A stretch of 64,000 nt of DNA, taken from an uncultured Alphaproteobacteria bacterium. GTDB taxonomy: Bacteria > Pseudomonadota > Alphaproteobacteria > Caulobacterales > Hyphomonadaceae. Where the stretch lies: the NCBI GenBank assembly GCA_903831255.1, contig CAIKWZ010000033.1, positions 62,001 through 126,000 on the forward strand. Direction: 5' to 3'. The position numbers and the translations under genes are program-made. The number at the start of each line of letters is the position of its first letter. Position 1 is the first letter of the stretch. Below the pieces are notes generated by a model. That model was not told the DNA's origin and searched no databases. It saw nothing but the letters and a program-made list of their open reading frames with translations. Below, piece by piece: positions 1 through 64,000 of this stretch.

Positions 1-1
1 G

Positions 2-535
2 CTGGATCTTGTGGTCCTTCCAGGCGGATTTTCGTATGGCGATTATCTGCGATCAGGTGCGATGGCGGCCGCCTCTCCCGTCGCTTCTGCTATTCGTCGT
101 CATGCCGACCGAGGAGGATTTGTCCTCGCGATCTGCAATGGCTTCCAGGTCGCCACCGAACTTCGTCTGCTCCCGGGCGCGCTTCTAAGGAATGCGGGGC
201 TGACCTTTGTCTGTCGTCCGCAGCAATTGTCCGTCGCGACCGATTGCGCGTTCACCTCCTGCTATGGCGCCGCTGAAGAGGTCGTCTTTCCAATCGCTCA
301 TCATGACGGTAATTTCTTCGCGGAGGCGGACATGCTTGATCGTCTCGAAGGCGAGGGCAGGGTGGCGTTCCGGTATGTGGGAAATCCTAACGGCTCACAA
401 AGGGATATCGCTGGCGTCCTCTCTGAAAACCGCCGCGTCCTCGGTCTCATGCCCCATCCTGAGCGCGTGATGGGAGGAGCGGAGAACGGGGCGGACGGAC
501 TTAAGCTCTTTCAGGGTCTCATGGCGGCTGTCTGA
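2..535 (+). CDS. purQ: Phosphoribosylformylglycinamidine synthase subunit PurQ, C-terminal part
   Basis: Glutamine amidotransferase subunit of FGAM synthase (purine biosynthesis); it supplies ammonia to PurL in the cytoplasm. The reading frame is open from the first base, so the 5' end lies outside the window and only about 178 residues are seen. Visible family marks are the [13 protein letters not shown] stretch, the nucleophile loop AICNGFQ with the catalytic Cys, and the His-Glu pair in MPHPERV near the C-terminus. Full-length PurQ is about 220-230 residues, so some 45-50 residues are missing. The stop is followed 58 bp later by a hydrolase gene on the same strand. Identification is secure; the start cannot be assigned. 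Confidence 0.96.
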
Positions 536-592
536 TCCCGATCTCCGATGGGGCGCTCGGCGTCAGCGAACAGTTTGCTTCGAGGAGAACAG

Positions 593-1537
593 GTGAGCAG
601 GTCCGAATTCAACCGCTCGGGAACCCTCTCCGACCTTTCGGCCCAAGGCTCGAGTCCTGCCGCCGTGAGCCGTCTCGGGGAGGCGGCTTCAGGACGCTTT
701 GTGGTGAGCGAGGGGACGAAGGTCCATGTTGATCAGGAGGGAGAGGGCCCTGATCTGCTTCTCATCCATGGCGCCTCTTCGGACATGGCGGTGTTCAGAC
801 CCTCGGTCGCTCCACGGCTCGCGCGCCGCTATCGCCTGTCGGCCTATGACAGGCCTGGCCTCGGCCGGACAACCTCACGCCCGGCGAGGGCTCACACCCT
901 TGAGGTTCAGGCCCGGGTTGCGGCGGGCGTCATCGAGGCGCTGGAACTCAACCGTCCTCTCGTTCTCGCCCATTCATGGGGAAGCGCGGTCGCTCTCAGG
1001 CTGGCCCTTGATCGCCCTGATCTGACGGCCGGGCTGATTCTCGTTGCGCCGGTCGCCTATGAATGGCCCGGCGGCGTCAGCTGGCACCTTTACTGGTCGG
1101 GCCATCCCCTCATCGGTCCTTTGTTCAATCATGTCATCGCTCGGCCCTTCCTGACTTCAGCGATCCGCGCCGGAGTGGCCGGGACATTTCATCCTCTCAC
1201 GCCTCCGGATACCTACGTTGAAGCCGCCCGGGTCCTGCGGGCCGCCCGACCCGGGGCGATGGCTGCTAATGGACGAGACCTTCTGGCTGCGAAGGCGGAG
1301 ATACGCGCGCAGCAGGCGCGTTATCCCGAGATAAGACGTCCGGTCGCGGTCCTGTCCGGCGATTGCGACACGGTCGTGCGCACTTCTATTCATACCACGC
1401 AACTGTCGCGATCGCTTCCCATGGTCAAAGCTGAGGTGCTCGAAGGGGTAGGTCACGTCCCTCATGAGGCCGCACCCGATCGGCTTGAGGCCCTCGTCGA
1501 CTGGGTCCATTCGGAATCAGCGGCCCCTTCGGTCTGA
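593..1537 (+). CDS. Alpha/beta hydrolase
   Basis: A single-domain alpha/beta hydrolase of unknown substrate. Seen: the LLLIHGASS oxyanion-loop strand, nucleophile elbow AHSWGS, a C-terminal acid in SGDCDTV and the catalytic His in GVGHVPHE. This is the complete Ser-Asp-His order. I prefer the GTG at 593 because GAGGAG lies 5 nt upstream; an in-frame ATG at 548 would add 15 residues but has no ribosome site. About 45 residues before the first strand are low in order and contain no clear signal peptide. It follows purQ on the same strand and ends convergent with trxB. Nothing in the context fixes its substrate; epoxide hydrolase, esterase or C-C hydrolase activity are all possible. Confidence 0.85.
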   Translation: MSRSEFNRSGTLSDLSAQGSSPAAVSRLGEAASGRFVVSEGTKVHVDQEGEGPDLLLIHGASSDMAVFRPSVAPRLARRYRLSAYDRPGLGRTTSRPARAHTLEVQARVAAGVIEALELNRPLVLAHSWGSAVALRLALDRPDLTAGLILVAPVAYEWPGGVSWHLYWSGHPLIGPLFNHVIARPFLTSAIRAGVAGTFHPLTPPDTYVEAARVLRAARPGAMAANGRDLLAAKAEIRAQQARYPEIRRPVAVLSGDCDTVVRTSIHTTQLSRSLPMVKAEVLEGVGHVPHEAAPDRLEALVDWVHSESAAPSV

Positions 1538-1643
1538 CCCTTCCTTCGACGTGAGGTCCCCGTCACACAGCCATCGCCGGAGGCGCGCTGCGCAGCTCAT
1601 TCCAAGGCCTGCACGTCGGGGGCCGCTCAGCGCGGCGAGGCGT

Positions 1644-2597
1644 TCAGCTATGGCCGGGCAGGCCTTCAAGGTATTTTTCGGCTTCAAGAGCCGCCATGCA
1701 TCCAAGGCCTGCAGCGGTCACGGCCTGTCGATAGACATCATCGGCAACGTCTCCGGCTGCGAAGACGCCCGGGATATTGGTTGCTGTGGAGTTCGCCGCG
1801 GTCTTGAGATAGCCGCCCGCTTTCATGTCGAGCTGCCCTTCGAAGAGTTGGGTCTGGGGAGCATGCCCGATCGCGATGAAAACGCCATGGACGGGAAGGG
1901 ACGTGATCTCCCCGGTCGAAAGGTTTCGTAAGCGCGCCGCGGAGACGCTGAGCGGCGTTTCCTCACCTGTGACTTCGGCCAATTCGGTATTCCAGATCAC
2001 TTCCACCTTGGGGTTTTTGAACAGCCTGTCCTGGAGAATTTTCTCCGCCCGGAAACGATCCCGGCGGTGCACCACGACGACTTTCGATGCGAAGTGGGTC
2101 AAATGGAGTGCTTCCTCGACCGCCGTGTTGCCGCCGCCGACCACAAGTACGGTCCTGTTCCTGTAGAAGGGTGCATCGCAGGTAGCGCAGGCCGAGACCC
2201 CAAATCCCTTGAAGCGATCTTCCGACGGCAATCCGAGCCATTTGGCCTGTGCGCCTGTGCAGACAATCAGGACATCGCACGTATAGACCGAGCCGCTGTC
2301 GCCTGTGAGACGGAAGGGACGCACCGACAGGTCTGCGGAAACGATATGGTCCTCGACCATTTCGGTTCCCATGTGAACGGCCTGCGCTCTCATCTGGTCC
2401 ATGAGCCATGGCCCCTGAATCACATCGGCGAAACCCGGATAGTTCTCGACATCGGTCGTGATGGTCAGTTGTCCGCCCGGCTGAATGCCGGCGATCAGCA
2501 GGGGCTTTCGGAGCGCTCGAGCCGCATAGATCGCGGCGGTGTAGCCTGCCGGTCCGGATCCCAGAATCACCACCGGAGCATGCCGCTGAGCCGTCAT
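1644..2597 (-). CDS. trxB: Thioredoxin-disulfide reductase
   Basis: NADPH-dependent FAD flavoprotein that reduces thioredoxin in the cytoplasm. FAD-binding GSGPAG at about residues 13-18, redox-active CATC at 137-140, NADPH-binding GGGNTA at about 154-159, and the C-terminal FAD-contact segment GVFAAGDV. At 317 residues it is family-typical. The ATG at 2597 is chosen because GGAGG sits 8 nt upstream; the open frame runs 23 residues further but is not family-like. The ELM1-like gene lies upstream on the same strand, so the two may be cotranscribed. The paired cysteines and both nucleotide sites leave little doubt. Confidence 0.97.
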   Translation of the reverse strand: MTAQRHAPVVILGSGPAGYTAAIYAARALRKPLLIAGIQPGGQLTITTDVENYPGFADVIQGPWLMDQMRAQAVHMGTEMVEDHIVSADLSVRPFRLTGDSGSVYTCDVLIVCTGAQAKWLGLPSEDRFKGFGVSACATCDAPFYRNRTVLVVGGGNTAVEEALHLTHFASKVVVVHRRDRFRAEKILQDRLFKNPKVEVIWNTELAEVTGEETPLSVSAARLRNLSTGEITSLPVHGVFIAIGHAPQTQLFEGQLDMKAGGYLKTAANSTATNIPGVFAAGDVADDVYRQAVTAAGLGCMAALEAEKYLEGLPGHS

Positions 2598-2684
2598 GGA
2601 TCGTCCTCCATTCGCTGGGCCTTCACCAGCGCTCGTCGGCTCTATCCACATCCTCAGGGACGTCAAGACCGATGCTGGCGGCGG

Positions 2685-3761
2685 TTATGGATGATGGCGG
2701 GGTCTCTGTGCGTTTGCTGCGCGATGACGATCAAGACGGCGCAGGATTTCCGCCGCCGCCCGGTCGGCTTCGCGAACGGGCGCATAGTCCCAGATCTCAA
2801 TTGATCCTGAAAACCAGCGTGCGGCGCCGCGGGCGATGAAGCCTTCATGCAGACGATCGAATCGGTCCGATCGGCCATCCAGGCGCAACAGATGAACGGG
2901 CTTTCCGAAATAGGCCGGGTCTCCGATCATGTTGGCGCTGTCTTCGGTAACCAGCGCCGCATCGCACAGGGTCAGAAAGGCGAGATAGGGGTTGGGACCG
3001 TCGCGTTGCTCATTTTCCCAGAAAATCGCACCGACATCGACGGCGAGGGCTCTGAAACGCTGCCGGGCGGCCTCCGGCGTTCGCCGGGAAACGGTTATCC
3101 AGAGGTTGGCGCCGTCTTTGGAGATCTGGCGCAGGGCAGTTTCGATTTCGGATGCGCGCGCCGGCGTCATGGCGTGTGTCTTCGAGTTTCCTCCAAGGGA
3201 GACCAGGAGCTTCAGGCCCGACCCGCTGCGCAGGGCGCCGAATCGGGATTGCGCCTCTTTCACGTCCGCGGATGAGAAGACTGTCGGGGCGCCCAGGATC
3301 GGAAAGACGTTGTCCGCCCTCGGCATGCGATCGTGCTCAGGAGGTATGACCAGGTCGAAGTCAGCAGAGGGGACGCGGGGGTCCTGTGTCTGCACAACGA
3401 AAGTCCGGCCCTCAGACCATCGTCGCATCAGGCGGGAGTAGGGGATGGAGCGCCGACCCGACCCAATCCACAGATCCGGCCACGGCGGGATGAGTCGGCT
3501 TTTCTGTAAGGCAGGAAGAGCCCTGAGAGGCGCTGGCCACAAATTGGGGGGAAGGAGCACTCTCCAGCCCTCCGGCTGAAGTCGCAGGATACTTCGTCGC
3601 CAGATCGTCCCATGCAGCCCTCGGGTCGGGACGTCCTGCTCCCCCGGATAAGAGGACAGGTTCTCCAGCGCCAGGGCCAAGGAGAGAGCCTGTCTCTCGA
3701 TACCCGCACGACCATCCGAGACCACCCAGACGGATAGACCGCCCTGATGATCGTCAGCCAT
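2685..3761 (-). CDS. Mitochondrial fission ELM1-like protein (DUF1022)
   Basis: 358-residue protein of the ELM1/DUF1022 family. It has the fold of a GT-B-like nucleotide-sugar enzyme but its bacterial function is not established. Seen: the opening WVVSDGRAGIERQALSLA, the LLVSLGGNSKTHAM strand, ITVSRRTPE, and LVTEDSANMIGDPAYFGKPV, which matches the conserved C-terminal donor-site-like loop. The plant homologue affects mitochondrial fission; in alphaproteobacteria the family is common. It lies between trxB and greA, all leftward, with only 12 bp to the greA stop. A glycosyltransferase role in envelope polysaccharide is possible but is inference only. Confidence 0.85.
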   Translation of the reverse strand: MADDHQGGLSVWVVSDGRAGIERQALSLALALENLSSYPGEQDVPTRGLHGTIWRRSILRLQPEGWRVLLPPNLWPAPLRALPALQKSRLIPPWPDLWIGSGRRSIPYSRLMRRWSEGRTFVVQTQDPRVPSADFDLVIPPEHDRMPRADNVFPILGAPTVFSSADVKEAQSRFGALRSGSGLKLLVSLGGNSKTHAMTPARASEIETALRQISKDGANLWITVSRRTPEAARQRFRALAVDVGAIFWENEQRDGPNPYLAFLTLCDAALVTEDSANMIGDPAYFGKPVHLLRLDGRSDRFDRLHEGFIARGAARWFSGSIEIWDYAPVREADRAAAEILRRLDRHRAANAQRPRHHP

Positions 3762-3773
3762 CCAGGGTGCGCC

Positions 3774-4247
3774 CTAAACCCACTCGATGGATACAATCTC
3801 GAAGGTCTTTGCCCCTCCCGGCGCGGAGACCTCAGCGGATTCGCCCTCTTCCTTGCCGATCATCGCGCGAGCAATCGGCGAGGTGATCGAGATCTTCCCT
3901 GCAGACACATCCGCCTCGTCCTCACCGACGATCTTGTAGATAAAGGTTTCTTCGGTGTCTTCGTCTGTCACCGTCACCTTTGCGCCGAACTTAACGGTCG
4001 CGCCGCGCAGTTTGGAGGTGTCGATCACATCGGCGCGGGCAAGCTTGTCCTCAAGCTCTGCAACCCGCCCCTCAATGAAGCTCTGGCGCTCCTTGGCTGC
4101 ATGGTACTCGGCGTTTTCCGAGAGATCGCCATGCGCACGAGCTTCAGCGATCGCCGCGATAACGGCAGGCCGCTCCTCAGATTTGAGGATCTTGAGTTCG
4201 GCTTCGAGCGCCCGGAAGCCTTCGGCCGTCATGGGAATACGCTGCAT
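3774..4247 (-). CDS. greA: Transcription elongation factor GreA
   Basis: Binds the secondary channel of RNA polymerase and stimulates cleavage of backtracked transcripts. At 157 residues it has standard length. The N-terminal coiled coil carries the characteristic [20 protein letters not shown] segment, with the acidic Asp and Glu at the coiled-coil tip that act in RNA cleavage. A C-terminal FKBP-like domain ends in [14 protein letters not shown] and the final strand FEIVSIEW. The leftward order is carB, greA, ELM1-like; the gap to carB is 73 bp, so they may share transcripts. Confidence 0.97.
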
Positions 4248-4320
4248 AAGGTCGTGTCCGCACCCGAATTGAAACGGAATCGCTCACTCCCCGAGGGTCT
4301 GGGACGACTCTCGAGAATGC

Positions 4321-7584
<3,264 letters not shown>

Positions 7585-7789
7585 GTCACCGGCGCGCGTG
7601 GGGAGGCGAAGGTCGTGTCGGGGTGGGTGTAGCGATGCGGGAGGTTCGGGGCAAGTCTCGGGTCGGAAGAGGGGGGCCGGTTCTCTCACCAAGCCTGTGC
7701 TGCGGGTTCTTCTGCAAAGCCTCTTGTAATCTTCCCCGGGATGGATCACCTCAAGTGAGGGTCCAGTCCTTCCGGATTATCCCGAAATC

Positions 7790-8449
7790 ATGAGAAAAGG
7801 TCGTCCGACCCCAATGATGAGATCCTTCATCGGATCAGCTGTTGTCGTGTGTCTGGCTGCGACTTCATCTGGATGGCTCGGCTCCGCCAGCGGGCAGGTC
7901 GCATCCCCGGCGACGCGCGCGCCCACGAATCAGCCGACCCGCGTGGCGCGCACTCCGGCCCTCTCAGACGCCGAACAGGTTTATCTCGATCCGATCAATC
8001 ATCTTCGTGACCGTTTAGGGCGACCGAAGCTCGTCTGGTCGTCTTCGCTTGCTCAGGAGGCGGCGGGGATTGCGGCCAGGGGCGCTCTGGGCGCGTGCAG
8101 CCTCTCGACCGTCGCGGCGGCGGCTCAGGGGCGTGAAGCCAACATATTCTGGGCTCCTGCCCTGAGACGTGTCGATGGCCAGGCCCAGGCGCAAGCGATT
8201 TCTCCAAGGTACGCCGTGTCCGTTTGGGCGGACGGACGCTCCGGCTATGACCCAAGGACGAAAACCTGTCGCGGGTCCAGCGACTGCGACGCCTATCTGA
8301 GGATGACGTCTCAGGCGGTTCGAGTCGCCGGATGCTCCCGCCTTGCATGCGCGAGCCAGGCGCAGATCATTGTCTGCCGTTTTGGCTTCGCCGAAGGAGC
8401 CTCTACGGCTCAGGACGCGCATGATCGTCCGAGGCAGGCGCGGTCCTGA
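7790..8449 (+). CDS. CAP-domain (PR-1/SCP-like) secreted protein
   Basis: 219 residues with an N-terminal hydrophobic signal segment (about residues 10-35, ending near SASGQVASP), so it is probably exported. The body resembles the CAP/PR-1 superfamily: INHLRDRLGRPKLVWSSSLAQEA (first helix), REANIFW, VSVWADGRSGYD, and a C-terminal GCSRLACASQAQIIVCRFG cysteine-rich strand. The canonical GHYTQVVW helix is replaced by CDAYLRMTSQAVRVAGC, so the usual second His is not obvious. The ATG at 7814 is an alternative start that still leaves the signal peptide. No operon partner. The function of bacterial CAP proteins is poorly known. Confidence 0.72.
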   Translation: MRKGRPTPMMRSFIGSAVVVCLAATSSGWLGSASGQVASPATRAPTNQPTRVARTPALSDAEQVYLDPINHLRDRLGRPKLVWSSSLAQEAAGIAARGALGACSLSTVAAAAQGREANIFWAPALRRVDGQAQAQAISPRYAVSVWADGRSGYDPRTKTCRGSSDCDAYLRMTSQAVRVAGCSRLACASQAQIIVCRFGFAEGASTAQDAHDRPRQARS

Positions 8450-8473
8450 TCGCTCGACGGGAATTGGGCCGGG

Positions 8474-9217
8474 CTATTGCCAGCGCTTGGCGAGTTTCTG
8501 ATCGATCGGCGAGCCTGCCTCGATCGGCGCGCCGGCATATCCGGTCAGCGCGTCGGCGACGAAGGGATTTGAGCGTCGCTCTGCCCCGAAGGTTCCCGTG
8601 GGGCCGTGGCCGGGTACGAAGCGCATCGTTTCTCCCAGCGGCCAGAGTTTCCCCGTAATCGAGGTGATGAGCTGCTCGTGGTTCCCCTTTGGAAAATCGG
8701 TGCGACCAATCGACCCCACGAACAGGACGTCTCCCACAAAGGCGATCTCCGCTTCCCGGTTGAAGATCACTACGTGGCCTGGGGTGTGTCCGGGCGTGTG
8801 CGCAACATCGAAGGCGATGCCTTCCAGCTCCAGCCTGTCTCCATCCTCAAGGTATCTGTCCGGTGTGACGTCCCGCAGTCCGCTGAGACCGTAGCGAAGG
8901 GCGGACGTCTCTATCTGATCCAGCCAGAACTGGTCGTCGCGATGAGGTCCTTCAATGACGGCCCCTGTGAGCTCGCGGAGTTCAGCGGCCGCCCCGGCAT
9001 GGTCGAGATGACCATGGGTAAGCCAGATATGAGTCAGCTGAAGATCAAAATGCTTGAGAGCGCCCGTCAGGCGATCAATGTCTCCGCCGGGATCGATCAA
9101 TGCGGCTCGCCGGGTCTGGGTGTCCCAGAGCAAAGAACAGTTCTGCTGAAGGGGCGTCACAGGGATGATTCGGATCTCCAGACGTGCAGATGAGGGGGCG
9201 GGGGACATGGCCTGCAT
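8474..9217 (-). CDS. MBL-fold metallo-hydrolase (glyoxalase II-like)
   Basis: Metallo-beta-lactamase-fold hydrolase, 247 residues. The metal motif THGHLDHAG lies at about residues 67-75 (His68, His70, Asp72, His73), followed by HTPGHTPGH (third-site His), FVGDVLF (bridging Asp) and the last ligand in VPGHGPTG. The layout and length fit the YcbL/glyoxalase-II-like group that hydrolyses thioesters such as S-lactoylglutathione. The ATG at 9217 has GGAG 7 nt upstream and is preferred over the longer open frame and over the ATG at 9208. It stands divergent from the M48 protease gene and convergent with the CAP-domain gene. Substrate not determinable. Confidence 0.9.
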   Translation of the reverse strand: MQAMSPAPSSARLEIRIIPVTPLQQNCSLLWDTQTRRAALIDPGGDIDRLTGALKHFDLQLTHIWLTHGHLDHAGAAAELRELTGAVIEGPHRDDQFWLDQIETSALRYGLSGLRDVTPDRYLEDGDRLELEGIAFDVAHTPGHTPGHVVIFNREAEIAFVGDVLFVGSIGRTDFPKGNHEQLITSITGKLWPLGETMRFVPGHGPTGTFGAERRSNPFVADALTGYAGAPIEAGSPIDQKLAKRWQ

Positions 9218-9411
9218 CCTATCTCCGGGACCCGTCTGATCCTGCGGACTGATTTGTCTTAGTCTGGCCTTCCGAAAGGTAAGGCGCAACGATTATCGAT
9301 ATGATTTCGAATGTCTTTCTGTTTGCGGACCTGCGTTTCTTTTCTCATCCGGGCGTTCTGGCGTATGATCTGAATCATCCGGCCCTGCGGGCGTCGGTCA
9401 GGGAGCGTTCG

Positions 9412-10371
9412 ATGCGTGGATATCGGTATGGCGGCCGTCGCAGGGGGCTCGGTTTCGGCGCCATAGGCGGGCGATTGCCGCTCATTCTCCTGATACTCGT
9501 CGGTCTGGCGTTTTACTGGTTCGGCAATCAGAAGGAAGGTCTGGTCAGCGGTCGTCGACAGATGATCACGATGGACCTCGCCTCCGAGGTTCGCCTGGGC
9601 CAGGAGGCCTATATGCAGGTTCTTCAGAGCGAACCTGTTCTGTGTTCGACAGGGCCGGGAAACTGCGGCTCTGAGGATGCCGGCACGGTTGAGCGAGTGC
9701 GTCAGATCGGATTGAGGATCGCTACGGCAGCCAGGGAATGGGAGGCTGAGGGGGCTCCCATGACCGTTCTCGGCGAGACCACGGGCGATCTGCCGGCCTG
9801 GGGCGCTCTGGCGGATCGTTTCGACTGGCAGTTCAATATCATCCAGTCCGACACGCCCAACGCTTTCGCTCTGCCGGGGGGGTATGTGGCGTTCTATACG
9901 GGTATTCTGCCGACTGCCGCAAACGACGATGGTGTCGCCGTGATCATGGGCCATGAGATCGGGCACGCGCTGGCTCGTCACGGCGCGGAACGGATGAGCC
10001 AGCAGCAACTGGTTCAGTTCGGGCAGATGGCTGTCGGAGCCTCGGTTGGAGACATGCCGGTCGAGGCCCGCCGTCTCATCATGGGGGCCATTGGAGCCGG
10101 GGCCCAGGCGGGGGTCCTGCTTCCTTTCAGTCGGGCCCATGAAAGCGAGGCCGATATCATCGGTCTCGAGCTGCTCGTACGCGCATGTTTCGATCCGCGC
10201 GAGGCGCCGGAGCTATGGAAGCGGATGGGTGAGCTGGGAGGGGGGCAGAGACCGCCCGAGATTCTCTCAACCCATCCTGATCCCGGCGCGAGGATGGCGG
10301 CGTTCGAGGCGGTGATGCCCCAGGCGATTGCCGTTTTTGAACAGCGCTGCGGTCCGCTGCCGATGCGTTAA
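9412..10371 (+). CDS. M48 family metalloprotease, membrane-anchored
   Basis: 319-residue zinc protease. One transmembrane segment near residues 21-36 (RLPLILLILVGLAFYWF) follows a basic N-terminus. The zinc motif HEIGHALARH is at about 181-190 and the third ligand is the Glu in HESEADIIGLELL, the standard M48 arrangement. The protease domain most likely faces the periplasm, as in LoiP/BepA-like envelope quality-control proteases; this is inference from topology. The ATG at 9412 is supported by GGGAG 6 nt upstream; a 37-residue longer frame exists without support. Its stop shares the sequence TTAA with the stop of the convergent glycosyltransferase gene. Confidence 0.88.
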   Translation: MRGYRYGGRRRGLGFGAIGGRLPLILLILVGLAFYWFGNQKEGLVSGRRQMITMDLASEVRLGQEAYMQVLQSEPVLCSTGPGNCGSEDAGTVERVRQIGLRIATAAREWEAEGAPMTVLGETTGDLPAWGALADRFDWQFNIIQSDTPNAFALPGGYVAFYTGILPTAANDDGVAVIMGHEIGHALARHGAERMSQQQLVQFGQMAVGASVGDMPVEARRLIMGAIGAGAQAGVLLPFSRAHESEADIIGLELLVRACFDPREAPELWKRMGELGGGQRPPEILSTHPDPGARMAAFEAVMPQAIAVFEQRCGPLPMR

Positions 10372-11441
10372 TTGATCCGGGCGGATCGCGGACGCATGTC
10401 CACAGCTGACGGCCGCAGACGCGCTGCCTCAATCTCTTCAAGCCGTCGTCGTGTGTCGTCCAGGCGCTCCAGACGAGAGGCGAGACTTTCGATCGAATTG
10501 AACGTTGCGCGGCGCGCCTCTCGTCCATGTCGTCTTGTTGCGTGCAGAAGGACGCCCGTGAGCGTCAGACCGACAGAGGCCGCCGCGAAGATGACCGATG
10601 CGGACAGGGACGGACTGAGTGCGGCGAGAGCGCCGGCGAGGATGCCCAGCAGCCCGAACAGCGGCAGAGGCCGTTCGTCCCGAACCAGGCGCGCCGATGT
10701 CGTCAGCGCCCGCAGTGCGTCACCGATGACCGACACCGGAGGCGGAGCCGGCTTGGGGTCGGGTGAATAGGTGGTGTGGACTTCGCTGACGGTCATGCCC
10801 AGATCGAGCGCGTGAATGACCAGGTCCGCATCCGCGCTGAGGCCTCTGGCCGGCGGCGTGAAACTTTTCACGAACCGCTTTGAGAGAACGCGATAGCTCG
10901 TCAGCATATCATTGAAAGGATTTGTGAAAATCTCAGAAACAAGGGATGTCGTCCAGGCATCCTCAAACTTCAGCGCTGCTTCAAACGCCTTTTTGTCCGG
11001 TGTGATACGGCCTCCGGAGACCATGTCGGCCTGTCGTTCCACCATGCGCGAGATCATTCGCGGCGCCGCGGTGGGGTCATAGGCGCCTGAGGCGTCGACA
11101 AGGACGTAGATGTCGGCATCGACGTCCGCAAACATGTGGCGGATCCGTGCTGCCGGATCCGTTGACCCTTCTCTGCGCACAATGGCGCCGGCCTCCTTCG
11201 CCATCAGGGCGGTTCCGTCGGTGGAATTGGCGTCGTAAACATAAAGCCGAGCTGAGGGCAGGGCGACGCGATAGCCTCTGACCACTTCGGAAATCGTCGT
11301 CGCGTTTTCGGCCGCGGGAATCAGGACGGCGATGTCGAGGCGGTCGATGATCGGATCATTTCGTTGTCCGATCGCCACCAGAGCCGCTTCAGCGGCGGCG
11401 AGGCGAGAGCGGATGTCTGAGGAGTTGTCGACGATGGACAT
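10368..11441 (-). CDS. Glycosyltransferase family 2 protein with C-terminal membrane segments
   Basis: 357 residues. An N-terminal GT2-like Rossmann domain starts around residue 33: IAVLIPAAENATTISEVV, YVYDANSTDGTALMA (donor-binding Asp and DG), and VDASGAYDP in the place of the DxD strand. After residue 245 come two hydrophobic segments (LPLFGLLGILAGALAAL and SVIFAAASVGLTLTGVLL), so it is probably an inner-membrane enzyme using a polyprenyl-phosphate or other lipid acceptor. The basic C-terminal tail (about 60 residues) is predicted helical. Substrate unknown; dolichol-phosphate-mannose-synthase-like relatives are the nearest comparison. It ends against the M48 protease gene with overlapping stop codons. 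Confidence 0.78.
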   Translation of the reverse strand: MSIVDNSSDIRSRLAAAEAALVAIGQRNDPIIDRLDIAVLIPAAENATTISEVVRGYRVALPSARLYVYDANSTDGTALMAKEAGAIVRREGSTDPAARIRHMFADVDADIYVLVDASGAYDPTAAPRMISRMVERQADMVSGGRITPDKKAFEAALKFEDAWTTSLVSEIFTNPFNDMLTSYRVLSKRFVKSFTPPARGLSADADLVIHALDLGMTVSEVHTTYSPDPKPAPPPVSVIGDALRALTTSARLVRDERPLPLFGLLGILAGALAALSPSLSASVIFAAASVGLTLTGVLLHATRRHGREARRATFNSIESLASRLERLDDTRRRLEEIEAARLRPSAVDMRPRSARIN

Positions 11442-11559
11442 GCCGGGATCTCCAGACCACGGGTCCGTTCTGGCAGGTTCAGGTAAAGAAATTCTCTGTT
11501 TTTCATAAGAAAATTCAGAGTCTTCTGTTTACCTTGGGTCAACAATGGCGTCGAGCGAT

Positions 11560-12729
11560 TCAGCCCGCTGCGTTGCGGCGACCGTCCATCATCCCTGCGA
11601 AGCGTTCGAACAGGTAGAAGCTGTCCTGGGGGCCTGGGCTCGCTTCGGGGTGGTGCTGCACCGATATGATCGGGCGTCCCGAGACCGTGAGTCCGCAATT
11701 CGTGCCGTCGAACAGCGACCGATGACTTTCCTCAATTCCTTCCGGCAGCGAGGCGACGTCGACCGTGAAGCCATGGTTCATCGAGACGATCTCCACTTTG
11801 CCGGTGGTGAAGTCCTTCACCGGGTGGTTCGCTCCGTGGTGGCCCTGCGGCATCTTTCGGGTCTGTCCCCCCAGGGCGAGGGCCAGCATCTGGTGACCGA
11901 GGCAGATGCCGAGGATAGGCGTTCCGCTGTCGATGAGCTTCCGGATCTCAGGGCCGGCATAGGCTGCGGTGGCTGCCGGATCGCCCGGCCCGTTGGACAG
12001 GACGACGCCGTCCGGGCTCAGAGCCAAAATGTCCTGCGCGCTGGTGGTGGCGGGAACCACGGTGGCGCGTGCGCCAACGGCCGCCAGATTGCGCAGAATG
12101 TTCTTCTTTACCCCGAAGTCTATCACGACGACATGGAACCGGAACGATGACGGCTGATCGTACCCGGCTGCGATGGACCACAGTCCCGACCTGTTTTCGA
12201 AGGGGGTGCGGGTGGACACTCCGATCGCCAGATCGACCCCTTCGAGGCCGGGCCAGGCGCGGGCCGCTTCAATCAGCGCCGCCTTGTCGATAGAGCCGGA
12301 CGGGTCGTGCGCGATGGCTGCCTTCGGCATTCCGAGCTCCCGGATCCGACGCGTCAGGGCGCGGGTGTCGATGCCGGAAACGCCGATGATTCCACGACGG
12401 CGGAGCCAGGCCCCGAGATGATCCACCGCCCGCCAGTTCGCAGGCGAGGTGGGATGGGCTCTGAACACGGCTCCGCGAACCGCCTGGTCCGCTTCTGGCG
12501 AGGAGGTCTCCTGATCGGCGGGATTGGCGCCGACATTCCCGATATGGGGAAAGGTGAACATCACGATCTGACCCGAATAGGACGGGTCTGTGAGTATCTC
12601 CTGATACCCGGTCATGGCGGTGTTGAAGCATAACTCTCCGGCAGCCACGCCGACGGCCCCCGAGCCCCTGCCAAGAAAGACGGTGCCGTCTTCAAGGGCG
12701 ATCGCGCCGGTAGCGGAGGACATGGCCAT
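11560..12729 (-). CDS. carA: Carbamoyl-phosphate synthase small subunit
   Basis: Glutaminase subunit partnering CarB; it delivers ammonia for carbamoyl phosphate. 389 residues: the N-terminal CarA-specific domain ([32 protein letters not shown]) and a C-terminal class I amidotransferase domain with the nucleophile in GICLGHQ at about Cys276 and the His-Glu pair in [11 protein letters not shown]. Start MAMSS at 12729; an ATG two codons in is equally possible. It is divergent from dnaG across a 335-bp region. carB is 4 kb downstream on the same strand but separated by other genes. Confidence 0.97.
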
Positions 12730-13064
12730 GGTGCGTTTTCGCCCTGATCGCGGGGTTGGGCCGTCGAGGCCCGCCCGACGCGCCCCGTGGATAGGGCGCT
12801 GCGGCCGGTCGCGTCAAGGTTGGCCGCTGCGGGATCGGTCGCGCCACTGCCGCGGGGCTCAATCGCGGGCGTTCGGCGCGGGATGAAAGATCAACAGCTT
12901 TACCCGTTCATTGGGGCTGGCGCTGGGGGGCGGTCGAGGGTACCTGTCTTGTCCGGCCCTCACGTAAACGAACGTTGGCCTGCGCGTTGGTTCCGCTTAG
13001 CAGGGTGGGGCGGCGTCAGGAGCTCGGGGTTTCGTGAAAAGGCTGCGCTGGAGGTCGGGCCGTC
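12730..13064. other. Intergenic region between divergent carA and dnaG
   Basis: About 335 bp that must hold the promoters of carA (leftward) and dnaG (rightward). I see GC-rich sequence with no convincing ORF, no RNA gene and no near-consensus -35/-10 pair. The only clear signal is GGAGG about 10 nt before the dnaG ATG. Confidence 0.6.
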
Positions 13065-15026
13065 ATGGCGGGCGCGATGCGGTTTTCTGACGATTTTCTC
13101 TCTGAACTCAAGTCGAGGATCCGGCTTTCCGAGGTCGTCGGCCGCAAGGTCCGGCTAACGCGCCGGGGCAAGGACTTTGTCGGTCTGTCCCCTTTTTCCA
13201 CGGAGAAAACCCCGTCGTTTTACGTTCATGACGATCGGGGCTTCTATAAGTGTTTCTCCACGCAGAAGTCCGGCGATGTCATCACCTTCGTCATGGAGAC
13301 GGACCGGCTGACCTTTGCGGAGGCGGTCGAGCGACTGGCTCATGAGGCTGGCCTTGAGCTGCCTCGCCAGACGAACCAGGATCAGGGGCAGATGGTCCGT
13401 CGGGCGACCCTTCTGGACTGGCTGGAGAAGGCCGCCGCCTGGTTTGAGACTCAGCTGCGTTCGCCCGCCGGGGCGGCCGCCCGGGCCTATCTTGAAGGCC
13501 GTGGGTTCGCCCGCGAGGCGTGGGGGCGTCATCGGATGGGCTTTGCTCCGCCCGGATGGCGCAATCTGGCGGATACTCTGGTGCGTGAGGGCGCCAGTCC
13601 TCGGGACCTCGTGGAGGCCGGGCTTCTGGTCGAGGGCGAAGAGGGCAAGGCCCCCTATGATCGGTTTCGCAACCGGGTGATCTTTCCGATCTGCGACACT
13701 CAGGGACGTGTCATAGCCTTCGGCGCCCGAACACTCGATCCAGACGGTAAGCCCAAGTATCTCAATTCCTCGGACAGTCCGCTGTTTCACAAGGGCAAGA
13801 CCCTTTATCGCTACATGCAGGCGAGGGAGGCTCTCGCTCGCACTCAGGCAGCTGGCCCGCTGGCGCGCGGACTTGTGGTTACGGAGGGGTATGTCGACGC
13901 TATCGCACTCGCCGAGATCGGGGTCGGGACGGCGGTGGCGCCACTCGGCACCGCTCTGACCGAAGATCAGATCGAGCTCCTCTGGCGCGCCGGGCCTGAA
14001 CCCATTCTCTGTTTTGACGGCGACGCCGCCGGTATCCGGGCCGCTTATCGATCCGTCGATCGGGCCTTGCCGATGATCGAACCGGGGCGAACTCTCTACT
14101 TCGCCCTTCTGCCGGATGGACTGGATCCCGACGACATGATCCGTTCGCGGGGCGCAGAGGCGATGCGCGAGCGCCTGACGGCGGCTCGCCCGCTGGCGGA
14201 CCTGCTCTGGCGGCGCGAGCTGGACGCGGGGCCGCTCGATACGCCTGAGCGCCGCGCCGGCCTTGAGGCCCGGCTTCAGGCGGCGACTGAGCTGATCCGT
14301 CATGTCGGGGTTCGTAAAGCCTATGAGCGCGAGATGCGCGGTCGGCTGTTCGAACATTTCCGGACCGCACGAACCTCGCGTCCCGAAGGGGCTGTCCGTA
14401 ACGGAGGGGGAGGGTCTTCGCGTTCCCCGTCCCAATCCGATGGACGCGTCACGGGGCCGGCGCGGCAGGGTATTCTTTCCGGTCCCGCCCGGCTGGCCGG
14501 GCTGGGGTTGCTTGTCCGGGCGATCGACACCCCTGCGCTCCTCGGGCCTTCGAGAGAGGCCCTGTGCGCGGCAGATTTTCCCAACCCGGACGTCGCCTCT
14601 ATACGAGACGCTGTGTTTGATGTTCTCGATAGCGGCGAAACGCTTGACCGACGCGCTGTCGCAGCCCATTTACGTAATCTTGGCCGGTCGCGATCCGAGA
14701 AGCTGCTTGAAGAGTATCCGAATTTGGGGTCCCTCGACCTTGAGAAAGGTGAGGGCCGAGAGTGGTTTTCGGCGCTCGAGAGGTTTCCGGCTGCGGCGGC
14801 GGTGAACGAGGCGGCAAGGGCGGTCATTCAGGAAGTCAGCGGGGATGACATGTTTCGGCATGCGTCCCATCTCGCACGACTGAGGGCGATGATTGCAGAA
14901 CGGGAACAGACCAGACGGCCAACGGCTGAACAGTCTCAAGGCGGTGCATCGGAAGGGGCTTCTGAAATTTGGAGCGCTCTGGATGGACTGGATGGCGAGA
15001 TGAAGCGGCGGTTCCCGAAGGACTGA
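13065..15026 (+). CDS. dnaG: DNA primase DnaG, with degenerate zinc site
   Basis: Synthesises RNA primers at replication forks with DnaB. 653 residues: an N-terminal CHC2-type domain (about 6-100), an RNA polymerase/TOPRIM core with [14 protein letters not shown] and [15 protein letters not shown] (the metal-binding EGxxD and DxD elements), and a C-terminal helicase-binding region. Odd: three of four zinc ligands are replaced. The usual C-P-F-H is S42-P-F-S45, and the usual C-F-G-C is C63-F-S-T66, although the flanking EKTPSF and GDVITFV are well kept. I believe some other alphaproteobacterial primases show the same loss, so this may be lineage-typical. GGAGG lies about 10 nt upstream of the ATG. 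rpoD follows 13 bp later, the classical dnaG-rpoD macromolecular-synthesis order. Confidence 0.96.
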
Positions 15027-15039
15027 ACGGAGAGCGGCG

Positions 15040-17706
15040 TTGAAAAAAAGTGCCGGCGGCGGCGAGGCGAAGGGGCGGGTTGCGGGCAAATCGCGACCGG
15101 CTGCTTCGGGGGTGATCAAAAAGGGCGCGAAGCCCTCGGCGGCTGTCCGGACAGCTTCCGCATCAAAGGCGAAGCCGGTTGTCGGCCGGGCGTCAGCCCC
15201 GGCGAAAGCGTCTGGTCGCGCTCAGCCGGCGAAGGCCGCGTCTGTCGGCAAGGCCTCTGTGGGCGGAGCGGCCAAAGCGGTGAAAGGCGGAGCTCCCGCC
15301 AAGGCCGTTTCAGGGCTGCGTTCAAGACCCCAGGCCAAGGCGCCTGCCAAGACCGCTCAGATGTCATCGGGCTCGCGCGTCGGCGCGCGAAAGGTTGTGA
15401 CGATCGGTAAAGAGCCCACGATCAGTAAGGTTCCCTCAAAGGGCGCTGCTGGCGGTTCGTCATCAGTGGCCCGAAACAAGGACTCGAAGAGCGTCGTCCC
15501 GTCTTCGTCGGTGACCTCGGTCAAGTCCGTATCTCCGGCGAAGCCGGAAATGGAAGCGCGTGTCGAAACACCTGCACGCAAGGATGGGGCGCCCGCACCG
15601 GCGTCTCCACGGAGAGATGGAATGACGAAGACCGAGGTCAAACGCAAACCTGCCGCGGATGCTCCGCCGGACGGGCCGCTGCTCGACATGAACGACGCCA
15701 GCGTGAAGCGTTTCATCAAGGCTGCCAAAGCCCGGGGCTATGTCACCAATGATGAGCTGAACAAGGTCCTGCCTTCGGAGGAGTTTACCTCTGAGCAGAT
15801 CGAGGACGTGATGTCCCAGTTGTCAGAGCTCGGTATCACCGTTGTCGAATCCGAGGACGAGATTGAGGAGGCCGCACAGGAAGAGGCCGGCGGGGAGGAA
15901 AGCGACGAAGAGGGTTCAAGCCCGGCGCGTTCCTCTTCGACTGCGGTGGTCGGCGTCGCGAAGACGGATCGCTACGACCGCACGGATGATCCTGTCCGCA
16001 TGTATCTTCGAGAAATGGGATCGGTCGAACTGCTCTCCCGCGAGGGTGAGATCGCGATCGCGAAGCGAATCGAAGCTGGCCGGGACGCGATGATCCGAGG
16101 GCTTTGCGAAAGCCCGCTGACGTTTGAAGCGATCATGGTCTGGCGTCAGGAACTGACCGATGAGCGGGTGCTTCTGCGCGATATCATCGATCTTGAAGCC
16201 ACTTATGCGGCGGTGAACGGCGGGATCGTCGACAATTCGCAGGTGGTTCTGAACGGCGGGGCGCCTCCTCCTCCCACAGCTCCCATCACGGCTCGCAAGG
16301 CTGCGGAGCGCGAGAAGGAGAAAGAGAAGCCCAAGCCGCGTCGCGTCCGGGATGAGGACATCGACGAGGTCGAGCTCGAGCGCCAGAAACAGGCAGAGGC
16401 GGAGGCCGCCGAGGCGGAGGATGATTTCGACGACGGCGGCGCCATGAGCATGTCGGCCATGGAAGCTGAGCTCCGTGAAGGCGTCATGACCACCCTCGAC
16501 GCCGTAGCGGCAGAGTTCCAGCGCTATCGCAAGCTTCAGGAGCGTCTGGTCACGCGCAATATCGAGGGTAAGGCGCTGACCCCCAAGGACACTAAAGAAT
16601 ATGACGATATCCAGACCCGGATTATCGAGAACCTCAAGACGCTGCACCTCAACAATGCGCGGATCGAGACGCTGGTCGAGCAGCTCTACGAGATCAATAA
16701 GAAGCTCATCCAGATTGAAGGCAGGCTGATGCGACTGGCGGACGCCCACGGGGTGTCGCGCCAGGATTTCCTCGACAACTATTTCGGCAAGGAACTGCAT
16801 CCCGACTGGCTGGAAATGGTCGGCGCTCTTTCAAAGCCGTGGAAGAAGTTCGTTTCCGCAGAAACCCGAAAGATCAACATTCTGCGCGAGGAAGTGTCCG
16901 GTCTCGCTCAGGAAATGGGTGTGCCGATCGATGATTTCCGTCGCATCGTTCAAACCGTCCAGAAGGGTGAGCGGGAGGCGCGTCAGGCCAAGAAGGAGAT
17001 GGTTGAGGCCAACCTGCGGCTCGTGATTTCCATCGCCAAGAAGTATACGAACCGCGGACTGCAGTTCCTTGACCTCATTCAGGAAGGCAATATCGGCCTC
17101 ATGAAGGCGGTCGATAAATTCGAGTATCGTCGCGGATACAAGTTCTCGACATATGCGACCTGGTGGATTCGTCAGGCGATCACCCGATCGATTGCAGATC
17201 AGGCAAGGACGATCCGGATTCCCGTTCATATGATCGAGACGATCAACAAGATCGTTCGCACGCAAAGGCAGATGCTCCACGAGATCGGCCGGGAGCCGAC
17301 CCCTGAAGAACTTGCTGAAAAGCTGGGTCTGCCGCTTGAGAAGATCCGGAAGGTTCTGAAGATCGCGAAGGAGCCGATTTCTCTTGAGACCCCGATCGGG
17401 GACGATGAAGATTCCAACCTTGGCGATTTCATCGAGGACAAGTCGGCCTTGCTGCCGGTTGATGCGGCAATCCAGTCTAATCTCAGGGAAACGACGACCC
17501 GTGTTCTTGCATCGCTGACCCCTCGCGAGGAGCGTGTCCTTCGAATGCGTTTCGGTATTGGCATGAATACCGATCATACCCTTGAGGAAGTCGGGCAGCA
17601 GTTTTCCGTTACACGCGAACGTATTCGCCAGATTGAGGCGAAGGCGCTGAGAAAACTCAAGCACCCCAGCCGCAGCCGGAAGCTCAGGAGTTTTCTGGAC
17701 ACCTGA
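15040..17706 (+). CDS. rpoD: RNA polymerase sigma factor RpoD, with long basic N-terminal extension
   Basis: Primary sigma-70 factor. From the TTG at 15040 (GGAG about 7 nt upstream) it is 888 residues, long for the family. Residues 1 to about 195 are a low-complexity Lys/Ala/Ser/Pro tail of histone-H1-like composition. Region 1.1 begins near residue 213 ([20 protein letters not shown]), followed by an acidic stretch, region 1.2 ([12 protein letters not shown]), the non-conserved insert, region 2 ([20 protein letters not shown], with the [17 protein letters not shown] -10-recognition helix), region 3 and region 4 ([20 protein letters not shown]). An in-frame ATG at 15622 with its own GGAG 7 nt upstream would give a 694-residue protein of more usual size. 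Both starts look usable. It follows dnaG by 13 bp and is probably cotranscribed with it. Confidence 0.96.
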
Positions 17707-17762
17707 CGATGGCGAGGTGCTGATCCTGCTGTCTGGGCTCTCAGCGTCACAGGGACGATCCC

Positions 17763-19433
17763 ATGTCCTACACTGATGTCGACAGGGCTCGAGCCGGCTG
17801 GTTACGTCGTGTGGCGCGGGCTGTCGGGGCGGTCGTTTCGTCCTTGAGTCCTCATCTCGCCGCGCTGATGGTCTTCTCGTCCGGCGCAATGGTGATCGTA
17901 ACCCTCGTTCAGCCTCAGATCGCTGTGCGAATGGCGCTTGTGTCAGGCGTTCTGCCCCTCGGTCTCGTTGATCTCTCCCATTTCCTCGCCGCTGTTTGCG
18001 CGACCGTGATGCTTTTCCTGGCTTACGGTCTCGCCCGACGGCGAGCCGCTGCGCGACGGGCCTCGATGGTTCTGTGTGTGGCGCTGGCCGGGCTTGCGCT
18101 GTTGAGCGGCTTCGTCTGGGAGGAATCGGTTGTTCTGCTCGGTGTCGCGGGACTTTTGTGGATCACGAGGGCCGCTTTTTACAGACGCCCGGGCCCCGGG
18201 TCGGCACGGTTGGGAGGCTGGTGGACATTCGCCGCCCTCGCTATGCTGGCTATCTCGGCCTGGCTTGGCTTCGCCATATATGAAGAGGTGCCTTACTCGG
18301 GCTCCCTCTGGCTGACCTTCCTTCCGGAGGCGGATGCGGCGCGATTTCTGAGGGCGCTGATCGCGGTGTGCCTTGCGGCGGGAGTTATACTGCTTTTGCG
18401 AGTTCTCGCAGCGCTTCGACCCGTCTCCTCTTCGCCCGAGGAGCTTGTGCGGGTTGACGCCTTCCTTAAGGGGCAGGCCCGGATCGAACCTGAGGCGTGG
18501 CTTGCCCTGACGGGCGACAAGCGATTCTTCTACAGCGCCAGCGGTCAGTCAGTGATCATGTACGCCGTATCGGGGCGATGCTGGATCGCTATGGGCCCTC
18601 CGATCGGCGCCCCTGATGAACGACGGGAGATGATCTGGAAGTTCAGGGAGGCGGCTGATCGCGCCGATGCATGGCCGGCCTTCTATTCAGTGGGGCCGGA
18701 TCTTCTTCCCGATCTTCTGGATGCCGGTTTTGTGCTTCAGAAGATCGGGGAGGCGGCGCACGTTCCGCTCTCGACCTTCAGTCTTGAAGGGGGTCGACGA
18801 TACCGACTTCGTCAGACCCGCGTTCGGGCCCGAAAAGAGGGACTCGAGTTTTCTGTCGAGCGCTTTGCTCCTGGAGAGGAACTTGAGAGCGAGCTTCGCG
18901 AGGTGTCCGAGGCCTGGATGAGGGGCCGAACAGGCGTTGAGAAGAACTTCAGCCTTGGACGCTTCGATGCTCACTACCTCTCCCGTTTTCCGATCGCTGT
19001 TCTGCGACGTGAGGGCAGGATCATCGCTTTCGCCAATCTCTGGCCGGGAACGGAGGCGGTCGGACCTGACCTTATGAGAGCCAGACCGGATGCCCCGCGT
19101 TCTTCGATGGAGGCGCTTCTGCTGGAGGCTATGCTTTGGGCCGCTGAGAACAGGTATTCGATATTCGATCTCGGACGAGCCCCTTTATCCGGTCTTGAGG
19201 ATCGTCCTTTCGCTCCATGGATGAGCCGGGTTGGCGCGTTCATTTATCGGCATGCCGACGCCATCTACGGCTTTGGCGGACTTAGGGCGTTTAAACAGAA
19301 ATTCGATCCGGTCTGGTCCCCGCGCTATCTCGCTGCGCCGGATACCTTCCGGGTCTCGGCCGCTCTCCTTGGCGCGACACGACTGACCAGCGGAGGCCTT
19401 ATCGGCCTTTTGCGTCCCCCGGTCCGTCCCTGA
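17763..19433 (+). CDS. MprF-like integral membrane protein with DUF2156 (aminoacyl-PG synthase) domain
   Basis: 556 residues. The N-terminal 230 or so hold about six hydrophobic segments (for example AAVCATVMLFLAYGLA, LLGVAGLLWITRAAF, WWTFAALAMLAISAWLGFAI). The C-terminal 310 residues match the soluble synthase half of MprF, with a GNAT-like fold: FFYSASGQSVIMYAVSGR, MGPPIGAPDERRE, AFYSVGPDLLPDL, SMEALLLEAMLWA, GLRAFKQKFDPVW. MprF moves lysine or alanine from aminoacyl-tRNA to phosphatidylglycerol and protects against cationic peptides. This protein is shorter than full MprF (about 840 residues) and lacks most of the flippase membrane part. Amino-acid specificity is unknown. Its last 35 bp overlap the end of convergent mltA. 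Confidence 0.83.
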   Translation: MSYTDVDRARAGWLRRVARAVGAVVSSLSPHLAALMVFSSGAMVIVTLVQPQIAVRMALVSGVLPLGLVDLSHFLAAVCATVMLFLAYGLARRRAAARRASMVLCVALAGLALLSGFVWEESVVLLGVAGLLWITRAAFYRRPGPGSARLGGWWTFAALAMLAISAWLGFAIYEEVPYSGSLWLTFLPEADAARFLRALIAVCLAAGVILLLRVLAALRPVSSSPEELVRVDAFLKGQARIEPEAWLALTGDKRFFYSASGQSVIMYAVSGRCWIAMGPPIGAPDERREMIWKFREAADRADAWPAFYSVGPDLLPDLLDAGFVLQKIGEAAHVPLSTFSLEGGRRYRLRQTRVRARKEGLEFSVERFAPGEELESELREVSEAWMRGRTGVEKNFSLGRFDAHYLSRFPIAVLRREGRIIAFANLWPGTEAVGPDLMRARPDAPRSSMEALLLEAMLWAAENRYSIFDLGRAPLSGLEDRPFAPWMSRVGAFIYRHADAIYGFGGLRAFKQKFDPVWSPRYLAAPDTFRVSAALLGATRLTSGGLIGLLRPPVRP

Positions 19434-20670
19434 CTGAGGCCACCCGATTGTCGAGCTCGCCTGACCTGGGCAGGAGCGTCCACCACCGCGCCGGCGCGTT
19501 CATGCGTTCGGCCATCGCTCCGGCGTCCGCTCCGGGGCCGAAAAAAACGTCTCCTCGCCGTGGTCCCCGGCGAATGGCCCCACCCGTATCCTGGGCCACC
19601 AAGAGTCTCTGAAACGTATCCCCTCCATGTGTTCCATCCAGGTAGATGAGGGCGCCGTACGGATGAAACGACGGGTCGACCGCCAGGGATCCAAGCCGGG
19701 TCAATGGAATGCCTGCCGCACCCCGAGGTCCGATTGAGGGATCCGCCAACGTTTCCTCCTGAAAGAACACGTACGACGGATCTGAGTTCAGAACGCTCTT
19801 TGCATCTTGAGGATTGGCGTCGAGCCATGCGCGAAAGGTGGCCCATGAGATGTTTTGAACCCGACCCGATCGACGCAGCTCCCCCAGAGCTGAGTTCCAC
19901 TTGTGTCCATTCTGACCGGCGAACTGAGCTCGAGCCTCCCCTCCGTCCTCGAACCGGAGGCGACCAGATCCCTGGACCTGAATGTTGTAGACATCCGCAG
20001 GATGAGCAAAGGCGATGATCTGTCCCGGCTCAGGCCGAATGTCGGCGCGCTTGAGATAGGGGCCGACGCGGGATCCGTCGCTGCGTCCAGCCAGAGTTTT
20101 GGGGGCGGACCGCAGCGCCTCGCTGTTTTGCGCCTCTGCGAAGGCCGCGATATCGACCGTCAGCATGTCGGCGGGCGGCCGCAGAAGAGGTTCGGTGAAC
20201 CCAGGTTCAGCGAATCTCCTCGCGCTGATGACAGGCTCGAAATATCCCGTCAGACGTACTTCCCCGGGTCCTTCCACAAGCGCCGGCTGGAACCAGGTTT
20301 CAAAGAATCGACGCTCGTCTCCCGGAGGAAGGACGGCGGCCTGCGAACAGGCGGGCATCCAGTTCGAAACGGTTCCTCCATAGCGACCCCCGGTCAAAGG
20401 CGCATTCGCCGGTCTGCGTCGCCACACCTCGCATTGCTTCTGAAATGCGGCGAGGGCCGGTTTCAGATCCGCCGCCAGCCATCCGGGCAGTTCGGAGAAG
20501 GCCGCCGGGACAAGGCGCAGGTCGGCGCTGTCAGGAGAGGTCGCGCTTGCGGACGGCTGAGGAAGGGGGGCTGTCGGCGGGGGCTGGCTGGGTCCGCTGG
20601 GGGGAGCGCTTGCGCATGCGCTGAGGCCGGCGGCCATGAGCAGTGTCGCCAATCGGATGGCCAGGGTCAT
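19399..20670 (-). CDS. mltA: Membrane-bound lytic murein transglycosylase A
   Basis: Lipoprotein that cleaves peptidoglycan to 1,6-anhydromuropeptides at the outer membrane. 423 residues with the lipobox LSAC at about residue 19, a proline-rich linker, then the MltA barrel domain (LTGYFEPVISARR, YNIQVQGSGRLRFEDG) and the 3D domain (PLTRLGSLAVDPSFHPYGAL, VAQDTGGAIRRGPRRGDVFFG) with the conserved aspartates. The C-terminal 35 bp overlap convergently with the end of the MprF-like gene. Confidence 0.95.
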   Translation of the reverse strand: MTLAIRLATLLMAAGLSACASAPPSGPSQPPPTAPLPQPSASATSPDSADLRLVPAAFSELPGWLAADLKPALAAFQKQCEVWRRRPANAPLTGGRYGGTVSNWMPACSQAAVLPPGDERRFFETWFQPALVEGPGEVRLTGYFEPVISARRFAEPGFTEPLLRPPADMLTVDIAAFAEAQNSEALRSAPKTLAGRSDGSRVGPYLKRADIRPEPGQIIAFAHPADVYNIQVQGSGRLRFEDGGEARAQFAGQNGHKWNSALGELRRSGRVQNISWATFRAWLDANPQDAKSVLNSDPSYVFFQEETLADPSIGPRGAAGIPLTRLGSLAVDPSFHPYGALIYLDGTHGGDTFQRLLVAQDTGGAIRRGPRRGDVFFGPGADAGAMAERMNAPARWWTLLPRSGELDNRVASVRDGPGDAKGR

Positions 20671-20801
20671 GGTTCAAGCCTTCTCACCCAGATCAAAAGC
20701 CGTTGCGCGGCCTGATGCGGGGAGGTTAGACGCCCATAAGCCGACGGCCAAGACGCAAGAGCTGTGGAGTACGTCGGCGTCTGCATGTGGCGGAGGGCGG
20801 A

Positions 20802-21767
20802 ATGTATTCAGAAAGCGACATCGCTGAAGCGGTCCGGTTTAACCGTCGCCTTGCAAGGATGTCGAGGTTTCGCGCCCCTCCGCCCATCACGCGTGCTGCA
20901 ATTCAGTCTGCGATCGCGCTTTCAGCCGGGCTGTCGCTCAAGCGCCCGCCCGGCGTGCGTGTCTCCTCACGTCGCGTCCTTCATCAGGGGCGACATGTTG
21001 ACCTGCGGGTTCTTCTCCCCTCGGGGCCCCCAAGGGGCCTGCACATAGACTTTCACGGGGGAGGATGGACGATCGGCCGCGCATCGATGGGGGATGCGAT
21101 CAACTCACGGATTGCGGCGAATTGCGAAGTGGCCGTGGTGAGCGTCGATTATCCGCTTCTCCCGCAAACGTCTCTTTCTGAGATGATCGAAACATGCGCT
21201 GTCGCTGCCGACTGGGCCTTCAGCGCCGGAGTTCAGGAGTTTCGAGCTCCTTGCGTCACACTGGGGGGAGAATCGGCCGGAGCGCATCTGGCTTTGTGCT
21301 CGGCGCTCCGGCTCCGTGAACGCCGGGAGGATTTTCATCGCCTTGCCGGTCTTGTTCTTTTCTATGGTCCTTTTGATCTTGCCGGCAGCCCGAGCGCTCG
21401 AAGCGCCGGGCCTGATACCCTCGTGCTGGATGGACCTCGGCTGGTCTCCGGACTTCAACGCCTGACCCCCGGAGAGAGCGAGGCCGCTCGAAAACACCCT
21501 TCTTTGTCGCCTCTTTACGCGGATCTTGGGGGATTGCCGCCGGTCATGCTGGTCGTGGGCGACAGAGACCCTCTTCTCGACGATACCCTGGGCCTTGCTG
21601 ACGCTATTCGTTCACAGGGCGGGGAGGCGGACCTGATCCTCGCCCCTGAAGCGCCCCATGCCTTCAACAGATTTCCGACCCGTATGGCTGACCTCACCAA
21701 TGCCCGGGTTCGGGACTGGCTGTCTGCGCGTTACGCGGACACGCTTGTCCCACGTGCAGGGCCGTGA
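20802..21767 (+). CDS. Alpha/beta hydrolase, HSL-like esterase
   Basis: 321-residue esterase of the hormone-sensitive-lipase (alpha/beta hydrolase fold-3) type. Oxyanion motif DFHGGGWTIG, nucleophile elbow GGESAGAHLAL, acid in VVGDRDPLLDD and His in EAPHAFNRF; all catalytic elements are present. No signal peptide, so it should be cytoplasmic. The ATG at 20802 has GGAGG 5 nt upstream; the GTG at 20787 is an alternative without such a site. It stands divergent from mltA and convergent with another alpha/beta hydrolase 10 bp away. Natural substrate unknown. Confidence 0.88.
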   Translation: MYSESDIAEAVRFNRRLARMSRFRAPPPITRAAIQSAIALSAGLSLKRPPGVRVSSRRVLHQGRHVDLRVLLPSGPPRGLHIDFHGGGWTIGRASMGDAINSRIAANCEVAVVSVDYPLLPQTSLSEMIETCAVAADWAFSAGVQEFRAPCVTLGGESAGAHLALCSALRLRERREDFHRLAGLVLFYGPFDLAGSPSARSAGPDTLVLDGPRLVSGLQRLTPGESEAARKHPSLSPLYADLGGLPPVMLVVGDRDPLLDDTLGLADAIRSQGGEADLILAPEAPHAFNRFPTRMADLTNARVRDWLSARYADTLVPRAGP

Positions 21768-21777
21768 AGGGCGTCTT

Positions 21778-22737
21778 TCATCTCTGGAGACGATCGAGAA
21801 AGGCTTTCAAATCCTTCGCAGACACATCGGGAAGCTGTTCCATCGGCACGTGACCGCCATTAGGGTAGACAATCAGCTCCGCGCCCGGGATGGCTCCCGC
21901 GAAGTTTCTTTGCTGGGAGACGGGAATGACCTTGTCCTGCTCTCCGGCCATCACCAGAGTGGGCGTGCGGATGGACTGGAAGGTTTCGGGTTTCACAGCC
22001 TGAGACGGCGAGCTCCGGCCTGTCAGGAGCACATCCCGGTGTCCTTCAGCCAACGCCAATTCAGCGTAACGATCGATCAGAGCCTTATCGACCATCGTCT
22101 CGTCCAGATAGGCGGCCTTCAGGCCTCCGTTCGCCAGAAGCCTCGGGTTTATCGACTTCAGGAGAGCACGGCCCAGAGGGCTGGACAGCAGGCCGAAGAC
22201 CATCGGAGGCTCGCCGGAACCTCTTGTCTGTTCCGGCCATCCGGCCGCGTTCACGAGAATTAAACCGTCAAGATCGTCCGGGTGTGCGAGCGCGTATGTC
22301 CACGCCACAGCGCCGCCCATGGAGTTTCCGGCCAGCACCAGGTCCTGCAGCCCCAGCTTATCGACGAGCGCTTTAACGATCGCTGCGTTTTTCTCGGTAG
22401 ATGTTCGATAGTCGTCAGGTGTCCGGGTGAGTCCATGACCAGGGAGGTCGAGGGCGATCATCCGGAATTCGGCGGAGAGGCGATCCGTCCAGGGTCGCCA
22501 GGCGTGAGTGGACGCGGCGAAGCCGTGAACCATCACAATAGGTGGGGCGGAAGCCGGGCCGTCGTCAGTGTAATGAATGCGAAGCCCAGGCTCGAGCTCG
22601 ATATAGCGAGAGGATGGGGACGCGTATTTTGTTTCGAGTTCCGGGTAGGGAATCTCTCTGTGAACGCATGCCCCGAGCGATAAGGACACCAGGAGCCCCA
22701 ACCCGGCGATTGCGACAATCGGCTTGAACAGTTTCAT
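21778..22737 (-). CDS. Alpha/beta hydrolase, probable lipoprotein
   Basis: 319 residues. The N-terminal signal IAGLGLLVSLSLGAC ends in a good lipobox at about Cys24, so the enzyme is predicted to be lipid-anchored in the periplasm. Catalytic parts: VHGFAASTHAW, LDLPGHG, nucleophile AGNSMGGAVAW, acid in VMAGEQDKVIP and His in GGHVPME. The fold and motifs fit the broad C-C hydrolase/haloperoxidase/esterase group. It ends 10 bp from the convergent HSL-like esterase. No substrate can be inferred. Confidence 0.87.
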   Translation of the reverse strand: MKLFKPIVAIAGLGLLVSLSLGACVHREIPYPELETKYASPSSRYIELEPGLRIHYTDDGPASAPPIVMVHGFAASTHAWRPWTDRLSAEFRMIALDLPGHGLTRTPDDYRTSTEKNAAIVKALVDKLGLQDLVLAGNSMGGAVAWTYALAHPDDLDGLILVNAAGWPEQTRGSGEPPMVFGLLSSPLGRALLKSINPRLLANGGLKAAYLDETMVDKALIDRYAELALAEGHRDVLLTGRSSPSQAVKPETFQSIRTPTLVMAGEQDKVIPVSQQRNFAGAIPGAELIVYPNGGHVPMEQLPDVSAKDLKAFLDRLQR

Positions 22738-22846
22738 GATCAGGCGTTCCCGTAGCTCGACCCCGACGAGTGGTACGTTCAGTCTTGGGTCTGCGGATCA
22801 ATATGGCGACCATTCAGCCGCCGGATAAGGCCCGCCCCTGATGCAA

Positions 22847-22876
22847 AGAAGCCGCCGCGGTGACGCGGCGGCTTCT
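22847..22876 (-). terminator. Intrinsic terminator of the TorF porin gene
   Basis: Perfect 13-bp inverted repeat (arms AGAAGCCGCCGCG and its complement) around a 4-nt loop. On the minus strand the stem is followed by TTTGCAT. It lies 38 bp beyond the stop of the porin gene that reads into it. The T run is short but the stem is very strong. Confidence 0.8.
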
Positions 22877-22914
22877 GCGCACCGGACCCGAAGGGCCGGA
22901 CGATCCGTCAAAGA

Positions 22915-23577
22915 TTACATCGTGCGTCCGATGGAGAACACGAGGTTCGAGTTATCGCCTTCGGTGTCGTTGTCATAGTAACGAAGACCGAGAGCGACGC
23001 CCGAGACGGTGTAGGTTCCGCCGAGATTCCAACCGGAATACTCGCCGTACCCTTCAAGGTAAGCGCCGTAGCCGCCGCTGAGCGACAGAGCGTCGTTCAG
23101 AGCGAGACCAGCGGTTCCGTCGATATAGGTGGTCTGATTGTCGGGATCCCAGTTCAGGCTCCCTCCGAGGCTCAGGCCGCCTTCAAGGGACTTCGACACT
23201 TTGCCGTAGACTTCGTAGAAATTGAGGTCTGCCGTTCCTGCGTCGGGGTAAGCGTAGGATACGAGTCCGAGATCGAAGCCAAGGCCGCCCGCTTCAAAAC
23301 GATAGCCGCCATAGAGATCGATTTCGAGATTGGTGTCTTCCGGCTCGTCGTCGAAGTCGACTCCCGAGCCCCAGACGCCCGCGTAGAATCCGTTCGAGGC
23401 GGTCAGATCGAAACCGCCCTGAATGGTCCAGTCTTTGTCGGACTGGGTCACGCTGCGCCACTGATAGTCAGAGACGAGCGCCACATTGCTGGTGATGGTA
23501 ACGGAAGACGCTTCCTGAGCGAAGGCCGCGGGAGCGGCGACAGCTGCAAGAGCACCAAAAACCAAGAGGTTGCGCAT
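22915..23577 (-). CDS. TorF-family putative outer-membrane porin
   Basis: 220-residue beta-barrel protein of the TorF/TIGR02001 family. Signal peptide MRNLLVFGALAAVAAPAAFA with cleavage before QEASS, then alternating amphipathic strands (SDYQWRSVTQSDKDWTIQGG, GFYAGVWGSGVDFDD, NLEIDLYGGYRFE, GLGFDLGLVSYAYPD) and a terminal strand ending NLVFSIGRTM. The early SDYxWRxxxQS segment is the family signature. Start 23577 is set by the signal peptide; the open frame runs 60 residues upstream without family resemblance. It has a long upstream region and a strong terminator. Solute specificity is unknown. Confidence 0.88.
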   Translation of the reverse strand: MRNLLVFGALAAVAAPAAFAQEASSVTITSNVALVSDYQWRSVTQSDKDWTIQGGFDLTASNGFYAGVWGSGVDFDDEPEDTNLEIDLYGGYRFEAGGLGFDLGLVSYAYPDAGTADLNFYEVYGKVSKSLEGGLSLGGSLNWDPDNQTTYIDGTAGLALNDALSLSGGYGAYLEGYGEYSGWNLGGTYTVSGVALGLRYYDNDTEGDNSNLVFSIGRTM

Positions 23578-23921
23578 TATAAGACCCTTTTCCCCTCGAG
23601 TTGAACGCCCTTTCGGACGAGATGAATGACGAAGCCGGTTTCGCGGGGGGCTCGCCGGTTCCGCATGCACTCTGGTGGGGTTGAGAGACACACCCAAAGC
23701 TCTTACCTGCCGGGCGGCGCCCAAGATGAGCTGGCGCCTAAAAAATAGGCCGCTCATTTATGGGGCGCCCTTTGATGAAGCGCTTGAGCGTATCCCTAGC
23801 GCACCAGGAACACATGAATTGCGTAGGTTCACCCTGGTTAGCAGTCGGTAAATGACGGCTTCTGGCGGCGACGGGAACGGAAGAGTATTGCGTTCCGGCC
23901 ACAGGGGCGCGATCAAGCGAC
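23578..23921. other. Intergenic region between divergent porin and queF genes
   Basis: About 340 bp with both promoters. It includes an AT-rich patch near 23741 (CCTAAAAAATAGG, a short inverted repeat) and GC-rich sequence elsewhere. I see no ORF with plausible codon use, no tRNA and no recognisable preQ1-type riboswitch. The porin leader could be up to about 200 nt if transcription starts near the AT-rich patch. Confidence 0.5.
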
Positions 23922-24404
23922 ATGACGAAAGACCCTTCATCGACACCGGCGCGCTATTCGGGCCTCAGCCAGTTAGGCGGGGTTTCACCACTCCCGGCGT
24001 CTCCCGAAGAGGCGGTGCTCGAGCGGGTGACCAATCCGCACCCGGATGCGCTTTATCTTGCGAGATTCGCCGCCCCGGAGTTCACTTCGCTGTGTCCGGT
24101 GACCGGACAACCTGATTTTGCTCATCTCGTGATCGATTATGCTCCGGCTGAATGGATCGTCGAGAGCAAGAGCCTGAAACTGTATCTTGGATCCTTCCGA
24201 AATCATCGAGCCTTTCACGAGGATTGTACGGTCGGCATCGGCAAGCGGCTCGTCGCGCTTCTCAGCCCCAGATGGTTGCGGATCGCCGGCTACTGGTATC
24301 CCCGGGGCGGTATCCCGATCGACGTCTTCTGGATGACGGGTCCCGCTCCGGAAGGTTTATGGACGCCGGATCCCGGCGTTTCCGCCTATCGGGGGCGCGG
24401 CTAG
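23922..24404 (+). CDS. queF: NADPH-dependent 7-cyano-7-deazaguanine reductase QueF
   Basis: Reduces preQ0 to preQ1 for queuosine modification of tRNA. 160 residues, the short unimodular (YkvM-type) form of the tunnelling fold. Marks: [19 protein letters not shown] with the catalytic Cys and nearby Asp, [21 protein letters not shown] (the QueF motif with substrate-binding Glu and the F-R-N/H stretch), and [10 protein letters not shown]. Start ATG at 23922; no other queuosine genes are in the window. Downstream convergent with the nitroreductase. Confidence 0.95.
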
Positions 24405-24451
24405 GGACGCTGCTCAAAAAGGCATCTGGGGGCCCAGCAAGGCAGGGAGCT

Positions 24452-25105
24452 TCAGTCCGCCCGCCCGGTCCACGGGCGCACTTTCTGGTCTGCATCTGGT
24501 CGAGGGCGCTCCTGCAGAGGCTCCATCGCCGATCCCAGATAGATAAAACCTGCGATCTTTTCCTGATCTCCGACCCCCAGCGCTTTTCGGACGAGAGGGT
24601 CGTAGGCAGGCGCCTCAGTAATCCAGGTCGCCGCCCACCCCATTGCGCAGGCAGCGATCAGAAGGGTCTGGCACACAGCCCCTGCAGACAGCTCCTGCTC
24701 CCAGACCGGGGTCCTCTTCGGATCATCATGAACTGGGGAGGAGATGATGGCGATGATGGCTGGCGCTCTCAGCGGACGCCTTTTCTCCACGTTCAGTTCA
24801 GCCTCGCCTGCGCCGGGATCGGCGAGACGTCTGGCTTCCGCGAAGAGGTCTCCGAGTGCGTGTCTGGCTTCGCCTGTAATTGTGAGGGCTCGCCACGGAC
24901 CCAGCTTGCGATGGTCGGGAACGCGAAAAGCAAGTGTGAGAAGGTCCCTCAGGTCCTCCGGTCCCGGGCCCGGCTCGCCGAGAACAGCCGCCGGCGCGGA
25001 TCGTCTCAGCGCGAGGAGCTCGAGGGTTTCAGGGCTTGGACGTGAGGCCGGGAGCGTATCTCCCGGCTCGGGTCGCTCAGGCAGGCGATCGCGTGGCCCG
25101 GTCAT
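24452..25105 (-). CDS. Nitroreductase family protein (YdjA-like)
   Basis: 217-residue FMN oxidoreductase of the small nitroreductase type. Seen: ALRRSAPAAVLGEPGP (FMN phosphate contact), FRVPDHRKLGPWRAL, the central LSAGAVCQTLLIAACAMGWAATWIT helix, and GFIYLGSAMEPLQERPRPDAD with the C-terminal W/R region. The layout matches YdjA, which forms a dimer with FMN at the interface. The physiological substrate is unknown. Its start overlaps the stop of the upstream dsbA-like gene by 4 bp (ATGA), so the two are translationally coupled. Confidence 0.87.
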   Translation of the reverse strand: MTGPRDRLPERPEPGDTLPASRPSPETLELLALRRSAPAAVLGEPGPGPEDLRDLLTLAFRVPDHRKLGPWRALTITGEARHALGDLFAEARRLADPGAGEAELNVEKRRPLRAPAIIAIISSPVHDDPKRTPVWEQELSAGAVCQTLLIAACAMGWAATWITEAPAYDPLVRKALGVGDQEKIAGFIYLGSAMEPLQERPRPDADQKVRPWTGRAD

Positions 25106-25722
25106 GGAGCTGTGAGCGCTGTTTCGATTTCCCGCGCCAGAGCTTCAAAGGTCGGGTTGGGCACTTCCCGGTCATTGACGAAGATGGTCGGTGTTCCTCC
25201 GACGCGTCGCGCCTGCGCATCCTGCTGGACCGCGAAGATGCGGTCCACATTCGCCGGATCCCGGATGCAGCTCTCGAACTGAGCGGCCGACAGGCCGAAA
25301 GTCTTCGCGAGGTCAGCCAGCGCTGGACGTGGGCCTTCCACGGACCGTGAGGCCAGTTCGATCGCCTCCTGTCGGACAAAGGCCTGATCGATGACTTCGG
25401 AGTAGCGCTCGGCGCCTGCGCATCGGGCGATGGCGAAGATGGAGGCGTCGACCGGAGGGTTATGGGAGGGAAGTTCACGGAAGACGAACTTGATTTTTCC
25501 CGTATCGATGTAAGACGTTTTCAGCTGCTCCCAGTTCTTGTCATGCCAGCTTTTGCAGGCCGGGCAGGTCGGAGCGAAAAACTCGATCAAAACGACCTTG
25601 GCGTCGGCCGGGCCGAGGAAGCTGTCTCCTTCGACGGGCTTCAGATCCTTCCCGACGGAAGGAGAGCACGCGATCGCCATAATCGCGGCGAAAGCCAGTG
25701 CGACAAACGATCTGCAGGTCAT
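25102..25722 (-). CDS. DsbA-family thiol oxidoreductase
   Basis: 206-residue exported thioredoxin-fold protein. The N-terminal signal (SFVALAFAAIMAIAC) ends in a possible lipobox Cys. The active site is CPAC in FFAPTCPACKSWHDKNW, followed by an alpha-helical insertion and the cis-Pro loop GGTPTIFVND. It probably oxidises or isomerises periplasmic disulfides. The ATG at 25722 has GGAG 8-9 nt upstream, better than the GTG at 25731. It is the first gene of a two-gene unit with the nitroreductase. It resembles the two DsbA-like proteins near smc in layout but differs in the CxxC dipeptide. Confidence 0.87.
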   Translation of the reverse strand: MTCRSFVALAFAAIMAIACSPSVGKDLKPVEGDSFLGPADAKVVLIEFFAPTCPACKSWHDKNWEQLKTSYIDTGKIKFVFRELPSHNPPVDASIFAIARCAGAERYSEVIDQAFVRQEAIELASRSVEGPRPALADLAKTFGLSAAQFESCIRDPANVDRIFAVQQDAQARRVGGTPTIFVNDREVPNPTFEALAREIETALTAP

Positions 25723-25862
25723 GATCAGCACTCCGGGACAACACGCCCGGAACCTAGTGTCACGTCGCGACGGCGTCGAGTCTGTTCCGGCTTCATCAGG
25801 TGAAATGGCTTGCAGGCGGTCCTGTGCTTGCTCCGCGCCGCTGGTCGCATTAAGGGGCCGTT

Positions 25863-26462
25863 ATGAGCGATCAGCGGCGTAAATGGATCACCCTTTCGAG
25901 CCAGACGGTTTTCGGGAATCGGTGGATCGAGGTGAAATCGTATAAGACGATCGCTCCCACAGGGGCGGCAGCCGATTACGGCCTTGTCCACATTCGCAAT
26001 CTGGCGATCGGGGTGTTGCCGATTGACGAGAGCGGACACACTTATCTGGTCGGGCAGGAGCGTTTCGCCTTCGATCTTTACTCCTGGGAGCTTCCGGAGG
26101 GCGGCGGGCCCCGTGATGTTCCGCCGCTGGAGACAGCCAAGCGTGAGCTCGCTGAGGAAACAGGCCTGAGCGCACGGCGATGGCTTCCACTTCTCGAGGA
26201 CGTCCATCTTTCAAATTCGGTTACGGATGAACGCGCCTATGCGTTTCTCGCGTGGGATCTGGCGTCCGGCGCAGACGGGGAGAAGGACAGCACCGAAGAC
26301 CTGTCGCTCAGGCGACTGCCCTTTCAGGAGGCGGTCAAAATGGCGGTCTCGGGAGAGATTACTGACGCGTTTTCCCTGATGATGCTGTTGAAGGCCGACT
26401 ATCTCGCCCGCACCGGGTCTTTGCCCGAACCGCTCGCCCGGGTTATGTTTTCGCAGCCATAA
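25863..26462 (+). CDS. Nudix hydrolase (ADP-ribose pyrophosphatase-like)
   Basis: 199 residues. The Nudix core is visible as ETAKRELAEETGL at about residues 90-102, preceded by SWELPEGGGPRDVPP. The catalytic RE..EE part is intact, but the leading Gly-x5-Glu part is one residue short and has Val where Glu is usual. The upstream strand VLPIDESGHTYLVGQERF and the WELP motif fit the ADP-ribose/nucleotide-sugar pyrophosphatase group. Divergent from the dsbA-like gene; cysE follows 43 bp downstream on the same strand. Exact nucleotide substrate not determinable. Confidence 0.88.
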   Translation: MSDQRRKWITLSSQTVFGNRWIEVKSYKTIAPTGAAADYGLVHIRNLAIGVLPIDESGHTYLVGQERFAFDLYSWELPEGGGPRDVPPLETAKRELAEETGLSARRWLPLLEDVHLSNSVTDERAYAFLAWDLASGADGEKDSTEDLSLRRLPFQEAVKMAVSGEITDAFSLMMLLKADYLARTGSLPEPLARVMFSQP

Positions 26463-26505
26463 CGGGTTTGCGGGTGAATGACTCCCTGTCGGAAACGAGG
26501 TTTGT

Positions 26506-27342
26506 ATGACCCCTTCTCGCACCTTTACTGGCGAAGCAGAGCCGAACGGGCCCGGAGCCGGCGCGGCGGCGCCCATCTGGCGAAGGTTGAGGTTTGAGGC
26601 GGGTCAGGCGGCCGAGCGCGAGCCGACCCTCGCGAGCTATTTAAACGCCACTGTTCTCAATCACGATCGGTTTTCCGCGGCTCTGTGCTATCAGCTCGCC
26701 CAGAAGGCGGGCGGCCCAGATATGAGCGCTCTTCAGGTGCGGGAAATCTGTGAGCAGGCCTACGCCTCAGATCCCTCGATCGTGGCAGCTGCAGAGCGCG
26801 ACATGCAGGCGGTGCTGGATCGGGACCCGGCGACACGGTCCACTTTGCAGCCGTTTCTGTTCTTCAAAGGGTTCCTCGCCCTTCAGACCCACCGTGTCGG
26901 CCACTGGCTGTGGGGCCAGGGGCGTGAGACGCTGGCGTTCTTCCTTCAAAGCCGCACATCAGAGCTCTATGCTGTGGATATTCATCCCGCCGCCCCGTTC
27001 GGTTCGGGGGTTTTCATCGACCATGCGACGGGCATTGTCATCGGAGAGACGGCGAGGGTCGGCGACGATGTTTCGATGCTGCATGGAGTGACTTTGGGAG
27101 GGACGGGAAAAGTCTTCACGGATCGTCATCCCAAGATCGAACGCGGCGTTCTCCTTGGCGCGGGGGCCAAAGTCCTCGGCGCCATTACGGTCGGGGAGGA
27201 GGCGAGGGTCGGTTCCGGATCCGTCGTCCTAACGGATGTTCCGCCCCGTTGTTCCGTCGCCGGCGTCCCTGCGCGCCCTGTGGGCGGGGCCTGCGCTGAA
27301 CCCTCGAAGACCATGGATCAGACATTTGACACAGGCATCTGA
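26506..27342 (+). CDS. cysE: Serine O-acetyltransferase
   Basis: Transfers acetyl from acetyl-CoA to serine, the first step of cysteine synthesis. 278 residues: an alpha-helical N-terminal domain (IWRRLRFEAGQAAEREPTLA, CEQAYASDPSI) and a left-handed beta-helix of hexapeptide repeats (HPAAPFGSGVFIDHATGIVI, VSMLHGVTLGGTG with the active-site His). The next pathway enzyme, CysK, is encoded at 42316. A strong hairpin follows the stop directly. Confidence 0.96.
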   Translation: MTPSRTFTGEAEPNGPGAGAAAPIWRRLRFEAGQAAEREPTLASYLNATVLNHDRFSAALCYQLAQKAGGPDMSALQVREICEQAYASDPSIVAAAERDMQAVLDRDPATRSTLQPFLFFKGFLALQTHRVGHWLWGQGRETLAFFLQSRTSELYAVDIHPAAPFGSGVFIDHATGIVIGETARVGDDVSMLHGVTLGGTGKVFTDRHPKIERGVLLGAGAKVLGAITVGEEARVGSGSVVLTDVPPRCSVAGVPARPVGGACAEPSKTMDQTFDTGI

Positions 27343-27344
27343 TC

Positions 27345-27366
27345 CGGGCGCCGGGGTTGGCGCCCG
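27345..27366 (+). terminator. Hairpin after cysE
   Basis: Eight-bp stem (CGGGCGCC pairing with GGCGCCCG) around a 6-nt loop, directly behind the cysE stop. The following sequence, TCTCGTG, is not a good T run. It may attenuate rather than fully stop transcription into the DUF3126 gene. Confidence 0.5.
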
Positions 27367-27419
27367 TCTCGTGCGGGGCTAAGTCTGTCTCCGCAATTGT
27401 TCTGTACCGGAGACCGTCA

Positions 27420-27632
27420 GTGAAACCTGAAGATATCAAGCGCCTCGAGGCTTATCTGAGGCGGACGCTCAATCCGGGCATCTCCCTCGTTTCTCGTCCG
27501 AGGGTCAATGACAGCGTCGAGGTTGCGTTGAACGGCGAGCACATCGCCGTCTGCTACCTGGTCGATGATGAGGGCGAGACGTCGTATCAGCTTCAGATGA
27601 CCATTCTCACTGAAGATCTCATGGACATGTGA
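27420..27632 (+). CDS. DUF3126 family protein
   Basis: Small cytoplasmic protein of 70 residues, conserved in alphaproteobacteria and of unknown function. The sequence KPEDIKRLEAYLRRTLNP, VNDSVEVALNGEHIAVCYL, DDEGETSYQLQMTIL matches the family throughout. The GTG at 27420 has GGAG 7 nt upstream and gives the family length; the longer ATG frame is rejected. It follows cysE after a hairpin, a neighbourhood I have the impression is common but cannot verify here. Confidence 0.85.
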   Translation: MKPEDIKRLEAYLRRTLNPGISLVSRPRVNDSVEVALNGEHIAVCYLVDDEGETSYQLQMTILTEDLMDM

Positions 27633-27734
27633 GTCCTCAGGCGTCGCTGGCCGTTCGGCCTGCCGAGGCCTGTCGTTGAGGATCACCAGTCAAAAGCGTA
27701 GACTTTGAGCGACCTGCAAATACGAGAGGGTTTC

Positions 27735-28667
27735 ATGAGAAACGTCATCCTGGCTGCGTCGATCGCCTTTTCCGCTTGTTTGACCGGGTGCGCCACATCG
27801 CAGGGAGGCGCCGCTGGGCAGGAAGCCGCGGCCTCGCCATCGTCTGCGGCTCTCGAAAGCCGCTATGCGACAAATGATGGTGTGAAGATCCATTACGTTG
27901 CATCAGGTCAGGGACCGCTGGTCGTGATGTTGCACGGCTATCCCGATTACTCCGGGTCCTGGTCCAAGCTTATTCCTGCGCTGAATGATCGCTACAGAAC
28001 GGCTGCGCTTGATACGCGCGGTTATAATCTCTCGGACAAGCCCAAGGGTGTTGAAAACTATCTGATGCCCAAGCTGGTGGAGGATGTCGCTGCGGTCATT
28101 CGTGCCGAAGGAAGGGACAAGGCGATTGTCATTGGTCACGACTGGGGCGCCGCCATCGCCTGGAACTTCGCGTTCGCGCGTCCGGAGATGCTCGATAAGC
28201 TGGTGATTATGTCTGTTCCTCATCCGACCGCTTTTGCGAAGGAGCTGGCCGTCAACGAAGTGCAGCGGCGCAACAGTCAGTATGCGCGAAATTTCCAGAA
28301 GGAGGGTTCGGAGACGACCCTTACAGCCGAGGGGCTGGCGGGATGGGTCAGAGACCCAGCTGATAAGGCGAAGTACGTTGAAGCGTTCAAGCGGTCCGAC
28401 TTCGCGGCGATGATGAATTATTATCGCGCCAATTATCCTTCGGGAGAGGAGGCCCCGGTCGCTCTTCCTCCGCTCAACGTTCCGCTTCTGGTTATCCATG
28501 GCATGAAGGATCAGGCGCTGCTTGCGTCCGGCCATAGCGGAACCTGGAATTACGTGACGAAGGATACGACGCTGCTCATGATCCCGGAGGCCAACCATTT
28601 CGTTCAACACGATGCCCCGGACCTCGTGAACCGAACCGTCCGGAACTGGCTCGATCAGAGGTCCTGA
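27735..28667 (+). CDS. Epoxide-hydrolase-like alpha/beta hydrolase, lipoprotein
   Basis: 310 residues from the ATG at 27735, which is preceded by GAGAGGG. The signal ILAASIAFSACLTGC has a lipobox Cys, predicting a periplasmic lipid-anchored enzyme. Motifs fit the epoxide hydrolase/haloalkane dehalogenase group: MLHGYPDYSGSW, GYNLSDKP, nucleophile elbow IGHDWGAAIAW with Asp rather than Ser, acid region IHGMKDQALL and His in EANHFVQHD. An Asp nucleophile supports epoxide or C-halogen hydrolysis. A strong hairpin follows 27 bp downstream. Confidence 0.88.
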   Translation: MRNVILAASIAFSACLTGCATSQGGAAGQEAAASPSSAALESRYATNDGVKIHYVASGQGPLVVMLHGYPDYSGSWSKLIPALNDRYRTAALDTRGYNLSDKPKGVENYLMPKLVEDVAAVIRAEGRDKAIVIGHDWGAAIAWNFAFARPEMLDKLVIMSVPHPTAFAKELAVNEVQRRNSQYARNFQKEGSETTLTAEGLAGWVRDPADKAKYVEAFKRSDFAAMMNYYRANYPSGEEAPVALPPLNVPLLVIHGMKDQALLASGHSGTWNYVTKDTTLLMIPEANHFVQHDAPDLVNRTVRNWLDQRS

Positions 28668-28694
28668 TCCATCACTGAGTTCAGATGTCGGATC

Positions 28695-28720
28695 CGGCAG
28701 GCGCCGGAAGAAGCCTGCCG
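28695..28720 (+). terminator. Hairpin terminator after the epoxide-hydrolase-like gene
   Basis: Eight-bp perfect stem (CGGCAGGC with GCCTGCCG) and a 10-nt loop, followed within 10 nt by CCCCTTTGTC. It separates the hydrolase from the iron-transport operon that starts about 125 bp further on. Confidence 0.6.
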
Positions 28721-28767
28721 TCGCCCCTTTGTCTCCGCTTCGGGCGTGTCTGTGAGGCTCCGAGCCA

Positions 28768-28797
28768 TTGGTTTAAATCCGTCTCCGTATTGATAAT
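28768..28797 (+). promoter_or_regulatory. Probable promoter of the fbpABC operon
   Basis: TTGGTT (28768-28773) and GATAAT (28792-28797) are spaced 18 bp and lie about 50 bp before the ATG of the binding-protein gene. The -10 hexamer lies inside the Fur-like box, the usual geometry for Fur repression. Confidence 0.55.
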
Positions 28798-28816
28798 GAG
28801 AACTATTCGCATTATA
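28791..28816 (+). promoter_or_regulatory. Fur-like iron box upstream of fbpABC
   Basis: An interrupted palindrome, TGATAATGAGAAC then TATTCGCATTATA, closely resembling the GATAATGATAATCATTATC Fur consensus. It overlaps the predicted -10 and lies 29 bp upstream of the binding-protein start. It makes iron repression of the operon very likely. In alphaproteobacteria the regulator could be Fur itself or a relative such as Mur. Confidence 0.8.
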
Positions 28817-28844
28817 GGCGCGTGGTCCCTTATGGAGTGGTCTC

Positions 28845-29903
28845 ATGGTCCTGATCCGATCCGTCTCGCTTGCCGCCGTCGCTTGCGTGCTGGCGTGGAG
28901 CTGCTCCAAACCTGAGGCGTCCGACGGTCAGACAGCCACGGGGTCAGGTTCGACGGAACTCAACCTTTATACGGCGCGTCATTACGACAGTGATCTGCCG
29001 CTCTACGAGCAGTTCACTCGTGAGACGGGTATTGCGATCAACAGAATTGAAGGCAACGCCGATCAGCTCGTCGCCCGCATTCGGGCGGAGGGACCGGGAA
29101 GTCCCGCGGATGTGTTTATCGCGGCCGATGCAGGCGCCCTGCGAAGAGCCCAGGACGCCGGGGTTTTTCAGCCGGTGAGCTCAACCGAGCTCGAGGCGCG
29201 GATCCCTTCGGGTCTTCGCGAGCCCTCCGGTCTCTGGTTCGGGCTTACCCGTCGGGCGCGTATCGTCGCCTATGACCCCTCGAAGGTTCGTCCTGACGAG
29301 ATCGATGATTATGCCGATCTCGCTTCGCCCCGTTTCGCCGGGAAGCTTTGCGTTCGGTCCTCCGACAGCGTCTACAATCTATCCCTCGTGGGCGCTTTGA
29401 TCGAGGCTCTTGGGACGGAGGAAGCGCGGGCCTGGACTCAGGGCGTTGTCGCCAACATGGCCCGCCCCCCTCAAGGGGGAGATCGGGATCAGATCCGCGC
29501 GGTCGGCGCCGGAGAGTGCGAAGTTGCGCTTACCAACAGCTATTACTACCTGCGCATGCGCACGGGAGAGGACCAGGCGGATCGCGCTGTGACCGAGAAG
29601 GTGGCGCTCGCCTTTCCCAGTCTTGCAGGGCAGGGCGCGCATGTGAACATCTCCGGAGGAGGTGTGACGGCGACGGCGCCCAATCGCGAGAACGCCATCA
29701 GGTTTCTGGAGTTTCTCGCGTCGCAGAACGCGCAGGCCCATACTGCGTCGTTCAATAGCGAGTTTCCTGTTTCCGAGGATACGCCCTGGCCGGAAGCGCT
29801 GGCCCCGTACAAGTCGTTTGTCGCTCACCCGATGCCCGTTCACACCTTCGCCGCGCGACAGAGCGAGGCGCTTGCGCTGATGACCGAGGCGGGATGGAAG
29901 TGA
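28845..29903 (+). CDS. fbpA: Iron(III) ABC transporter substrate-binding protein (FbpA/FutA-like)
   Basis: 352-residue periplasmic binding protein. N-terminal signal with a Cys at about residue 20 (VLAWSCSKPE), probably lipid-modified. The mature part follows the ferric-binding family: LNLYTARHYDSDLPLYEQFT, ADVFIAADAGALRRAQDAG, LWFGLTRRARIVAYDPSKV, and NSYYYLRM with the paired tyrosines that bind Fe(III). GGAG lies 7 nt before the ATG. It is the first gene of a three-gene operon and overlaps the permease gene by 10 bp. A Fur-like box upstream supports iron as substrate. Confidence 0.93.
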   Translation: MVLIRSVSLAAVACVLAWSCSKPEASDGQTATGSGSTELNLYTARHYDSDLPLYEQFTRETGIAINRIEGNADQLVARIRAEGPGSPADVFIAADAGALRRAQDAGVFQPVSSTELEARIPSGLREPSGLWFGLTRRARIVAYDPSKVRPDEIDDYADLASPRFAGKLCVRSSDSVYNLSLVGALIEALGTEEARAWTQGVVANMARPPQGGDRDQIRAVGAGECEVALTNSYYYLRMRTGEDQADRAVTEKVALAFPSLAGQGAHVNISGGGVTATAPNRENAIRFLEFLASQNAQAHTASFNSEFPVSEDTPWPEALAPYKSFVAHPMPVHTFAARQSEALALMTEAGWK

Positions 29904-31498
29904 ACCGTCCGCAGATTGCAGGCTGGTCAGGACACGAACGATCTTTCCGCTTTCTCGGGTGGATCGCATGGGCGGCCGGCCTTGCGGCCGCCGCCCCGCT
30001 TTTGGGCGTTCTTCTCGTAGCTTTCGGGGGGAGGGGCGCTGATTGGCGGGGGGGCGGCGATTATGCTGTGAGTTCGCTTGTTCTCGCGCTGTCAGTTGCC
30101 TCGCTCATCGCTCCGATCGGGACGCTCGCGGCGTGGCTGGTGGTCCGATATCGCTTCCCGGGACGAGCTGTGTTCAGCTGGGCTCTCGCACTTCCCCTGG
30201 CTGTGCCGGTGTTTGCTCTCGCTCACGCCTACGCCGACCTGCTTGATGTGGCCGGCCCAGTCCGGTCGGGGCTGCGCGCTTTCCCCGGATGGTCTGTTCC
30301 TTTCGAGATACGCAGCATGCCGGGCGCAGTGCTGGTTCTCTCCTGCGCCTTTTATCCCTACGTCTTTCTTTCGATGAAGGCGGCTTTCCGTCAGCAGTCA
30401 GGCGCTGCTCTCGAGGCGGCTCAAAGCCTGGGCGCCGGCCCTCGTCTAGCGCTCATTCGCGTGGCCTGGCCGATGGCCTGGCCGGCGCTCGCAGCAGGTG
30501 TTGCGCTAGGCGTTATGGAGACGCTTGCTGATTATGGAGCGGTTTACTTCCTTAGCGTCCAGACCCTCACCACAGCGGTGGTGAGAGCCTGGTCTGTCGA
30601 TGGATCAGTTTCTGCGGCTGCTCAGTTCGCGCTGCCGCTCCTGGTGTTTGCCGTGGGTCTGATGTGGTTTGAGCGTCTTATGCGCGCAGGCCGGCGGTTC
30701 ACCGCGTCCGCAGGATGGAGGCCCATGAAGGTTCTGAACCTGTCGCCGCTCCAGGCGGGGCTTGCAACGCTCTTCTGCGGGGCCATCCTGACGGTCAGTC
30801 TCCTTATTCCGGTCGGCTGGCTGCTGATCAAAGCGCTTGGCGTTGAGCCGGATGTCGCGCGACTTGTAAGGGCGGCAATGACAAGCCTCTCGCTGGGCGT
30901 CTCAGGTTCATGTCTGACCGTCGCGCTGGCTGTCTGTCTGGCGATCGGAGCCCGCGGACGGCCCTTATTGCTGCGATTGTCGAGTGTTGGATATGCCGCC
31001 CCCGGCGCGGTCATCGCCATCGGACTGTTGGCTCCCGTGTCCCTGATCTGGAGACTTGGTCAGGGTGAGGTGCAGATCGTCCTGTCGCTCAGTCTCCTCC
31101 TTTTCGCCTATTGCGCACGGCTGATGGCGGCGGCGGTCGAGCCAATCGATGGCGGTCTTGAGCGGATCACACCGTCAATCATGCACGCGAGCGCGTCTCT
31201 GGGCCGCGATGAGGCGCAAACGGCGTGGTCGGTTCAGCTTCCACTCGCCAGCGGCGCCTGTCTCGCTGCGATGCTCATCGTTTTTGTGGACATCATGAAG
31301 GAGCTGCCCGCAACGCTCATGCTGCGCCCGTTCAACTTCGACACCCTTGCGGTCATTTCGAGCCATTACGCCCTTGACGAGAGGCTTGGGCAGGCGGCGT
31401 GGCCTTCGCTTCTGATCCTGTCTCTCAGCGTGCCCGCCGTGATCTGGCTCTCTTCGGTCGGTGCGTCTTATGACTCCAAGCGGCGGATTTCCCCATGA
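29894..31498 (+). CDS. fbpB: Iron ABC transporter permease (FbpB-like)
   Basis: 534-residue inner-membrane permease with two fused transport domains, about 12 membrane segments, as in FbpB/SfuB. The first EAA loop reads SGAALEAAQSLGAGPRLALIRVAWPMA; the second half has a matching HASASLGRDEAQTAWSVQLPLA. Membrane segments include AWAAGLAAAAPLLGVLLVAFGG near the start and AAMLIVFVDIMKELPATLML near the end. It overlaps the binding-protein gene by 10 bp and the ATPase gene by 4 bp, indicating translational coupling. Confidence 0.93.
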   Translation: MEVNRPQIAGWSGHERSFRFLGWIAWAAGLAAAAPLLGVLLVAFGGRGADWRGGGDYAVSSLVLALSVASLIAPIGTLAAWLVVRYRFPGRAVFSWALALPLAVPVFALAHAYADLLDVAGPVRSGLRAFPGWSVPFEIRSMPGAVLVLSCAFYPYVFLSMKAAFRQQSGAALEAAQSLGAGPRLALIRVAWPMAWPALAAGVALGVMETLADYGAVYFLSVQTLTTAVVRAWSVDGSVSAAAQFALPLLVFAVGLMWFERLMRAGRRFTASAGWRPMKVLNLSPLQAGLATLFCGAILTVSLLIPVGWLLIKALGVEPDVARLVRAAMTSLSLGVSGSCLTVALAVCLAIGARGRPLLLRLSSVGYAAPGAVIAIGLLAPVSLIWRLGQGEVQIVLSLSLLLFAYCARLMAAAVEPIDGGLERITPSIMHASASLGRDEAQTAWSVQLPLASGACLAAMLIVFVDIMKELPATLMLRPFNFDTLAVISSHYALDERLGQAAWPSLLILSLSVPAVIWLSSVGASYDSKRRISP

Positions 31499-32559
31499 AC
31501 CTCGCGGTTTCAAGCGAAGGAGCGATGTCTCCGCCTCTGGTCGAGGTTCGTCATGTTTCGAGACGCTTTGGCGATGCGATGGCAGTGCGCGATGTCTCGC
31601 TGATTTTGAGAGACGGTGAAATCACCTGCCTGCTCGGGCCTTCGGGATGCGGTAAGAGTACGTTGCTGCGCATGCTCGCAGGATTTGAAGCGGTCGAGGG
31701 AGGCGAGATTCTTCTTCAGGGCCACCCTGTCGCCAATTCGAAAGTCTTCGTCAGACCGGAGCGCAGGGGGATCGGGTTCGTCTTCCAGGACGGCGCTCTT
31801 TTCCCGCACATGAGCGTTCTCGATAACGTCGCATTCGGCCTTAATCATTTGCAGAAGGCGCAGCGGATTGAGAGAGCCCTCGAGGTGCTTGGGAGCGTTG
31901 GACTGGCTGATCGCGCACGCGCCTGGCCGCACATGCTTTCCGGAGGCGAACAGCAGCGCGTCGCCGTTGCGCGGGCCCTGGCTCCTCGTCCACGCGTTGT
32001 TCTTCTGGACGAGCCCTTTTCCGGCCTCGACGGCCCCATGAAGGCCGAGGTTCGCGACATCGTTATGACCGGCTTGCGCCAGTCGGGCGCAGGCGTTCTG
32101 CTTGTCACCCACGATCCCATCGAAGCTCTGCAGGTTGCTGACAAACTGGCTCTCATGTCTGAAGGCATTCTTCTTCAAACCGCCGCCCCGGAAACCTGCT
32201 TCCGGCGTCCTGTTTCGCCGGTCGCCGCCCGCCTTCTTGGCGACGCGAACGTCATTCCAGCGCGCATGGATCTGGGTGTGGCGCATACTGAAATCGGTGA
32301 TTTTCCAGCCGCTCCGGACGTTTCCGGGCTAGGCCACGTGATCGTTCGCCCTGACGAGGTGGATATCAGTCCGGTTCAAATGGATGGGTTCCTGCCCGCT
32401 ACGCTCCTGGCGCGTAGATTTCTTGGGGCATCTGTCGAACTCAGGGTGCTGGTGCGATCGGTTGAACTCACAGTTCGTGTCAGGTCTGATATCGTCTCCG
32501 ACGATGGTCCAATATTTGTTCGACCGGACCCCAAGAAGTCGTGGGCGACAAAAAGCTGA
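31495..32559 (+). CDS. fbpC: Iron ABC transporter ATP-binding protein (FbpC-like)
   Basis: 354-residue ATPase energising the importer. Walker A GPSGCGKST, Q-loop FVFQDGALFPHMSV, signature LSGGEQQRVAVARAL, Walker B VVLLDEPFSGLD, H-loop LLVTHDPIEAL, then a C-terminal TOBE-type regulatory region containing HVIVRPDEVDI. Length and the C-terminal domain fit the FbpC/PotA branch. The start overlaps the permease stop (ATGA). The operon ends here, followed by hairpins and the convergent atpF. Confidence 0.94.
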   Translation: MNLAVSSEGAMSPPLVEVRHVSRRFGDAMAVRDVSLILRDGEITCLLGPSGCGKSTLLRMLAGFEAVEGGEILLQGHPVANSKVFVRPERRGIGFVFQDGALFPHMSVLDNVAFGLNHLQKAQRIERALEVLGSVGLADRARAWPHMLSGGEQQRVAVARALAPRPRVVLLDEPFSGLDGPMKAEVRDIVMTGLRQSGAGVLLVTHDPIEALQVADKLALMSEGILLQTAAPETCFRRPVSPVAARLLGDANVIPARMDLGVAHTEIGDFPAAPDVSGLGHVIVRPDEVDISPVQMDGFLPATLLARRFLGASVELRVLVRSVELTVRVRSDIVSDDGPIFVRPDPKKSWATKS

Positions 32560-32584
32560 GATCCTACGGATCTGGCGATACCTG

Positions 32585-32611
32585 GTTCGGCCTGACCCAC
32601 CGGGTCCGAAC
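32585..32611. terminator. Hairpin between convergent fbpC and atpF
   Basis: GTTCGG pairs with CCGAAC around an inner ACCC/GGGT pair with small bulges. A second repeat, GAGAG/CTCTC, follows near 32615-32634. No strong T run on either strand. It plausibly serves both operons as a bidirectional stop, but this is weak evidence. Confidence 0.4.
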
Positions 32612-32637
32612 GAGGAGAGATGATCGCTCTCTCTACC

Positions 32638-33189
32638 TCAGCGCGCCAGAGCTTTCCTGACAGCCTCAAGGCTTGAAGAGAAGAGCGCCCCCGAGGCAGG
32701 CCCCGAAGCCTGCTCGGAGAGCAACTGAGCGCTCGCTCTGGCCGCCGTCTCGATGGCTGCTGTCCGAACCTCTCTTATCGCGTCTGCTTCCGCGCGGGAG
32801 ATTCTGTCTTCCGCCAGCTTTTCTCTCCGCGCCAGTCGCTCCGCCAGGGCTGATGCGGCCGCTGTCGCCAGCAGGTCCGCTTCTCGGCGTGCTGCGTCCA
32901 CGATCTCTCGCGCTTCGCGCTCAGCTTCCGCCTGCCTCAGCTGAACCGCGGCAAGCTTTGCTTCAGCTTCCGCCCGAAGCGCCTGAGCGCTCGCCAGCTC
33001 CGCTCTGATCTTGTCCGCCCGATCGTCGAGCGACTTTAACAGAAGAGCAGGCACATTCTTCCAGATCAACAATCCGATGAAGCATCCGAGGCCGACCAGA
33101 GCCCAAAACGCCGGATCCGCCACAAACGCCCCGAGGTCGAAACCCTCTGCGGCGTGCGGAGCTTCTCCGTGAGCGGTTTCATCGGCCAT
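32638..33189 (-). CDS. atpF: ATP synthase F0 subunit b
   Basis: Peripheral-stalk subunit linking F0 and F1. 183 residues: one membrane segment near residues 25-45 (FWALVGLGCFIGLLIWKNVP), then a long charged coiled coil rich in Ala, Arg and Glu (RADKIRAELASAQALRAEAE). The ATG at 33189 has GGAG 7 nt upstream, lying just inside the end of the b' gene. It is the last gene of the F0 operon atpI-B-E-b'-b, as usual in alphaproteobacteria, where the F1 genes are elsewhere. Confidence 0.92.
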   Translation of the reverse strand: MADETAHGEAPHAAEGFDLGAFVADPAFWALVGLGCFIGLLIWKNVPALLLKSLDDRADKIRAELASAQALRAEAEAKLAAVQLRQAEAEREAREIVDAARREADLLATAAASALAERLARREKLAEDRISRAEADAIREVRTAAIETAARASAQLLSEQASGPASGALFSSSLEAVRKALAR

Positions 33190-33190
33190 C

Positions 33191-33733
33191 TCAGTTCTCC
33201 GTTGAAGACGCTGCGAGCACACGGGCGACGGACTGCCGCACGGCAGCCGGGGCGGGAGCCACGCCGGCAAGCTTCTCCACCATGGCCGCAGCTGCGTCTT
33301 CCGCTATAGCGGACACATTGCTCATAGCCGCTGTCCGCAAATCGGAGATCCGGCGCTCCGCCGACGACAGTCGAGCCTCAAGGGCGGCATCTGCCCGTGC
33401 GCTCTCAGTCGCTACGCGTGCGTCCGATTCAGACTTCGCCCGCGCCGCCGTTTCCCGGCCCCGCGCTCTCGCTTCCGCAACCCGTGCTTCCAACTCTTTC
33501 ACGGCTGCATCGGCGCGCCCGCTGGCCGCCGCCGCCTCGGAGACGTTTGCTGAGATCGTGTCGTCCCGATCCTCAATCGCCTTGCTCAGCTTGGGGAGCA
33601 GGACGCTGGAGAGCGCGAAATAGAGAATGCCCAGCAACACCACCAGCCAGAATATCTGGGCGGGGAAGGTGTCAATCTGGTCGAACGGGGGAAAGCCCCC
33701 GCCGGACGCATGGCTGGCTGTCTCGTGTTCCAC
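33191..33733 (-). CDS. atpF': ATP synthase F0 subunit b'
   Basis: Second, divergent b-type stalk subunit, found in alphaproteobacteria, cyanobacteria and chloroplasts. 180 residues: a membrane segment near 27-48 (AQIFWLVVLLGILYFALSSV) preceded by FPPFDQIDTFP, typical of b', then an extended coiled coil with AVKELEARVAEARARGRETA. It ends one base before the start of the b subunit gene, so the two are tightly coupled. It would form a b-b' heterodimer. Confidence 0.92.
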   Translation of the reverse strand: MEHETASHASGGGFPPFDQIDTFPAQIFWLVVLLGILYFALSSVLLPKLSKAIEDRDDTISANVSEAAAASGRADAAVKELEARVAEARARGRETAARAKSESDARVATESARADAALEARLSSAERRISDLRTAAMSNVSAIAEDAAAAMVEKLAGVAPAPAAVRQSVARVLAASSTEN

Positions 33734-33775
33734 GTGCGCTCTCCGCTTGTCTGACCGACCGGCTTTGGCGGTCGA

Positions 33776-34006
33776 TTAGGCGCCAGGGGCCGCGAAGATC
33801 AGGATGAACGCGATAACAAGGCCGAAAATGCCAAGAGCTTCGGTCACAGCGAAACCGAAGATGAGGTTGCCGAACTGGGCAGGGGCCGCCGAAGGATTAC
33901 GCATCGCGCCGTCCAGGTAGGCCGCGAAGATGTTGCCCACGCCGATGGCGGCGCCGAGCATGGCGAAGCACGCGAGGCCTGCGCCGATGAAGTTAAGACC
34001 TTCCAT
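33776..34006 (-). CDS. atpE: ATP synthase F0 subunit c
   Basis: Proteolipid that forms the rotor ring. 76 residues forming two membrane helices joined by the polar loop RNPSAAPAQF. Helix 1 has the GAAIGVGNIF glycine motif and helix 2 carries the proton-binding Glu in TEALGIFGLV. Length and sequence are standard. It lies between subunit a and b' genes. Confidence 0.97.
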   Translation of the reverse strand: MEGLNFIGAGLACFAMLGAAIGVGNIFAAYLDGAMRNPSAAPAQFGNLIFGFAVTEALGIFGLVIAFILIFAAPGA

Positions 34007-34076
34007 GATGAACTCTCCTTGGGATGCAACGTTCGTGAATACGATTTGACCTTGCGGGTCAATGGCTGGGTTGATG

Positions 34077-34838
34077 TCAATGACCTGGGTGCAGAGCGTC
34101 GTTCAGATAAACGCAGGTCAGAATGGCGAAGACATATGCCTGAAGGAAGGCGACGAGACACTCGAGCGCTGTAATGCCGACCACGAGAGGAAGCACCAGC
34201 AGCCCGCCCATAAAGACGCCGATCACCGGCAAGCCGACAGCAAGTGTCGGAATGAAACCCGCGAATATCTTCAGGGCGACATGCCCGGCAAGCATGTTTG
34301 CAAACAGTCGCATGCCGAGCGAAAGGGGGCGCGACAGGAACGAGAAGATCTCAATGATCACCACGAACCACAGAATATAGAGCGGCACTCCCGAAGGCGT
34401 GAAAATCTTGAGGAATTTAAAGCCGTTCTTCCAGACGCCGATCACCACCACGAGGCCGATCGTGAAGAGCGCCATGGTGAATGTCACCGCCACATGGCTC
34501 GTCGCAGTAAAGAAGTATGGGAACATCCCGAGAAGGTTTGCGATCAGGATGAAAGAGAAAAGAGTGAACACCAGAGGAATGAACGGCTTTCCGTCATCGT
34601 GGTTCACATCGTGAACGATCCCCGCCACGAACTTATACCAGATTTCCGCAAGGGACTGTGCGCGGCCCGGAACGGTCTGAAGATTGGAGGTGGCGAAGGC
34701 CAGGAAGCCAATGATTCCAAACACCGCAATGGCGATGAAGAGCGCCGAATTCGTGAAGGACAGATCGTACCCGCCCGCCTGAATCGGGAGCAGGCGGCTG
34801 ATCTGGAACTGATGCATCGGGTCGGTCGAGACCATCAT
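34077..34838 (-). CDS. atpB: ATP synthase F0 subunit a
   Basis: Membrane stator that forms the proton half-channels. 253 residues with five to six membrane segments; the essential Arg is in LGMRLFANMLAGH, and the final helix has VAFLQAYVFAILTCVYLNDA. The start ATG overlaps the stop of atpI (ATGA at 34835-34838), so the genes are coupled. A 70-bp gap separates it from atpE. Confidence 0.97.
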   Translation of the reverse strand: MMVSTDPMHQFQISRLLPIQAGGYDLSFTNSALFIAIAVFGIIGFLAFATSNLQTVPGRAQSLAEIWYKFVAGIVHDVNHDDGKPFIPLVFTLFSFILIANLLGMFPYFFTATSHVAVTFTMALFTIGLVVVIGVWKNGFKFLKIFTPSGVPLYILWFVVIIEIFSFLSRPLSLGMRLFANMLAGHVALKIFAGFIPTLAVGLPVIGVFMGGLLVLPLVVGITALECLVAFLQAYVFAILTCVYLNDALHPGH

Positions 34839-35194
34839 GCGTCGTCGCCTTTATCCTGTCCGGCCTCCGGATTCTGGTTCCGGGGACCCGTTGAGCCGTT
34901 CTCAGCCGTTTGTCGCGCCGCCTGTGAAGCCGCTGCAACGACGTTTTTCACACCCGTTATGAACCCGAGGAGAAGACAGACGATCAGTCCCCACGGGGAC
35001 CATCCGAACAGCTCATCAAGTCCCCAACCCAACCCCGCTCCCACGATGACGGCGGCTATAAAGTCCGACCCCATCTTGAAACCTACGCCCATGCCCCTCG
35101 CCGCTTCGATACCGGACGGCTGCTTCTGCGCATCCAATTTCGCCTGAGCGTCTGCGATCCGTTGATTCAGATCCTCGCTCATCGATTGTTTCAC
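34835..35194 (-). CDS. atpI: F0F1 ATP synthase assembly protein AtpI (AtpZ/AtpI family)
   Basis: 119-residue protein with two membrane helices (SDFIAAVIVGAGLGWGLDELFG and PWGLIVCLLLGFITGVKNV), an N-terminal coiled-coil-like part (LNQRIADAQAKLDAQK) and a disordered tail. AtpI-type proteins help assemble the c ring and may transport magnesium. First gene of the F0 operon. The start is either the GTG at 35194 or the ATG at 35182; neither has a good ribosome site. Confidence 0.87.
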   Translation of the reverse strand: MKQSMSEDLNQRIADAQAKLDAQKQPSGIEAARGMGVGFKMGSDFIAAVIVGAGLGWGLDELFGWSPWGLIVCLLLGFITGVKNVVAAASQAARQTAENGSTGPRNQNPEAGQDKGDDA

Positions 35195-35269
35195 GCGCCG
35201 GAGCAGGAGGAGGGAGAGAAGATCCTAGCCTGTGCAGGATGGCGACTTTCACCCCCATCCCGGGCGGAA

Positions 35270-35297
35270 CGTATACAGCGCCATTGATTCCAGTCAA
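35270..35297 (-). promoter_or_regulatory. Probable sigma-70 promoter of the F0 operon
   Basis: On the minus strand TTGACT (35297-35292) and TATACG (35275-35270) are separated by 16 bp, a good housekeeping-type match. A start near 35263 would leave a leader of about 70-80 nt before atpI. Confidence 0.6.
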
Positions 35298-35359
35298 GCA
35301 ATGTCTGGATCGCTGTGACGTTGTTAGGCCTTTGAAATCAAATGCTTATGGATGCGAAC

Positions 35360-38300
35360 TTACGCCGCAGCCAAGCGCTCCGCAGCTTCCAAGTCGACAG
35401 AGACAAGACGTGAGACGCCCCGTTCCTGCATTGTGACGCCGAACAGTCGATCCATTCGCGACATCGTCACCGCATTGTGAGTGATGACGACGAACCGGGT
35501 TCGTGTCCGGCGACGCATTTCATCGAGCAGACGGCAGAAGCGATCGACATTCGAATCGTCCAGAGGAGCGTCGACTTCGTCGAGGACGCAGACCGGCGCT
35601 GGCCTCGAGAGAAAAACGGCAAAGATCAGGGCTGCCGCCGTCAGGGCCTGTTCGCCCCCCGACATCAGTCCCAGGGTTCCAAGCCGCTTTCCGGGGGGGC
35701 AGGCGTAGATCTCGAGGCCTGCGTCCAGAGGGTCCTCACTATCCGTCAGACGAAGTTCGGCTTCGCCGCCTTCGAACAATGCGGTGAACAGCGATCGGAA
35801 ATGGTCATTGACCGCCCTGAACGCTTCCAGAAGACGTGCGCGTCCTTCGGCGTTCAGCTCATGGACGCCTTCACGAAGTCTTGCGATCGCTCCTGACAGA
35901 TCGTCCCGGTCTGCGGTCTGGCGATCCAGACGCCGGGCGATATCCTCCAGCTCCCTGTCGGCCTCCATGTTGACGGCGCCGAGGCCGTCGCGTTCCCGGC
36001 GAAGTCGGGCGAGGGCCTGATCCAGCGCTCCGAGGTCGACTGGCGCAGGGGCCTCCCCTGGGTGAGGACCAGGGACGGAGATCACCTTTGCTTCTAACTG
36101 CTCGAGACTGCAGTCGAACGCAGCTCTGGCGGCCTGCGAGGTCTCGATCTCCCGCCTCAGAGCGGCCTCAAGGTTCGCCTCGCATCTTGCCAGGCGCTCG
36201 CGGGTTCTGGAGAGCCCATCGCGCGCTGCACGCACCTCGCCTTCGGCAGTTCTGAGGGCCCGCTCACCCTCGGCGCAGGCGTCAGCTGCTTCATTGCGAC
36301 GCCGTTCCGCCGCAATGGTTTCATCAGCGAGTGTCCCGATGGTGCGGACGATCGCTTCAAGTCGCGGCGCAGCGTCGTCGCGCGCTTTTCGGGAGGCTAG
36401 GGTGTCCGCTTCGCAGGCTTTCAGTCTGACCGATATCTCCCGTGACCTGGAGGCGGCCTCATCCCGCTCCCGCTCCAAAGTTCGGCGCCGTAATCGGGCC
36501 TGATCCTGGCGAAGGGCCATATTGTCCCGAGCCGAGGTCGCCTGGAGTTCTTCGGCTTTCAGATCTCGAACCGACTGCTCGAGATTTTGCATCTGACTGC
36601 TGAGATCCTGATCGGGTTCCGCCGCAGCGGCTCTCAGCGCTGCCTCGACGGCCGTTTCGGCAGCGGTTCTTTCACCATGCAGACGGGAGAGGTTGTCGCG
36701 GATACCGGCGCTTCGAAGGTCCAGGCGTTCGATATCCTGCTCGGCTCTCAGCACGGCTTCACGGGTCGTTTGGACGCTGCGGGCGGCCTGAGGAACGGCG
36801 TTCCGGGCCAATCCCGCCTTTTCCTCGAGCTCGCGACGAACCGAGGCCTGAGCCTGCCGGGCATCGCGCGCGGTCTCAAACTCGCGTCGGGCCAGAATCA
36901 GTTCCTTACGGACTTCCTTTCGCCGCGCCCGTTGTGCGAGCTTTTCAGCTGCCTGAAGGGGCGCCTCGGCCCTGCGAACGAAGCCATCCCAGCGCCATAA
37001 ATCGCCTTCGCGCGAGACAAGACGCTGGCCGGGGAGAAGCATGATCTGAAGCTCGTCACCCGCCTCAGAAGGCACCAGCCCGCACTGGCGAAGGCGCGCT
37101 GTCAGCGCCGGCGGCGCTACGATCCGTTCGTTCAGAGCGACTGCGCCGTCGGGAAGAGGGGGACCGTCTGCGATCTCGCGTTCAGACCAGAACATCGAGG
37201 CTCTGGGGTCGACCGGCGCCTCAAGATCAGCATCCAGCGCCGCTGCGAGGGCCCGTTCAAGGCCCTGGGTCTCAATGTCTTCCATAACAGGCCGAATGTG
37301 ACGGGTGTCGGTCTCTCGAAGGAGACGATCAAGGCCAGTCAGCTCAGCTTCGAGCGCCCGTAACCGGTTTCCGGCTGAGTCGAGACGCGGCGTCAGCTCC
37401 TCCTCCGCTGTCTTCGCCGACTGCGCTGAAGCCGCAAGTTCATCGCTTTCCTTCTGCAGCTGTTCGAACCTGGCGTTGGCCGTGCCGGATGCCGTTTCGG
37501 CCCGTCGAAGCGCCTCGACAAGGGGTTGGGATGAACCCAATGAATGAAGCTCTGTCTCGAGACGGACGATGTCCTGGATCAGTTTCGCCGCGCGGGCTTG
37601 CTCCCGGGCGGCCGACTGTCGCGCCGCCAGTGCGACGGCGCGGGCGGCGGCCGCTTCTGAGCGGCGAGCGTTCATGGCGCGTTCGGCTTCAATCAATGCC
37701 GCTGCGGCCGCTTCAGTCCGTGATCTCGCTGCAAGGAGGGCCGCCGACATCATGTCAGGATCCTCCGCCGGAAGCGCCTCCAGTTCACGGCGCGCTTCGT
37801 CAACTTTCGTACTGGCTGCTTCCCGTTCGCCTTCAAGACGCGCCAGCTCCGCCGCGAGCCGATTTACATCGGCCTCGAGGCGTATGAGCATTCCGCCAGC
37901 GGCATCACGTTCAACCTCCAGGCGCGCCTGCTTGAGGCGCAGCCCGCCAAGATAACCTGCCGCTTCCGCCTCCTGGTCGCGGAGCGGGCTGATATGATTG
38001 CGAGCGTTCAGTTCAACAGTGGACGCTCGGGCGAGGGTCTCGATCGCCTCAGCTTCTTCGGTTCGCGTGCTCTCAAGGTTTCGTCGTGCGCTTTCGGCTT
38101 CGTCAGCTGCGTTGCGCCATCGAGCCGCCCAAAGATGTGTCTCCAGGAGACTGATCTCCTCTGAGAGGGCACGGTAGCGGACCGCCCTTGCTGCCTGTCG
38201 TCTCAGCGCGGCGGACTGTTTTTCGATTTCCGCCATGATCTCGTTGAGCTGGCCGAGATTGGATTCCGCCGCCTGCAGTTTCAGCTCCGCTTCGTGCCGC

Positions 38301-38827
38301 CGAGCTGCGAGGCCGCCGATCCCCGCCGCTTCTTCAAGTATTCGGCGGCGGTTTTCGGGCTTCGCGCCGATCAGTTCTGAGATTTGTCCCTGACGTACGA
38401 GGGCGGGTGAGTTTGATCCGGTCGAGGCGTCGGCGAACAGCAGTTGAACGTCCTTTGCCCGGACGGTGCGGCCATTGATCCTATAGGTCGATCCGGCTCC
38501 TCTGCGCAGGGTTCGACGCACTTCGATCTCATCAGCATCATTTAACTCCGCCGGAGCCGTGCGCTGTGAGTTGTCGAGCAACAGGCTGACCTCGGCGTGT
38601 TCCCGCGCCGGACGGCCTTCTGAGCCCGAAAAGATGAGATCGTCCATTTCACCGCCGCGCATGGCGCGAGCAGACGTCGCGCCCATTACCCAGCGCAACG
38701 CTTCGAGAAGGTTTGATTTTCCGCAGCCATTAGGTCCGACCACGCCCGTCAGTCCTGGTTCGATAGGCACCTCGACCAGGTCTACGAAGGACTTGAAGCC
38801 TGCAATCTTGAGCCCGACGAACTGCAA
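35360..38827 (-). CDS. smc: Chromosome segregation protein SMC
   Basis: ATPase of the condensin-like complex that compacts and separates chromosomes. 1155 residues. N-terminal head with Walker A GPNGCGKSN at 31-39 and RQGQISELI; two long coiled coils flank a hinge near residues 510-600; the C-terminal head carries signature LMSGGEQALTAAAL and Walker B VCVLDEVDAPLD. Length is family-typical. Partners ScpA/ScpB are not in the window. It is followed upstream by two DsbA-like genes, a DUF721 gene and divergent mutY, a neighbourhood seen widely in alphaproteobacteria. Confidence 0.96.
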   Translation of the reverse strand: MQFVGLKIAGFKSFVDLVEVPIEPGLTGVVGPNGCGKSNLLEALRWVMGATSARAMRGGEMDDLIFSGSEGRPAREHAEVSLLLDNSQRTAPAELNDADEIEVRRTLRRGAGSTYRINGRTVRAKDVQLLFADASTGSNSPALVRQGQISELIGAKPENRRRILEEAAGIGGLAARRHEAELKLQAAESNLGQLNEIMAEIEKQSAALRRQAARAVRYRALSEEISLLETHLWAARWRNAADEAESARRNLESTRTEEAEAIETLARASTVELNARNHISPLRDQEAEAAGYLGGLRLKQARLEVERDAAGGMLIRLEADVNRLAAELARLEGEREAASTKVDEARRELEALPAEDPDMMSAALLAARSRTEAAAAALIEAERAMNARRSEAAAARAVALAARQSAAREQARAAKLIQDIVRLETELHSLGSSQPLVEALRRAETASGTANARFEQLQKESDELAASAQSAKTAEEELTPRLDSAGNRLRALEAELTGLDRLLRETDTRHIRPVMEDIETQGLERALAAALDADLEAPVDPRASMFWSEREIADGPPLPDGAVALNERIVAPPALTARLRQCGLVPSEAGDELQIMLLPGQRLVSREGDLWRWDGFVRRAEAPLQAAEKLAQRARRKEVRKELILARREFETARDARQAQASVRRELEEKAGLARNAVPQAARSVQTTREAVLRAEQDIERLDLRSAGIRDNLSRLHGERTAAETAVEAALRAAAAEPDQDLSSQMQNLEQSVRDLKAEELQATSARDNMALRQDQARLRRRTLERERDEAASRSREISVRLKACEADTLASRKARDDAAPRLEAIVRTIGTLADETIAAERRRNEAADACAEGERALRTAEGEVRAARDGLSRTRERLARCEANLEAALRREIETSQAARAAFDCSLEQLEAKVISVPGPHPGEAPAPVDLGALDQALARLRRERDGLGAVNMEADRELEDIARRLDRQTADRDDLSGAIARLREGVHELNAEGRARLLEAFRAVNDHFRSLFTALFEGGEAELRLTDSEDPLDAGLEIYACPPGKRLGTLGLMSGGEQALTAAALIFAVFLSRPAPVCVLDEVDAPLDDSNVDRFCRLLDEMRRRTRTRFVVITHNAVTMSRMDRLFGVTMQERGVSRLVSVDLEAAERLAAA

Positions 38828-38932
38828 CGTGAAACTCCCGGCTCCCCTCCGGCCTTGCGAACTGTACCTGCTTCAATTGTCAGCGCGGGTCAAATCTCCA
38901 ATCCGATGCGGTTATCTCACTGACCCTCCGGA

Positions 38933-39676
38933 TCATGGGCCCTGAGTGTAGCGCGGTCGCAGAACCAGAGGCTGCGCAGTCGCTGGGGGCGCGGCTTCGG
39001 CCGGGATGACAGGGGGCATTGAGGAAGGCGCATCAAGAGCCGCCGTTATCGCCGCCTCGATCGCCGAAAACGACGCCTCGCCAACCCGCCTGCCATTGAT
39101 GAAGACAGCTGGCGTGCGGTCAATTGCCGGCGCCCGCCGGTTTTCCTCCTGCAGCTCCCGTTCAACCGCAGGATCGGAGAGGCAGGCCTCGGCGGCCTCC
39201 GGCGAGAGGCCGTGTCGGGCGACGATGGCGATCATTTTTCGGGCCGCAGCGCCGGACTGAGCGGCCTCAAGGAGTGTTTCCTGTGAGGCGAACAGGTCGC
39301 TGATCACGGAGTAGAAGCGGTCCCTCCCTGCGCATCGCGATAGCGCTGCGCCCGCCAGCGCCACGGGGACGGGTTCCGTCGGATAGGTTCTTAAGGTGAA
39401 GCGCGCCTCTCCGGACACGATATAGCGGGCCTTGAGCTTTGGAAGCACATCCGAGTGAAAGCGTTTGCACTCCAGGCAGGAAATCGATCCATACACAAGG
39501 ATCTCGACCGGCGTCTCCTCAGATCCGAGACTGATGTCTCCTGTCGCCAGTTCCGGGCGATCGTCAGAGGTCTGAGCGAATGACGGCAGCCAGGCGCTCA
39601 TCACGGCCGCCCATAACCAACCCATCGCCCAGACCCGGCGTTGAGACCCTGGCGTCGGACCTGAGGGGGCGACCAT
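38933..39676 (-). CDS. DsbA-like thioredoxin-fold protein with CLEC active site
   Basis: 247 residues. A hydrophobic segment near 18-35 (WLWAAVMSAWLPSFAQ) looks like a signal peptide. Thioredoxin-fold parts: VEILVYGSISCLECKRFH, with Cys-Leu-Glu-Cys where DsbA usually has Cys-Pro-His-Cys, a helical insert (RCAGRDRFYSVISDLF), and the cis-Pro strand DRTPAVFINGRRVGEA. The redox dipeptide Leu-Glu is unusual and could shift its potential. It follows a second DsbA-like gene (23 bp gap), so they form a pair. Specific substrates unknown. Confidence 0.83.
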   Translation of the reverse strand: MVAPSGPTPGSQRRVWAMGWLWAAVMSAWLPSFAQTSDDRPELATGDISLGSEETPVEILVYGSISCLECKRFHSDVLPKLKARYIVSGEARFTLRTYPTEPVPVALAGAALSRCAGRDRFYSVISDLFASQETLLEAAQSGAAARKMIAIVARHGLSPEAAEACLSDPAVERELQEENRRAPAIDRTPAVFINGRRVGEASFSAIEAAITAALDAPSSMPPVIPAEAAPPATAQPLVLRPRYTQGP

Positions 39677-39699
39677 TCGCGTCTCGCCGCGCCCTCTGT

Positions 39700-40386
39700 T
39701 CAGGGCGCTGCGGGGGACTGCGGCGCCGCGCCGGAAGGATTGAGACGGGCCTCTATCGCCGCCGACAGTCCTTCGATCGAGTGATCCTCAATCAGCACGT
39801 CGTCAATGAAAATGGTCGGCGTCGCCCTGACCTTGTCCTGCGCGTCGAGGACGGTTTTCTCGATGAAGGCCTTCGTCTCTGGGCTGTTGGCGCAAGCTCT
39901 CACTTCGTCAGGAGAGAGACCATGTCGTCCGCCGATGGCCACCAGCACGGGTCCTGCGCCTTGAGGACCCTGCGCGGCCTGCATCAGTTCGTGATAGTTC
40001 GAGTACACATCCTCGACGACATCGTAATAGCCTTCGGCGCCCTTGCAGCGTGCGATCGCAGTCGCAGCCGCCGCTACTTCGGCGGGAGGAGTGGGAAAGT
40101 CGCGCATGACATACTTCACCTTGCCGGTGTCGATATAGGCGGACCTAAGACCGGGCATGACCTGTTTCCAGAAGTCCCGGCAGTGGGAGCAGGTCAACGA
40201 GGCGTACTCAACGATGGTGATCTTCGCAGAAGGGTCTCCCATGACGACGTCTTCGACGTAGGGCGTCACCTTGACGTCAGTTTTACCTCCGTCGCCGCCC
40301 TCCGGCGCGCAGCTCGCCATGAGAGCGGCTACGGTCATCAGCGCGACGGGTCGGGTGAACCGGAGGAAAGCCTTTGCGGAGATCAT
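39700..40386 (-). CDS. DsbA-family thiol oxidoreductase, lipoprotein-like
   Basis: 228 residues. Signal ALMTVAALMASC with lipobox Cys at about 26, so probably membrane-anchored in the periplasm. Active site CSHC in VEYASLTCSHCRDFWKQV, helical insert, cis-Pro loop RATPTIFIDDVLIEDHS. It is close in length and layout to the neighbouring CLEC protein, suggesting tandem duplication followed by change in the active site. This pair upstream of smc is common in alphaproteobacteria. A DsbB-type oxidant is encoded at 59495. Confidence 0.9.
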   Translation of the reverse strand: MISAKAFLRFTRPVALMTVAALMASCAPEGGDGGKTDVKVTPYVEDVVMGDPSAKITIVEYASLTCSHCRDFWKQVMPGLRSAYIDTGKVKYVMRDFPTPPAEVAAAATAIARCKGAEGYYDVVEDVYSNYHELMQAAQGPQGAGPVLVAIGGRHGLSPDEVRACANSPETKAFIEKTVLDAQDKVRATPTIFIDDVLIEDHSIEGLSAAIEARLNPSGAAPQSPAAP

Positions 40387-40540
40387 GATTGTGAAACCTC
40401 TTTCAGACCGCGGGAGGACGAAGTCGTCTCGCCCCGCATCGACGGCCCAGGGCCGGCCATGGGGGGCGATGGCATCGGGAGACGACAGCGTTCCTGTCTC
40501 TCCGGGACCGGCTCAACGCATACTCGGCGATGTCCAGTCG

Positions 40541-41095
40541 TCAAGTGCGACGGCCTTTTGAAGAGGTGAGAACGGCTTCGCCTAATTCGGCGAGGGCCCG
40601 GCGCAGATCCGGAGTGCGCACTTCTGTCAGGGTCGCTGTCAGTCGATGACGCTCCTCGATCGACAGGGCTTCTTGATGCGGCGTCTGTCTTTTGGACCGT
40701 TTTGCGGGGGCGAGCGTCTGGTCAATCTTCAGGGCCTTGATCCGCGACCCGCTGGCGAGATTGACCCTTTGCAGGATGTGCTCCGCCGCATGCTGGATCA
40801 TCGGGGCCGCCGCGGAGGGCGCCCGGATGACGAGCGTTCCCCCTCCTTTCCCCGGGGTCACGCGCAACGGCTCTGAGATTGCAGCCAGTTTTTCGCCCAC
40901 GATTTCGGGCCATCGCCCCGCCAATGTCATGGGGGCGGGACCCGCCTCTTTGAGAATATGAGCGCTGGCCTTCAGCACCGCCCGGGAAATCGGCGGGGCA
41001 GGGCGGGCCGCCGGACGTGCGCGGACCTCATACAGGCGGGCCAGCGCCGCCTGTTCCTCAAGCCTTGTCTTCCAATCTGGAGTGTCCTTGGTCAC
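40541..41095 (-). CDS. DUF721 (DciA-like) protein
   Basis: 184 residues. The central part (about 55-125) matches DUF721: LAGRWPEIVGEKLAAISEPL, GGTLVIRAPSAAAPMIQ, AEHILQRVNLASG. Proteins with this domain include DciA, the loader of replicative helicase DnaB in bacteria without DnaC, so a replication role is plausible but not shown by sequence alone. The N-terminus and the C-terminal basic tail are variable. Start appears to be a GTG at 41095, 47 bp from the divergent mutY start. Confidence 0.8.
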   Translation of the reverse strand: MTKDTPDWKTRLEEQAALARLYEVRARPAARPAPPISRAVLKASAHILKEAGPAPMTLAGRWPEIVGEKLAAISEPLRVTPGKGGGTLVIRAPSAAAPMIQHAAEHILQRVNLASGSRIKALKIDQTLAPAKRSKRQTPHQEALSIEERHRLTATLTEVRTPDLRRALAELGEAVLTSSKGRRT

Positions 41096-41142
41096 AGTGG
41101 CCGATCTGCCAGAATTTGGCTCCCAGGGGAACCGCTGTCGCC

Positions 41143-42243
41143 ATGGAATCGGAATTGGCCTCGAGGCTTTCGGCCCTCGTGCTGGACTGGTATCGCCAGA
41201 ACGCGCGCGTCTTCCCGTGGCGTATTCCGCCTGACCAGACCCGGCGGGGAGTTCGTCAGGACCCCTATCTCGTCTGGTTGTCGGAAATCATGCTCCAGCA
41301 GACCACGACGGCTCACGTCGCGCCCTATTTTCAGCGTTTTCAGGCGCGTTGGCCGACGATTCAGGCGTTGGGGCAGGCGTCGTGGGATGAGGTTTCGTCC
41401 GCCTGGGCGGGGCTGGGATATTATAGCCGTGCTCGAAATCTTCATGCCTGCGCCCGGATCGTCAGCGAGGCCGGCGGGTTTCCCGATGACCTCCCGTCCT
41501 TGCGTAAACTGCCGGGGATCGGGCCTTACACGGCTGCGGCTGTCGCAGCCATTGCGTTCGGCCGCAGGGTTGCGCCGGTCGACGGCAATATTGAGCGTGT
41601 GGCGTCGCGGCTGGCTGCTGTGACCGGGGAAGTCGACGGGCCGGGGCTCCGTTCGTTGCGCAGGCGCGTGGAGGACATCGCTCAGGGGTTATTCGACCAT
41701 CTCGAGGATGCGGCGCCTTCAGGCGACCTTGCTCAGGGATTGATGGATCTGGGCGCCCAGGTGTGCTCTCCGCGGCGTCCCGCATGTTCGTTGTGCCCGG
41801 TCGTATCTGAATGCGCAGCTCATGCGCAGGGATCCCCCGAGGCCTATCCGGTGAAGGCGCAACGTGCGCCGCGCCCGAACCGTTATGGGGCGGCCTTCGT
41901 ACCTTTTCGGCCGGATGGGACTGTGTTCGTTGTCCGGAGGCCCCCCACGGGATTGCTGGGGGGGATGACGATGCCTCTGACCACGTCCTTGGGGGAGGCT
42001 CCGTTTCTCTATCTTCCCGAGGGCGCGCCGGACGGGAGGGTCTGGCGGCGTATGGGTGAGGTGAGCCATGTTTTCACTCATTTCGCCCTGTCCCTTCAGG
42101 TCTGGAGGGCCGATGTCGGTGCGGGCGATGACCTCGGCGAAGAGGGGCGCTGGGTCGCTCACGAGGAGGCGATGGCCGCGTTTCCCACTCTTGGACGGAA
42201 AATTCTGCGCACCGCTCTGTTGGGTGAGGGGCCGACGTCCTGA
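41143..42243 (+). CDS. mutY: A/G-specific adenine glycosylase MutY
   Basis: Removes adenine mispaired with 8-oxoguanine. 366 residues: catalytic Glu in LSEIMLQQTTT, helix-hairpin-helix LRKLPGIGPYTAAAVAAIAFG followed by the catalytic Asp in VDGNIERV, an iron-sulfur cluster loop CSPRRPACSLCPVVSEC (C-x6-C-x2-C-x5-C), and a C-terminal Nudix-like 8-oxoG recognition domain. ATG at 41143 chosen by family alignment; upstream frame is an artefact of the divergent DUF721 gene. Confidence 0.96.
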   Translation: MESELASRLSALVLDWYRQNARVFPWRIPPDQTRRGVRQDPYLVWLSEIMLQQTTTAHVAPYFQRFQARWPTIQALGQASWDEVSSAWAGLGYYSRARNLHACARIVSEAGGFPDDLPSLRKLPGIGPYTAAAVAAIAFGRRVAPVDGNIERVASRLAAVTGEVDGPGLRSLRRRVEDIAQGLFDHLEDAAPSGDLAQGLMDLGAQVCSPRRPACSLCPVVSECAAHAQGSPEAYPVKAQRAPRPNRYGAAFVPFRPDGTVFVVRRPPTGLLGGMTMPLTTSLGEAPFLYLPEGAPDGRVWRRMGEVSHVFTHFALSLQVWRADVGAGDDLGEEGRWVAHEEAMAAFPTLGRKILRTALLGEGPTS

Positions 42244-42315
42244 CGGCGGACACTTCGCCAATCGCGTGAGGATCGCTATAAGCATTGGATCCCGTCCAGC
42301 CAGGAAGGCTTCGAC

Positions 42316-43299
42316 ATGTCGTTTCAAGCACCCCCTCCGCGTTTTGACGCTCCAGGAAGAGGACGTATCTATGACAGCGTTCTGGAAACGATCGGCAATA
42401 CCCCACTCGTGCGGGTCCCGAGATTCTCTGCCTCCGAGGGGGTTAGAGCGGACCTTGTTCTGAAGCTTGAGTTCTTCAATCCCCTCGCGAGCGTCAAGGA
42501 CAGGATCGCTCTCGGGATGGTCATGGATATGGAAGCGGACGGGAGAATTCACCCGGGGCGCTCTATCCTCATCGAACCCACGTCAGGAAACACCGGGATC
42601 GGGCTCGCGTTCCTGGCCGCGTCGCGAGGGTACAGATTGATTCTGACCATGCCAGAATCGATGTCGATTGAGAGACGTCGAATGCTGGCGTTCCTTGGGG
42701 CGGAAGTTGAACTGACCCCGAAAGAGAAGGGAATGAGCGGCGCCATCGCGAGGGCCCGCGAGCTTATCGAGACGACGCCAGGCGCGGTCATGCCCAGTCA
42801 GTTCGACAATCCCTCCAATCCGGCCATCCATGAGCGAACCACCGCCGAAGAAATCTGGCGTGATACGGATGGACAGGTCGACATCATTGTCTCCGGTGTC
42901 GGTACCGGAGGGACGTTCACGGGATGCGCGCGCGCTCTGAAGCCCCGAAAGGCCTCCCTCAAGATGGTTGCAGTGGAGCCGGAAAAGAGCCCTGTGCTGT
43001 CTGGCGGGTCGCCGAGCCCGCACATCATTCAGGGGATAGGGGCAGGGTTTATTCCGGCGAATATGGACACGTCTCTGATCGACGAGATTGTTCAGGTCGG
43101 CAATGAACGCGCTCTGGAGCTGTCTCGCCGGCTCGCGCGATGCGAGGGGATCGCAGGAGGAATATCGTCCGGTGCGTCCCTGGCGGCCGCTGTGGAGGTC
43201 GGACGTCGGCCCGAGTCGGAGGGGAAACTCCTTGTCGCGATTATTCCATCGTTCGCCGAACGCTACCTCTCCACCGCTCTCTTCGAGGGTTTGGGGTAA
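42316..43299 (+). CDS. cysK: Cysteine synthase A
   Basis: PLP enzyme making cysteine from O-acetylserine and sulfide. 327 residues. PLP Lys at about 61 in [12 protein letters not shown], substrate loop [11 protein letters not shown], phosphate loop [15 protein letters not shown], and [17 protein letters not shown] precedes the ATG by about 7 nt. The acetyltransferase CysE is encoded 15 kb away. A TATAAG about 40 bp upstream may be part of a promoter. Confidence 0.95.
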
Positions 43300-43326
43300 G
43301 CCTGGAACCTTCCGGAAGCGATCTGA

Positions 43327-44409
43327 TCAGAGGCGGAAGAATGGATTGCGTCTCCAGACGACGCATCCATACCACCCCATTCCGGCATAGGTCTCGTATC
43401 CCGGAGTGAGGGAGTAGCCGACCATGTCTCCCTCTTCGTTCCGGTAGGAGCCCTGTCTGCGTCCGCCCGTACTGATCGGGTAGGCGTTTCCAAACGCCCC
43501 GGCCCCATCAGACGATGCGATCACCCGCCCTCGCGAGTCGATGATCATGGCGCACGTCTGGGCCCGCTCTTCCTCGTTGAGCCGAAGGTTCTCGACGATC
43601 GTCTGAGCTTGCGGTCTCCAGTTGAAATGAACGGCCAGAACTCCATTGACCCTCCCATTTGTCTCGCCGCCCTCACGCACCGCTGCGGAGAACGTCGCGA
43701 CGGGAAGTCCCTCGAGCATATGGTTGCTCTCGACGTCCGCGGAGACGAACTCATCGCCCGACCGCGTCGCCATCGCCTTCCGGAACCACGGCTCATTGGA
43801 TACGTTCGTTCCAGTGACCGGATACATATCCGGTCGTCCGCTCGCGATCACACGCCCGGAGGTGTCGCACAGCCAGAGATCCAGATAGACCGTGTAGGCA
43901 TTGAGAATGACGCCCATTCTCTTTGACGCCCAGTCCGCATGCTCCTGGGTCGGGGCGCTTGCGCACTCGACCATCGCTGCGTCGGTCGCCCACCATCTGA
44001 CGTCGCAGCTTCGTTCGTAGAGGTTTCTGTCGATCAGCTCGATGGAGTTGAGAGCGAGGTCCACAAGGCGCTTTTCACGGGCGTTTTCGAACGCCTGTTT
44101 GGCGACCGTTTCAAGCTGTGCGATCTCCACCGACAACTCTTCTTTGAGCGAACGGGCGATCTGCTCTACCTCGCCAGAAATCCCACGAACTTCCTGGGCG
44201 ACAATGGCGAAGCCTTTTCCCGCTTCTCCGGCGCGGCCAGATTCAATAAGCGCGTTCAGCGCCAGGATCCGCGTCCTGCGAGTGATCTCTTCGATCTTTC
44301 CGATCTTCTCATTGGCAAGCTGACCCACGCGCGCCTGCGATATGAGTTGTGAGAGATCCGAGGACGAATCGTCTGCGGATGAGGGGGCTGAAAGAGCTGC
44401 GGCCGTCAT
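43327..44409 (-). CDS. Soluble chemotaxis-like signalling protein with C-terminal Cache domain
   Basis: 360 residues with inverted layout. Residues about 25-110 form a short methyl-accepting-chemotaxis-protein tip: EITRRTRILALNALIESGRA, GEAGKGFAIVAQEVRGIS; this is the CheA/CheW-contact hairpin. Residues about 115-345 resemble a Cache sensor (AYTVYLDLWLCDTSGRVIAS, NEPWFRKAM, MIIDSRGRVIASSDG). No signal peptide or membrane segment is visible, so the sensor should be cytoplasmic, although Cache domains are usually extracellular. The ATG at 44409 has GGAG 6 nt upstream; the longer frame is rejected. No chemotaxis genes are nearby. Partner and ligand unknown. Confidence 0.8.
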   Translation of the reverse strand: MTAAALSAPSSADDSSSDLSQLISQARVGQLANEKIGKIEEITRRTRILALNALIESGRAGEAGKGFAIVAQEVRGISGEVEQIARSLKEELSVEIAQLETVAKQAFENAREKRLVDLALNSIELIDRNLYERSCDVRWWATDAAMVECASAPTQEHADWASKRMGVILNAYTVYLDLWLCDTSGRVIASGRPDMYPVTGTNVSNEPWFRKAMATRSGDEFVSADVESNHMLEGLPVATFSAAVREGGETNGRVNGVLAVHFNWRPQAQTIVENLRLNEEERAQTCAMIIDSRGRVIASSDGAGAFGNAYPISTGGRRQGSYRNEEGDMVGYSLTPGYETYAGMGWYGCVVWRRNPFFRL

Positions 44410-44551
44410 CAGGCGCTCCAAAACGAGAGTGTGGCGACCACACCCAGCGCTTCGGAGTTGCAGTTTCGTTAATCGGACGCCGAAACCCGTTAGTTCCCGC
44501 AACCACCACAGTATTTAGTCATGGAATGAGAAGTTATTGGGCGGTTGTGAC

Positions 44552-44576
44552 TAAAAAAATGGCGCCTCTCGGGCGC
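44552..44576 (-). terminator. Intrinsic terminator of the quinoprotein gene
   Basis: On the minus strand a 5-bp GCGCC/GGCGC stem with a 5-nt loop is followed by CATTTTTTT, immediately after the quinoprotein stop. The seven-T run makes this a convincing factor-independent terminator despite the short stem. Confidence 0.8.
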
Positions 44577-44578
44577 GC

Positions 44579-46453
44579 TTACGGGGCTGTCGGCTTCAGG
44601 GCGATCAGAACGTTTCCGGGGGTCTGGCTGAATGACCCGTAGCCCGAACTGATGAACACGTAGCCAGCCCCCGCGGAGATCGCGTGGCTGTCGATCGACC
44701 CGCCGCGACCTGGAACGCCATTTCTGGTTTCGATCGGTCCAGCCGTCGGGATTTCACGCATCAGCTTTCCGGTCGCTCCATCGAGGATGAGCACCCGGCC
44801 GTCCAGTGTTCCGCCAATCACGGCCCCATCGACAACGAGAGGGGCAGGCGAAACTCCGAACCGGGTTTCGCAATTGACAATACCGCGCTCAGTTTTGTCT
44901 GCGCACTCTGGCGTCACGAGATGAGACCAGACTGGCTTCCCTGTGGCGATATCGAAAGCATAGAGGCCCGCCCTTGATTTGAAGGAGGGGTCGGACGAGA
45001 TGATGGGATCATTTATCGGCACGATGACATTGGGACCTGAAACCGCAATTCCCCAGTGAACGCCGCCTAGCGCCGTTCCCTGTCCAATTCTTTGATTCCA
45101 AATTAATTTTCCAGTTTTTGCGTCGAGGGCCCAGACATCTCCTGATTTCTGCCCGGCGAGAACGACGTCACGGCCGCCCGCACTTTTGGCGAGAATGGGC
45201 TGCGCTCCGAAGTCAAAGTCCCGAAGAACGCTTCCCTTGCCGACGGGGCAGTTCGGGCCGTTGCGGCCGGAGGCGACATCGCAGGCCATGTTCCAGACAT
45301 CTCCGCCCCAGGCCTGGAAGAGCCAATTGACCTTTCCTGACTCGAGGTCGAGGGCGATAATCGCGTCGCTGGTGTCCGTGGCCGGATGAGATGTGTTCTC
45401 TCCGGTCGATACAAGAACCTGATTTCGTGTCTCGTCGATCGTCGGGACCGACCAGATCGGGGCTCCGGACGGTCCCCTAAGCTTGACCCCCAGCGAGTTC
45501 ACCTCGCCGGTGTACTCTGCATCCTTCATGGTGTGGTATTCCCACAGGCGGCTCCCGTCCTGTGCGTTCAGGGCGACGACTGCGCCGTGACCAGTGCAGC
45601 ACTCAAACCGTGGGTTGGCCGCTGTCGCCACGCCGGACGCTGAAATCGGCACGATGACCTTGTCTTTGTAGACCACGACGCCGCCGCGCACCGATCCGAC
45701 GCCATTGGCGGGACGACCGTCAGCTTTCCAGATCAGGGATCCGTCCAGAACCGACACTGCGTGAACCTCGCCACGCGAAGAGGCGAAGACCAGCGCCTTT
45801 CGGCCCATTATGTCCGCGATGGTCGGCGTGTTGCGAGACGAGGCCCCTGAATAGATCCACTTCGCGCAACCCGTCTGAGTGTCGAGGGCGAAAAGCCTGC
45901 CAGCGCTGTTGATGAACGCCGTATCGCCCAGAACGACGGTCCCGACGCCCATTCCCTGAGTTTGAGGAAATCCGATCGCCCAGGCGACATCCAGGGCTGC
46001 GAGATCGCCGGCCCGGAGGCCGGCCTGGCCCGCCGTGAGGCTTCGGGTGGATTCGCGATCTGCTCCAAACGATACGAGGCCCGGCGCGCTTGTCTCGTCA
46101 ATCCGCCTCCGGTCGGCCGGACACATCATGGCGTCCGTCCAGGCGGCTACGGCGGTCTGCTGACCGGCGGTCAGCCATCCGATCAGCTGATTCAGATCCT
46201 CACGCGCGAGGCCCGCCGTCATTGGCTGCATCACGCCCTCCGTCAGCACCGTTCGCAGCTGTGCCGGCGAGGTCGCCTTAATTGTTGAAAGTGACGCGGT
46301 CCGTCCGGTCGGCGCATCATGACACGAGGCGCAGGCCCGGGCGTAGACAGCGGCGCCTGGATGATCGGGCGGGGTTTGCGCCATCGCCGCCGGGAACAGG
46401 GTCATCGCCAGAAGGGCGGCGGCGCCGATGCGCTGGGACAGGCGGTGGGGCAT
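44579..46453 (-). CDS. PQQ-binding quinoprotein dehydrogenase with N-terminal cytochrome c
   Basis: 624 residues, periplasmic (signal peptide LLAMTLFPAAMA, cleavage before QTPPD). Haem-binding CASCH at about 41-45 with a cytochrome c domain to about residue 105, then an eight-bladed PQQ beta-propeller with W-motif repeats (VWALDAKTGKLIWNQRIGQG, GLYAFDIATGKPVWSH). An adjacent-Cys pair in RFECCTGHG matches the vicinal disulfide of quinoprotein alcohol dehydrogenases. The haem-first order resembles polyvinyl-alcohol dehydrogenases. Substrate is probably an alcohol; its identity is open. PQQ synthesis genes are not in the window. Confidence 0.9.
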   Translation of the reverse strand: MPHRLSQRIGAAALLAMTLFPAAMAQTPPDHPGAAVYARACASCHDAPTGRTASLSTIKATSPAQLRTVLTEGVMQPMTAGLAREDLNQLIGWLTAGQQTAVAAWTDAMMCPADRRRIDETSAPGLVSFGADRESTRSLTAGQAGLRAGDLAALDVAWAIGFPQTQGMGVGTVVLGDTAFINSAGRLFALDTQTGCAKWIYSGASSRNTPTIADIMGRKALVFASSRGEVHAVSVLDGSLIWKADGRPANGVGSVRGGVVVYKDKVIVPISASGVATAANPRFECCTGHGAVVALNAQDGSRLWEYHTMKDAEYTGEVNSLGVKLRGPSGAPIWSVPTIDETRNQVLVSTGENTSHPATDTSDAIIALDLESGKVNWLFQAWGGDVWNMACDVASGRNGPNCPVGKGSVLRDFDFGAQPILAKSAGGRDVVLAGQKSGDVWALDAKTGKLIWNQRIGQGTALGGVHWGIAVSGPNVIVPINDPIISSDPSFKSRAGLYAFDIATGKPVWSHLVTPECADKTERGIVNCETRFGVSPAPLVVDGAVIGGTLDGRVLILDGATGKLMREIPTAGPIETRNGVPGRGGSIDSHAISAGAGYVFISSGYGSFSQTPGNVLIALKPTAP

Positions 46454-46758
46454 GACTCAGTCCTTCTTTCAGCGGCGAACCGGACGGTTCTCGACAGGAT
46501 CTGTCCGGTGGATCGTCGATATCTGACCCTCTACCGGAGCGGCTAGGATTTCAACATGTATACGCAAGTTTGGCGGTAATGCCGATGACAGCCAGGTTCA
46601 GGGGCGGGGGTAGGTCGGGTTGATCACGACTTGTTGTGGCCGCCGCCCGACCCCAGCAATGGTCCTCGGCTCAATGTTCCGGAGGCGGGGCCTGCTGGCT
46701 CGCCCGGACGTGTCGCAGAGACGAGCGCTCTTTCTGATCTGCGGGCAGTCGATACGTT
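46454..46758. other. Intergenic region upstream of the quinoprotein gene
   Basis: About 305 bp between the esterase stop and the quinoprotein start, both leftward. It should hold the quinoprotein promoter. I see AT-richer sequence at 46550-46575 (reading TTGCGTATACATGTTG on the minus strand) and an inverted repeat GGTCGGG/CCCGACC at 46612-46654 with a 29-nt loop. No convincing ORF or RNA gene. Confidence 0.5.
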
Positions 46759-47796
46759 CTATTGTTGGCCGGGGCGCGCGCCGGATGCGGCATCCGTCAA
46801 TACCTTATCCGCGCCTCCGGCCGACGCAGGCGACCAGGGGATCGTTCGGAACACGAAGTTGGAGACGACGTCTATCATCCTCGCGGTCGCTTCAGAGGGC
46901 GAGTGCCCGAAGGCGTGCGGTTGTCCTGGAAAGAAGGCATACTCCACAACTCCGTCCCGAGCCTGCCAGGCCTTCAGAAGATCGAAGGTCATTTCCTGGG
47001 GAATGTTGCTGTCTTCTCCCGGCTGGATCACCAGAAGCGGCGGCAGACGCGCGGCTTCTCCGGAGATGACGATCCGGGGAACAGAGGCATCCCACATCGC
47101 CGCCTCGTCCCTGAAGTAGGAAAGCGTACCGGCTGTGAGCCGTTCAAGCCCAGCCCGGCGGGCGTATCTGTATCGGTATGCGGGGTCCGATACCGGCCAC
47201 AGGGCGATAACCAGGGAGACCGATGCATCGAGGTGGTCGTACGTTGCAAGGCGCCCGTCCGGGCCGAATACGGCAACGCCCTTGTGGTCGGACGTGTTTG
47301 GCCGGACCGCCTCGAGGAGCGCCAGATGGCCGCCTGACGATGATCCGATGAGTCCTATGCGATCCGGATCTGCGTTCAGGGACGCCGCGTTGAGGCGAAC
47401 CCATCGAACTGCTGCCGCAATGTCAGCGCTTGAGGCGGGATGTTGAAAGGCGGGCGCCTGGCGGAAGTCGACTGCGATCACCATGATCCCGCGTCGGGCG
47501 AGTTCGAGGTCATAGTGTCGCCCCGCTTTGCGGTCGCCTGACGACCAGGCTCCGCCATGAACGTCGATCAGGACCGGAAAGGGACCGGATCCGGATGCGG
47601 GCCTGTAGATGGTCGCCGAAAGGTCCTGTCCTTCGGCTTTCGTCCAAACTCTGTCGGTTGAAGCGACCGGCTCCTCTGATTTGAAAGCCGGTTGCGGGGG
47701 GCGCTGCTGGCCGGCAGCCGGAGGCGTCGCCGTCAGGAAGGCGCTCAGGCCAAGGGCGGCGAGGGGCCAGAGAGAGCGTGCCAGAGTCTTGAACAT
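46759..47796 (-). CDS. Exported alpha/beta hydrolase (BD-FAE/esterase type)
   Basis: 345 residues with a signal peptide (LWPLAALGLSAFLTATPPAAG), so probably periplasmic. Catalytic parts: VDVHGGAWSSGDR oxyanion loop (HGGxW type), GLIGSSSGGHLALL nucleophile elbow, acid in IQPGEDSNIPQ and His in GQPHAFGHSP. This arrangement fits the BD-FAE/acetyl-xylan-esterase-like group. It lies between the Rieske oxygenase and the quinoprotein, same strand. Substrate unknown. Confidence 0.87.
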   Translation of the reverse strand: MFKTLARSLWPLAALGLSAFLTATPPAAGQQRPPQPAFKSEEPVASTDRVWTKAEGQDLSATIYRPASGSGPFPVLIDVHGGAWSSGDRKAGRHYDLELARRGIMVIAVDFRQAPAFQHPASSADIAAAVRWVRLNAASLNADPDRIGLIGSSSGGHLALLEAVRPNTSDHKGVAVFGPDGRLATYDHLDASVSLVIALWPVSDPAYRYRYARRAGLERLTAGTLSYFRDEAAMWDASVPRIVISGEAARLPPLLVIQPGEDSNIPQEMTFDLLKAWQARDGVVEYAFFPGQPHAFGHSPSEATARMIDVVSNFVFRTIPWSPASAGGADKVLTDAASGARPGQQ

Positions 47797-47863
47797 TTCA
47801 GGCTCCTCAGACGCAGACCCTCACGAGGGTTCCCGCCACCGACAATACAGGAACGCACCGAGC

Positions 47864-48973
47864 TCAGCTTCTCCAGCGAAGGGTTCGCGGCTGGATGGGG
47901 TTCTCGAAGTCTGCGCCTGCGGCTCGTGACGCCGCCCAGGCCTTCTTCAGGGTCAGATACCACTTTGCCTGCACATCGATGTCGTCGATCCACATCATTC
48001 CAGTCTGATACTTCATTCCGGAATTCTGAAGGTCGACCATGTCTCCATCCTGACGCAGGAACTTTCGAGCTGCGGGGATCAGGACGGGGCGCAGCATGTC
48101 GAGAAGAGGGGCTCCTGCCCAGAACGTGATCTGGGTGATGCGGGTCTTCTTCGCTTCCTCCGGGGTCAGGCAGGTGAGTGTGAAGATGCGGCTTTTGCGA
48201 GCCTCGATCGATTCCCATCGAAAACCCGGGATCTGAAAGGCGATTTCCGTCGTGACCTCCGACCCCAGAAGCGCTCGGTAGGCGAGCGAGTTTCCCGAGG
48301 GCGCGTGGCGAGCTATCCGCCAGCCCCGCTTGATCGGCTCGAACGCTTTTTCCTTCAGTCGCAGGCCCGTCGAAGGAGGGCGCCACCACCATTGATTATG
48401 CACGAACGGAACGTGCGCCGGATCCATCAATCCGACCGCTGCGTCATCCATGTGCGCACTGAAGATATCCGTCACAATAAATCGGGGGCGGGATGCGCCA
48501 AGATCAAAGGATGGGGGCTCTACAGCCGGAGCCTCCTCCGACTTCGGGTTATGCGGAATGTAGATGAATATCATCCCGTTCGCTTCGTGAAGCCGATAAC
48601 TTCGCACGCGGACGCGTTCCACCGGATAGGCGTCCTGCTCGGTCAGCGACGGCATGAGACGACATCCGCCATCCGTGCCAAAACGCCAACCATGGTAAGG
48701 GCATTCGATCGTCGGCGATCCGTTCGTCTCGATCTGTCGTCCGGCAGACAGCGGCACAAGACGGTGGGGGCAGACGTCTCTCAGGGCGAAGGCCTCGCCC
48801 GCGGCTGTTCGGGCGAGCATTACGGGCTGGCCGAGAATGATCCGTCGGAACTGTCGGCCGGGCCGAACCTCCTCCGAGGCAGCCGCATAGTACCAGCAAT
48901 CGGTCAGCCATCCTTCGGGCGTCAGGCCTTCGGTCCTGTCAGAGGAGGAGGCGGGCGTTCCCTCAGGGGGCAT
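47864..48973 (-). CDS. Rieske [2Fe-2S] aromatic ring-hydroxylating oxygenase, vanillate demethylase-like
   Basis: 369 residues. The Rieske centre is visible as CPH at 68-70 and CPYH at 91-94 within DVCPHRLVPL and ECPYHGWRF. The mononuclear iron site is MDDAAVGLMDPAHVPFVHN (D-x2-H-x4-H). The size and order match oxygenase components such as vanillate O-demethylase A and related O-demethylases or steroid oxygenases. No reductase component is adjacent, so electrons must come from elsewhere. It is the second gene of a leftward run with the His/Met-rich protein and the esterase. Substrate not inferable. Confidence 0.92.
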   Translation of the reverse strand: MPPEGTPASSSDRTEGLTPEGWLTDCWYYAAASEEVRPGRQFRRIILGQPVMLARTAAGEAFALRDVCPHRLVPLSAGRQIETNGSPTIECPYHGWRFGTDGGCRLMPSLTEQDAYPVERVRVRSYRLHEANGMIFIYIPHNPKSEEAPAVEPPSFDLGASRPRFIVTDIFSAHMDDAAVGLMDPAHVPFVHNQWWWRPPSTGLRLKEKAFEPIKRGWRIARHAPSGNSLAYRALLGSEVTTEIAFQIPGFRWESIEARKSRIFTLTCLTPEEAKKTRITQITFWAGAPLLDMLRPVLIPAARKFLRQDGDMVDLQNSGMKYQTGMMWIDDIDVQAKWYLTLKKAWAASRAAGADFENPIQPRTLRWRS

Positions 48974-48986
48974 GGAGGTTCCAGGA

Positions 48987-49469
48987 TCAGTGGATCATGA
49001 AATTGACGGTACGAACCTCAAGCACGCCTTCCTTTGGGTCGGCGGTCGCACGACGTTCGAAAACAACCGATCCGTTGCCTGAGGCCTGGGTCTGGAAGCG
49101 AACCGCATGTACCGGGGTTCCATCGGCCAGCTTGTCATCCTTCGAGTCGAGAACGGTGAACAAATCACCCGGCGCTATGCCAGTCGCCGACCACACACCA
49201 CCCTCTGACAGAGGCAGGTTCACGACTTCAATCTTGTTGGGGTAAGTGTGAAACGTGTGATTGTCCGGCGTGATCACGGCGGCCCCGTCATCTCCGGCAT
49301 CGGAAGATGCCATGTTTTCATCCATGGCCGGCATCTGGTGTCCCTCGTGGTCTTCGGTCGCTGTTTCAGCGACGGGCGGGGCGGCGGGTTCTGACGCCGG
49401 CGTACAGGCGGGCGCCGCCCAGACAAAAAGGGCAAGGGCAGGGAGGACGATAAATGCTGTGGCGCGCAT
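48987..49469 (-). CDS. Exported His/Met-rich protein with a chagasin-like C-terminal half
   Basis: 160 residues. Signal peptide (FIVLPALALFVWAAPAC) with a possible lipobox Cys, then a low-complexity linker with EDHEGHQMPAMDENM, a His/Met-rich segment like those in periplasmic copper-binding proteins. The C-terminal 90 residues (VVNLPLSEGGVWSATGIAP, VHAVRFQTQASGNGSVVFER) look beta-rich and vaguely like chagasin/I42 protease inhibitors; I would not assign a function. GGAGAG precedes the ATG. It lies 13 bp upstream of the Rieske oxygenase, so it is in the same operon. Confidence 0.7.
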   Translation of the reverse strand: MRATAFIVLPALALFVWAAPACTPASEPAAPPVAETATEDHEGHQMPAMDENMASSDAGDDGAAVITPDNHTFHTYPNKIEVVNLPLSEGGVWSATGIAPGDLFTVLDSKDDKLADGTPVHAVRFQTQASGNGSVVFERRATADPKEGVLEVRTVNFMIH

Positions 49470-49651
49470 GGGACTCTCCGGGACCGCTAACTCGTCGAAG
49501 TCGAGGACGTCTTCTAATCGCGCCGCGACGGAGGTTATGCAAGGGTTGATCTTCTTCGGGTCGACACGGCTTCGATCCTTGAGGGTCGTCGGGGCGGCCT
49601 GTGATCTCCTCGCCAGGTCTCAGCGACGACGAGGAATGTCGTCGACGCCTG

Positions 49652-49679
49652 CTGACCTGAGATGGGGCGGCGATATAGA
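49652..49679 (+). promoter_or_regulatory. Probable promoter of the acidic-tail protein gene
   Basis: CTGACC (49652-49657) and TATAGA (49674-49679) with 16-bp spacing; start of transcription near 49687 would give a leader of about 18 nt. A 7-bp inverted repeat CGACGAC/GTCGTCG lies just upstream at 49624-49644 and could be an operator. Confidence 0.5.
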
Positions 49680-49704
49680 ATAGCGCGAATCAAGAAGGAT
49701 CCGG

Positions 49705-50184
49705 ATGATGACGCTCGCCCCCGTGCATTCCCCGCGCATTCGACGTCTTGCAGAGTTTCTCGCAAGAATTCCCGCCGTCGACGCCGACGATTCCACGTCA
49801 GCCGGAATGTCCAGCGGCGAAGATGACGGACGGTGGTGGATCCGGTTCAGGATCGATGTCGACGACGACCTTGCCTGGGAAACCATCGAGGCGCTTGCCT
49901 ACGCGGTCAATGGTCCGGGCGAGGCGACCACTTTTCGCCCGGTCTCGGCTGTGGGCGAGGCTGCCGACGGACCGGAGGAGAGCCTGTTCTGGGTTCTTGA
50001 AGCCCCGGCAGCGTCAGATCCTGATCACGTCGCGTCGCGCCTCGAGGCGGCGCTTCCCTTTCCTGTCGATGATCTCTCGGCCTGGGGTGAGGTCGAAGAT
50101 GAGGACGATGATGATGACGACGAGGAGGATGACCTCGAAGATGCCGCCAGTGCTGGCGACAACGATGACGACGAGGACAGATGA
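49705..50184 (+). CDS. Hypothetical protein with poly-acidic C-terminal tail
   Basis: 159 residues, not recognised. Residues 1 to about 118 form a compact-looking region (PRIRRLAEFLARIP, DGRWWIRFRIDVDDDLAWET, ALAYAVNGPGEATTFRPVS, ESLFWVLEAPAAS, VASRLEAALPFP). The last 35 residues are almost all Asp and Glu. No signal peptide or membrane segment. AAGGA lies 5 nt before the ATG and a fair promoter sits upstream, so expression is likely. Acidic tails occur in chaperones and DNA mimics, but nothing here proves such a role. The Asp/Glu codons are mostly GAT, GAC, GAG in irregular order, not a simple DNA repeat. Confidence 0.7.
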   Translation: MMTLAPVHSPRIRRLAEFLARIPAVDADDSTSAGMSSGEDDGRWWIRFRIDVDDDLAWETIEALAYAVNGPGEATTFRPVSAVGEAADGPEESLFWVLEAPAASDPDHVASRLEAALPFPVDDLSAWGEVEDEDDDDDDEEDDLEDAASAGDNDDDEDR

Positions 50185-50190
50185 ATGACC

Positions 50191-50223
50191 TCCCACGCCC
50201 GGGGGCTGCCCTCGGGCGTGGGA
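50191..50223. terminator. Hairpin terminator between convergent genes
   Basis: Eleven-bp perfect stem (TCCCACGCCCG and its complement) with an 11-nt loop between the acidic-tail gene and ccr, which converge here. No T run on either strand, so termination may be partial or Rho-assisted, but the position fits. Confidence 0.55.
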
Positions 50224-50239
50224 TCGTTCAGGCGCCCGT

Positions 50240-51514
50240 TCAGGCGCTGAGCGGCCCTGCTTCCAGGACGTCTTCGACCGTCCTCAATCCCGGCCGTGGG
50301 GACGTCACCAGAACCGCCATATTGCCAGGCAGGTGCTTGTTTTCGAGCATTTTCTCGTGAGCTTCGGGAATGTCCGACCATGGGAACACTTCTGACATGC
50401 ACGGATCTATTCGCCGCTCGATGACAAGCTGGTTGGCCTGGCTGGCCTGCAGAAGGTTGGCGAAGTGCGATCCCTGAACGCGCTTCTGGCGCATCCAAAG
50501 GAACCGAGCGTCCATTGTCAGATTAAACCCGGTTGTGCCCGCACAGATCACCACCATGCCGCCTCGCTTGGCGACGAATACCGATATCGGCATCGTCGCT
50601 TCGCCGGGATGTTCAAAAACGATATCGACGTCCTTGCCGCCGGTATGCTGCCAGATCGCCTTCCCGAACTTGCGGGCTTCTTTCATATAGTCGTTGAATT
50701 CCGGCGTGTTGACCTTCGGCAGCTGGCCCCAGCACTTGAAGTTGGATCTATTGATCACTCCCTTAGCGCCCATCGAGAGCACGAAATCCGCTTTATCGTC
50801 GCTTGAGACCACGCCGATGGCGTTGGCGCCCGCCACGGCGCACAACTGAACGGCGAACGATCCGAGGCCTCCGGAAGCGCCCCAGACCAGAACATTCTGG
50901 CCCGGGCGCAGGACGTGGGGGCGATGACCGAACAGCATCCGGTAGGCGGTTGCGAGCGTCAGCGTGTAGCAGGCCGCTTCCTCCCAGGTCAGATGTCTCG
51001 GTCTCGCCATCAGCTGGCGAGACTGGACGCGGCAGAACTGCGCGAAGGATCCATCGGGCGTTTCATAGCCCCAGATTCGCTGGCTTGGGGAGAACATCGG
51101 GTCTCCCCCGTTGCATTCCTCGTCATCCCCATCGTCCTGGTTGCAGTGGATCACCACCTCGTCGCCGGGTTTCCAACGTTTGACCTTGTCGCCGACCGCC
51201 CAGACGATTCCTGAGGCGTCCGATCCGGCGACATGAAAGTCCGACTTGTGTCCGTCAAAGGGTGAAATCGGCTCTCCAAGGCCCGCCCAGATGCCATTAT
51301 AGTTCACGCCAGCGGCCATCACGAGCACAAGCACTTCGTCTGACGCAATGGTTGGGGTAGGAACAACCTCCAGCTGCATCGATGTCTTGGGTCGACCGTG
51401 CCTTTCCCTCCGTATCGCCCAGGCATGCATCGTCGCGGGGACGTGAAACTCCGGCGGGATCTCACCGACTGCGTAGAGGTCCTTTTTCTCGCGTGCGCGC
51501 GCGCCGTCTGTCAC
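50240..51514 (-). CDS. ccr: Crotonyl-CoA carboxylase/reductase
   Basis: Reductively carboxylates crotonyl-CoA to ethylmalonyl-CoA with NADPH and CO2, the key step of the ethylmalonyl-CoA pathway. About 424 residues of the zinc-free medium-chain dehydrogenase type. Family marks: KKDLYAVGEIPPEFHVP at the start, AWAIRRERHGRP, VAGSDASGIVWAVG, NADPH site VWGASGGLGSFAVQL, and the SNFKCWGQLP insert. The GTG at 51514 has CAGGAG 7 nt upstream and is preferred over the TTG at 51538. It diverges from the dat-ecm gene pair; ecm encodes the next pathway mutase, which supports the assignment. Confidence 0.95.
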   Translation of the reverse strand: MTDGARAREKKDLYAVGEIPPEFHVPATMHAWAIRRERHGRPKTSMQLEVVPTPTIASDEVLVLVMAAGVNYNGIWAGLGEPISPFDGHKSDFHVAGSDASGIVWAVGDKVKRWKPGDEVVIHCNQDDGDDEECNGGDPMFSPSQRIWGYETPDGSFAQFCRVQSRQLMARPRHLTWEEAACYTLTLATAYRMLFGHRPHVLRPGQNVLVWGASGGLGSFAVQLCAVAGANAIGVVSSDDKADFVLSMGAKGVINRSNFKCWGQLPKVNTPEFNDYMKEARKFGKAIWQHTGGKDVDIVFEHPGEATMPISVFVAKRGGMVVICAGTTGFNLTMDARFLWMRQKRVQGSHFANLLQASQANQLVIERRIDPCMSEVFPWSDIPEAHEKMLENKHLPGNMAVLVTSPRPGLRTVEDVLEAGPLSA

Positions 51515-51623
51515 GTCAAACTCCTGAGTGAGGGCCAAGTCCGCCCGGCACCGCGGACGAGAGGAGCTTCCTGCTCCGGTCGCCGTGTTCGAGCGAACGC
51601 ACCTTGTTAAAAGAGCGACCAGA

Positions 51624-51650
51624 TTGCAAGCATTGCGTGTTGCGCTGCAA
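51624..51650. promoter_or_regulatory. TTGC/GCAA repeats between ccr and the dat-ecm unit
   Basis: TTGCAA at 51624, TTGCG at 51633 and TTGCG at 51640, the last forming the inverted pair TTGCGCTGCAA at 51640-51650. TATAAA follows at 51651. ScfR-family regulators (RamB, PccR, MccR) of short-chain fatty acid and acyl-CoA metabolism are known to bind TTTGCAAA-like sites, so this is a candidate operator for both divergent units. Assignment is inference from motif and context. Confidence 0.5.
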
Positions 51651-51724
51651 TATAAAGCGTGGCTAGAGGCAGATCGGCAACGGTGCAGCCCGGTATGATA
51701 CGCCGTTCGAGGGGAGAGCGCGCC

Positions 51725-52615
51725 TTGGTCAAGCTGGCTTGGTTGAACGGCGTTTATCTCGCTGCCGACGAAGCGAGAGTTTCACCTTTTGATCGAGGGT
51801 TTCTCTTCGCCGATGGCGTCTATGAAGTGACGGCCGTTTACAATGGTCAACTGATCGATCTTGATCTTCACCTTGATCGACTTGAGCGTTCCCTGCGCGA
51901 ACTTGGCTTTCCTGCGGCGCCGGATCGCGGGGAGCTTGCGGCTGTCCATCGTCGTCTGATTGTCGATAACGACATACGGGAGGGCTATATCTATCTGCAG
52001 GTCACCCGTGGGGCCTATGGCGCCCGGGATTTCGCTGCGCCAGCGCTTGTACGACCGACCTGTTTCGCGTTCGCCGAGGCCAAACCCCTGATCGATACGC
52101 TCGCGGCCCGGGAGGGCTTAAAGGTCATCACCACGCCTGACATCCGGTGGGCGCGTCGTGACATCAAGTCGACCGGTCTCCTCGCTCAGGCGCTCGCAAA
52201 AACTTATGCCAGGAACGCCGGGGTTGATGACGCCTGGATGGTGGGGGCTGACGGGTTTGTGACAGAGGGGGCCTCGGCGAATGCCTGGATCGTCAATCCG
52301 GATGGCGATATCGTCACGCGGGAATTGTCCTCGACCATACTGGCCGGAGTGACTCGCGCGCGGCTGGCCGTCGCGCTTGCGGAGGCGGGTTTGCGGCTTC
52401 AGCAGAGGTCCTTCACGCTTGAGGAGGCTGTCGCCGCCAGGGAGGCTTTCTCCACTTCGGCGACGACCCTCGTCGCTCCCGTTATTCAGATTGACGGCTT
52501 GCCGGTTGGGAACGGTCGCCCTGGTCCCGTGACGCGCCGTCTCCAGGGTCTCTATTACTCCGCTATCGGCGCTGATCCGGGGCGGGCCGCTCCATGGTTG
52601 TTTCAGGAGAGCTGA
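51725..52615 (+). CDS. Class IV aminotransferase (D-amino-acid transaminase-like)
   Basis: 296 residues from a TTG at 51725, supported by GGGGAG about 8 nt upstream; an ATG at 51695 is the alternative. PLP enzyme of fold type IV: WLNGVYLAADEARVSPFDRG, the LHLDRLERSL helix, PLP Lys in DIKSTGLLAQALAK, EGASANAWIV and SSTILAGVTRARL. These motifs match D-alanine transaminase more than the branched-chain enzyme. Only 4 bp separate it from ecm, so it shares that transcript. The link between D-amino acid metabolism and ethylmalonyl-CoA is not obvious; it may be accidental linkage. Confidence 0.85.
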   Translation: MVKLAWLNGVYLAADEARVSPFDRGFLFADGVYEVTAVYNGQLIDLDLHLDRLERSLRELGFPAAPDRGELAAVHRRLIVDNDIREGYIYLQVTRGAYGARDFAAPALVRPTCFAFAEAKPLIDTLAAREGLKVITTPDIRWARRDIKSTGLLAQALAKTYARNAGVDDAWMVGADGFVTEGASANAWIVNPDGDIVTRELSSTILAGVTRARLAVALAEAGLRLQQRSFTLEEAVAAREAFSTSATTLVAPVIQIDGLPVGNGRPGPVTRRLQGLYYSAIGADPGRAAPWLFQES

Positions 52616-52619
52616 ATTC

Positions 52620-54596
52620 ATGATCGACGCCGTGCAGCACGCCCCTGACAAGCCCTGGATCTTCAGGACCTACGCCGGACATTCCACGGCTGAGGAAAGC
52701 AATCGCCTTTACCGGAAAAACCTTTCCAAGGGCCAGACCGGCCTCTCGATCGCTTTCGATCTTCCCACTCAGACGGCTTATGACGGCGACCATGTCCTGG
52801 CCCGGGGAGAGGTTGGAAAGGTCGGCGTCCCCATTGCTCATCTCGGCGACATGCGAACGCTGTTCCATCAGATACCGGTCGCAGAGATGAACACCTCGAT
52901 GACCATCAACGCCCCGGCGGCCTGGCTGCTGGCTCTCTATGTGGCGCTTGCTGATGAGCAGGGAGCGCCGAGACGGGCGTTGCAGGGCACTACCCAGAAC
53001 GACATCGTCAAGGAATATCTCTCCCGGGGAACCTACGTCTTTCCGCCGCGGCCTTCGATGCGGCTGATCTCCGACATGGTGGCCTGGTGCTATACGGAGA
53101 CCCCGAAGTGGAACCCGCTGAACGTCTGCAGCTATCATCTGCAGGAGGCGGGAGCGACGCCTGAACAGGAGCTTGCCTTCGCCCTGGCGACAGCGTGCGC
53201 AGTTCTGGACGCGGTTCGAGCCGGCGGACAGGTGCCTGAGACCGACTTCCCGGTCGTTTTTGGGCGCATATCGTTCTTTGTGAACGCCGGCGTGCGGTTC
53301 GTTACCGAGATGTGCAAGATGAGGGCCTTCGTGGACCTCTGGGAGGAGATCGGGCGCGAGCGCTATGGGGTCCTCGACCCCAAGGCGTTAATGTTTCGCT
53401 ACGGGGTTCAGGTGAACTCCCTGGGATTGACCGAGCCGCAGCCGGAAAACAATGTTTACAGGATCCTGATCGAAGCTCTGGCGGTGACGTTGTCGAAGCG
53501 CGCCCGATGCAGGGCCTTGCAACTGCCCGCATGGAACGAGGCGCTCGGTCTGCCGCGTCCCTGGGATCAGCAGTGGTCGCTGCGCCTGCAGCAGATCCTC
53601 GCCTACGAAACGGATCTGCTCGAATTTGAAGACATCTTTGACGGATCCCATGTGGTGACCGCCAAGACTGAGGCTCTCAAGGCGGAGGCGCGGGCGGCGC
53701 TCGCCGATATCGACGCCCGGGGTGGGGCGATCGAAGCTGTCGGTTACATGAAGGAAGCGCTGGTGGCCTCTCAGCTGAAGCGTCTGCGCGCCATCGAGGC
53801 CGGCCGGGAGATCGTTGTCGGCGTGAACAAGTATGAGACCACCGAAGACAGTCCTTTGTCTGCCGGAGATGGGGCTGTCATGGCCCAGGATCATGGCGCG
53901 GAGGCTCGTCAGATCGCACAGCTCAGGGCCTGGCGCGCGCAACGGGATGCCAAGTCTGCTGCATCCGCCCTTGAAGGTCTGCGGAAGGCGGCTGTCGAAG
54001 GCGCCAACATCATGCCGGCCTCAATCGAGGCGGCGAAGGCAGGCGTCACGACCGGCGAGTGGGGCGCCTGCCTGCGCGAGGTGTTCGGCGAGTATCGAGG
54101 ACCCACGGGAGTTGCGCTTGCCATTTCGACAGGCGGGGAAGACGATCTCGAACAGGTTCGCGCCGATGTCGATCGTGTTTCGTCCCGGCTCGGGAGGAGG
54201 CTCACCTACGTCGTTGGTAAACCTGGTCTTGACGGACATTCCAACGGAGCTGAACAGATCGCCGCCCGAGCCCGCGCGGTGGGGATGAATGTTATCTATG
54301 AAGGGATACGGTTTACGCCGGCCGACATCGTTCGTCAGGCCGAGGAGGCCGGGGCTCATGTCGTAGGACTGTCCATTCTGTCGGGATCCCATCTTGATCT
54401 CGTTCGCGATACCCTGCGCATCATGAGAGAGCGGGGGATGTCGGTTCCACTCGTTGTCGGGGGCATCATTCCTGAGGGCGATGCGATGGCCCTTCGCCAG
54501 ATGGGCGTGAGACGCGTCTACACGCCCAAGGACTATCGCATCACTGACATTACGGGCGATGTGGTCCGCCTCGTCGAATCGGGACTGGATGGCTGA
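52620..54596 (+). CDS. ecm: Ethylmalonyl-CoA mutase (coenzyme B12-dependent)
   Basis: Converts ethylmalonyl-CoA to methylsuccinyl-CoA. 658 residues as a single chain: substrate barrel domain starting IFRTYAGHSTAEESNRLYRK, LSIAFDLPTQTAYD, QGTTQNDIVKEYL; C-terminal B12 domain with the cobalt-ligand motif KPGLDGHSNGAEQ at about residues 535-547 and GGIIPEGDAMALRQMGV. The MeaA/Ecm subfamily is favoured over methylmalonyl-CoA mutase by chain length (no separate subunit) and by the divergent ccr. AGGAGAG lies upstream within the end of the aminotransferase gene. Confidence 0.94.
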   Translation: MIDAVQHAPDKPWIFRTYAGHSTAEESNRLYRKNLSKGQTGLSIAFDLPTQTAYDGDHVLARGEVGKVGVPIAHLGDMRTLFHQIPVAEMNTSMTINAPAAWLLALYVALADEQGAPRRALQGTTQNDIVKEYLSRGTYVFPPRPSMRLISDMVAWCYTETPKWNPLNVCSYHLQEAGATPEQELAFALATACAVLDAVRAGGQVPETDFPVVFGRISFFVNAGVRFVTEMCKMRAFVDLWEEIGRERYGVLDPKALMFRYGVQVNSLGLTEPQPENNVYRILIEALAVTLSKRARCRALQLPAWNEALGLPRPWDQQWSLRLQQILAYETDLLEFEDIFDGSHVVTAKTEALKAEARAALADIDARGGAIEAVGYMKEALVASQLKRLRAIEAGREIVVGVNKYETTEDSPLSAGDGAVMAQDHGAEARQIAQLRAWRAQRDAKSAASALEGLRKAAVEGANIMPASIEAAKAGVTTGEWGACLREVFGEYRGPTGVALAISTGGEDDLEQVRADVDRVSSRLGRRLTYVVGKPGLDGHSNGAEQIAARARAVGMNVIYEGIRFTPADIVRQAEEAGAHVVGLSILSGSHLDLVRDTLRIMRERGMSVPLVVGGIIPEGDAMALRQMGVRRVYTPKDYRITDITGDVVRLVESGLDG

Positions 54597-54603
54597 GAAC
54601 CGA

Positions 54604-55536
54604 TCAGGTCCGGTCCGCCTTCGAATCCTGTGAAGATGGGGCGGGACGTCCATTTCCGCCTCCTGCGAGCCAGACCCCGATGAGAATGAGTCCGGCGCCC
54701 AGGATCTGAAGACGCGTAAGCGTTTCTCCGAACAGGGGCCATGCGATCAGTGATCCCATCAAGGGCTGAAGCAGCATCAGGACCCCGGCGAGCGCTGCCG
54801 GCGTTCTCCCGACCCCTCCCACGATGAGAGATTGTCCGATCGACTGCGCGATGACTGCGAGCGCAAGGGGGGCGAGGAACCAGACGGGGGTTTCCGGCAG
54901 GAAACGCTCCCCTGAACCCGCCGTAGCAATGGCGGCGACCGTCGCTTCTGCGACCGTCGCCCAGAACAGCACGTTCAGAGCGCTTTCTCCGCGTCGTGCG
55001 ATCTTGGCGAAGAGAAGATAGAGAGACACCATCACGGCGGCGATCAGCGCCAGTGCGTCGCCGCGAAGGGATCCGCCTTCTCCATCGCCGCCTAAAGACA
55101 GCAAAAGGGCTCCGCAGACTGCGATCATTGCAGCCGCCGGCCACAGGCGGGAGGGTCTCTCCTTCAGAACCAGCCAAGCGAGAAGTCCTACGGACACGTT
55201 GCCCAGATTGACCAGGAAGGTGGCCTGAGCCACCGAGGTGTATTCCAGCGCGGCATGCCAGAACGCAATATCGAGGCCGAAGAATACTCCGGCCACGAGG
55301 CCCATGGGCGAGGGGCGTCCGATCCGGCCCCCGAACGCGTAAAGCAGGATCGCCAGAATGGGCAGGGCGAAGGTAAAGCGCCAGAACGCCGTCGCCTGGG
55401 GGCCAAATTCGGACAGGCGCATTCCGATCGGCGCAAATCCGATCGCCGACGCCCCGCCCATCATCATCAACGGCCCAAGCCACCGATTCCGAGCTTCATC
55501 GTTATGTCCGTCTCTGCTCACAGTCGCCTCACTCAT
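54604..55536 (-). CDS. EamA-family DMT transporter
   Basis: 310-residue inner-membrane protein with about ten helices in two homologous EamA halves (first half from about 20 to 145, second from about 160 to 295). Visible segments include LPILAILLYAFGG, LIAAVMVSLYLLFAKIA and LILIGVWLAGGG. Typical of drug/metabolite exporters; substrate cannot be told. Its start overlaps the GluQ-RS stop by 8 bp, so it is coupled to that gene. Convergent with ecm. Confidence 0.87.
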   Translation of the reverse strand: MSEATVSRDGHNDEARNRWLGPLMMMGGASAIGFAPIGMRLSEFGPQATAFWRFTFALPILAILLYAFGGRIGRPSPMGLVAGVFFGLDIAFWHAALEYTSVAQATFLVNLGNVSVGLLAWLVLKERPSRLWPAAAMIAVCGALLLSLGGDGEGGSLRGDALALIAAVMVSLYLLFAKIARRGESALNVLFWATVAEATVAAIATAGSGERFLPETPVWFLAPLALAVIAQSIGQSLIVGGVGRTPAALAGVLMLLQPLMGSLIAWPLFGETLTRLQILGAGLILIGVWLAGGGNGRPAPSSQDSKADRT

Positions 55537-56419
55537 CCATGCCGATACGACGGCGGATGTCTGTCGGCGTCACCCCATCTGCGCGAAGCGCTGCAAGGGT
55601 GAGAGACCGGTTTCGTTTGGCATAACGCTTTCCGTCCTCATCTGTCAGCAGGCGATGATGACGATAAACCGGCGTCGGCAATCCCAGGAGACGCTGCAGG
55701 AGGACGTGAGTATGTGTTGCGGACAGAAGGTCCTCGCCCCGGATCACATGGCTCACTGCCTGAAGCGCGTCGTCGTGTACCACAGCGAGATGGTAGCTCG
55801 CAGGGGTATCCTTGCGCCCGAGTATGACGTCGCTGAGGAGATCTGGCCGCACCTGGTTGGTCCGACGTTCCGGTTTTGGTCCAACATCTTCGGATGTGAA
55901 TTCGAGGCGGGCGAATTCTTCGCCCAGCAGGCGCTGTGAATTGTTTATCGATAGCCTCCAGGCAAATGGACCTCTGGCCTCAAGACTTTCGATGTCGTCT
56001 TTTTTGTCTTCATCGCCCCAACTTATCGGGAGGTCCCCGGAACGAGCGGCTGCATCCTCCTGCGGTGCGTCCTGCTCCTGAGGCGCGCCGGCGCTTTGTT
56101 CCGCCAGTTCGCGGCGGGTCCGGAAGCAACGATAAAGGACTCCAAGGTCGTAAAGTCTGGCCAACGCGGATGCGTATGCCTCGAAATGATCGGACTGTCG
56201 GCGAACCGGCGTCTCCCACTCGATGCCGAGCCAGGCCAGATCTTCCAGGATGCCCGCCTCGTACTCCGGTCGGCACCGTGTGCGGTCGATGTCTTCAATG
56301 CGAAGAATGAGGCGGCCGCCGACGTCCCGAGCCGCTTTGTAGGCGGTGAGGGCCGAGTAGGCGTGACCGAGATGAAGGCGGCCAGTCGGGCTCGGCGCGA
56401 AGCGGGTCAGGAAACTCAT
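55529..56419 (-). CDS. gluQ: Glutamyl-Q tRNA(Asp) synthetase
   Basis: Attaches glutamate to queuosine in tRNA(Asp). 296 residues from the ATG at 56419 (GTG at 56428 is also open). Truncated GluRS-like catalytic domain: RFAPSPTGRLHLGHAYSA with the HIGH-like motif, LRIEDIDRTRCRPEYE, GVLYRCFRTRRELAE, VIRGEDLLSATHTHVLLQRL, and KRYAKRNRSL near the KMSKS position. The anticodon-binding domain is absent, as expected. The zinc Cys cluster of E. coli YadB is only partly kept. QueF is also in the window, consistent with queuosine use. Confidence 0.93.
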   Translation of the reverse strand: MSFLTRFAPSPTGRLHLGHAYSALTAYKAARDVGGRLILRIEDIDRTRCRPEYEAGILEDLAWLGIEWETPVRRQSDHFEAYASALARLYDLGVLYRCFRTRRELAEQSAGAPQEQDAPQEDAAARSGDLPISWGDEDKKDDIESLEARGPFAWRLSINNSQRLLGEEFARLEFTSEDVGPKPERRTNQVRPDLLSDVILGRKDTPASYHLAVVHDDALQAVSHVIRGEDLLSATHTHVLLQRLLGLPTPVYRHHRLLTDEDGKRYAKRNRSLTLAALRADGVTPTDIRRRIGMDE

Positions 56420-56514
56420 CACGCTCACTTGTTGAAGTCTTGGGCATTCGAACTAAGCTTAAGTACTGACGTCGGCGGGCGGGACCGGGAATGAGCTAAA
56501 TCTCGTGAAGTGAC

Positions 56515-57006
56515 ATGTCCATGATGCAACTCTTTGCTCAGATCGAGCAGTCAGATATTTCCATCTGGGTGAGGGAAAGCCTGTGGGCATTCCCGACACT
56601 GCTGGTGGCTCATGCCGTCAGTATGGGGGGGCTCGCGGGAGGCGGAATGATTCTAGCCCTGCGAGCTATTGGGTTTGCTCAAGGCGTTCCATATCGGGCT
56701 CTGGGTTGGTTTGTACCAGTGATGGCCTGGGGCGGCTTCGTCGCTTCTGTGTCCGGCGGGCTTTTGCTTGCGGGCTATCCCGCCAAGGCGCTGACCAACC
56801 CGGTGTTTGCTCTGAAGTTTCTGTTCCTCGCCGCGGCGATCGGGCTTGGCCGCTTCGTGTGGGTCAGATCTCGAGGGTTGGTTGGAGGCGCAGGTCTCTC
56901 CGCGGACGTTCGGTGGGCTGCAGGATTTTCCCTTCTGATGTGGGTCGGAGTGATCGCGGCGGGGCGCTTCCTTGCCTATACTCACCGGCTGCTTCTGGTG
57001 TCCTGA
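56515..57006 (+). CDS. Small integral membrane protein, DUF6644-like
   Basis: 163 residues with four or five hydrophobic helices (TLLVAHAVSMGGLAGGGMIL, VPVMAWGGFVASVSGGLLLA, ALKFLFLAAAIGLGRFVW, GFSLLMWVGVIAAGRFL). An ExxxxxxxxH-like pattern of conserved His in LLVAHAVSMG and YTHRL suggests possible haem or metal contact but this is speculative. Function unknown. Its TGA overlaps the ATG of the following membrane protein gene (TGATG), which shares the same layout; they probably arose by duplication and act together. Confidence 0.75.
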   Translation: MSMMQLFAQIEQSDISIWVRESLWAFPTLLVAHAVSMGGLAGGGMILALRAIGFAQGVPYRALGWFVPVMAWGGFVASVSGGLLLAGYPAKALTNPVFALKFLFLAAAIGLGRFVWVRSRGLVGGAGLSADVRWAAGFSLLMWVGVIAAGRFLAYTHRLLLVS

Positions 57007-57545
57007 TGAGACATGATCCGATCTTTGATCCCGACGCCATCGTTCGCTTCGCCTACGATACCGGCATATTCGGGTTCATGAACTCCAAATGGGGCTGGCC
57101 CGTTATGGAGACGGTCCATTTCATTGGCCTGTCCATGCTCATCGGGGCGGTGGGGGCCTTTGACCTTCGCATGATGGGCTTCGCAAGGGCCATTCCATTG
57201 GCGGCTCTGCATCGTCTCGTCTGGGTGGGGGTGGCGGGATTTGCCCTCAACATCTTCTCTGGCGGACTGTTCTTTGTGTCCGCTGCCGGACAGTACCTCT
57301 ACAATCCGGCGTTCCAGCTCAAAGCTCTCGCCATGCTCATCGCCGGGATTAACGTTGTGGTGTTTTACACCACGATGTCAAAGCAGGTTCTGTCGGGTGC
57401 CATTGAGGCCCCCATTCCCGCGGCGGCTCGCGTCGTGGCCGGAGTGTCGCTCATCAGCTGGCTGGGCGTTGTTGCTTTCGGTCGTCTTCTGACATTCTTC
57501 CGCCCCCCATATGACTGGTGTGCCTGGTGCGGAGCCGGGGGATGA
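57006..57545 (+). CDS. Integral membrane protein, DUF6644-like (paired)
   Basis: 179 residues with four or five membrane helices (WPVMETVHFIGLSMLIGAVG, LVWVGVAGFALNIFSGGLFF, LKALAMLIAGINVVVFY, AGVSLISWLGVVAFGRLL). The ETVHFIGLSMLIG stretch parallels LLVAHAVSMGGLAG of the preceding protein, supporting a duplicated pair. It ends DWCAWCGAGG, a C-terminal CxxC that could bind metal or be redox-active. Overlaps the preceding stop and the following AlkA-like start by 4 bp, giving a three-gene coupled unit. Function unknown. Confidence 0.78.
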   Translation: MRHDPIFDPDAIVRFAYDTGIFGFMNSKWGWPVMETVHFIGLSMLIGAVGAFDLRMMGFARAIPLAALHRLVWVGVAGFALNIFSGGLFFVSAAGQYLYNPAFQLKALAMLIAGINVVVFYTTMSKQVLSGAIEAPIPAAARVVAGVSLISWLGVVAFGRLLTFFRPPYDWCAWCGAGG

Positions 57546-58180
57546 ATGTCGAAAACCTGAGATCTCTCAGAGCCGCTGCGCATCGTTTGGCTGAACGATG
57601 TCCGGTTATCGCCCGGGCGGTGGCCATTGGCGGGACGCCGCCCTGGCGATGTGATGAGGTCGGCTATCCCGGCCTCGCGCGAACCATTGTCTACCAGCAG
57701 CTTTCCGGGCGTGCGGCCGCCACCATATGGTCGCGCGTTCAGGCGCTTCTTCCGGTTGTCTCCCCATCAGCGGTTCTTGCCGCGAGCTCTGACGATCTTC
57801 GGGGATGCGGATTGTCCAGAGGAAAAGTTGAACACCTTCGTTCCGTTGCTGAAGCCGTTGCGTCGGGCGCCTTGAACTTTGCTCGTGTCGCTTCGGCTGA
57901 TGACGAGGAGGCCAGGGCTGAATTGACCGCAGTTCGAGGGGTGGGACCCTGGACGGCGGATGTCTATCTGATGTTCAGCCTTCGGAGGCCGGACGTCTTT
58001 CCGCACGGAGATCTCGGTCTTGCCGAGGCCTATCGGCTCCTTGCCGACCTGACGGAGCGGCCAAGTCCCAGAGAGTTGCTGGAGTTTGCAGAGACCTGGC
58101 GCCCGGCGCGGGCGGTGGCGGCTCATCTTTTATGGTCGGCGCTCAATGTCTCTAGATCAGCTGCAGAGGGCCAGGGCTGA
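57542..58180 (+). CDS. DNA-3-methyladenine glycosylase (AlkA-like, HhH-GPD)
   Basis: 212 residues. Repairs alkylated bases by N-glycosyl cleavage. Helix-hairpin-helix LTAVRGVGPWTADVYLMF followed by the catalytic Asp in FPHGDLGL, and LARTIVYQQLSGRAAATIW at the front, as in the compact AlkA-type enzymes. Lacks the Fe-S loop. Start ATG at 57542 overlaps the preceding membrane protein stop by 4 bp; the coupling of a repair enzyme to DUF6644-like membrane proteins has no known rationale. Confidence 0.9.
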   Translation: MNVENLRSLRAAAHRLAERCPVIARAVAIGGTPPWRCDEVGYPGLARTIVYQQLSGRAAATIWSRVQALLPVVSPSAVLAASSDDLRGCGLSRGKVEHLRSVAEAVASGALNFARVASADDEEARAELTAVRGVGPWTADVYLMFSLRRPDVFPHGDLGLAEAYRLLADLTERPSPRELLEFAETWRPARAVAAHLLWSALNVSRSAAEGQG

Positions 58181-58354
58181 GGTCGACCGCACCGGCTCTC
58201 CGCCCTGACCGGTGAAAGGGGCTGGACATCCGGTCATTGCGTCACGATGCTGTCATGGCATTGTGTTTAACAGCCGGTTGCTGGAGCCATGGGGCGCAGC
58301 CGGAGGACTCGGCCTGAAGCGTGCTGGATCTGTCTTCAGGTCGTCATGTGACAG

Positions 58355-58930
58355 ATGGGTGTCTGCATGATCGCTGCGCAGTCCGTCGCGCCGTCTACCC
58401 GATCGGCTCTCGTTCTGAATGCGGACTATCGTCCCTTATCCTATTATCCCTTGTCCCTTTGGTCCTGGCAGGATGCGGTGAAGGCGGTGTTCCTCGACAG
58501 GGTGAACGTCATCGCGGAGTATGACGATAGCGTTCGTTCGGCGAGTTTCACCATGCGGCTCCCGAGCGTTGTGGCGCTCAGGGAGTTCGTCCGGCAGGAA
58601 CGATGGCCGGCCTTCACGCGTTTCAACGTTTTTCTTCGCGATGGTTTTCGCTGCGCCTATTGTGGGATTGCGGACGATCTGACCTTTGATCACGTCATCC
58701 CCCGTTCGAAGGGCGGGCGCACCAGCTGGGAGAACATCGTGGCTGCCTGCAGTCCCTGTAATCTGCGAAAGGGAGGACGGCTCGCTTCGGAGGCCAAAAT
58801 GCATCCTCAGGTTCGTCCCCACAGGCCGACAAGCTACGAACTTCAGGATATCGGACGACGTTTTCCTCCAAATCATCTCCATGAGACCTGGATGGATTAT
58901 CTCTACTGGGATGCAGAGCTTGAGAACTGA
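58355..58930 (+). CDS. HNH endonuclease
   Basis: 191 residues. The HNH nuclease domain is at about 98-145: RDGFRCAYCGIADDLTFDH (CxxC zinc pair and the first His), SKGGRTSWENIVAACSPCNL with Asn and the second CxxC, then LRKGGR. The N-terminal part, ALVLNADYRPLSYYPLSLWS, is typical of a widespread HNH family in alphaproteobacteria whose role is unknown. An ATG four codons in (58367) is an alternative start. No restriction-modification genes are adjacent. Convergent with coq7. Confidence 0.88.
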   Translation: MGVCMIAAQSVAPSTRSALVLNADYRPLSYYPLSLWSWQDAVKAVFLDRVNVIAEYDDSVRSASFTMRLPSVVALREFVRQERWPAFTRFNVFLRDGFRCAYCGIADDLTFDHVIPRSKGGRTSWENIVAACSPCNLRKGGRLASEAKMHPQVRPHRPTSYELQDIGRRFPPNHLHETWMDYLYWDAELEN

Positions 58931-58958
58931 CGCCGATGGACAGAGCTCGGGGATCTGA

Positions 58959-59498
58959 TCAGAGACGTTCGCTAATCCGGATAGCGAGCCTGCATCCGGT
59001 GCGAATGACGGCTGCCAGAAGAGGGTAGGCCGGAGCTTCGCGGGCTCCTTCATCCGACGCCAGGTCGCGATGCGCGATCTCGTCATCCCGAAAGGCCGAA
59101 ATGCGCTCGGCCAGATCCGTGTCTCCCGTCGCTCGAAACGCCTCGATCTGCTGGGCGTAATGTTCTTCGATGACGCTTTCAACGGCTTCTGTGCACGCGT
59201 GAGCGGCCTTCTCTCCCAGTAGCGCTGTCGTCGCTCCGAGTGTGAAACCTGCCGCTTTCCAGATCGGGGACATGAGGGTCGGGCGAATACGCTCCTTGAG
59301 CAGGATGTCATCAAACGCCTGAAGATGGGCTTCTTCCTGGGACGCCATCTCCCTGAGCTGGGTCCTTATGCGCTCATGTCCCGGCCGTTTTCCGAAAACG
59401 GCCAGCTGTCCCTCATAAATCGATACTGCGCCGTACTCACCTGCATGATCGACGCGAAGCATCGCGCGCCGTCTGGCGCTGGTCATATCATCCGTCAT
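58959..59498 (-). CDS. coq7: Demethoxyubiquinone hydroxylase (Coq7 family)
   Basis: Di-iron hydroxylase in ubiquinone synthesis. 179 residues. Iron-ligand pattern in RVDHAGEYGAVSIYEGQL, ASQEEAHLQAF, VIEEHYAQQIEAF and FRDDEIAHRD (two E plus four E/ExxH), organised as the internal repeat of the family. Start overlaps the dsbB stop by 4 bp, so it is in an operon with dsbB, and both touch the quinone pool. Membrane-associated. Confidence 0.95.
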   Translation of the reverse strand: MTDDMTSARRRAMLRVDHAGEYGAVSIYEGQLAVFGKRPGHERIRTQLREMASQEEAHLQAFDDILLKERIRPTLMSPIWKAAGFTLGATTALLGEKAAHACTEAVESVIEEHYAQQIEAFRATGDTDLAERISAFRDDEIAHRDLASDEGAREAPAYPLLAAVIRTGCRLAIRISERL

Positions 59499-60046
59499 GC
59501 GCTCTCCGGACGTTCATCCTGCCCATGCTCATTGTCCGCATCGGCCTTCGTTGGCCGAAAGGCGCATAACAGGCTCAGGGCGGCAAGTCCCATCGACACG
59601 AGGGCATTCCAACCGGCCATGGACAGGCCCCACAGACGCCACTTCGCTTCACCGCATGAAGGGACCGCCTGGCGCTTTTCGAGCTGCGCCCAGAGGTCCG
59701 CGCTGAGATCCACGGCTCCTCCCGTCGCACAGGTTGATGGGGCAGGCAGCACTCCCCACTCAACCAGCGCATGATAGCTTGCGATACCCGCCCCCGCAGC
59801 GAACGTTATTCCGAGCAGAATGCTCATCGTGAACATGACCTGCGCCGGAGCGCGCCGCCAACGTGCGAACAGTGCGATCGCGCTGATCGCCATCGCAAGC
59901 CAATAAATCTGCCTTTGATTGTAGCAGAGGGGGCAGGGCGCAAGGAACAGGAACCGCTCAAACCCGTGGGCCGTCGCGAGCATTCCAGCGGATATCGCCA
60001 GCGCAAATGCGGGCCAGACAGCGCGATCCAGAGAACGAACATTCAT
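59495..60046 (-). CDS. dsbB: Disulfide bond formation protein B
   Basis: Inner-membrane oxidoreductase passing electrons from DsbA to quinone. 183 residues, four membrane helices; first redox pair C38-P-L-C41 in LAPCPLCYNQRQ with the conserved Arg-Gln after it, second pair at about Cys106 and Cys131 in the periplasmic loop. Length fits the family. DsbA-like proteins at 25102, 38933 and 39700 are possible partners. Coupled to coq7. Confidence 0.93.
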   Translation of the reverse strand: MNVRSLDRAVWPAFALAISAGMLATAHGFERFLFLAPCPLCYNQRQIYWLAMAISAIALFARWRRAPAQVMFTMSILLGITFAAGAGIASYHALVEWGVLPAPSTCATGGAVDLSADLWAQLEKRQAVPSCGEAKWRLWGLSMAGWNALVSMGLAALSLLCAFRPTKADADNEHGQDERPESA

Positions 60047-60182
60047 CTGTCAAAGGATATATATCGTATTTGACCGGACAATGCGACGAAACAGCAGGCG
60101 CCGTTGACGTAAGCCTGCGACCGGGCCACCTGTACAAGGGCGGACGCGTCGCAGGGACGGTTTGCATTCTCGGATGGTTTCA

Positions 60183-60812
60183 ATGGCGGATCTGGGGCCC
60201 GGAGCGGGGGCGACTGAGGCGAAGGCCGGGCTTCTCAGGGGCGTTTACAACTCCATTCTCAGGCTGGCCGCAGGACCCAGAGCCGAGGCCGGACTTTTTG
60301 TGGTGTCTTTCACGGAGAGCTCCTTCTTTCCGATTCCGCCCGATGTGATGCTGGCTCCGATGTGTCTTACGAGACCGGAGCGAGCGTGGCGTTACGCGTT
60401 CGTGTGCACGGTCGCCTCAGTCCTCGGCGCCCTTCTGGGTTACGCGATCGGCTACCTGCTTTTTGAGAGCGTCGGATCCTTCATCATTTCCCTTTTTGGT
60501 TATGCGGGAAAAGAGGAGGCGCTTCGAGCCTCGTATGCTGAGTACGGAGCTTATGTCATCTTTCTGAAGGGCCTCACGCCCATCCCCTTCAAGCTTGTGA
60601 CGATCGTCTCCGGTGCGATGGAGTTCAGCCTTCCTATCTTTATCGTCGCCTGCGCTTTGACCCGCGGGGCTCGTTTCTTTCTGGTGGCGTGGTTGTTCAA
60701 GACTTTTGGTCCGACCCTCGCGCCCGTGATCGAGCGCCGAATCGGGTTGGTGTCGCTGGCTCTTGTCCTGCTGCTGATCGGCGGCCTTGTGGCCGCCAGT
60801 CAGCTTCACTGA
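60183..60812 (+). CDS. YqaA/DedA-like (SNARE-associated) membrane protein
   Basis: 209 residues, about five membrane segments. Typical parts: LFVVSFTESSFFPIPPDVML (the F/xPxP re-entrant loop), VASVLGALLGYAIGYLLFE, YVIFLKGLTPIPFKLVTIVSG and FIVACALTRGARFFLVAWL. Related to DedA/VTT proteins that move lipids such as undecaprenyl phosphate; YqaA-type members have unclear function. ATG at 60183 chosen because it begins MADLGPG; an upstream ATG adds seven residues. Convergent with the S8 autotransporter. Confidence 0.88.
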   Translation: MADLGPGAGATEAKAGLLRGVYNSILRLAAGPRAEAGLFVVSFTESSFFPIPPDVMLAPMCLTRPERAWRYAFVCTVASVLGALLGYAIGYLLFESVGSFIISLFGYAGKEEALRASYAEYGAYVIFLKGLTPIPFKLVTIVSGAMEFSLPIFIVACALTRGARFFLVAWLFKTFGPTLAPVIERRIGLVSLALVLLLIGGLVAASQLH

Positions 60813-60835
60813 ACCTGGCTGAAGGCCGGCGATGT

Positions 60836-63025
60836 TCAGAAGCGACGAATGAAGCGAACCAGAGCGCTGTGGTCTTCTCGTCCCGGAGTTCCATCTGCAT
60901 CGAAGCGCGATAGCAGCGCGACGCCGAGCGAGCCATCCCGGGCGATCGGACGGACGTAGCTCATCTCCAGGCGCCGCTCGAGGGCGGGACCTTTCAGGCT
61001 GATCCTGCGATCAGCCATGATCGGCGCGCCGGTCACGGGATCTGCGCCGACGGCGAGAATCATTGACATGGCTCCCGATCGGCTGGTGAGCGGGGTTCCC
61101 GCAGAGATCTCCAGAGAGTCCCCGGAAACAAGCAGGTTATTGCGCGCGAGGTTGACCGAATAGCCGAGACTGCTTGTTCGGCTCACGTCCTGAACCAGGC
61201 TTCCCACCGCTCCGTTCTGGGCGTCCGAGACCATACCTGTCACGTGACCGGTCAACGACGTCGCCTGTCCAAGACGAACCCCAGCCGACAGGTTCAAGGC
61301 CGTTGTGTTCGCCCGACCGCGCAAACTGAACGCCGCCGCCTCGATGTCGCCCAGACGACTTCCTGTCTCACTGATGCGGGAGATATCAGCCGAAAGGCTC
61401 AAACGGTCCGTGCGATAGGCCAGGCCGGCTTCAAGACCTGTCGCGCGGCCGGTGACGTCATTGACCCCTGTCAGTCCGTAGACGCCTTCGCCGCTCTCCT
61501 TCAATCGACCTCCGAACCGAAGACGCAGGTTCGGTGTCAGGTCATTCGCGGCCGCCAGCGTCACGGCTTCGGGCCCAAACAGGACTGTATGTCCATGGTA
61601 TCCCGTCAGTCGCGGCGCAGGTGTGCCTGACGGCGCTGTTGCAAGATCGAGGATGGGAGAGGACGATCCGGACGAGACGGCCCATCTGCCGGTCCTGCCT
61701 GACTGGAACATCATCACGCCGAGCGGGCGCTGTGCGGCTTCTTCGCCGATGCTGTCGAACCGACGACGCAGACCCGTCTCCAGATAGCGGCCTGAGGCAG
61801 GACGCGCGTTTGTCGCGCCGCCCATGCGCTCATTGAGAGAGTTGTTCAGCGTCATGACGCCGTCACTGCGCGGGCTGTGGTTCAGGCGGCCGAAATCAAA
61901 GCCGAAGTCTCTGCCGAAACTGTCAAAGACGGCTCCGGTGAACAAACCCGCCGCCGCAGCGGCTGTTCTGGCGCCGGAGGTCACCTGGCCGCTCGTTGCC
62001 GGCGCCAGAGCGAGAGGGGCTGCGCCCGTCGCCCCGACGGCCGTTACGCCGCCCACGGGCAGGAGGGCCTTTTCCAGATTGAGAAGCCCGCGTCCATAAG
62101 TGGCGTCGACGCCTTTGTCGCCCAGATCTGTGGCGGTGCGGAAGAGAATTTCGGCTGTGTTTCTGGCGGTAAGATACGGCCACGCGCTCTTTATGACAGC
62201 TGCGGCTCCGGCCACGATTGGGCTCGCCATCGACGTTCCGCTCATGGACGCGTAGGCGGTTGGCGAGGTGTGGTACGCGCCGATCAGTCCGGTCCCCGGC
62301 GCTACGAGATAGAAGTTTCGGGCATCGCCGGCCCGATTTGAAAACGAAGCGATCTTGTTGGCTGCATCCACTGCGCCGACTGCGATGATCTGGCCGTTCG
62401 CCCAGGATTCGGACGCGTGTCGGGCCGGCCATGAAGGGTTTGCGGCTCCTTCATTGCCCGCCGCCACCACCATCAGCTGGCCAGCCTTCTGCGCCGCCTG
62501 CATGGCTGAGCGAATAGAGGTGTCGGGGCTCGGCGCGCCAAGGCTCAGATTGATTACGAACGCCTTTTGAGCGGTCGCGTAGGCGATACCCTTTGCAACC
62601 AGACTGGACGTTGTTGTCGGCCCCTGAAAGACCTGTATCGGCAGTATGCCTGCAAGCGAGGCGACCCCGACCATGCCGACGCCATTTGCTCGTCCGGCCG
62701 CGAGCGATGCGACGTGGGATCCATGGCCATTGGTGTCCACAACAGCCGATGCGCCCGTGGCGCCGGTAAATGCGTTATAGCCTCCCGTAAGCGCATCTTT
62801 GAATTCTGTATGGTCTCTACGAAGTCCCGTATCGACGACCGCGATCGTGACGCCCTTGCCCCGCTTCGCCCAGGCTCTTGAGGTGAAAGCGCCAATGCGT
62901 GAGGCGGCGGACGACCATGACAACTCTGCGCCCTTTGGCGGCTGCGTGGTGGACGTCTGCGCGATGGCTGGGGTCGAGAAGATAAGGGGTATGAGAAGCG
63001 ACAAAGCTCTTGAGTGATGCGGCAT
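60836..63025 (-). CDS. S8 serine protease autotransporter (subtilisin-like)
   Basis: 729 residues. Signal peptide (ALSLLIPLIFSTPAIA, cleavage before QTSTT). Subtilase domain with catalytic Asp65 in VAVVDTGLR (AVVDTG), His101 in NGHGSHVASL and Ser265 in GTSMASPIVAG, plus oxyanion Asn in VVAAGNEG. After residue 330 the sequence becomes low-complexity then beta-rich, ending LVRFIRRF, typical of an outer-membrane barrel with terminal Phe. It should secrete its own protease domain to the surface. No close neighbour in operon. A palindromic site lies about 95 bp upstream, and the tRNA scar lies beyond it. Confidence 0.92.
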   Translation of the reverse strand: MPHHSRALSLLIPLIFSTPAIAQTSTTQPPKGAELSWSSAASRIGAFTSRAWAKRGKGVTIAVVDTGLRRDHTEFKDALTGGYNAFTGATGASAVVDTNGHGSHVASLAAGRANGVGMVGVASLAGILPIQVFQGPTTTSSLVAKGIAYATAQKAFVINLSLGAPSPDTSIRSAMQAAQKAGQLMVVAAGNEGAANPSWPARHASESWANGQIIAVGAVDAANKIASFSNRAGDARNFYLVAPGTGLIGAYHTSPTAYASMSGTSMASPIVAGAAAVIKSAWPYLTARNTAEILFRTATDLGDKGVDATYGRGLLNLEKALLPVGGVTAVGATGAAPLALAPATSGQVTSGARTAAAAAGLFTGAVFDSFGRDFGFDFGRLNHSPRSDGVMTLNNSLNERMGGATNARPASGRYLETGLRRRFDSIGEEAAQRPLGVMMFQSGRTGRWAVSSGSSSPILDLATAPSGTPAPRLTGYHGHTVLFGPEAVTLAAANDLTPNLRLRFGGRLKESGEGVYGLTGVNDVTGRATGLEAGLAYRTDRLSLSADISRISETGSRLGDIEAAAFSLRGRANTTALNLSAGVRLGQATSLTGHVTGMVSDAQNGAVGSLVQDVSRTSSLGYSVNLARNNLLVSGDSLEISAGTPLTSRSGAMSMILAVGADPVTGAPIMADRRISLKGPALERRLEMSYVRPIARDGSLGVALLSRFDADGTPGREDHSALVRFIRRF

Positions 63026-63115
63026 GCTCTGACCCGTTTCGGCGGAACCTTAGCCCCTTCTCAACTCCGGGAGTTGCCATCGTGTTCCACAAAATGATGC
63101 GATACCGCTGATCTT

Positions 63116-63132
63116 GTTAGTCTTGGACTAAC
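63116..63132. promoter_or_regulatory. Palindrome upstream of the S8 protease gene
   Basis: GTTAGTC-TTG-GACTAAC, a perfect 7-bp inverted repeat with a 3-nt centre, about 95 bp before the protease start. The form is like operators of TetR/AcrR-type dimers. A second shorter repeat (CAACTC/GAGTTG) is at 63062-63076. Role is inferred only. Confidence 0.45.
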
Positions 63133-63171
63133 CATCCTGCTGGCGGCGCTAAGGGCAGGCAGGAGGGGAGA

Positions 63172-63226
63172 TGGTGCGGGCGGTCGGACTTGAACCGACA
63201 CGTATCTCTACGGCGGATTTTGAGTC
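63172..63226 (-). tRNA. 3' half of tRNA-Leu(CAA), probable attachment site of an integrated element
   Basis: On the minus strand the sequence runs from the anticodon loop (CTCAAAA, anticodon CAA) through the 3' anticodon-stem strand TCCGC, a leucine-type long variable arm, a perfect T-arm (GTCGG-TTCAAGT-CCGAC), the acceptor strand CGCCCGC, A73 and encoded CCA. Upstream, the 5' half expected to pair (GCGGGCG acceptor, D-arm, GCGGA anticodon stem) is absent: only two bases of the 5' anticodon stem match, and the acceptor partner is not found. The break at the anticodon stem is the usual crossover point of tRNA-targeting integrases. The intact copy should lie to the right of the window. Confidence 0.8.
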
Positions 63227-63368
63227 TTCTAGTGCCTACCAGAAGCCGTTGATATTATTGTAAGATTTTAGTGCGTCCAGATTAGTGTGGCCAAAAGTGT
63301 GTCCGCTAGGACTTCGATTCTGGCCGTTGGAGAAAGCCTAACACAGCCTCCCCCAGTGAGGGAATTGG

Positions 63369-63717
63369 GCATGAAAAGCGCGACGCTTTCATGCACGCGA
63401 ATGAAGGCCAAAGGCCGCTGCAATCGGTGGCCGCGAAGCGCGCCGTGCGCACGATCAGATGGTGCAGGTTTATGGTAATCGCACCCAGCTCCCCCATCAT
63501 CAAAACAGGGTTGCATCTGCAACCATGCCTTCCGGCGAGGATGGGGGTAGCAAGTGCAAGGAGGCTCCGAACGAGGGTCCGCGCCGAAGGCGTGGAGACG
63601 TTTGGATGCCTTGCGCGCGCGAGGGGCAAAGCCCCTTAGCCACCGTGCGCGGCGAAGCCGCGTGACGAAGCGCGAGGGATCGAAGCCGTGAGGCCGAGAC
63701 CGCCTAAGCGGGCTCGG
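63369..63717. repeat. Cluster of short hairpins and palindromes
   Basis: At least six inverted repeats in 350 bp: 63369-63394 (11-bp stem GCATGAAA-GCG with one bulged A, loop CGA); 63406-63416 (GGCC-AAA-GGCC); 63444-63453 (CGTGCGCACG); 63509-63524 (GGTTGCA-TC-TGCAACC); 63623-63635 (GGGGC-AAA-GCCCC); 63648-63662 (CGCGGC-GAA-GCCGCG); 63694-63717 (9-bp stem, one mismatch, loop CTAA). Could be a structured RNA, REP-like elements or a transfer/replication origin; not decidable here. Confidence 0.6.
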
Positions 63718-63759
63718 TTCACGAGAGCCCGATCCGAAGGACGCGCCCCCATATTGAGA

Positions 63760-63876
63760 TTACTCAAAACCTGTAAGGCCTATCGCGCGGAGGAGCGCGG
63801 CAAACTCCGGCTCTACCCTCGCGACACGATAGACAGCTTCGATGTCCATGCGAGCCCGCAGATCAATCGCTGCCAT
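63760..63876 (-). CDS. Possible small protein (38 residues) or C-terminal end of an ORF from beyond the window
   Basis: ATG at 63876 with AGGA 5 nt upstream encodes MAAIDLRARMDIEAVYRVAR and on to VEPEFAALLRAIGLTGFE, a helical, protein-like composition with regular codon use. The frame stays open upstream to the window end, so it could also be a C-terminus, although the upstream translation looks less protein-like. Not recognised. It is the only ORF in the putative island with a reasonable amino-acid pattern. Confidence 0.3.
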   Translation of the reverse strand: MAAIDLRARMDIEAVYRVARVEPEFAALLRAIGLTGFE

Positions 63877-64000
63877 TGGCTTCCTATATTGCGGCCATTC
63901 CCTTTCGAGCGCACGCCCAGCGTTCGGGCTGTCGGGTGGTCGATGCGTGTCGCGGCCTAAATGGTGTCGCAGTAAGAAGGCTTCGTGACATGGTTGCTGC

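Follow-up and report, generated by a model that had tools for sequence, protein, structure and literature searches.

Near the right-hand end of the window, the whole stretch of 64,000 nucleotides analysed here (C33:62001-126000 in the source genome G000, a draft of 76 contigs), lies the 3' part of a tRNA-Leu(CAA) gene. On the minus strand, positions 63226-63172 read GACTCAAAATCC...GCACCA and span the CAA anticodon loop, variable arm, T arm, acceptor strand and CCA, with the break at the anticodon loop. No complete tRNA was found in the 64-kb window by ARAGORN, and Rfam at its gathering cut-off returned nothing in the window or around a tRNA-Leu gene on contig C42 that is described below. A genome of the same genus (G014) carries an intact tRNA-Leu(CAA) at the corresponding place, beside an 88% identical neighbour gene, and the fragment is therefore not a chance resemblance. 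The alignment of the window with G014 shows 85% identity over about 3.2 kb and stops at 63226, within the anticodon stem-loop, while the G014 sequence past the tRNA matches C52:16381-17937 of G000 at 77%. Since synteny runs up to 63226 and resumes on C52, host DNA flanks an insertion on both sides. The broken 5' half of the host tRNA was found on the minus strand of C52:16381-16418; it ends ...GCGGACTCAAAA and is followed by unrelated, non-tRNA DNA. Only the 9 bp GACTCAAAA are common to both host tRNA halves. The features are collected in Table 1.

Table 1. Features of the split tRNA-Leu(CAA) locus. Plain coordinates refer to the window, and those with a prefix to contig C52.
Feature	Position	Strand	Remarks
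Host gene beside the attachment site, outside the element	60836..63025	minus	729 aa; subtilase/autotransporter-like by eye; 88% identical in G014
tRNA-Leu(CAA), 3' part	63172..63226	minus	Alignment with intact gene of G014
9-bp core GACTCAAAA, at both element ends	63218..63226	minus	Anticodon loop plus two stem bases; also ends the C52 5' half
Mobile element, left end	63227..64000		First 774 bp; continues to C33:129397, then C52:1-16380
RloB/AbiLii-like gene, 3' part	63760..64000	minus	First gene inside the left end; Pfam RloB E 2.8e-10; PADLOC AbiLii E 4.3e-10
Complete spare tRNA-Leu(CAA)	C52:14936-15020	same strand as 5' half	45 bp after the integrase gene
Integrase, 392 aa	C52:15066-16244	same strand as 5' half	Adjoins the broken 5' half

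Much of a preliminary description made from the window alone was borne out. The 3' half of tRNA-Leu(CAA) that it recognised is upheld by the G014 alignment and by the ARAGORN result. As to the drop in coding density that it placed at this point, ORF lists read by eye contain no convincing gene at 63026-63759, and the RloB-like ORF begins at 63760 and extends beyond the window. Its placing of the chromosome to the left and an island to the right agrees with the synteny that ends at 63226 and resumes on C52, and the integrase that it assigned to the island adjoins the C52 5' half. G014, with a whole gene and no insert, provides the empty site that it proposed to look for in related genomes. It had also taken the 3' segment to be a duplicate; instead, the host gene itself is split, its 5' half remains broken at the other element end, and a search of the draft genome (E up to 0.001) revealed no full tRNA-Leu(CAA) with an identical 3' segment.

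The element is about 20.5 kb long, comprising 4.2 kb on C33 and bases 1-16380 of C52, provided that these two contigs abut. The last nine bases of C33 are the first nine of C52, a 9-bp contig overlap, and an ORF cut at the start of C52 carries on in the end of C33 when read by eye. Defence genes are abundant in the element. The RloB/AbiLii-like gene, complete on the longer contig (L003:5760-6329, 189 aa), and an AAA ATPase gene (together L003:5760-7549) lie at the left end and resemble AbiLii/AbiLi defence proteins (PADLOC: AbiL). The element also encodes type I restriction-modification genes, and a PDC-S06 candidate is present on C52. Mobilization genes were identified by a relaxase domain (E 2.4e-15), a NikA/MobC-like domain (E 1e-19) and TraG/VirD4-like coupling protein domains. 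With an integrase, a relaxase and an accessory mobilization gene, the element looks to be of the integrative and mobilizable type. An origin as a temperate phage is unsupported, as the integrase had no match in 50,697 phage records (E up to 1e-20) and mobilization genes are present instead.

The N-terminal part of the integrase matches Phage_int_SAM_3 above the Pfam cut-off, while its match to PF00589 (Phage_integrase; E 0.0014) falls below the cut-off. Among 15 members of the integrase family, 10 match PF00589 with E values up to 0.01, the best being 8e-6. Arg235, Arg330 and Tyr362 are invariant in all 15 members, which we take to fit the catalytic pattern of tyrosine recombinases. No relative was found by sequence in the PDB; among plasmid relatives, the best carry the annotation tyrosine-type recombinase or site-specific integrase. 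We therefore regard the integrase as being of the tyrosine type; its attB lies inside a tRNA gene.

The spare tRNA-Leu(CAA) beside the integrase gene differs from the host gene, and the difference includes the core (GATTCAAAA vs GACTCAAAA). It is the sole tRNA-Leu(CAA) found in the draft genome. With the 3' half as a query against G000, only a tRNA-Leu(UAA) gene matched besides the half itself, and a pattern for the 5' parts of tRNA-Leu(UAA/CAA) found just the broken half and the spare. Among 40 Rfam tRNA matches in G000, 36 places were read without finding a Leu(CAA), and among the other four the spare alone is one. The tRNA-Leu(UAA) gene (G000:C42:15669-15990, L004) is interrupted by a group I-like intron that belongs to one family with the introns of the spares in related elements, described below; the C42 match was considered and rejected as the missing full tRNA or as a tmRNA. 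No integrase match lies within its flank of about 1.5 kb, and G014 also has an intron-bearing tRNA-Leu(UAA). The C42 gene may be an old spare.

In order to see the locus among its relatives, genome contigs were scanned for the integrase, and the best 80 of 259 confirmed loci were analysed. At 60 of these 80, the integrase match is preceded, 112-237 bp upstream, by a broken tRNA-Leu 5' half; the same test was positive in one of 6437 control windows, and a T arm follows the broken half at none of the 60 loci. The targets are 31 UAA and 29 CAA genes. A complete tRNA-Leu was present within 600 bp downstream at 46 of the 60, at 58-218 bp from the integrase match, and its anticodon is that of the broken gene in all 46 pairs (three ARAGORN calls were re-read by eye). 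Twenty-seven UAA targets are paired with intron-bearing spares, 24 of them called UAA by ARAGORN and three called otherwise and re-read as UAA. The 19 CAA targets are paired with CAA spares, of which one (L165) has an intron and the other 18 are plain. Broken halves occur in records of Pseudomonadota and Acidobacteriota (Alpha- and Gammaproteobacteria, and Acidobacteria), many of them metagenome bins, and include two Micavibrio bins that taxonomy assigns to Bdellovibrionota. On the integrase tree, UAA and CAA targets switch 10 times, with at least six changes forced by well supported branches and with contig-end cases merged into the target labels for this count. In a family search, the integrase was found in 6 of 105 genomes and in none of the 14 other genomes of the genus. 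Of five further family loci (L243-L247), of which L243-L246 were read, one (L246) has the layout; L243-L245 have one stop in the integrase match and, by eye, lie beside part of another tRNA.

The 14 broken-half loci with no complete tRNA nearby fall into two groups. Four are contig-end cases, cut off 70-283 bp beyond the integrase, and in three of them a spare can be seen to begin; the other ten are acidobacterial loci with CAA targets, where no tRNA lies within 600 bp of the integrase. Two of these ten were extended, and a complete tRNA-Leu(CAA) was found 22 and 30 kb on. A pattern search of far ends found displaced 3' halves for L112, L117, L155 (acidobacterial, extended, at 27 kb) and L163, and a longer variant for L133 (G041:C3), where the repeat common to the two att copies is about 35 bp long rather than 9 bp and extends back as far as the D arm. 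It gave no match to a displaced 3' half for G042, G045, G046, G047 and G052; as it also missed some 5' halves, missing 3' halves are no evidence of absence. In the genome of L123, another broken Leu(CAA) half is located 1.5 kb from a complete tRNA-Leu(CAA) (G050:C13:88296-89786).

No 5' half was recognised at 20 of the 80 loci. Nine of these have an intact upstream tRNA (Lys, Arg, Met or Phe), and none of the nine has a downstream tRNA; eight have a spare only, and three (L127, L140, L175) have neither. Two planctomycete loci have a spare with no recognised 5' half. The eight spare-only loci comprise two at contig ends (L135, L169), four with a bare core (L108, L119, L120, L150), one with no core seen (L107) and a tRNA-Ser case (L167). 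The bare cores lie upstream of the integrase without a tRNA half, as in an unintegrated or nested copy. At L167 a related integrase is flanked by a broken tRNA-Ser 5' half on one side and a complete tRNA-Ser(UGA) on the other, and the loop sequence is identical in both tRNAs.

Taken together, these observations make it very probable that the fragment is the attachment junction of an element that splits a host tRNA-Leu gene and supplies its own replacement with the same anticodon. The integrase would recombine the element with the anticodon-loop DNA of the tRNA-Leu gene. With only a short core in common between element and host (9 bp in this case), integration would split the gene without rebuilding it. 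The element DNA would provide a complete tRNA-Leu of equal anticodon beside the integrase gene, so that the cell would keep that tRNA. Evidence against this reading includes the span of the element over two draft contigs, the ten acidobacterial loci with no spare nearby, the intronless UAA spare of L150, the identical cores and the non-significant shuffling of spares described below, and the presence of the layout at just one of the five further family loci. On this reading the spare would be expressed and needed. A tRNA-Leu(UAA) probably reads UUG as well, and the spare may thus not be essential.

A replacement tRNA might itself be a target; CAA spares may be shielded from the integrase by an altered core, and UAA spares by a group I intron that interrupts the anticodon loop. 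The CAA spares were compared using 20 pairs, consisting of the 18 plain loci, the element described here and the second pair in G050. The 9-bp core is identical between target and spare in one of the 20 (L136). Shuffling the spares among the pairs gave a mean of 2.97 identical cores (P = 0.13), so pairing alone shows nothing on core avoidance. The common core GACTCAAAA was present in 62 of 76 cores among the genome matches listed, which were typed by eye from 5' parts of unchecked intactness, vs one of the 20 integrase-adjoining CAA spares, which are not independent of one another (P = 2e-10); across nine distinct arms the contrast gave P = 5e-5. Two distal acidobacterial spares carry the common core, and the core is also identical in the tRNA-Ser case. 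The broken host genes at L157 and L174 have the core CACTCAAAA, which is absent among the 76 listed genome matches, and they look similar to the L102 spare, as though a spare had itself been the target of a second element.

All 27 spares paired with broken UAA genes have an intron. Among the UAA spares with no recognised half, an intron is present in L120, L135 and L169 and none in L150. At the three spare loci scanned with Rfam, the group I model (RF00028) matched with 61.8, 51.0 and 47.2 bits against a cut-off of 50, the third with an E value of 2e-9. Aligned with the genome's own tRNA-Leu(UAA), 26 of the 31 spares that have introns proved to share a single intron family, and RNAalifold on the 27 aligned intron-containing tRNAs found two-sided changes in 33 of 79 predicted pairs, tRNA stems included. 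These results support assigning the UAA spare introns to group I, with predicted self-splicing. By our reading the exons join as ...CTT + AAAATCC..., and the intron therefore splits the core. The intron family was matched at E up to 0.001 in 5 of 61 related genomes, the source genome included, with none above the cut-off and with filters that lose weak matches. ARAGORN called all five matches intron-containing tRNA-Leu(UAA) genes, and the flanks examined contained no integrase match.

It is tempting to speculate, with somewhat less than even confidence, that the group I introns of tRNA-Leu(UAA) serve as armour: the copy brought by an element that destroys the host gene at the anticodon loop would be split by an intron and be closed to the element's own integrase. 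Such elements may then carry tRNA genes with introns from one phylum to another, and some intron-bearing host genes are perhaps left-over spares. It is also quite conceivable, though again falling a little short of probable, that the introns are baggage inherited from an intron-bearing donor tRNA and play no role against the integrase. Group I introns are known to move between bacterial tRNA genes, the 26 aligned spare introns form one family shared with the genome's own tRNA-Leu(UAA), which has no adjoining integrase, and the UAA spare of L150 is intronless; all of this agrees with inheritance. The proportion of intron-bearing copies (27 of 27 paired UAA spares vs 5 of 61 related genomes) argues against it, although the two figures are not like for like since the genome scan used stricter filters. 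The splitting of the core, on our reading, likewise speaks against inheritance, as does the alternation of UAA and CAA types on the tree, but swapping of whole cassettes could still yield such alternation.

Two further explanations concern the split gene itself. The spare could be incidental cargo or an aid to codon usage, with the break in the host gene tolerated since tRNA-Leu(UAA) reads UUG. The intron-containing tRNA-Leu(UAA) gene in the same genome and the ten acidobacterial loci without an adjacent spare are compatible with such a view, but we consider it improbable, given the anticodon agreement in 46 of 46 pairs, the position of the spare 58-218 bp from the integrase match and the lack of a spare at the nine loci with an intact upstream tRNA. 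A canonical tRNA island, in which the element end rebuilds the tRNA and the fragment is a displaced duplicate, is the usual case in the available text on Islander (PMC4383910) and would fit the 3' fragment, the integrase and an anticodon-loop crossover, but it is highly improbable here, as the draft genome yielded no rebuilt copy, none of the 60 broken halves is followed by a T arm, and the non-tRNA sequence after the C52 5' half refutes it unless C52 is misassembled.

If splitting and replacement is the correct reading, destruction and replacement of a host tRNA, so far reported for actinobacteriophages, is indicated for a family of non-phage elements in at least two phyla, and group I introns of bacterial tRNA-Leu genes are tied to integrases. 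The earlier suggestion that an interruption in a tRNA gene protects against integration (Randau and Soll, cited in PMC4390854) could then be put to the test in bacteria. Programs that detect islands by a restored tRNA would probably overlook elements of this kind. In literature searches that mostly covered papers outside subscription, no account came up of non-phage elements that replace a host tRNA and carry intron-bearing spares, and the portions of PMC10865867, PMC3293823, PMC4383910, PMC4390854 and PMC8371274 that were available do not describe intron-bearing spares in bacterial integrative elements.

Three known systems, taken from the available portions of the respective papers, bear comparison with the locus. 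Canonical tRNA islands (Islander, PMC4383910) share the tRNA target, the integrase and the displaced 3' fragment; they restore the target gene, whereas the element described here does not. The Caldiarchaeum tRNA-Thr locus consists of a 5' tRNA fragment, a recombinase gene and then an intron-bearing complete tRNA, and its authors proposed that an intron arriving with the element might prevent later integration events (Sugahara 2012, PMC3293823). That case involves an archaeal tRNA intron at one locus, whereas the introns here are of group I type, in bacteria and at many loci. The closest likeness is to tRNA-dependent lysogeny, known from actinobacteriophages (Guerrero-Bustamante and Hatfull 2024, PMC10865867). 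Phage Gaia, for example, uses an 8-bp core at tRNA-Leu-CAA and carries a tRNA downstream of its integrase, and the word intron occurs once in the text available from that paper, within a reference title. Common to both are a tyrosine integrase, a short core, a host tRNA that is not rebuilt and an element-borne tRNA of the same isotype. In contrast to the actinobacteriophages, the element described here has relaxase and coupling-protein genes and an integrase with no match among the phage records searched (50,697 records, E up to 1e-20), its relatives have left broken halves in Pseudomonadota and Acidobacteriota, and their UAA spares carry an intron.
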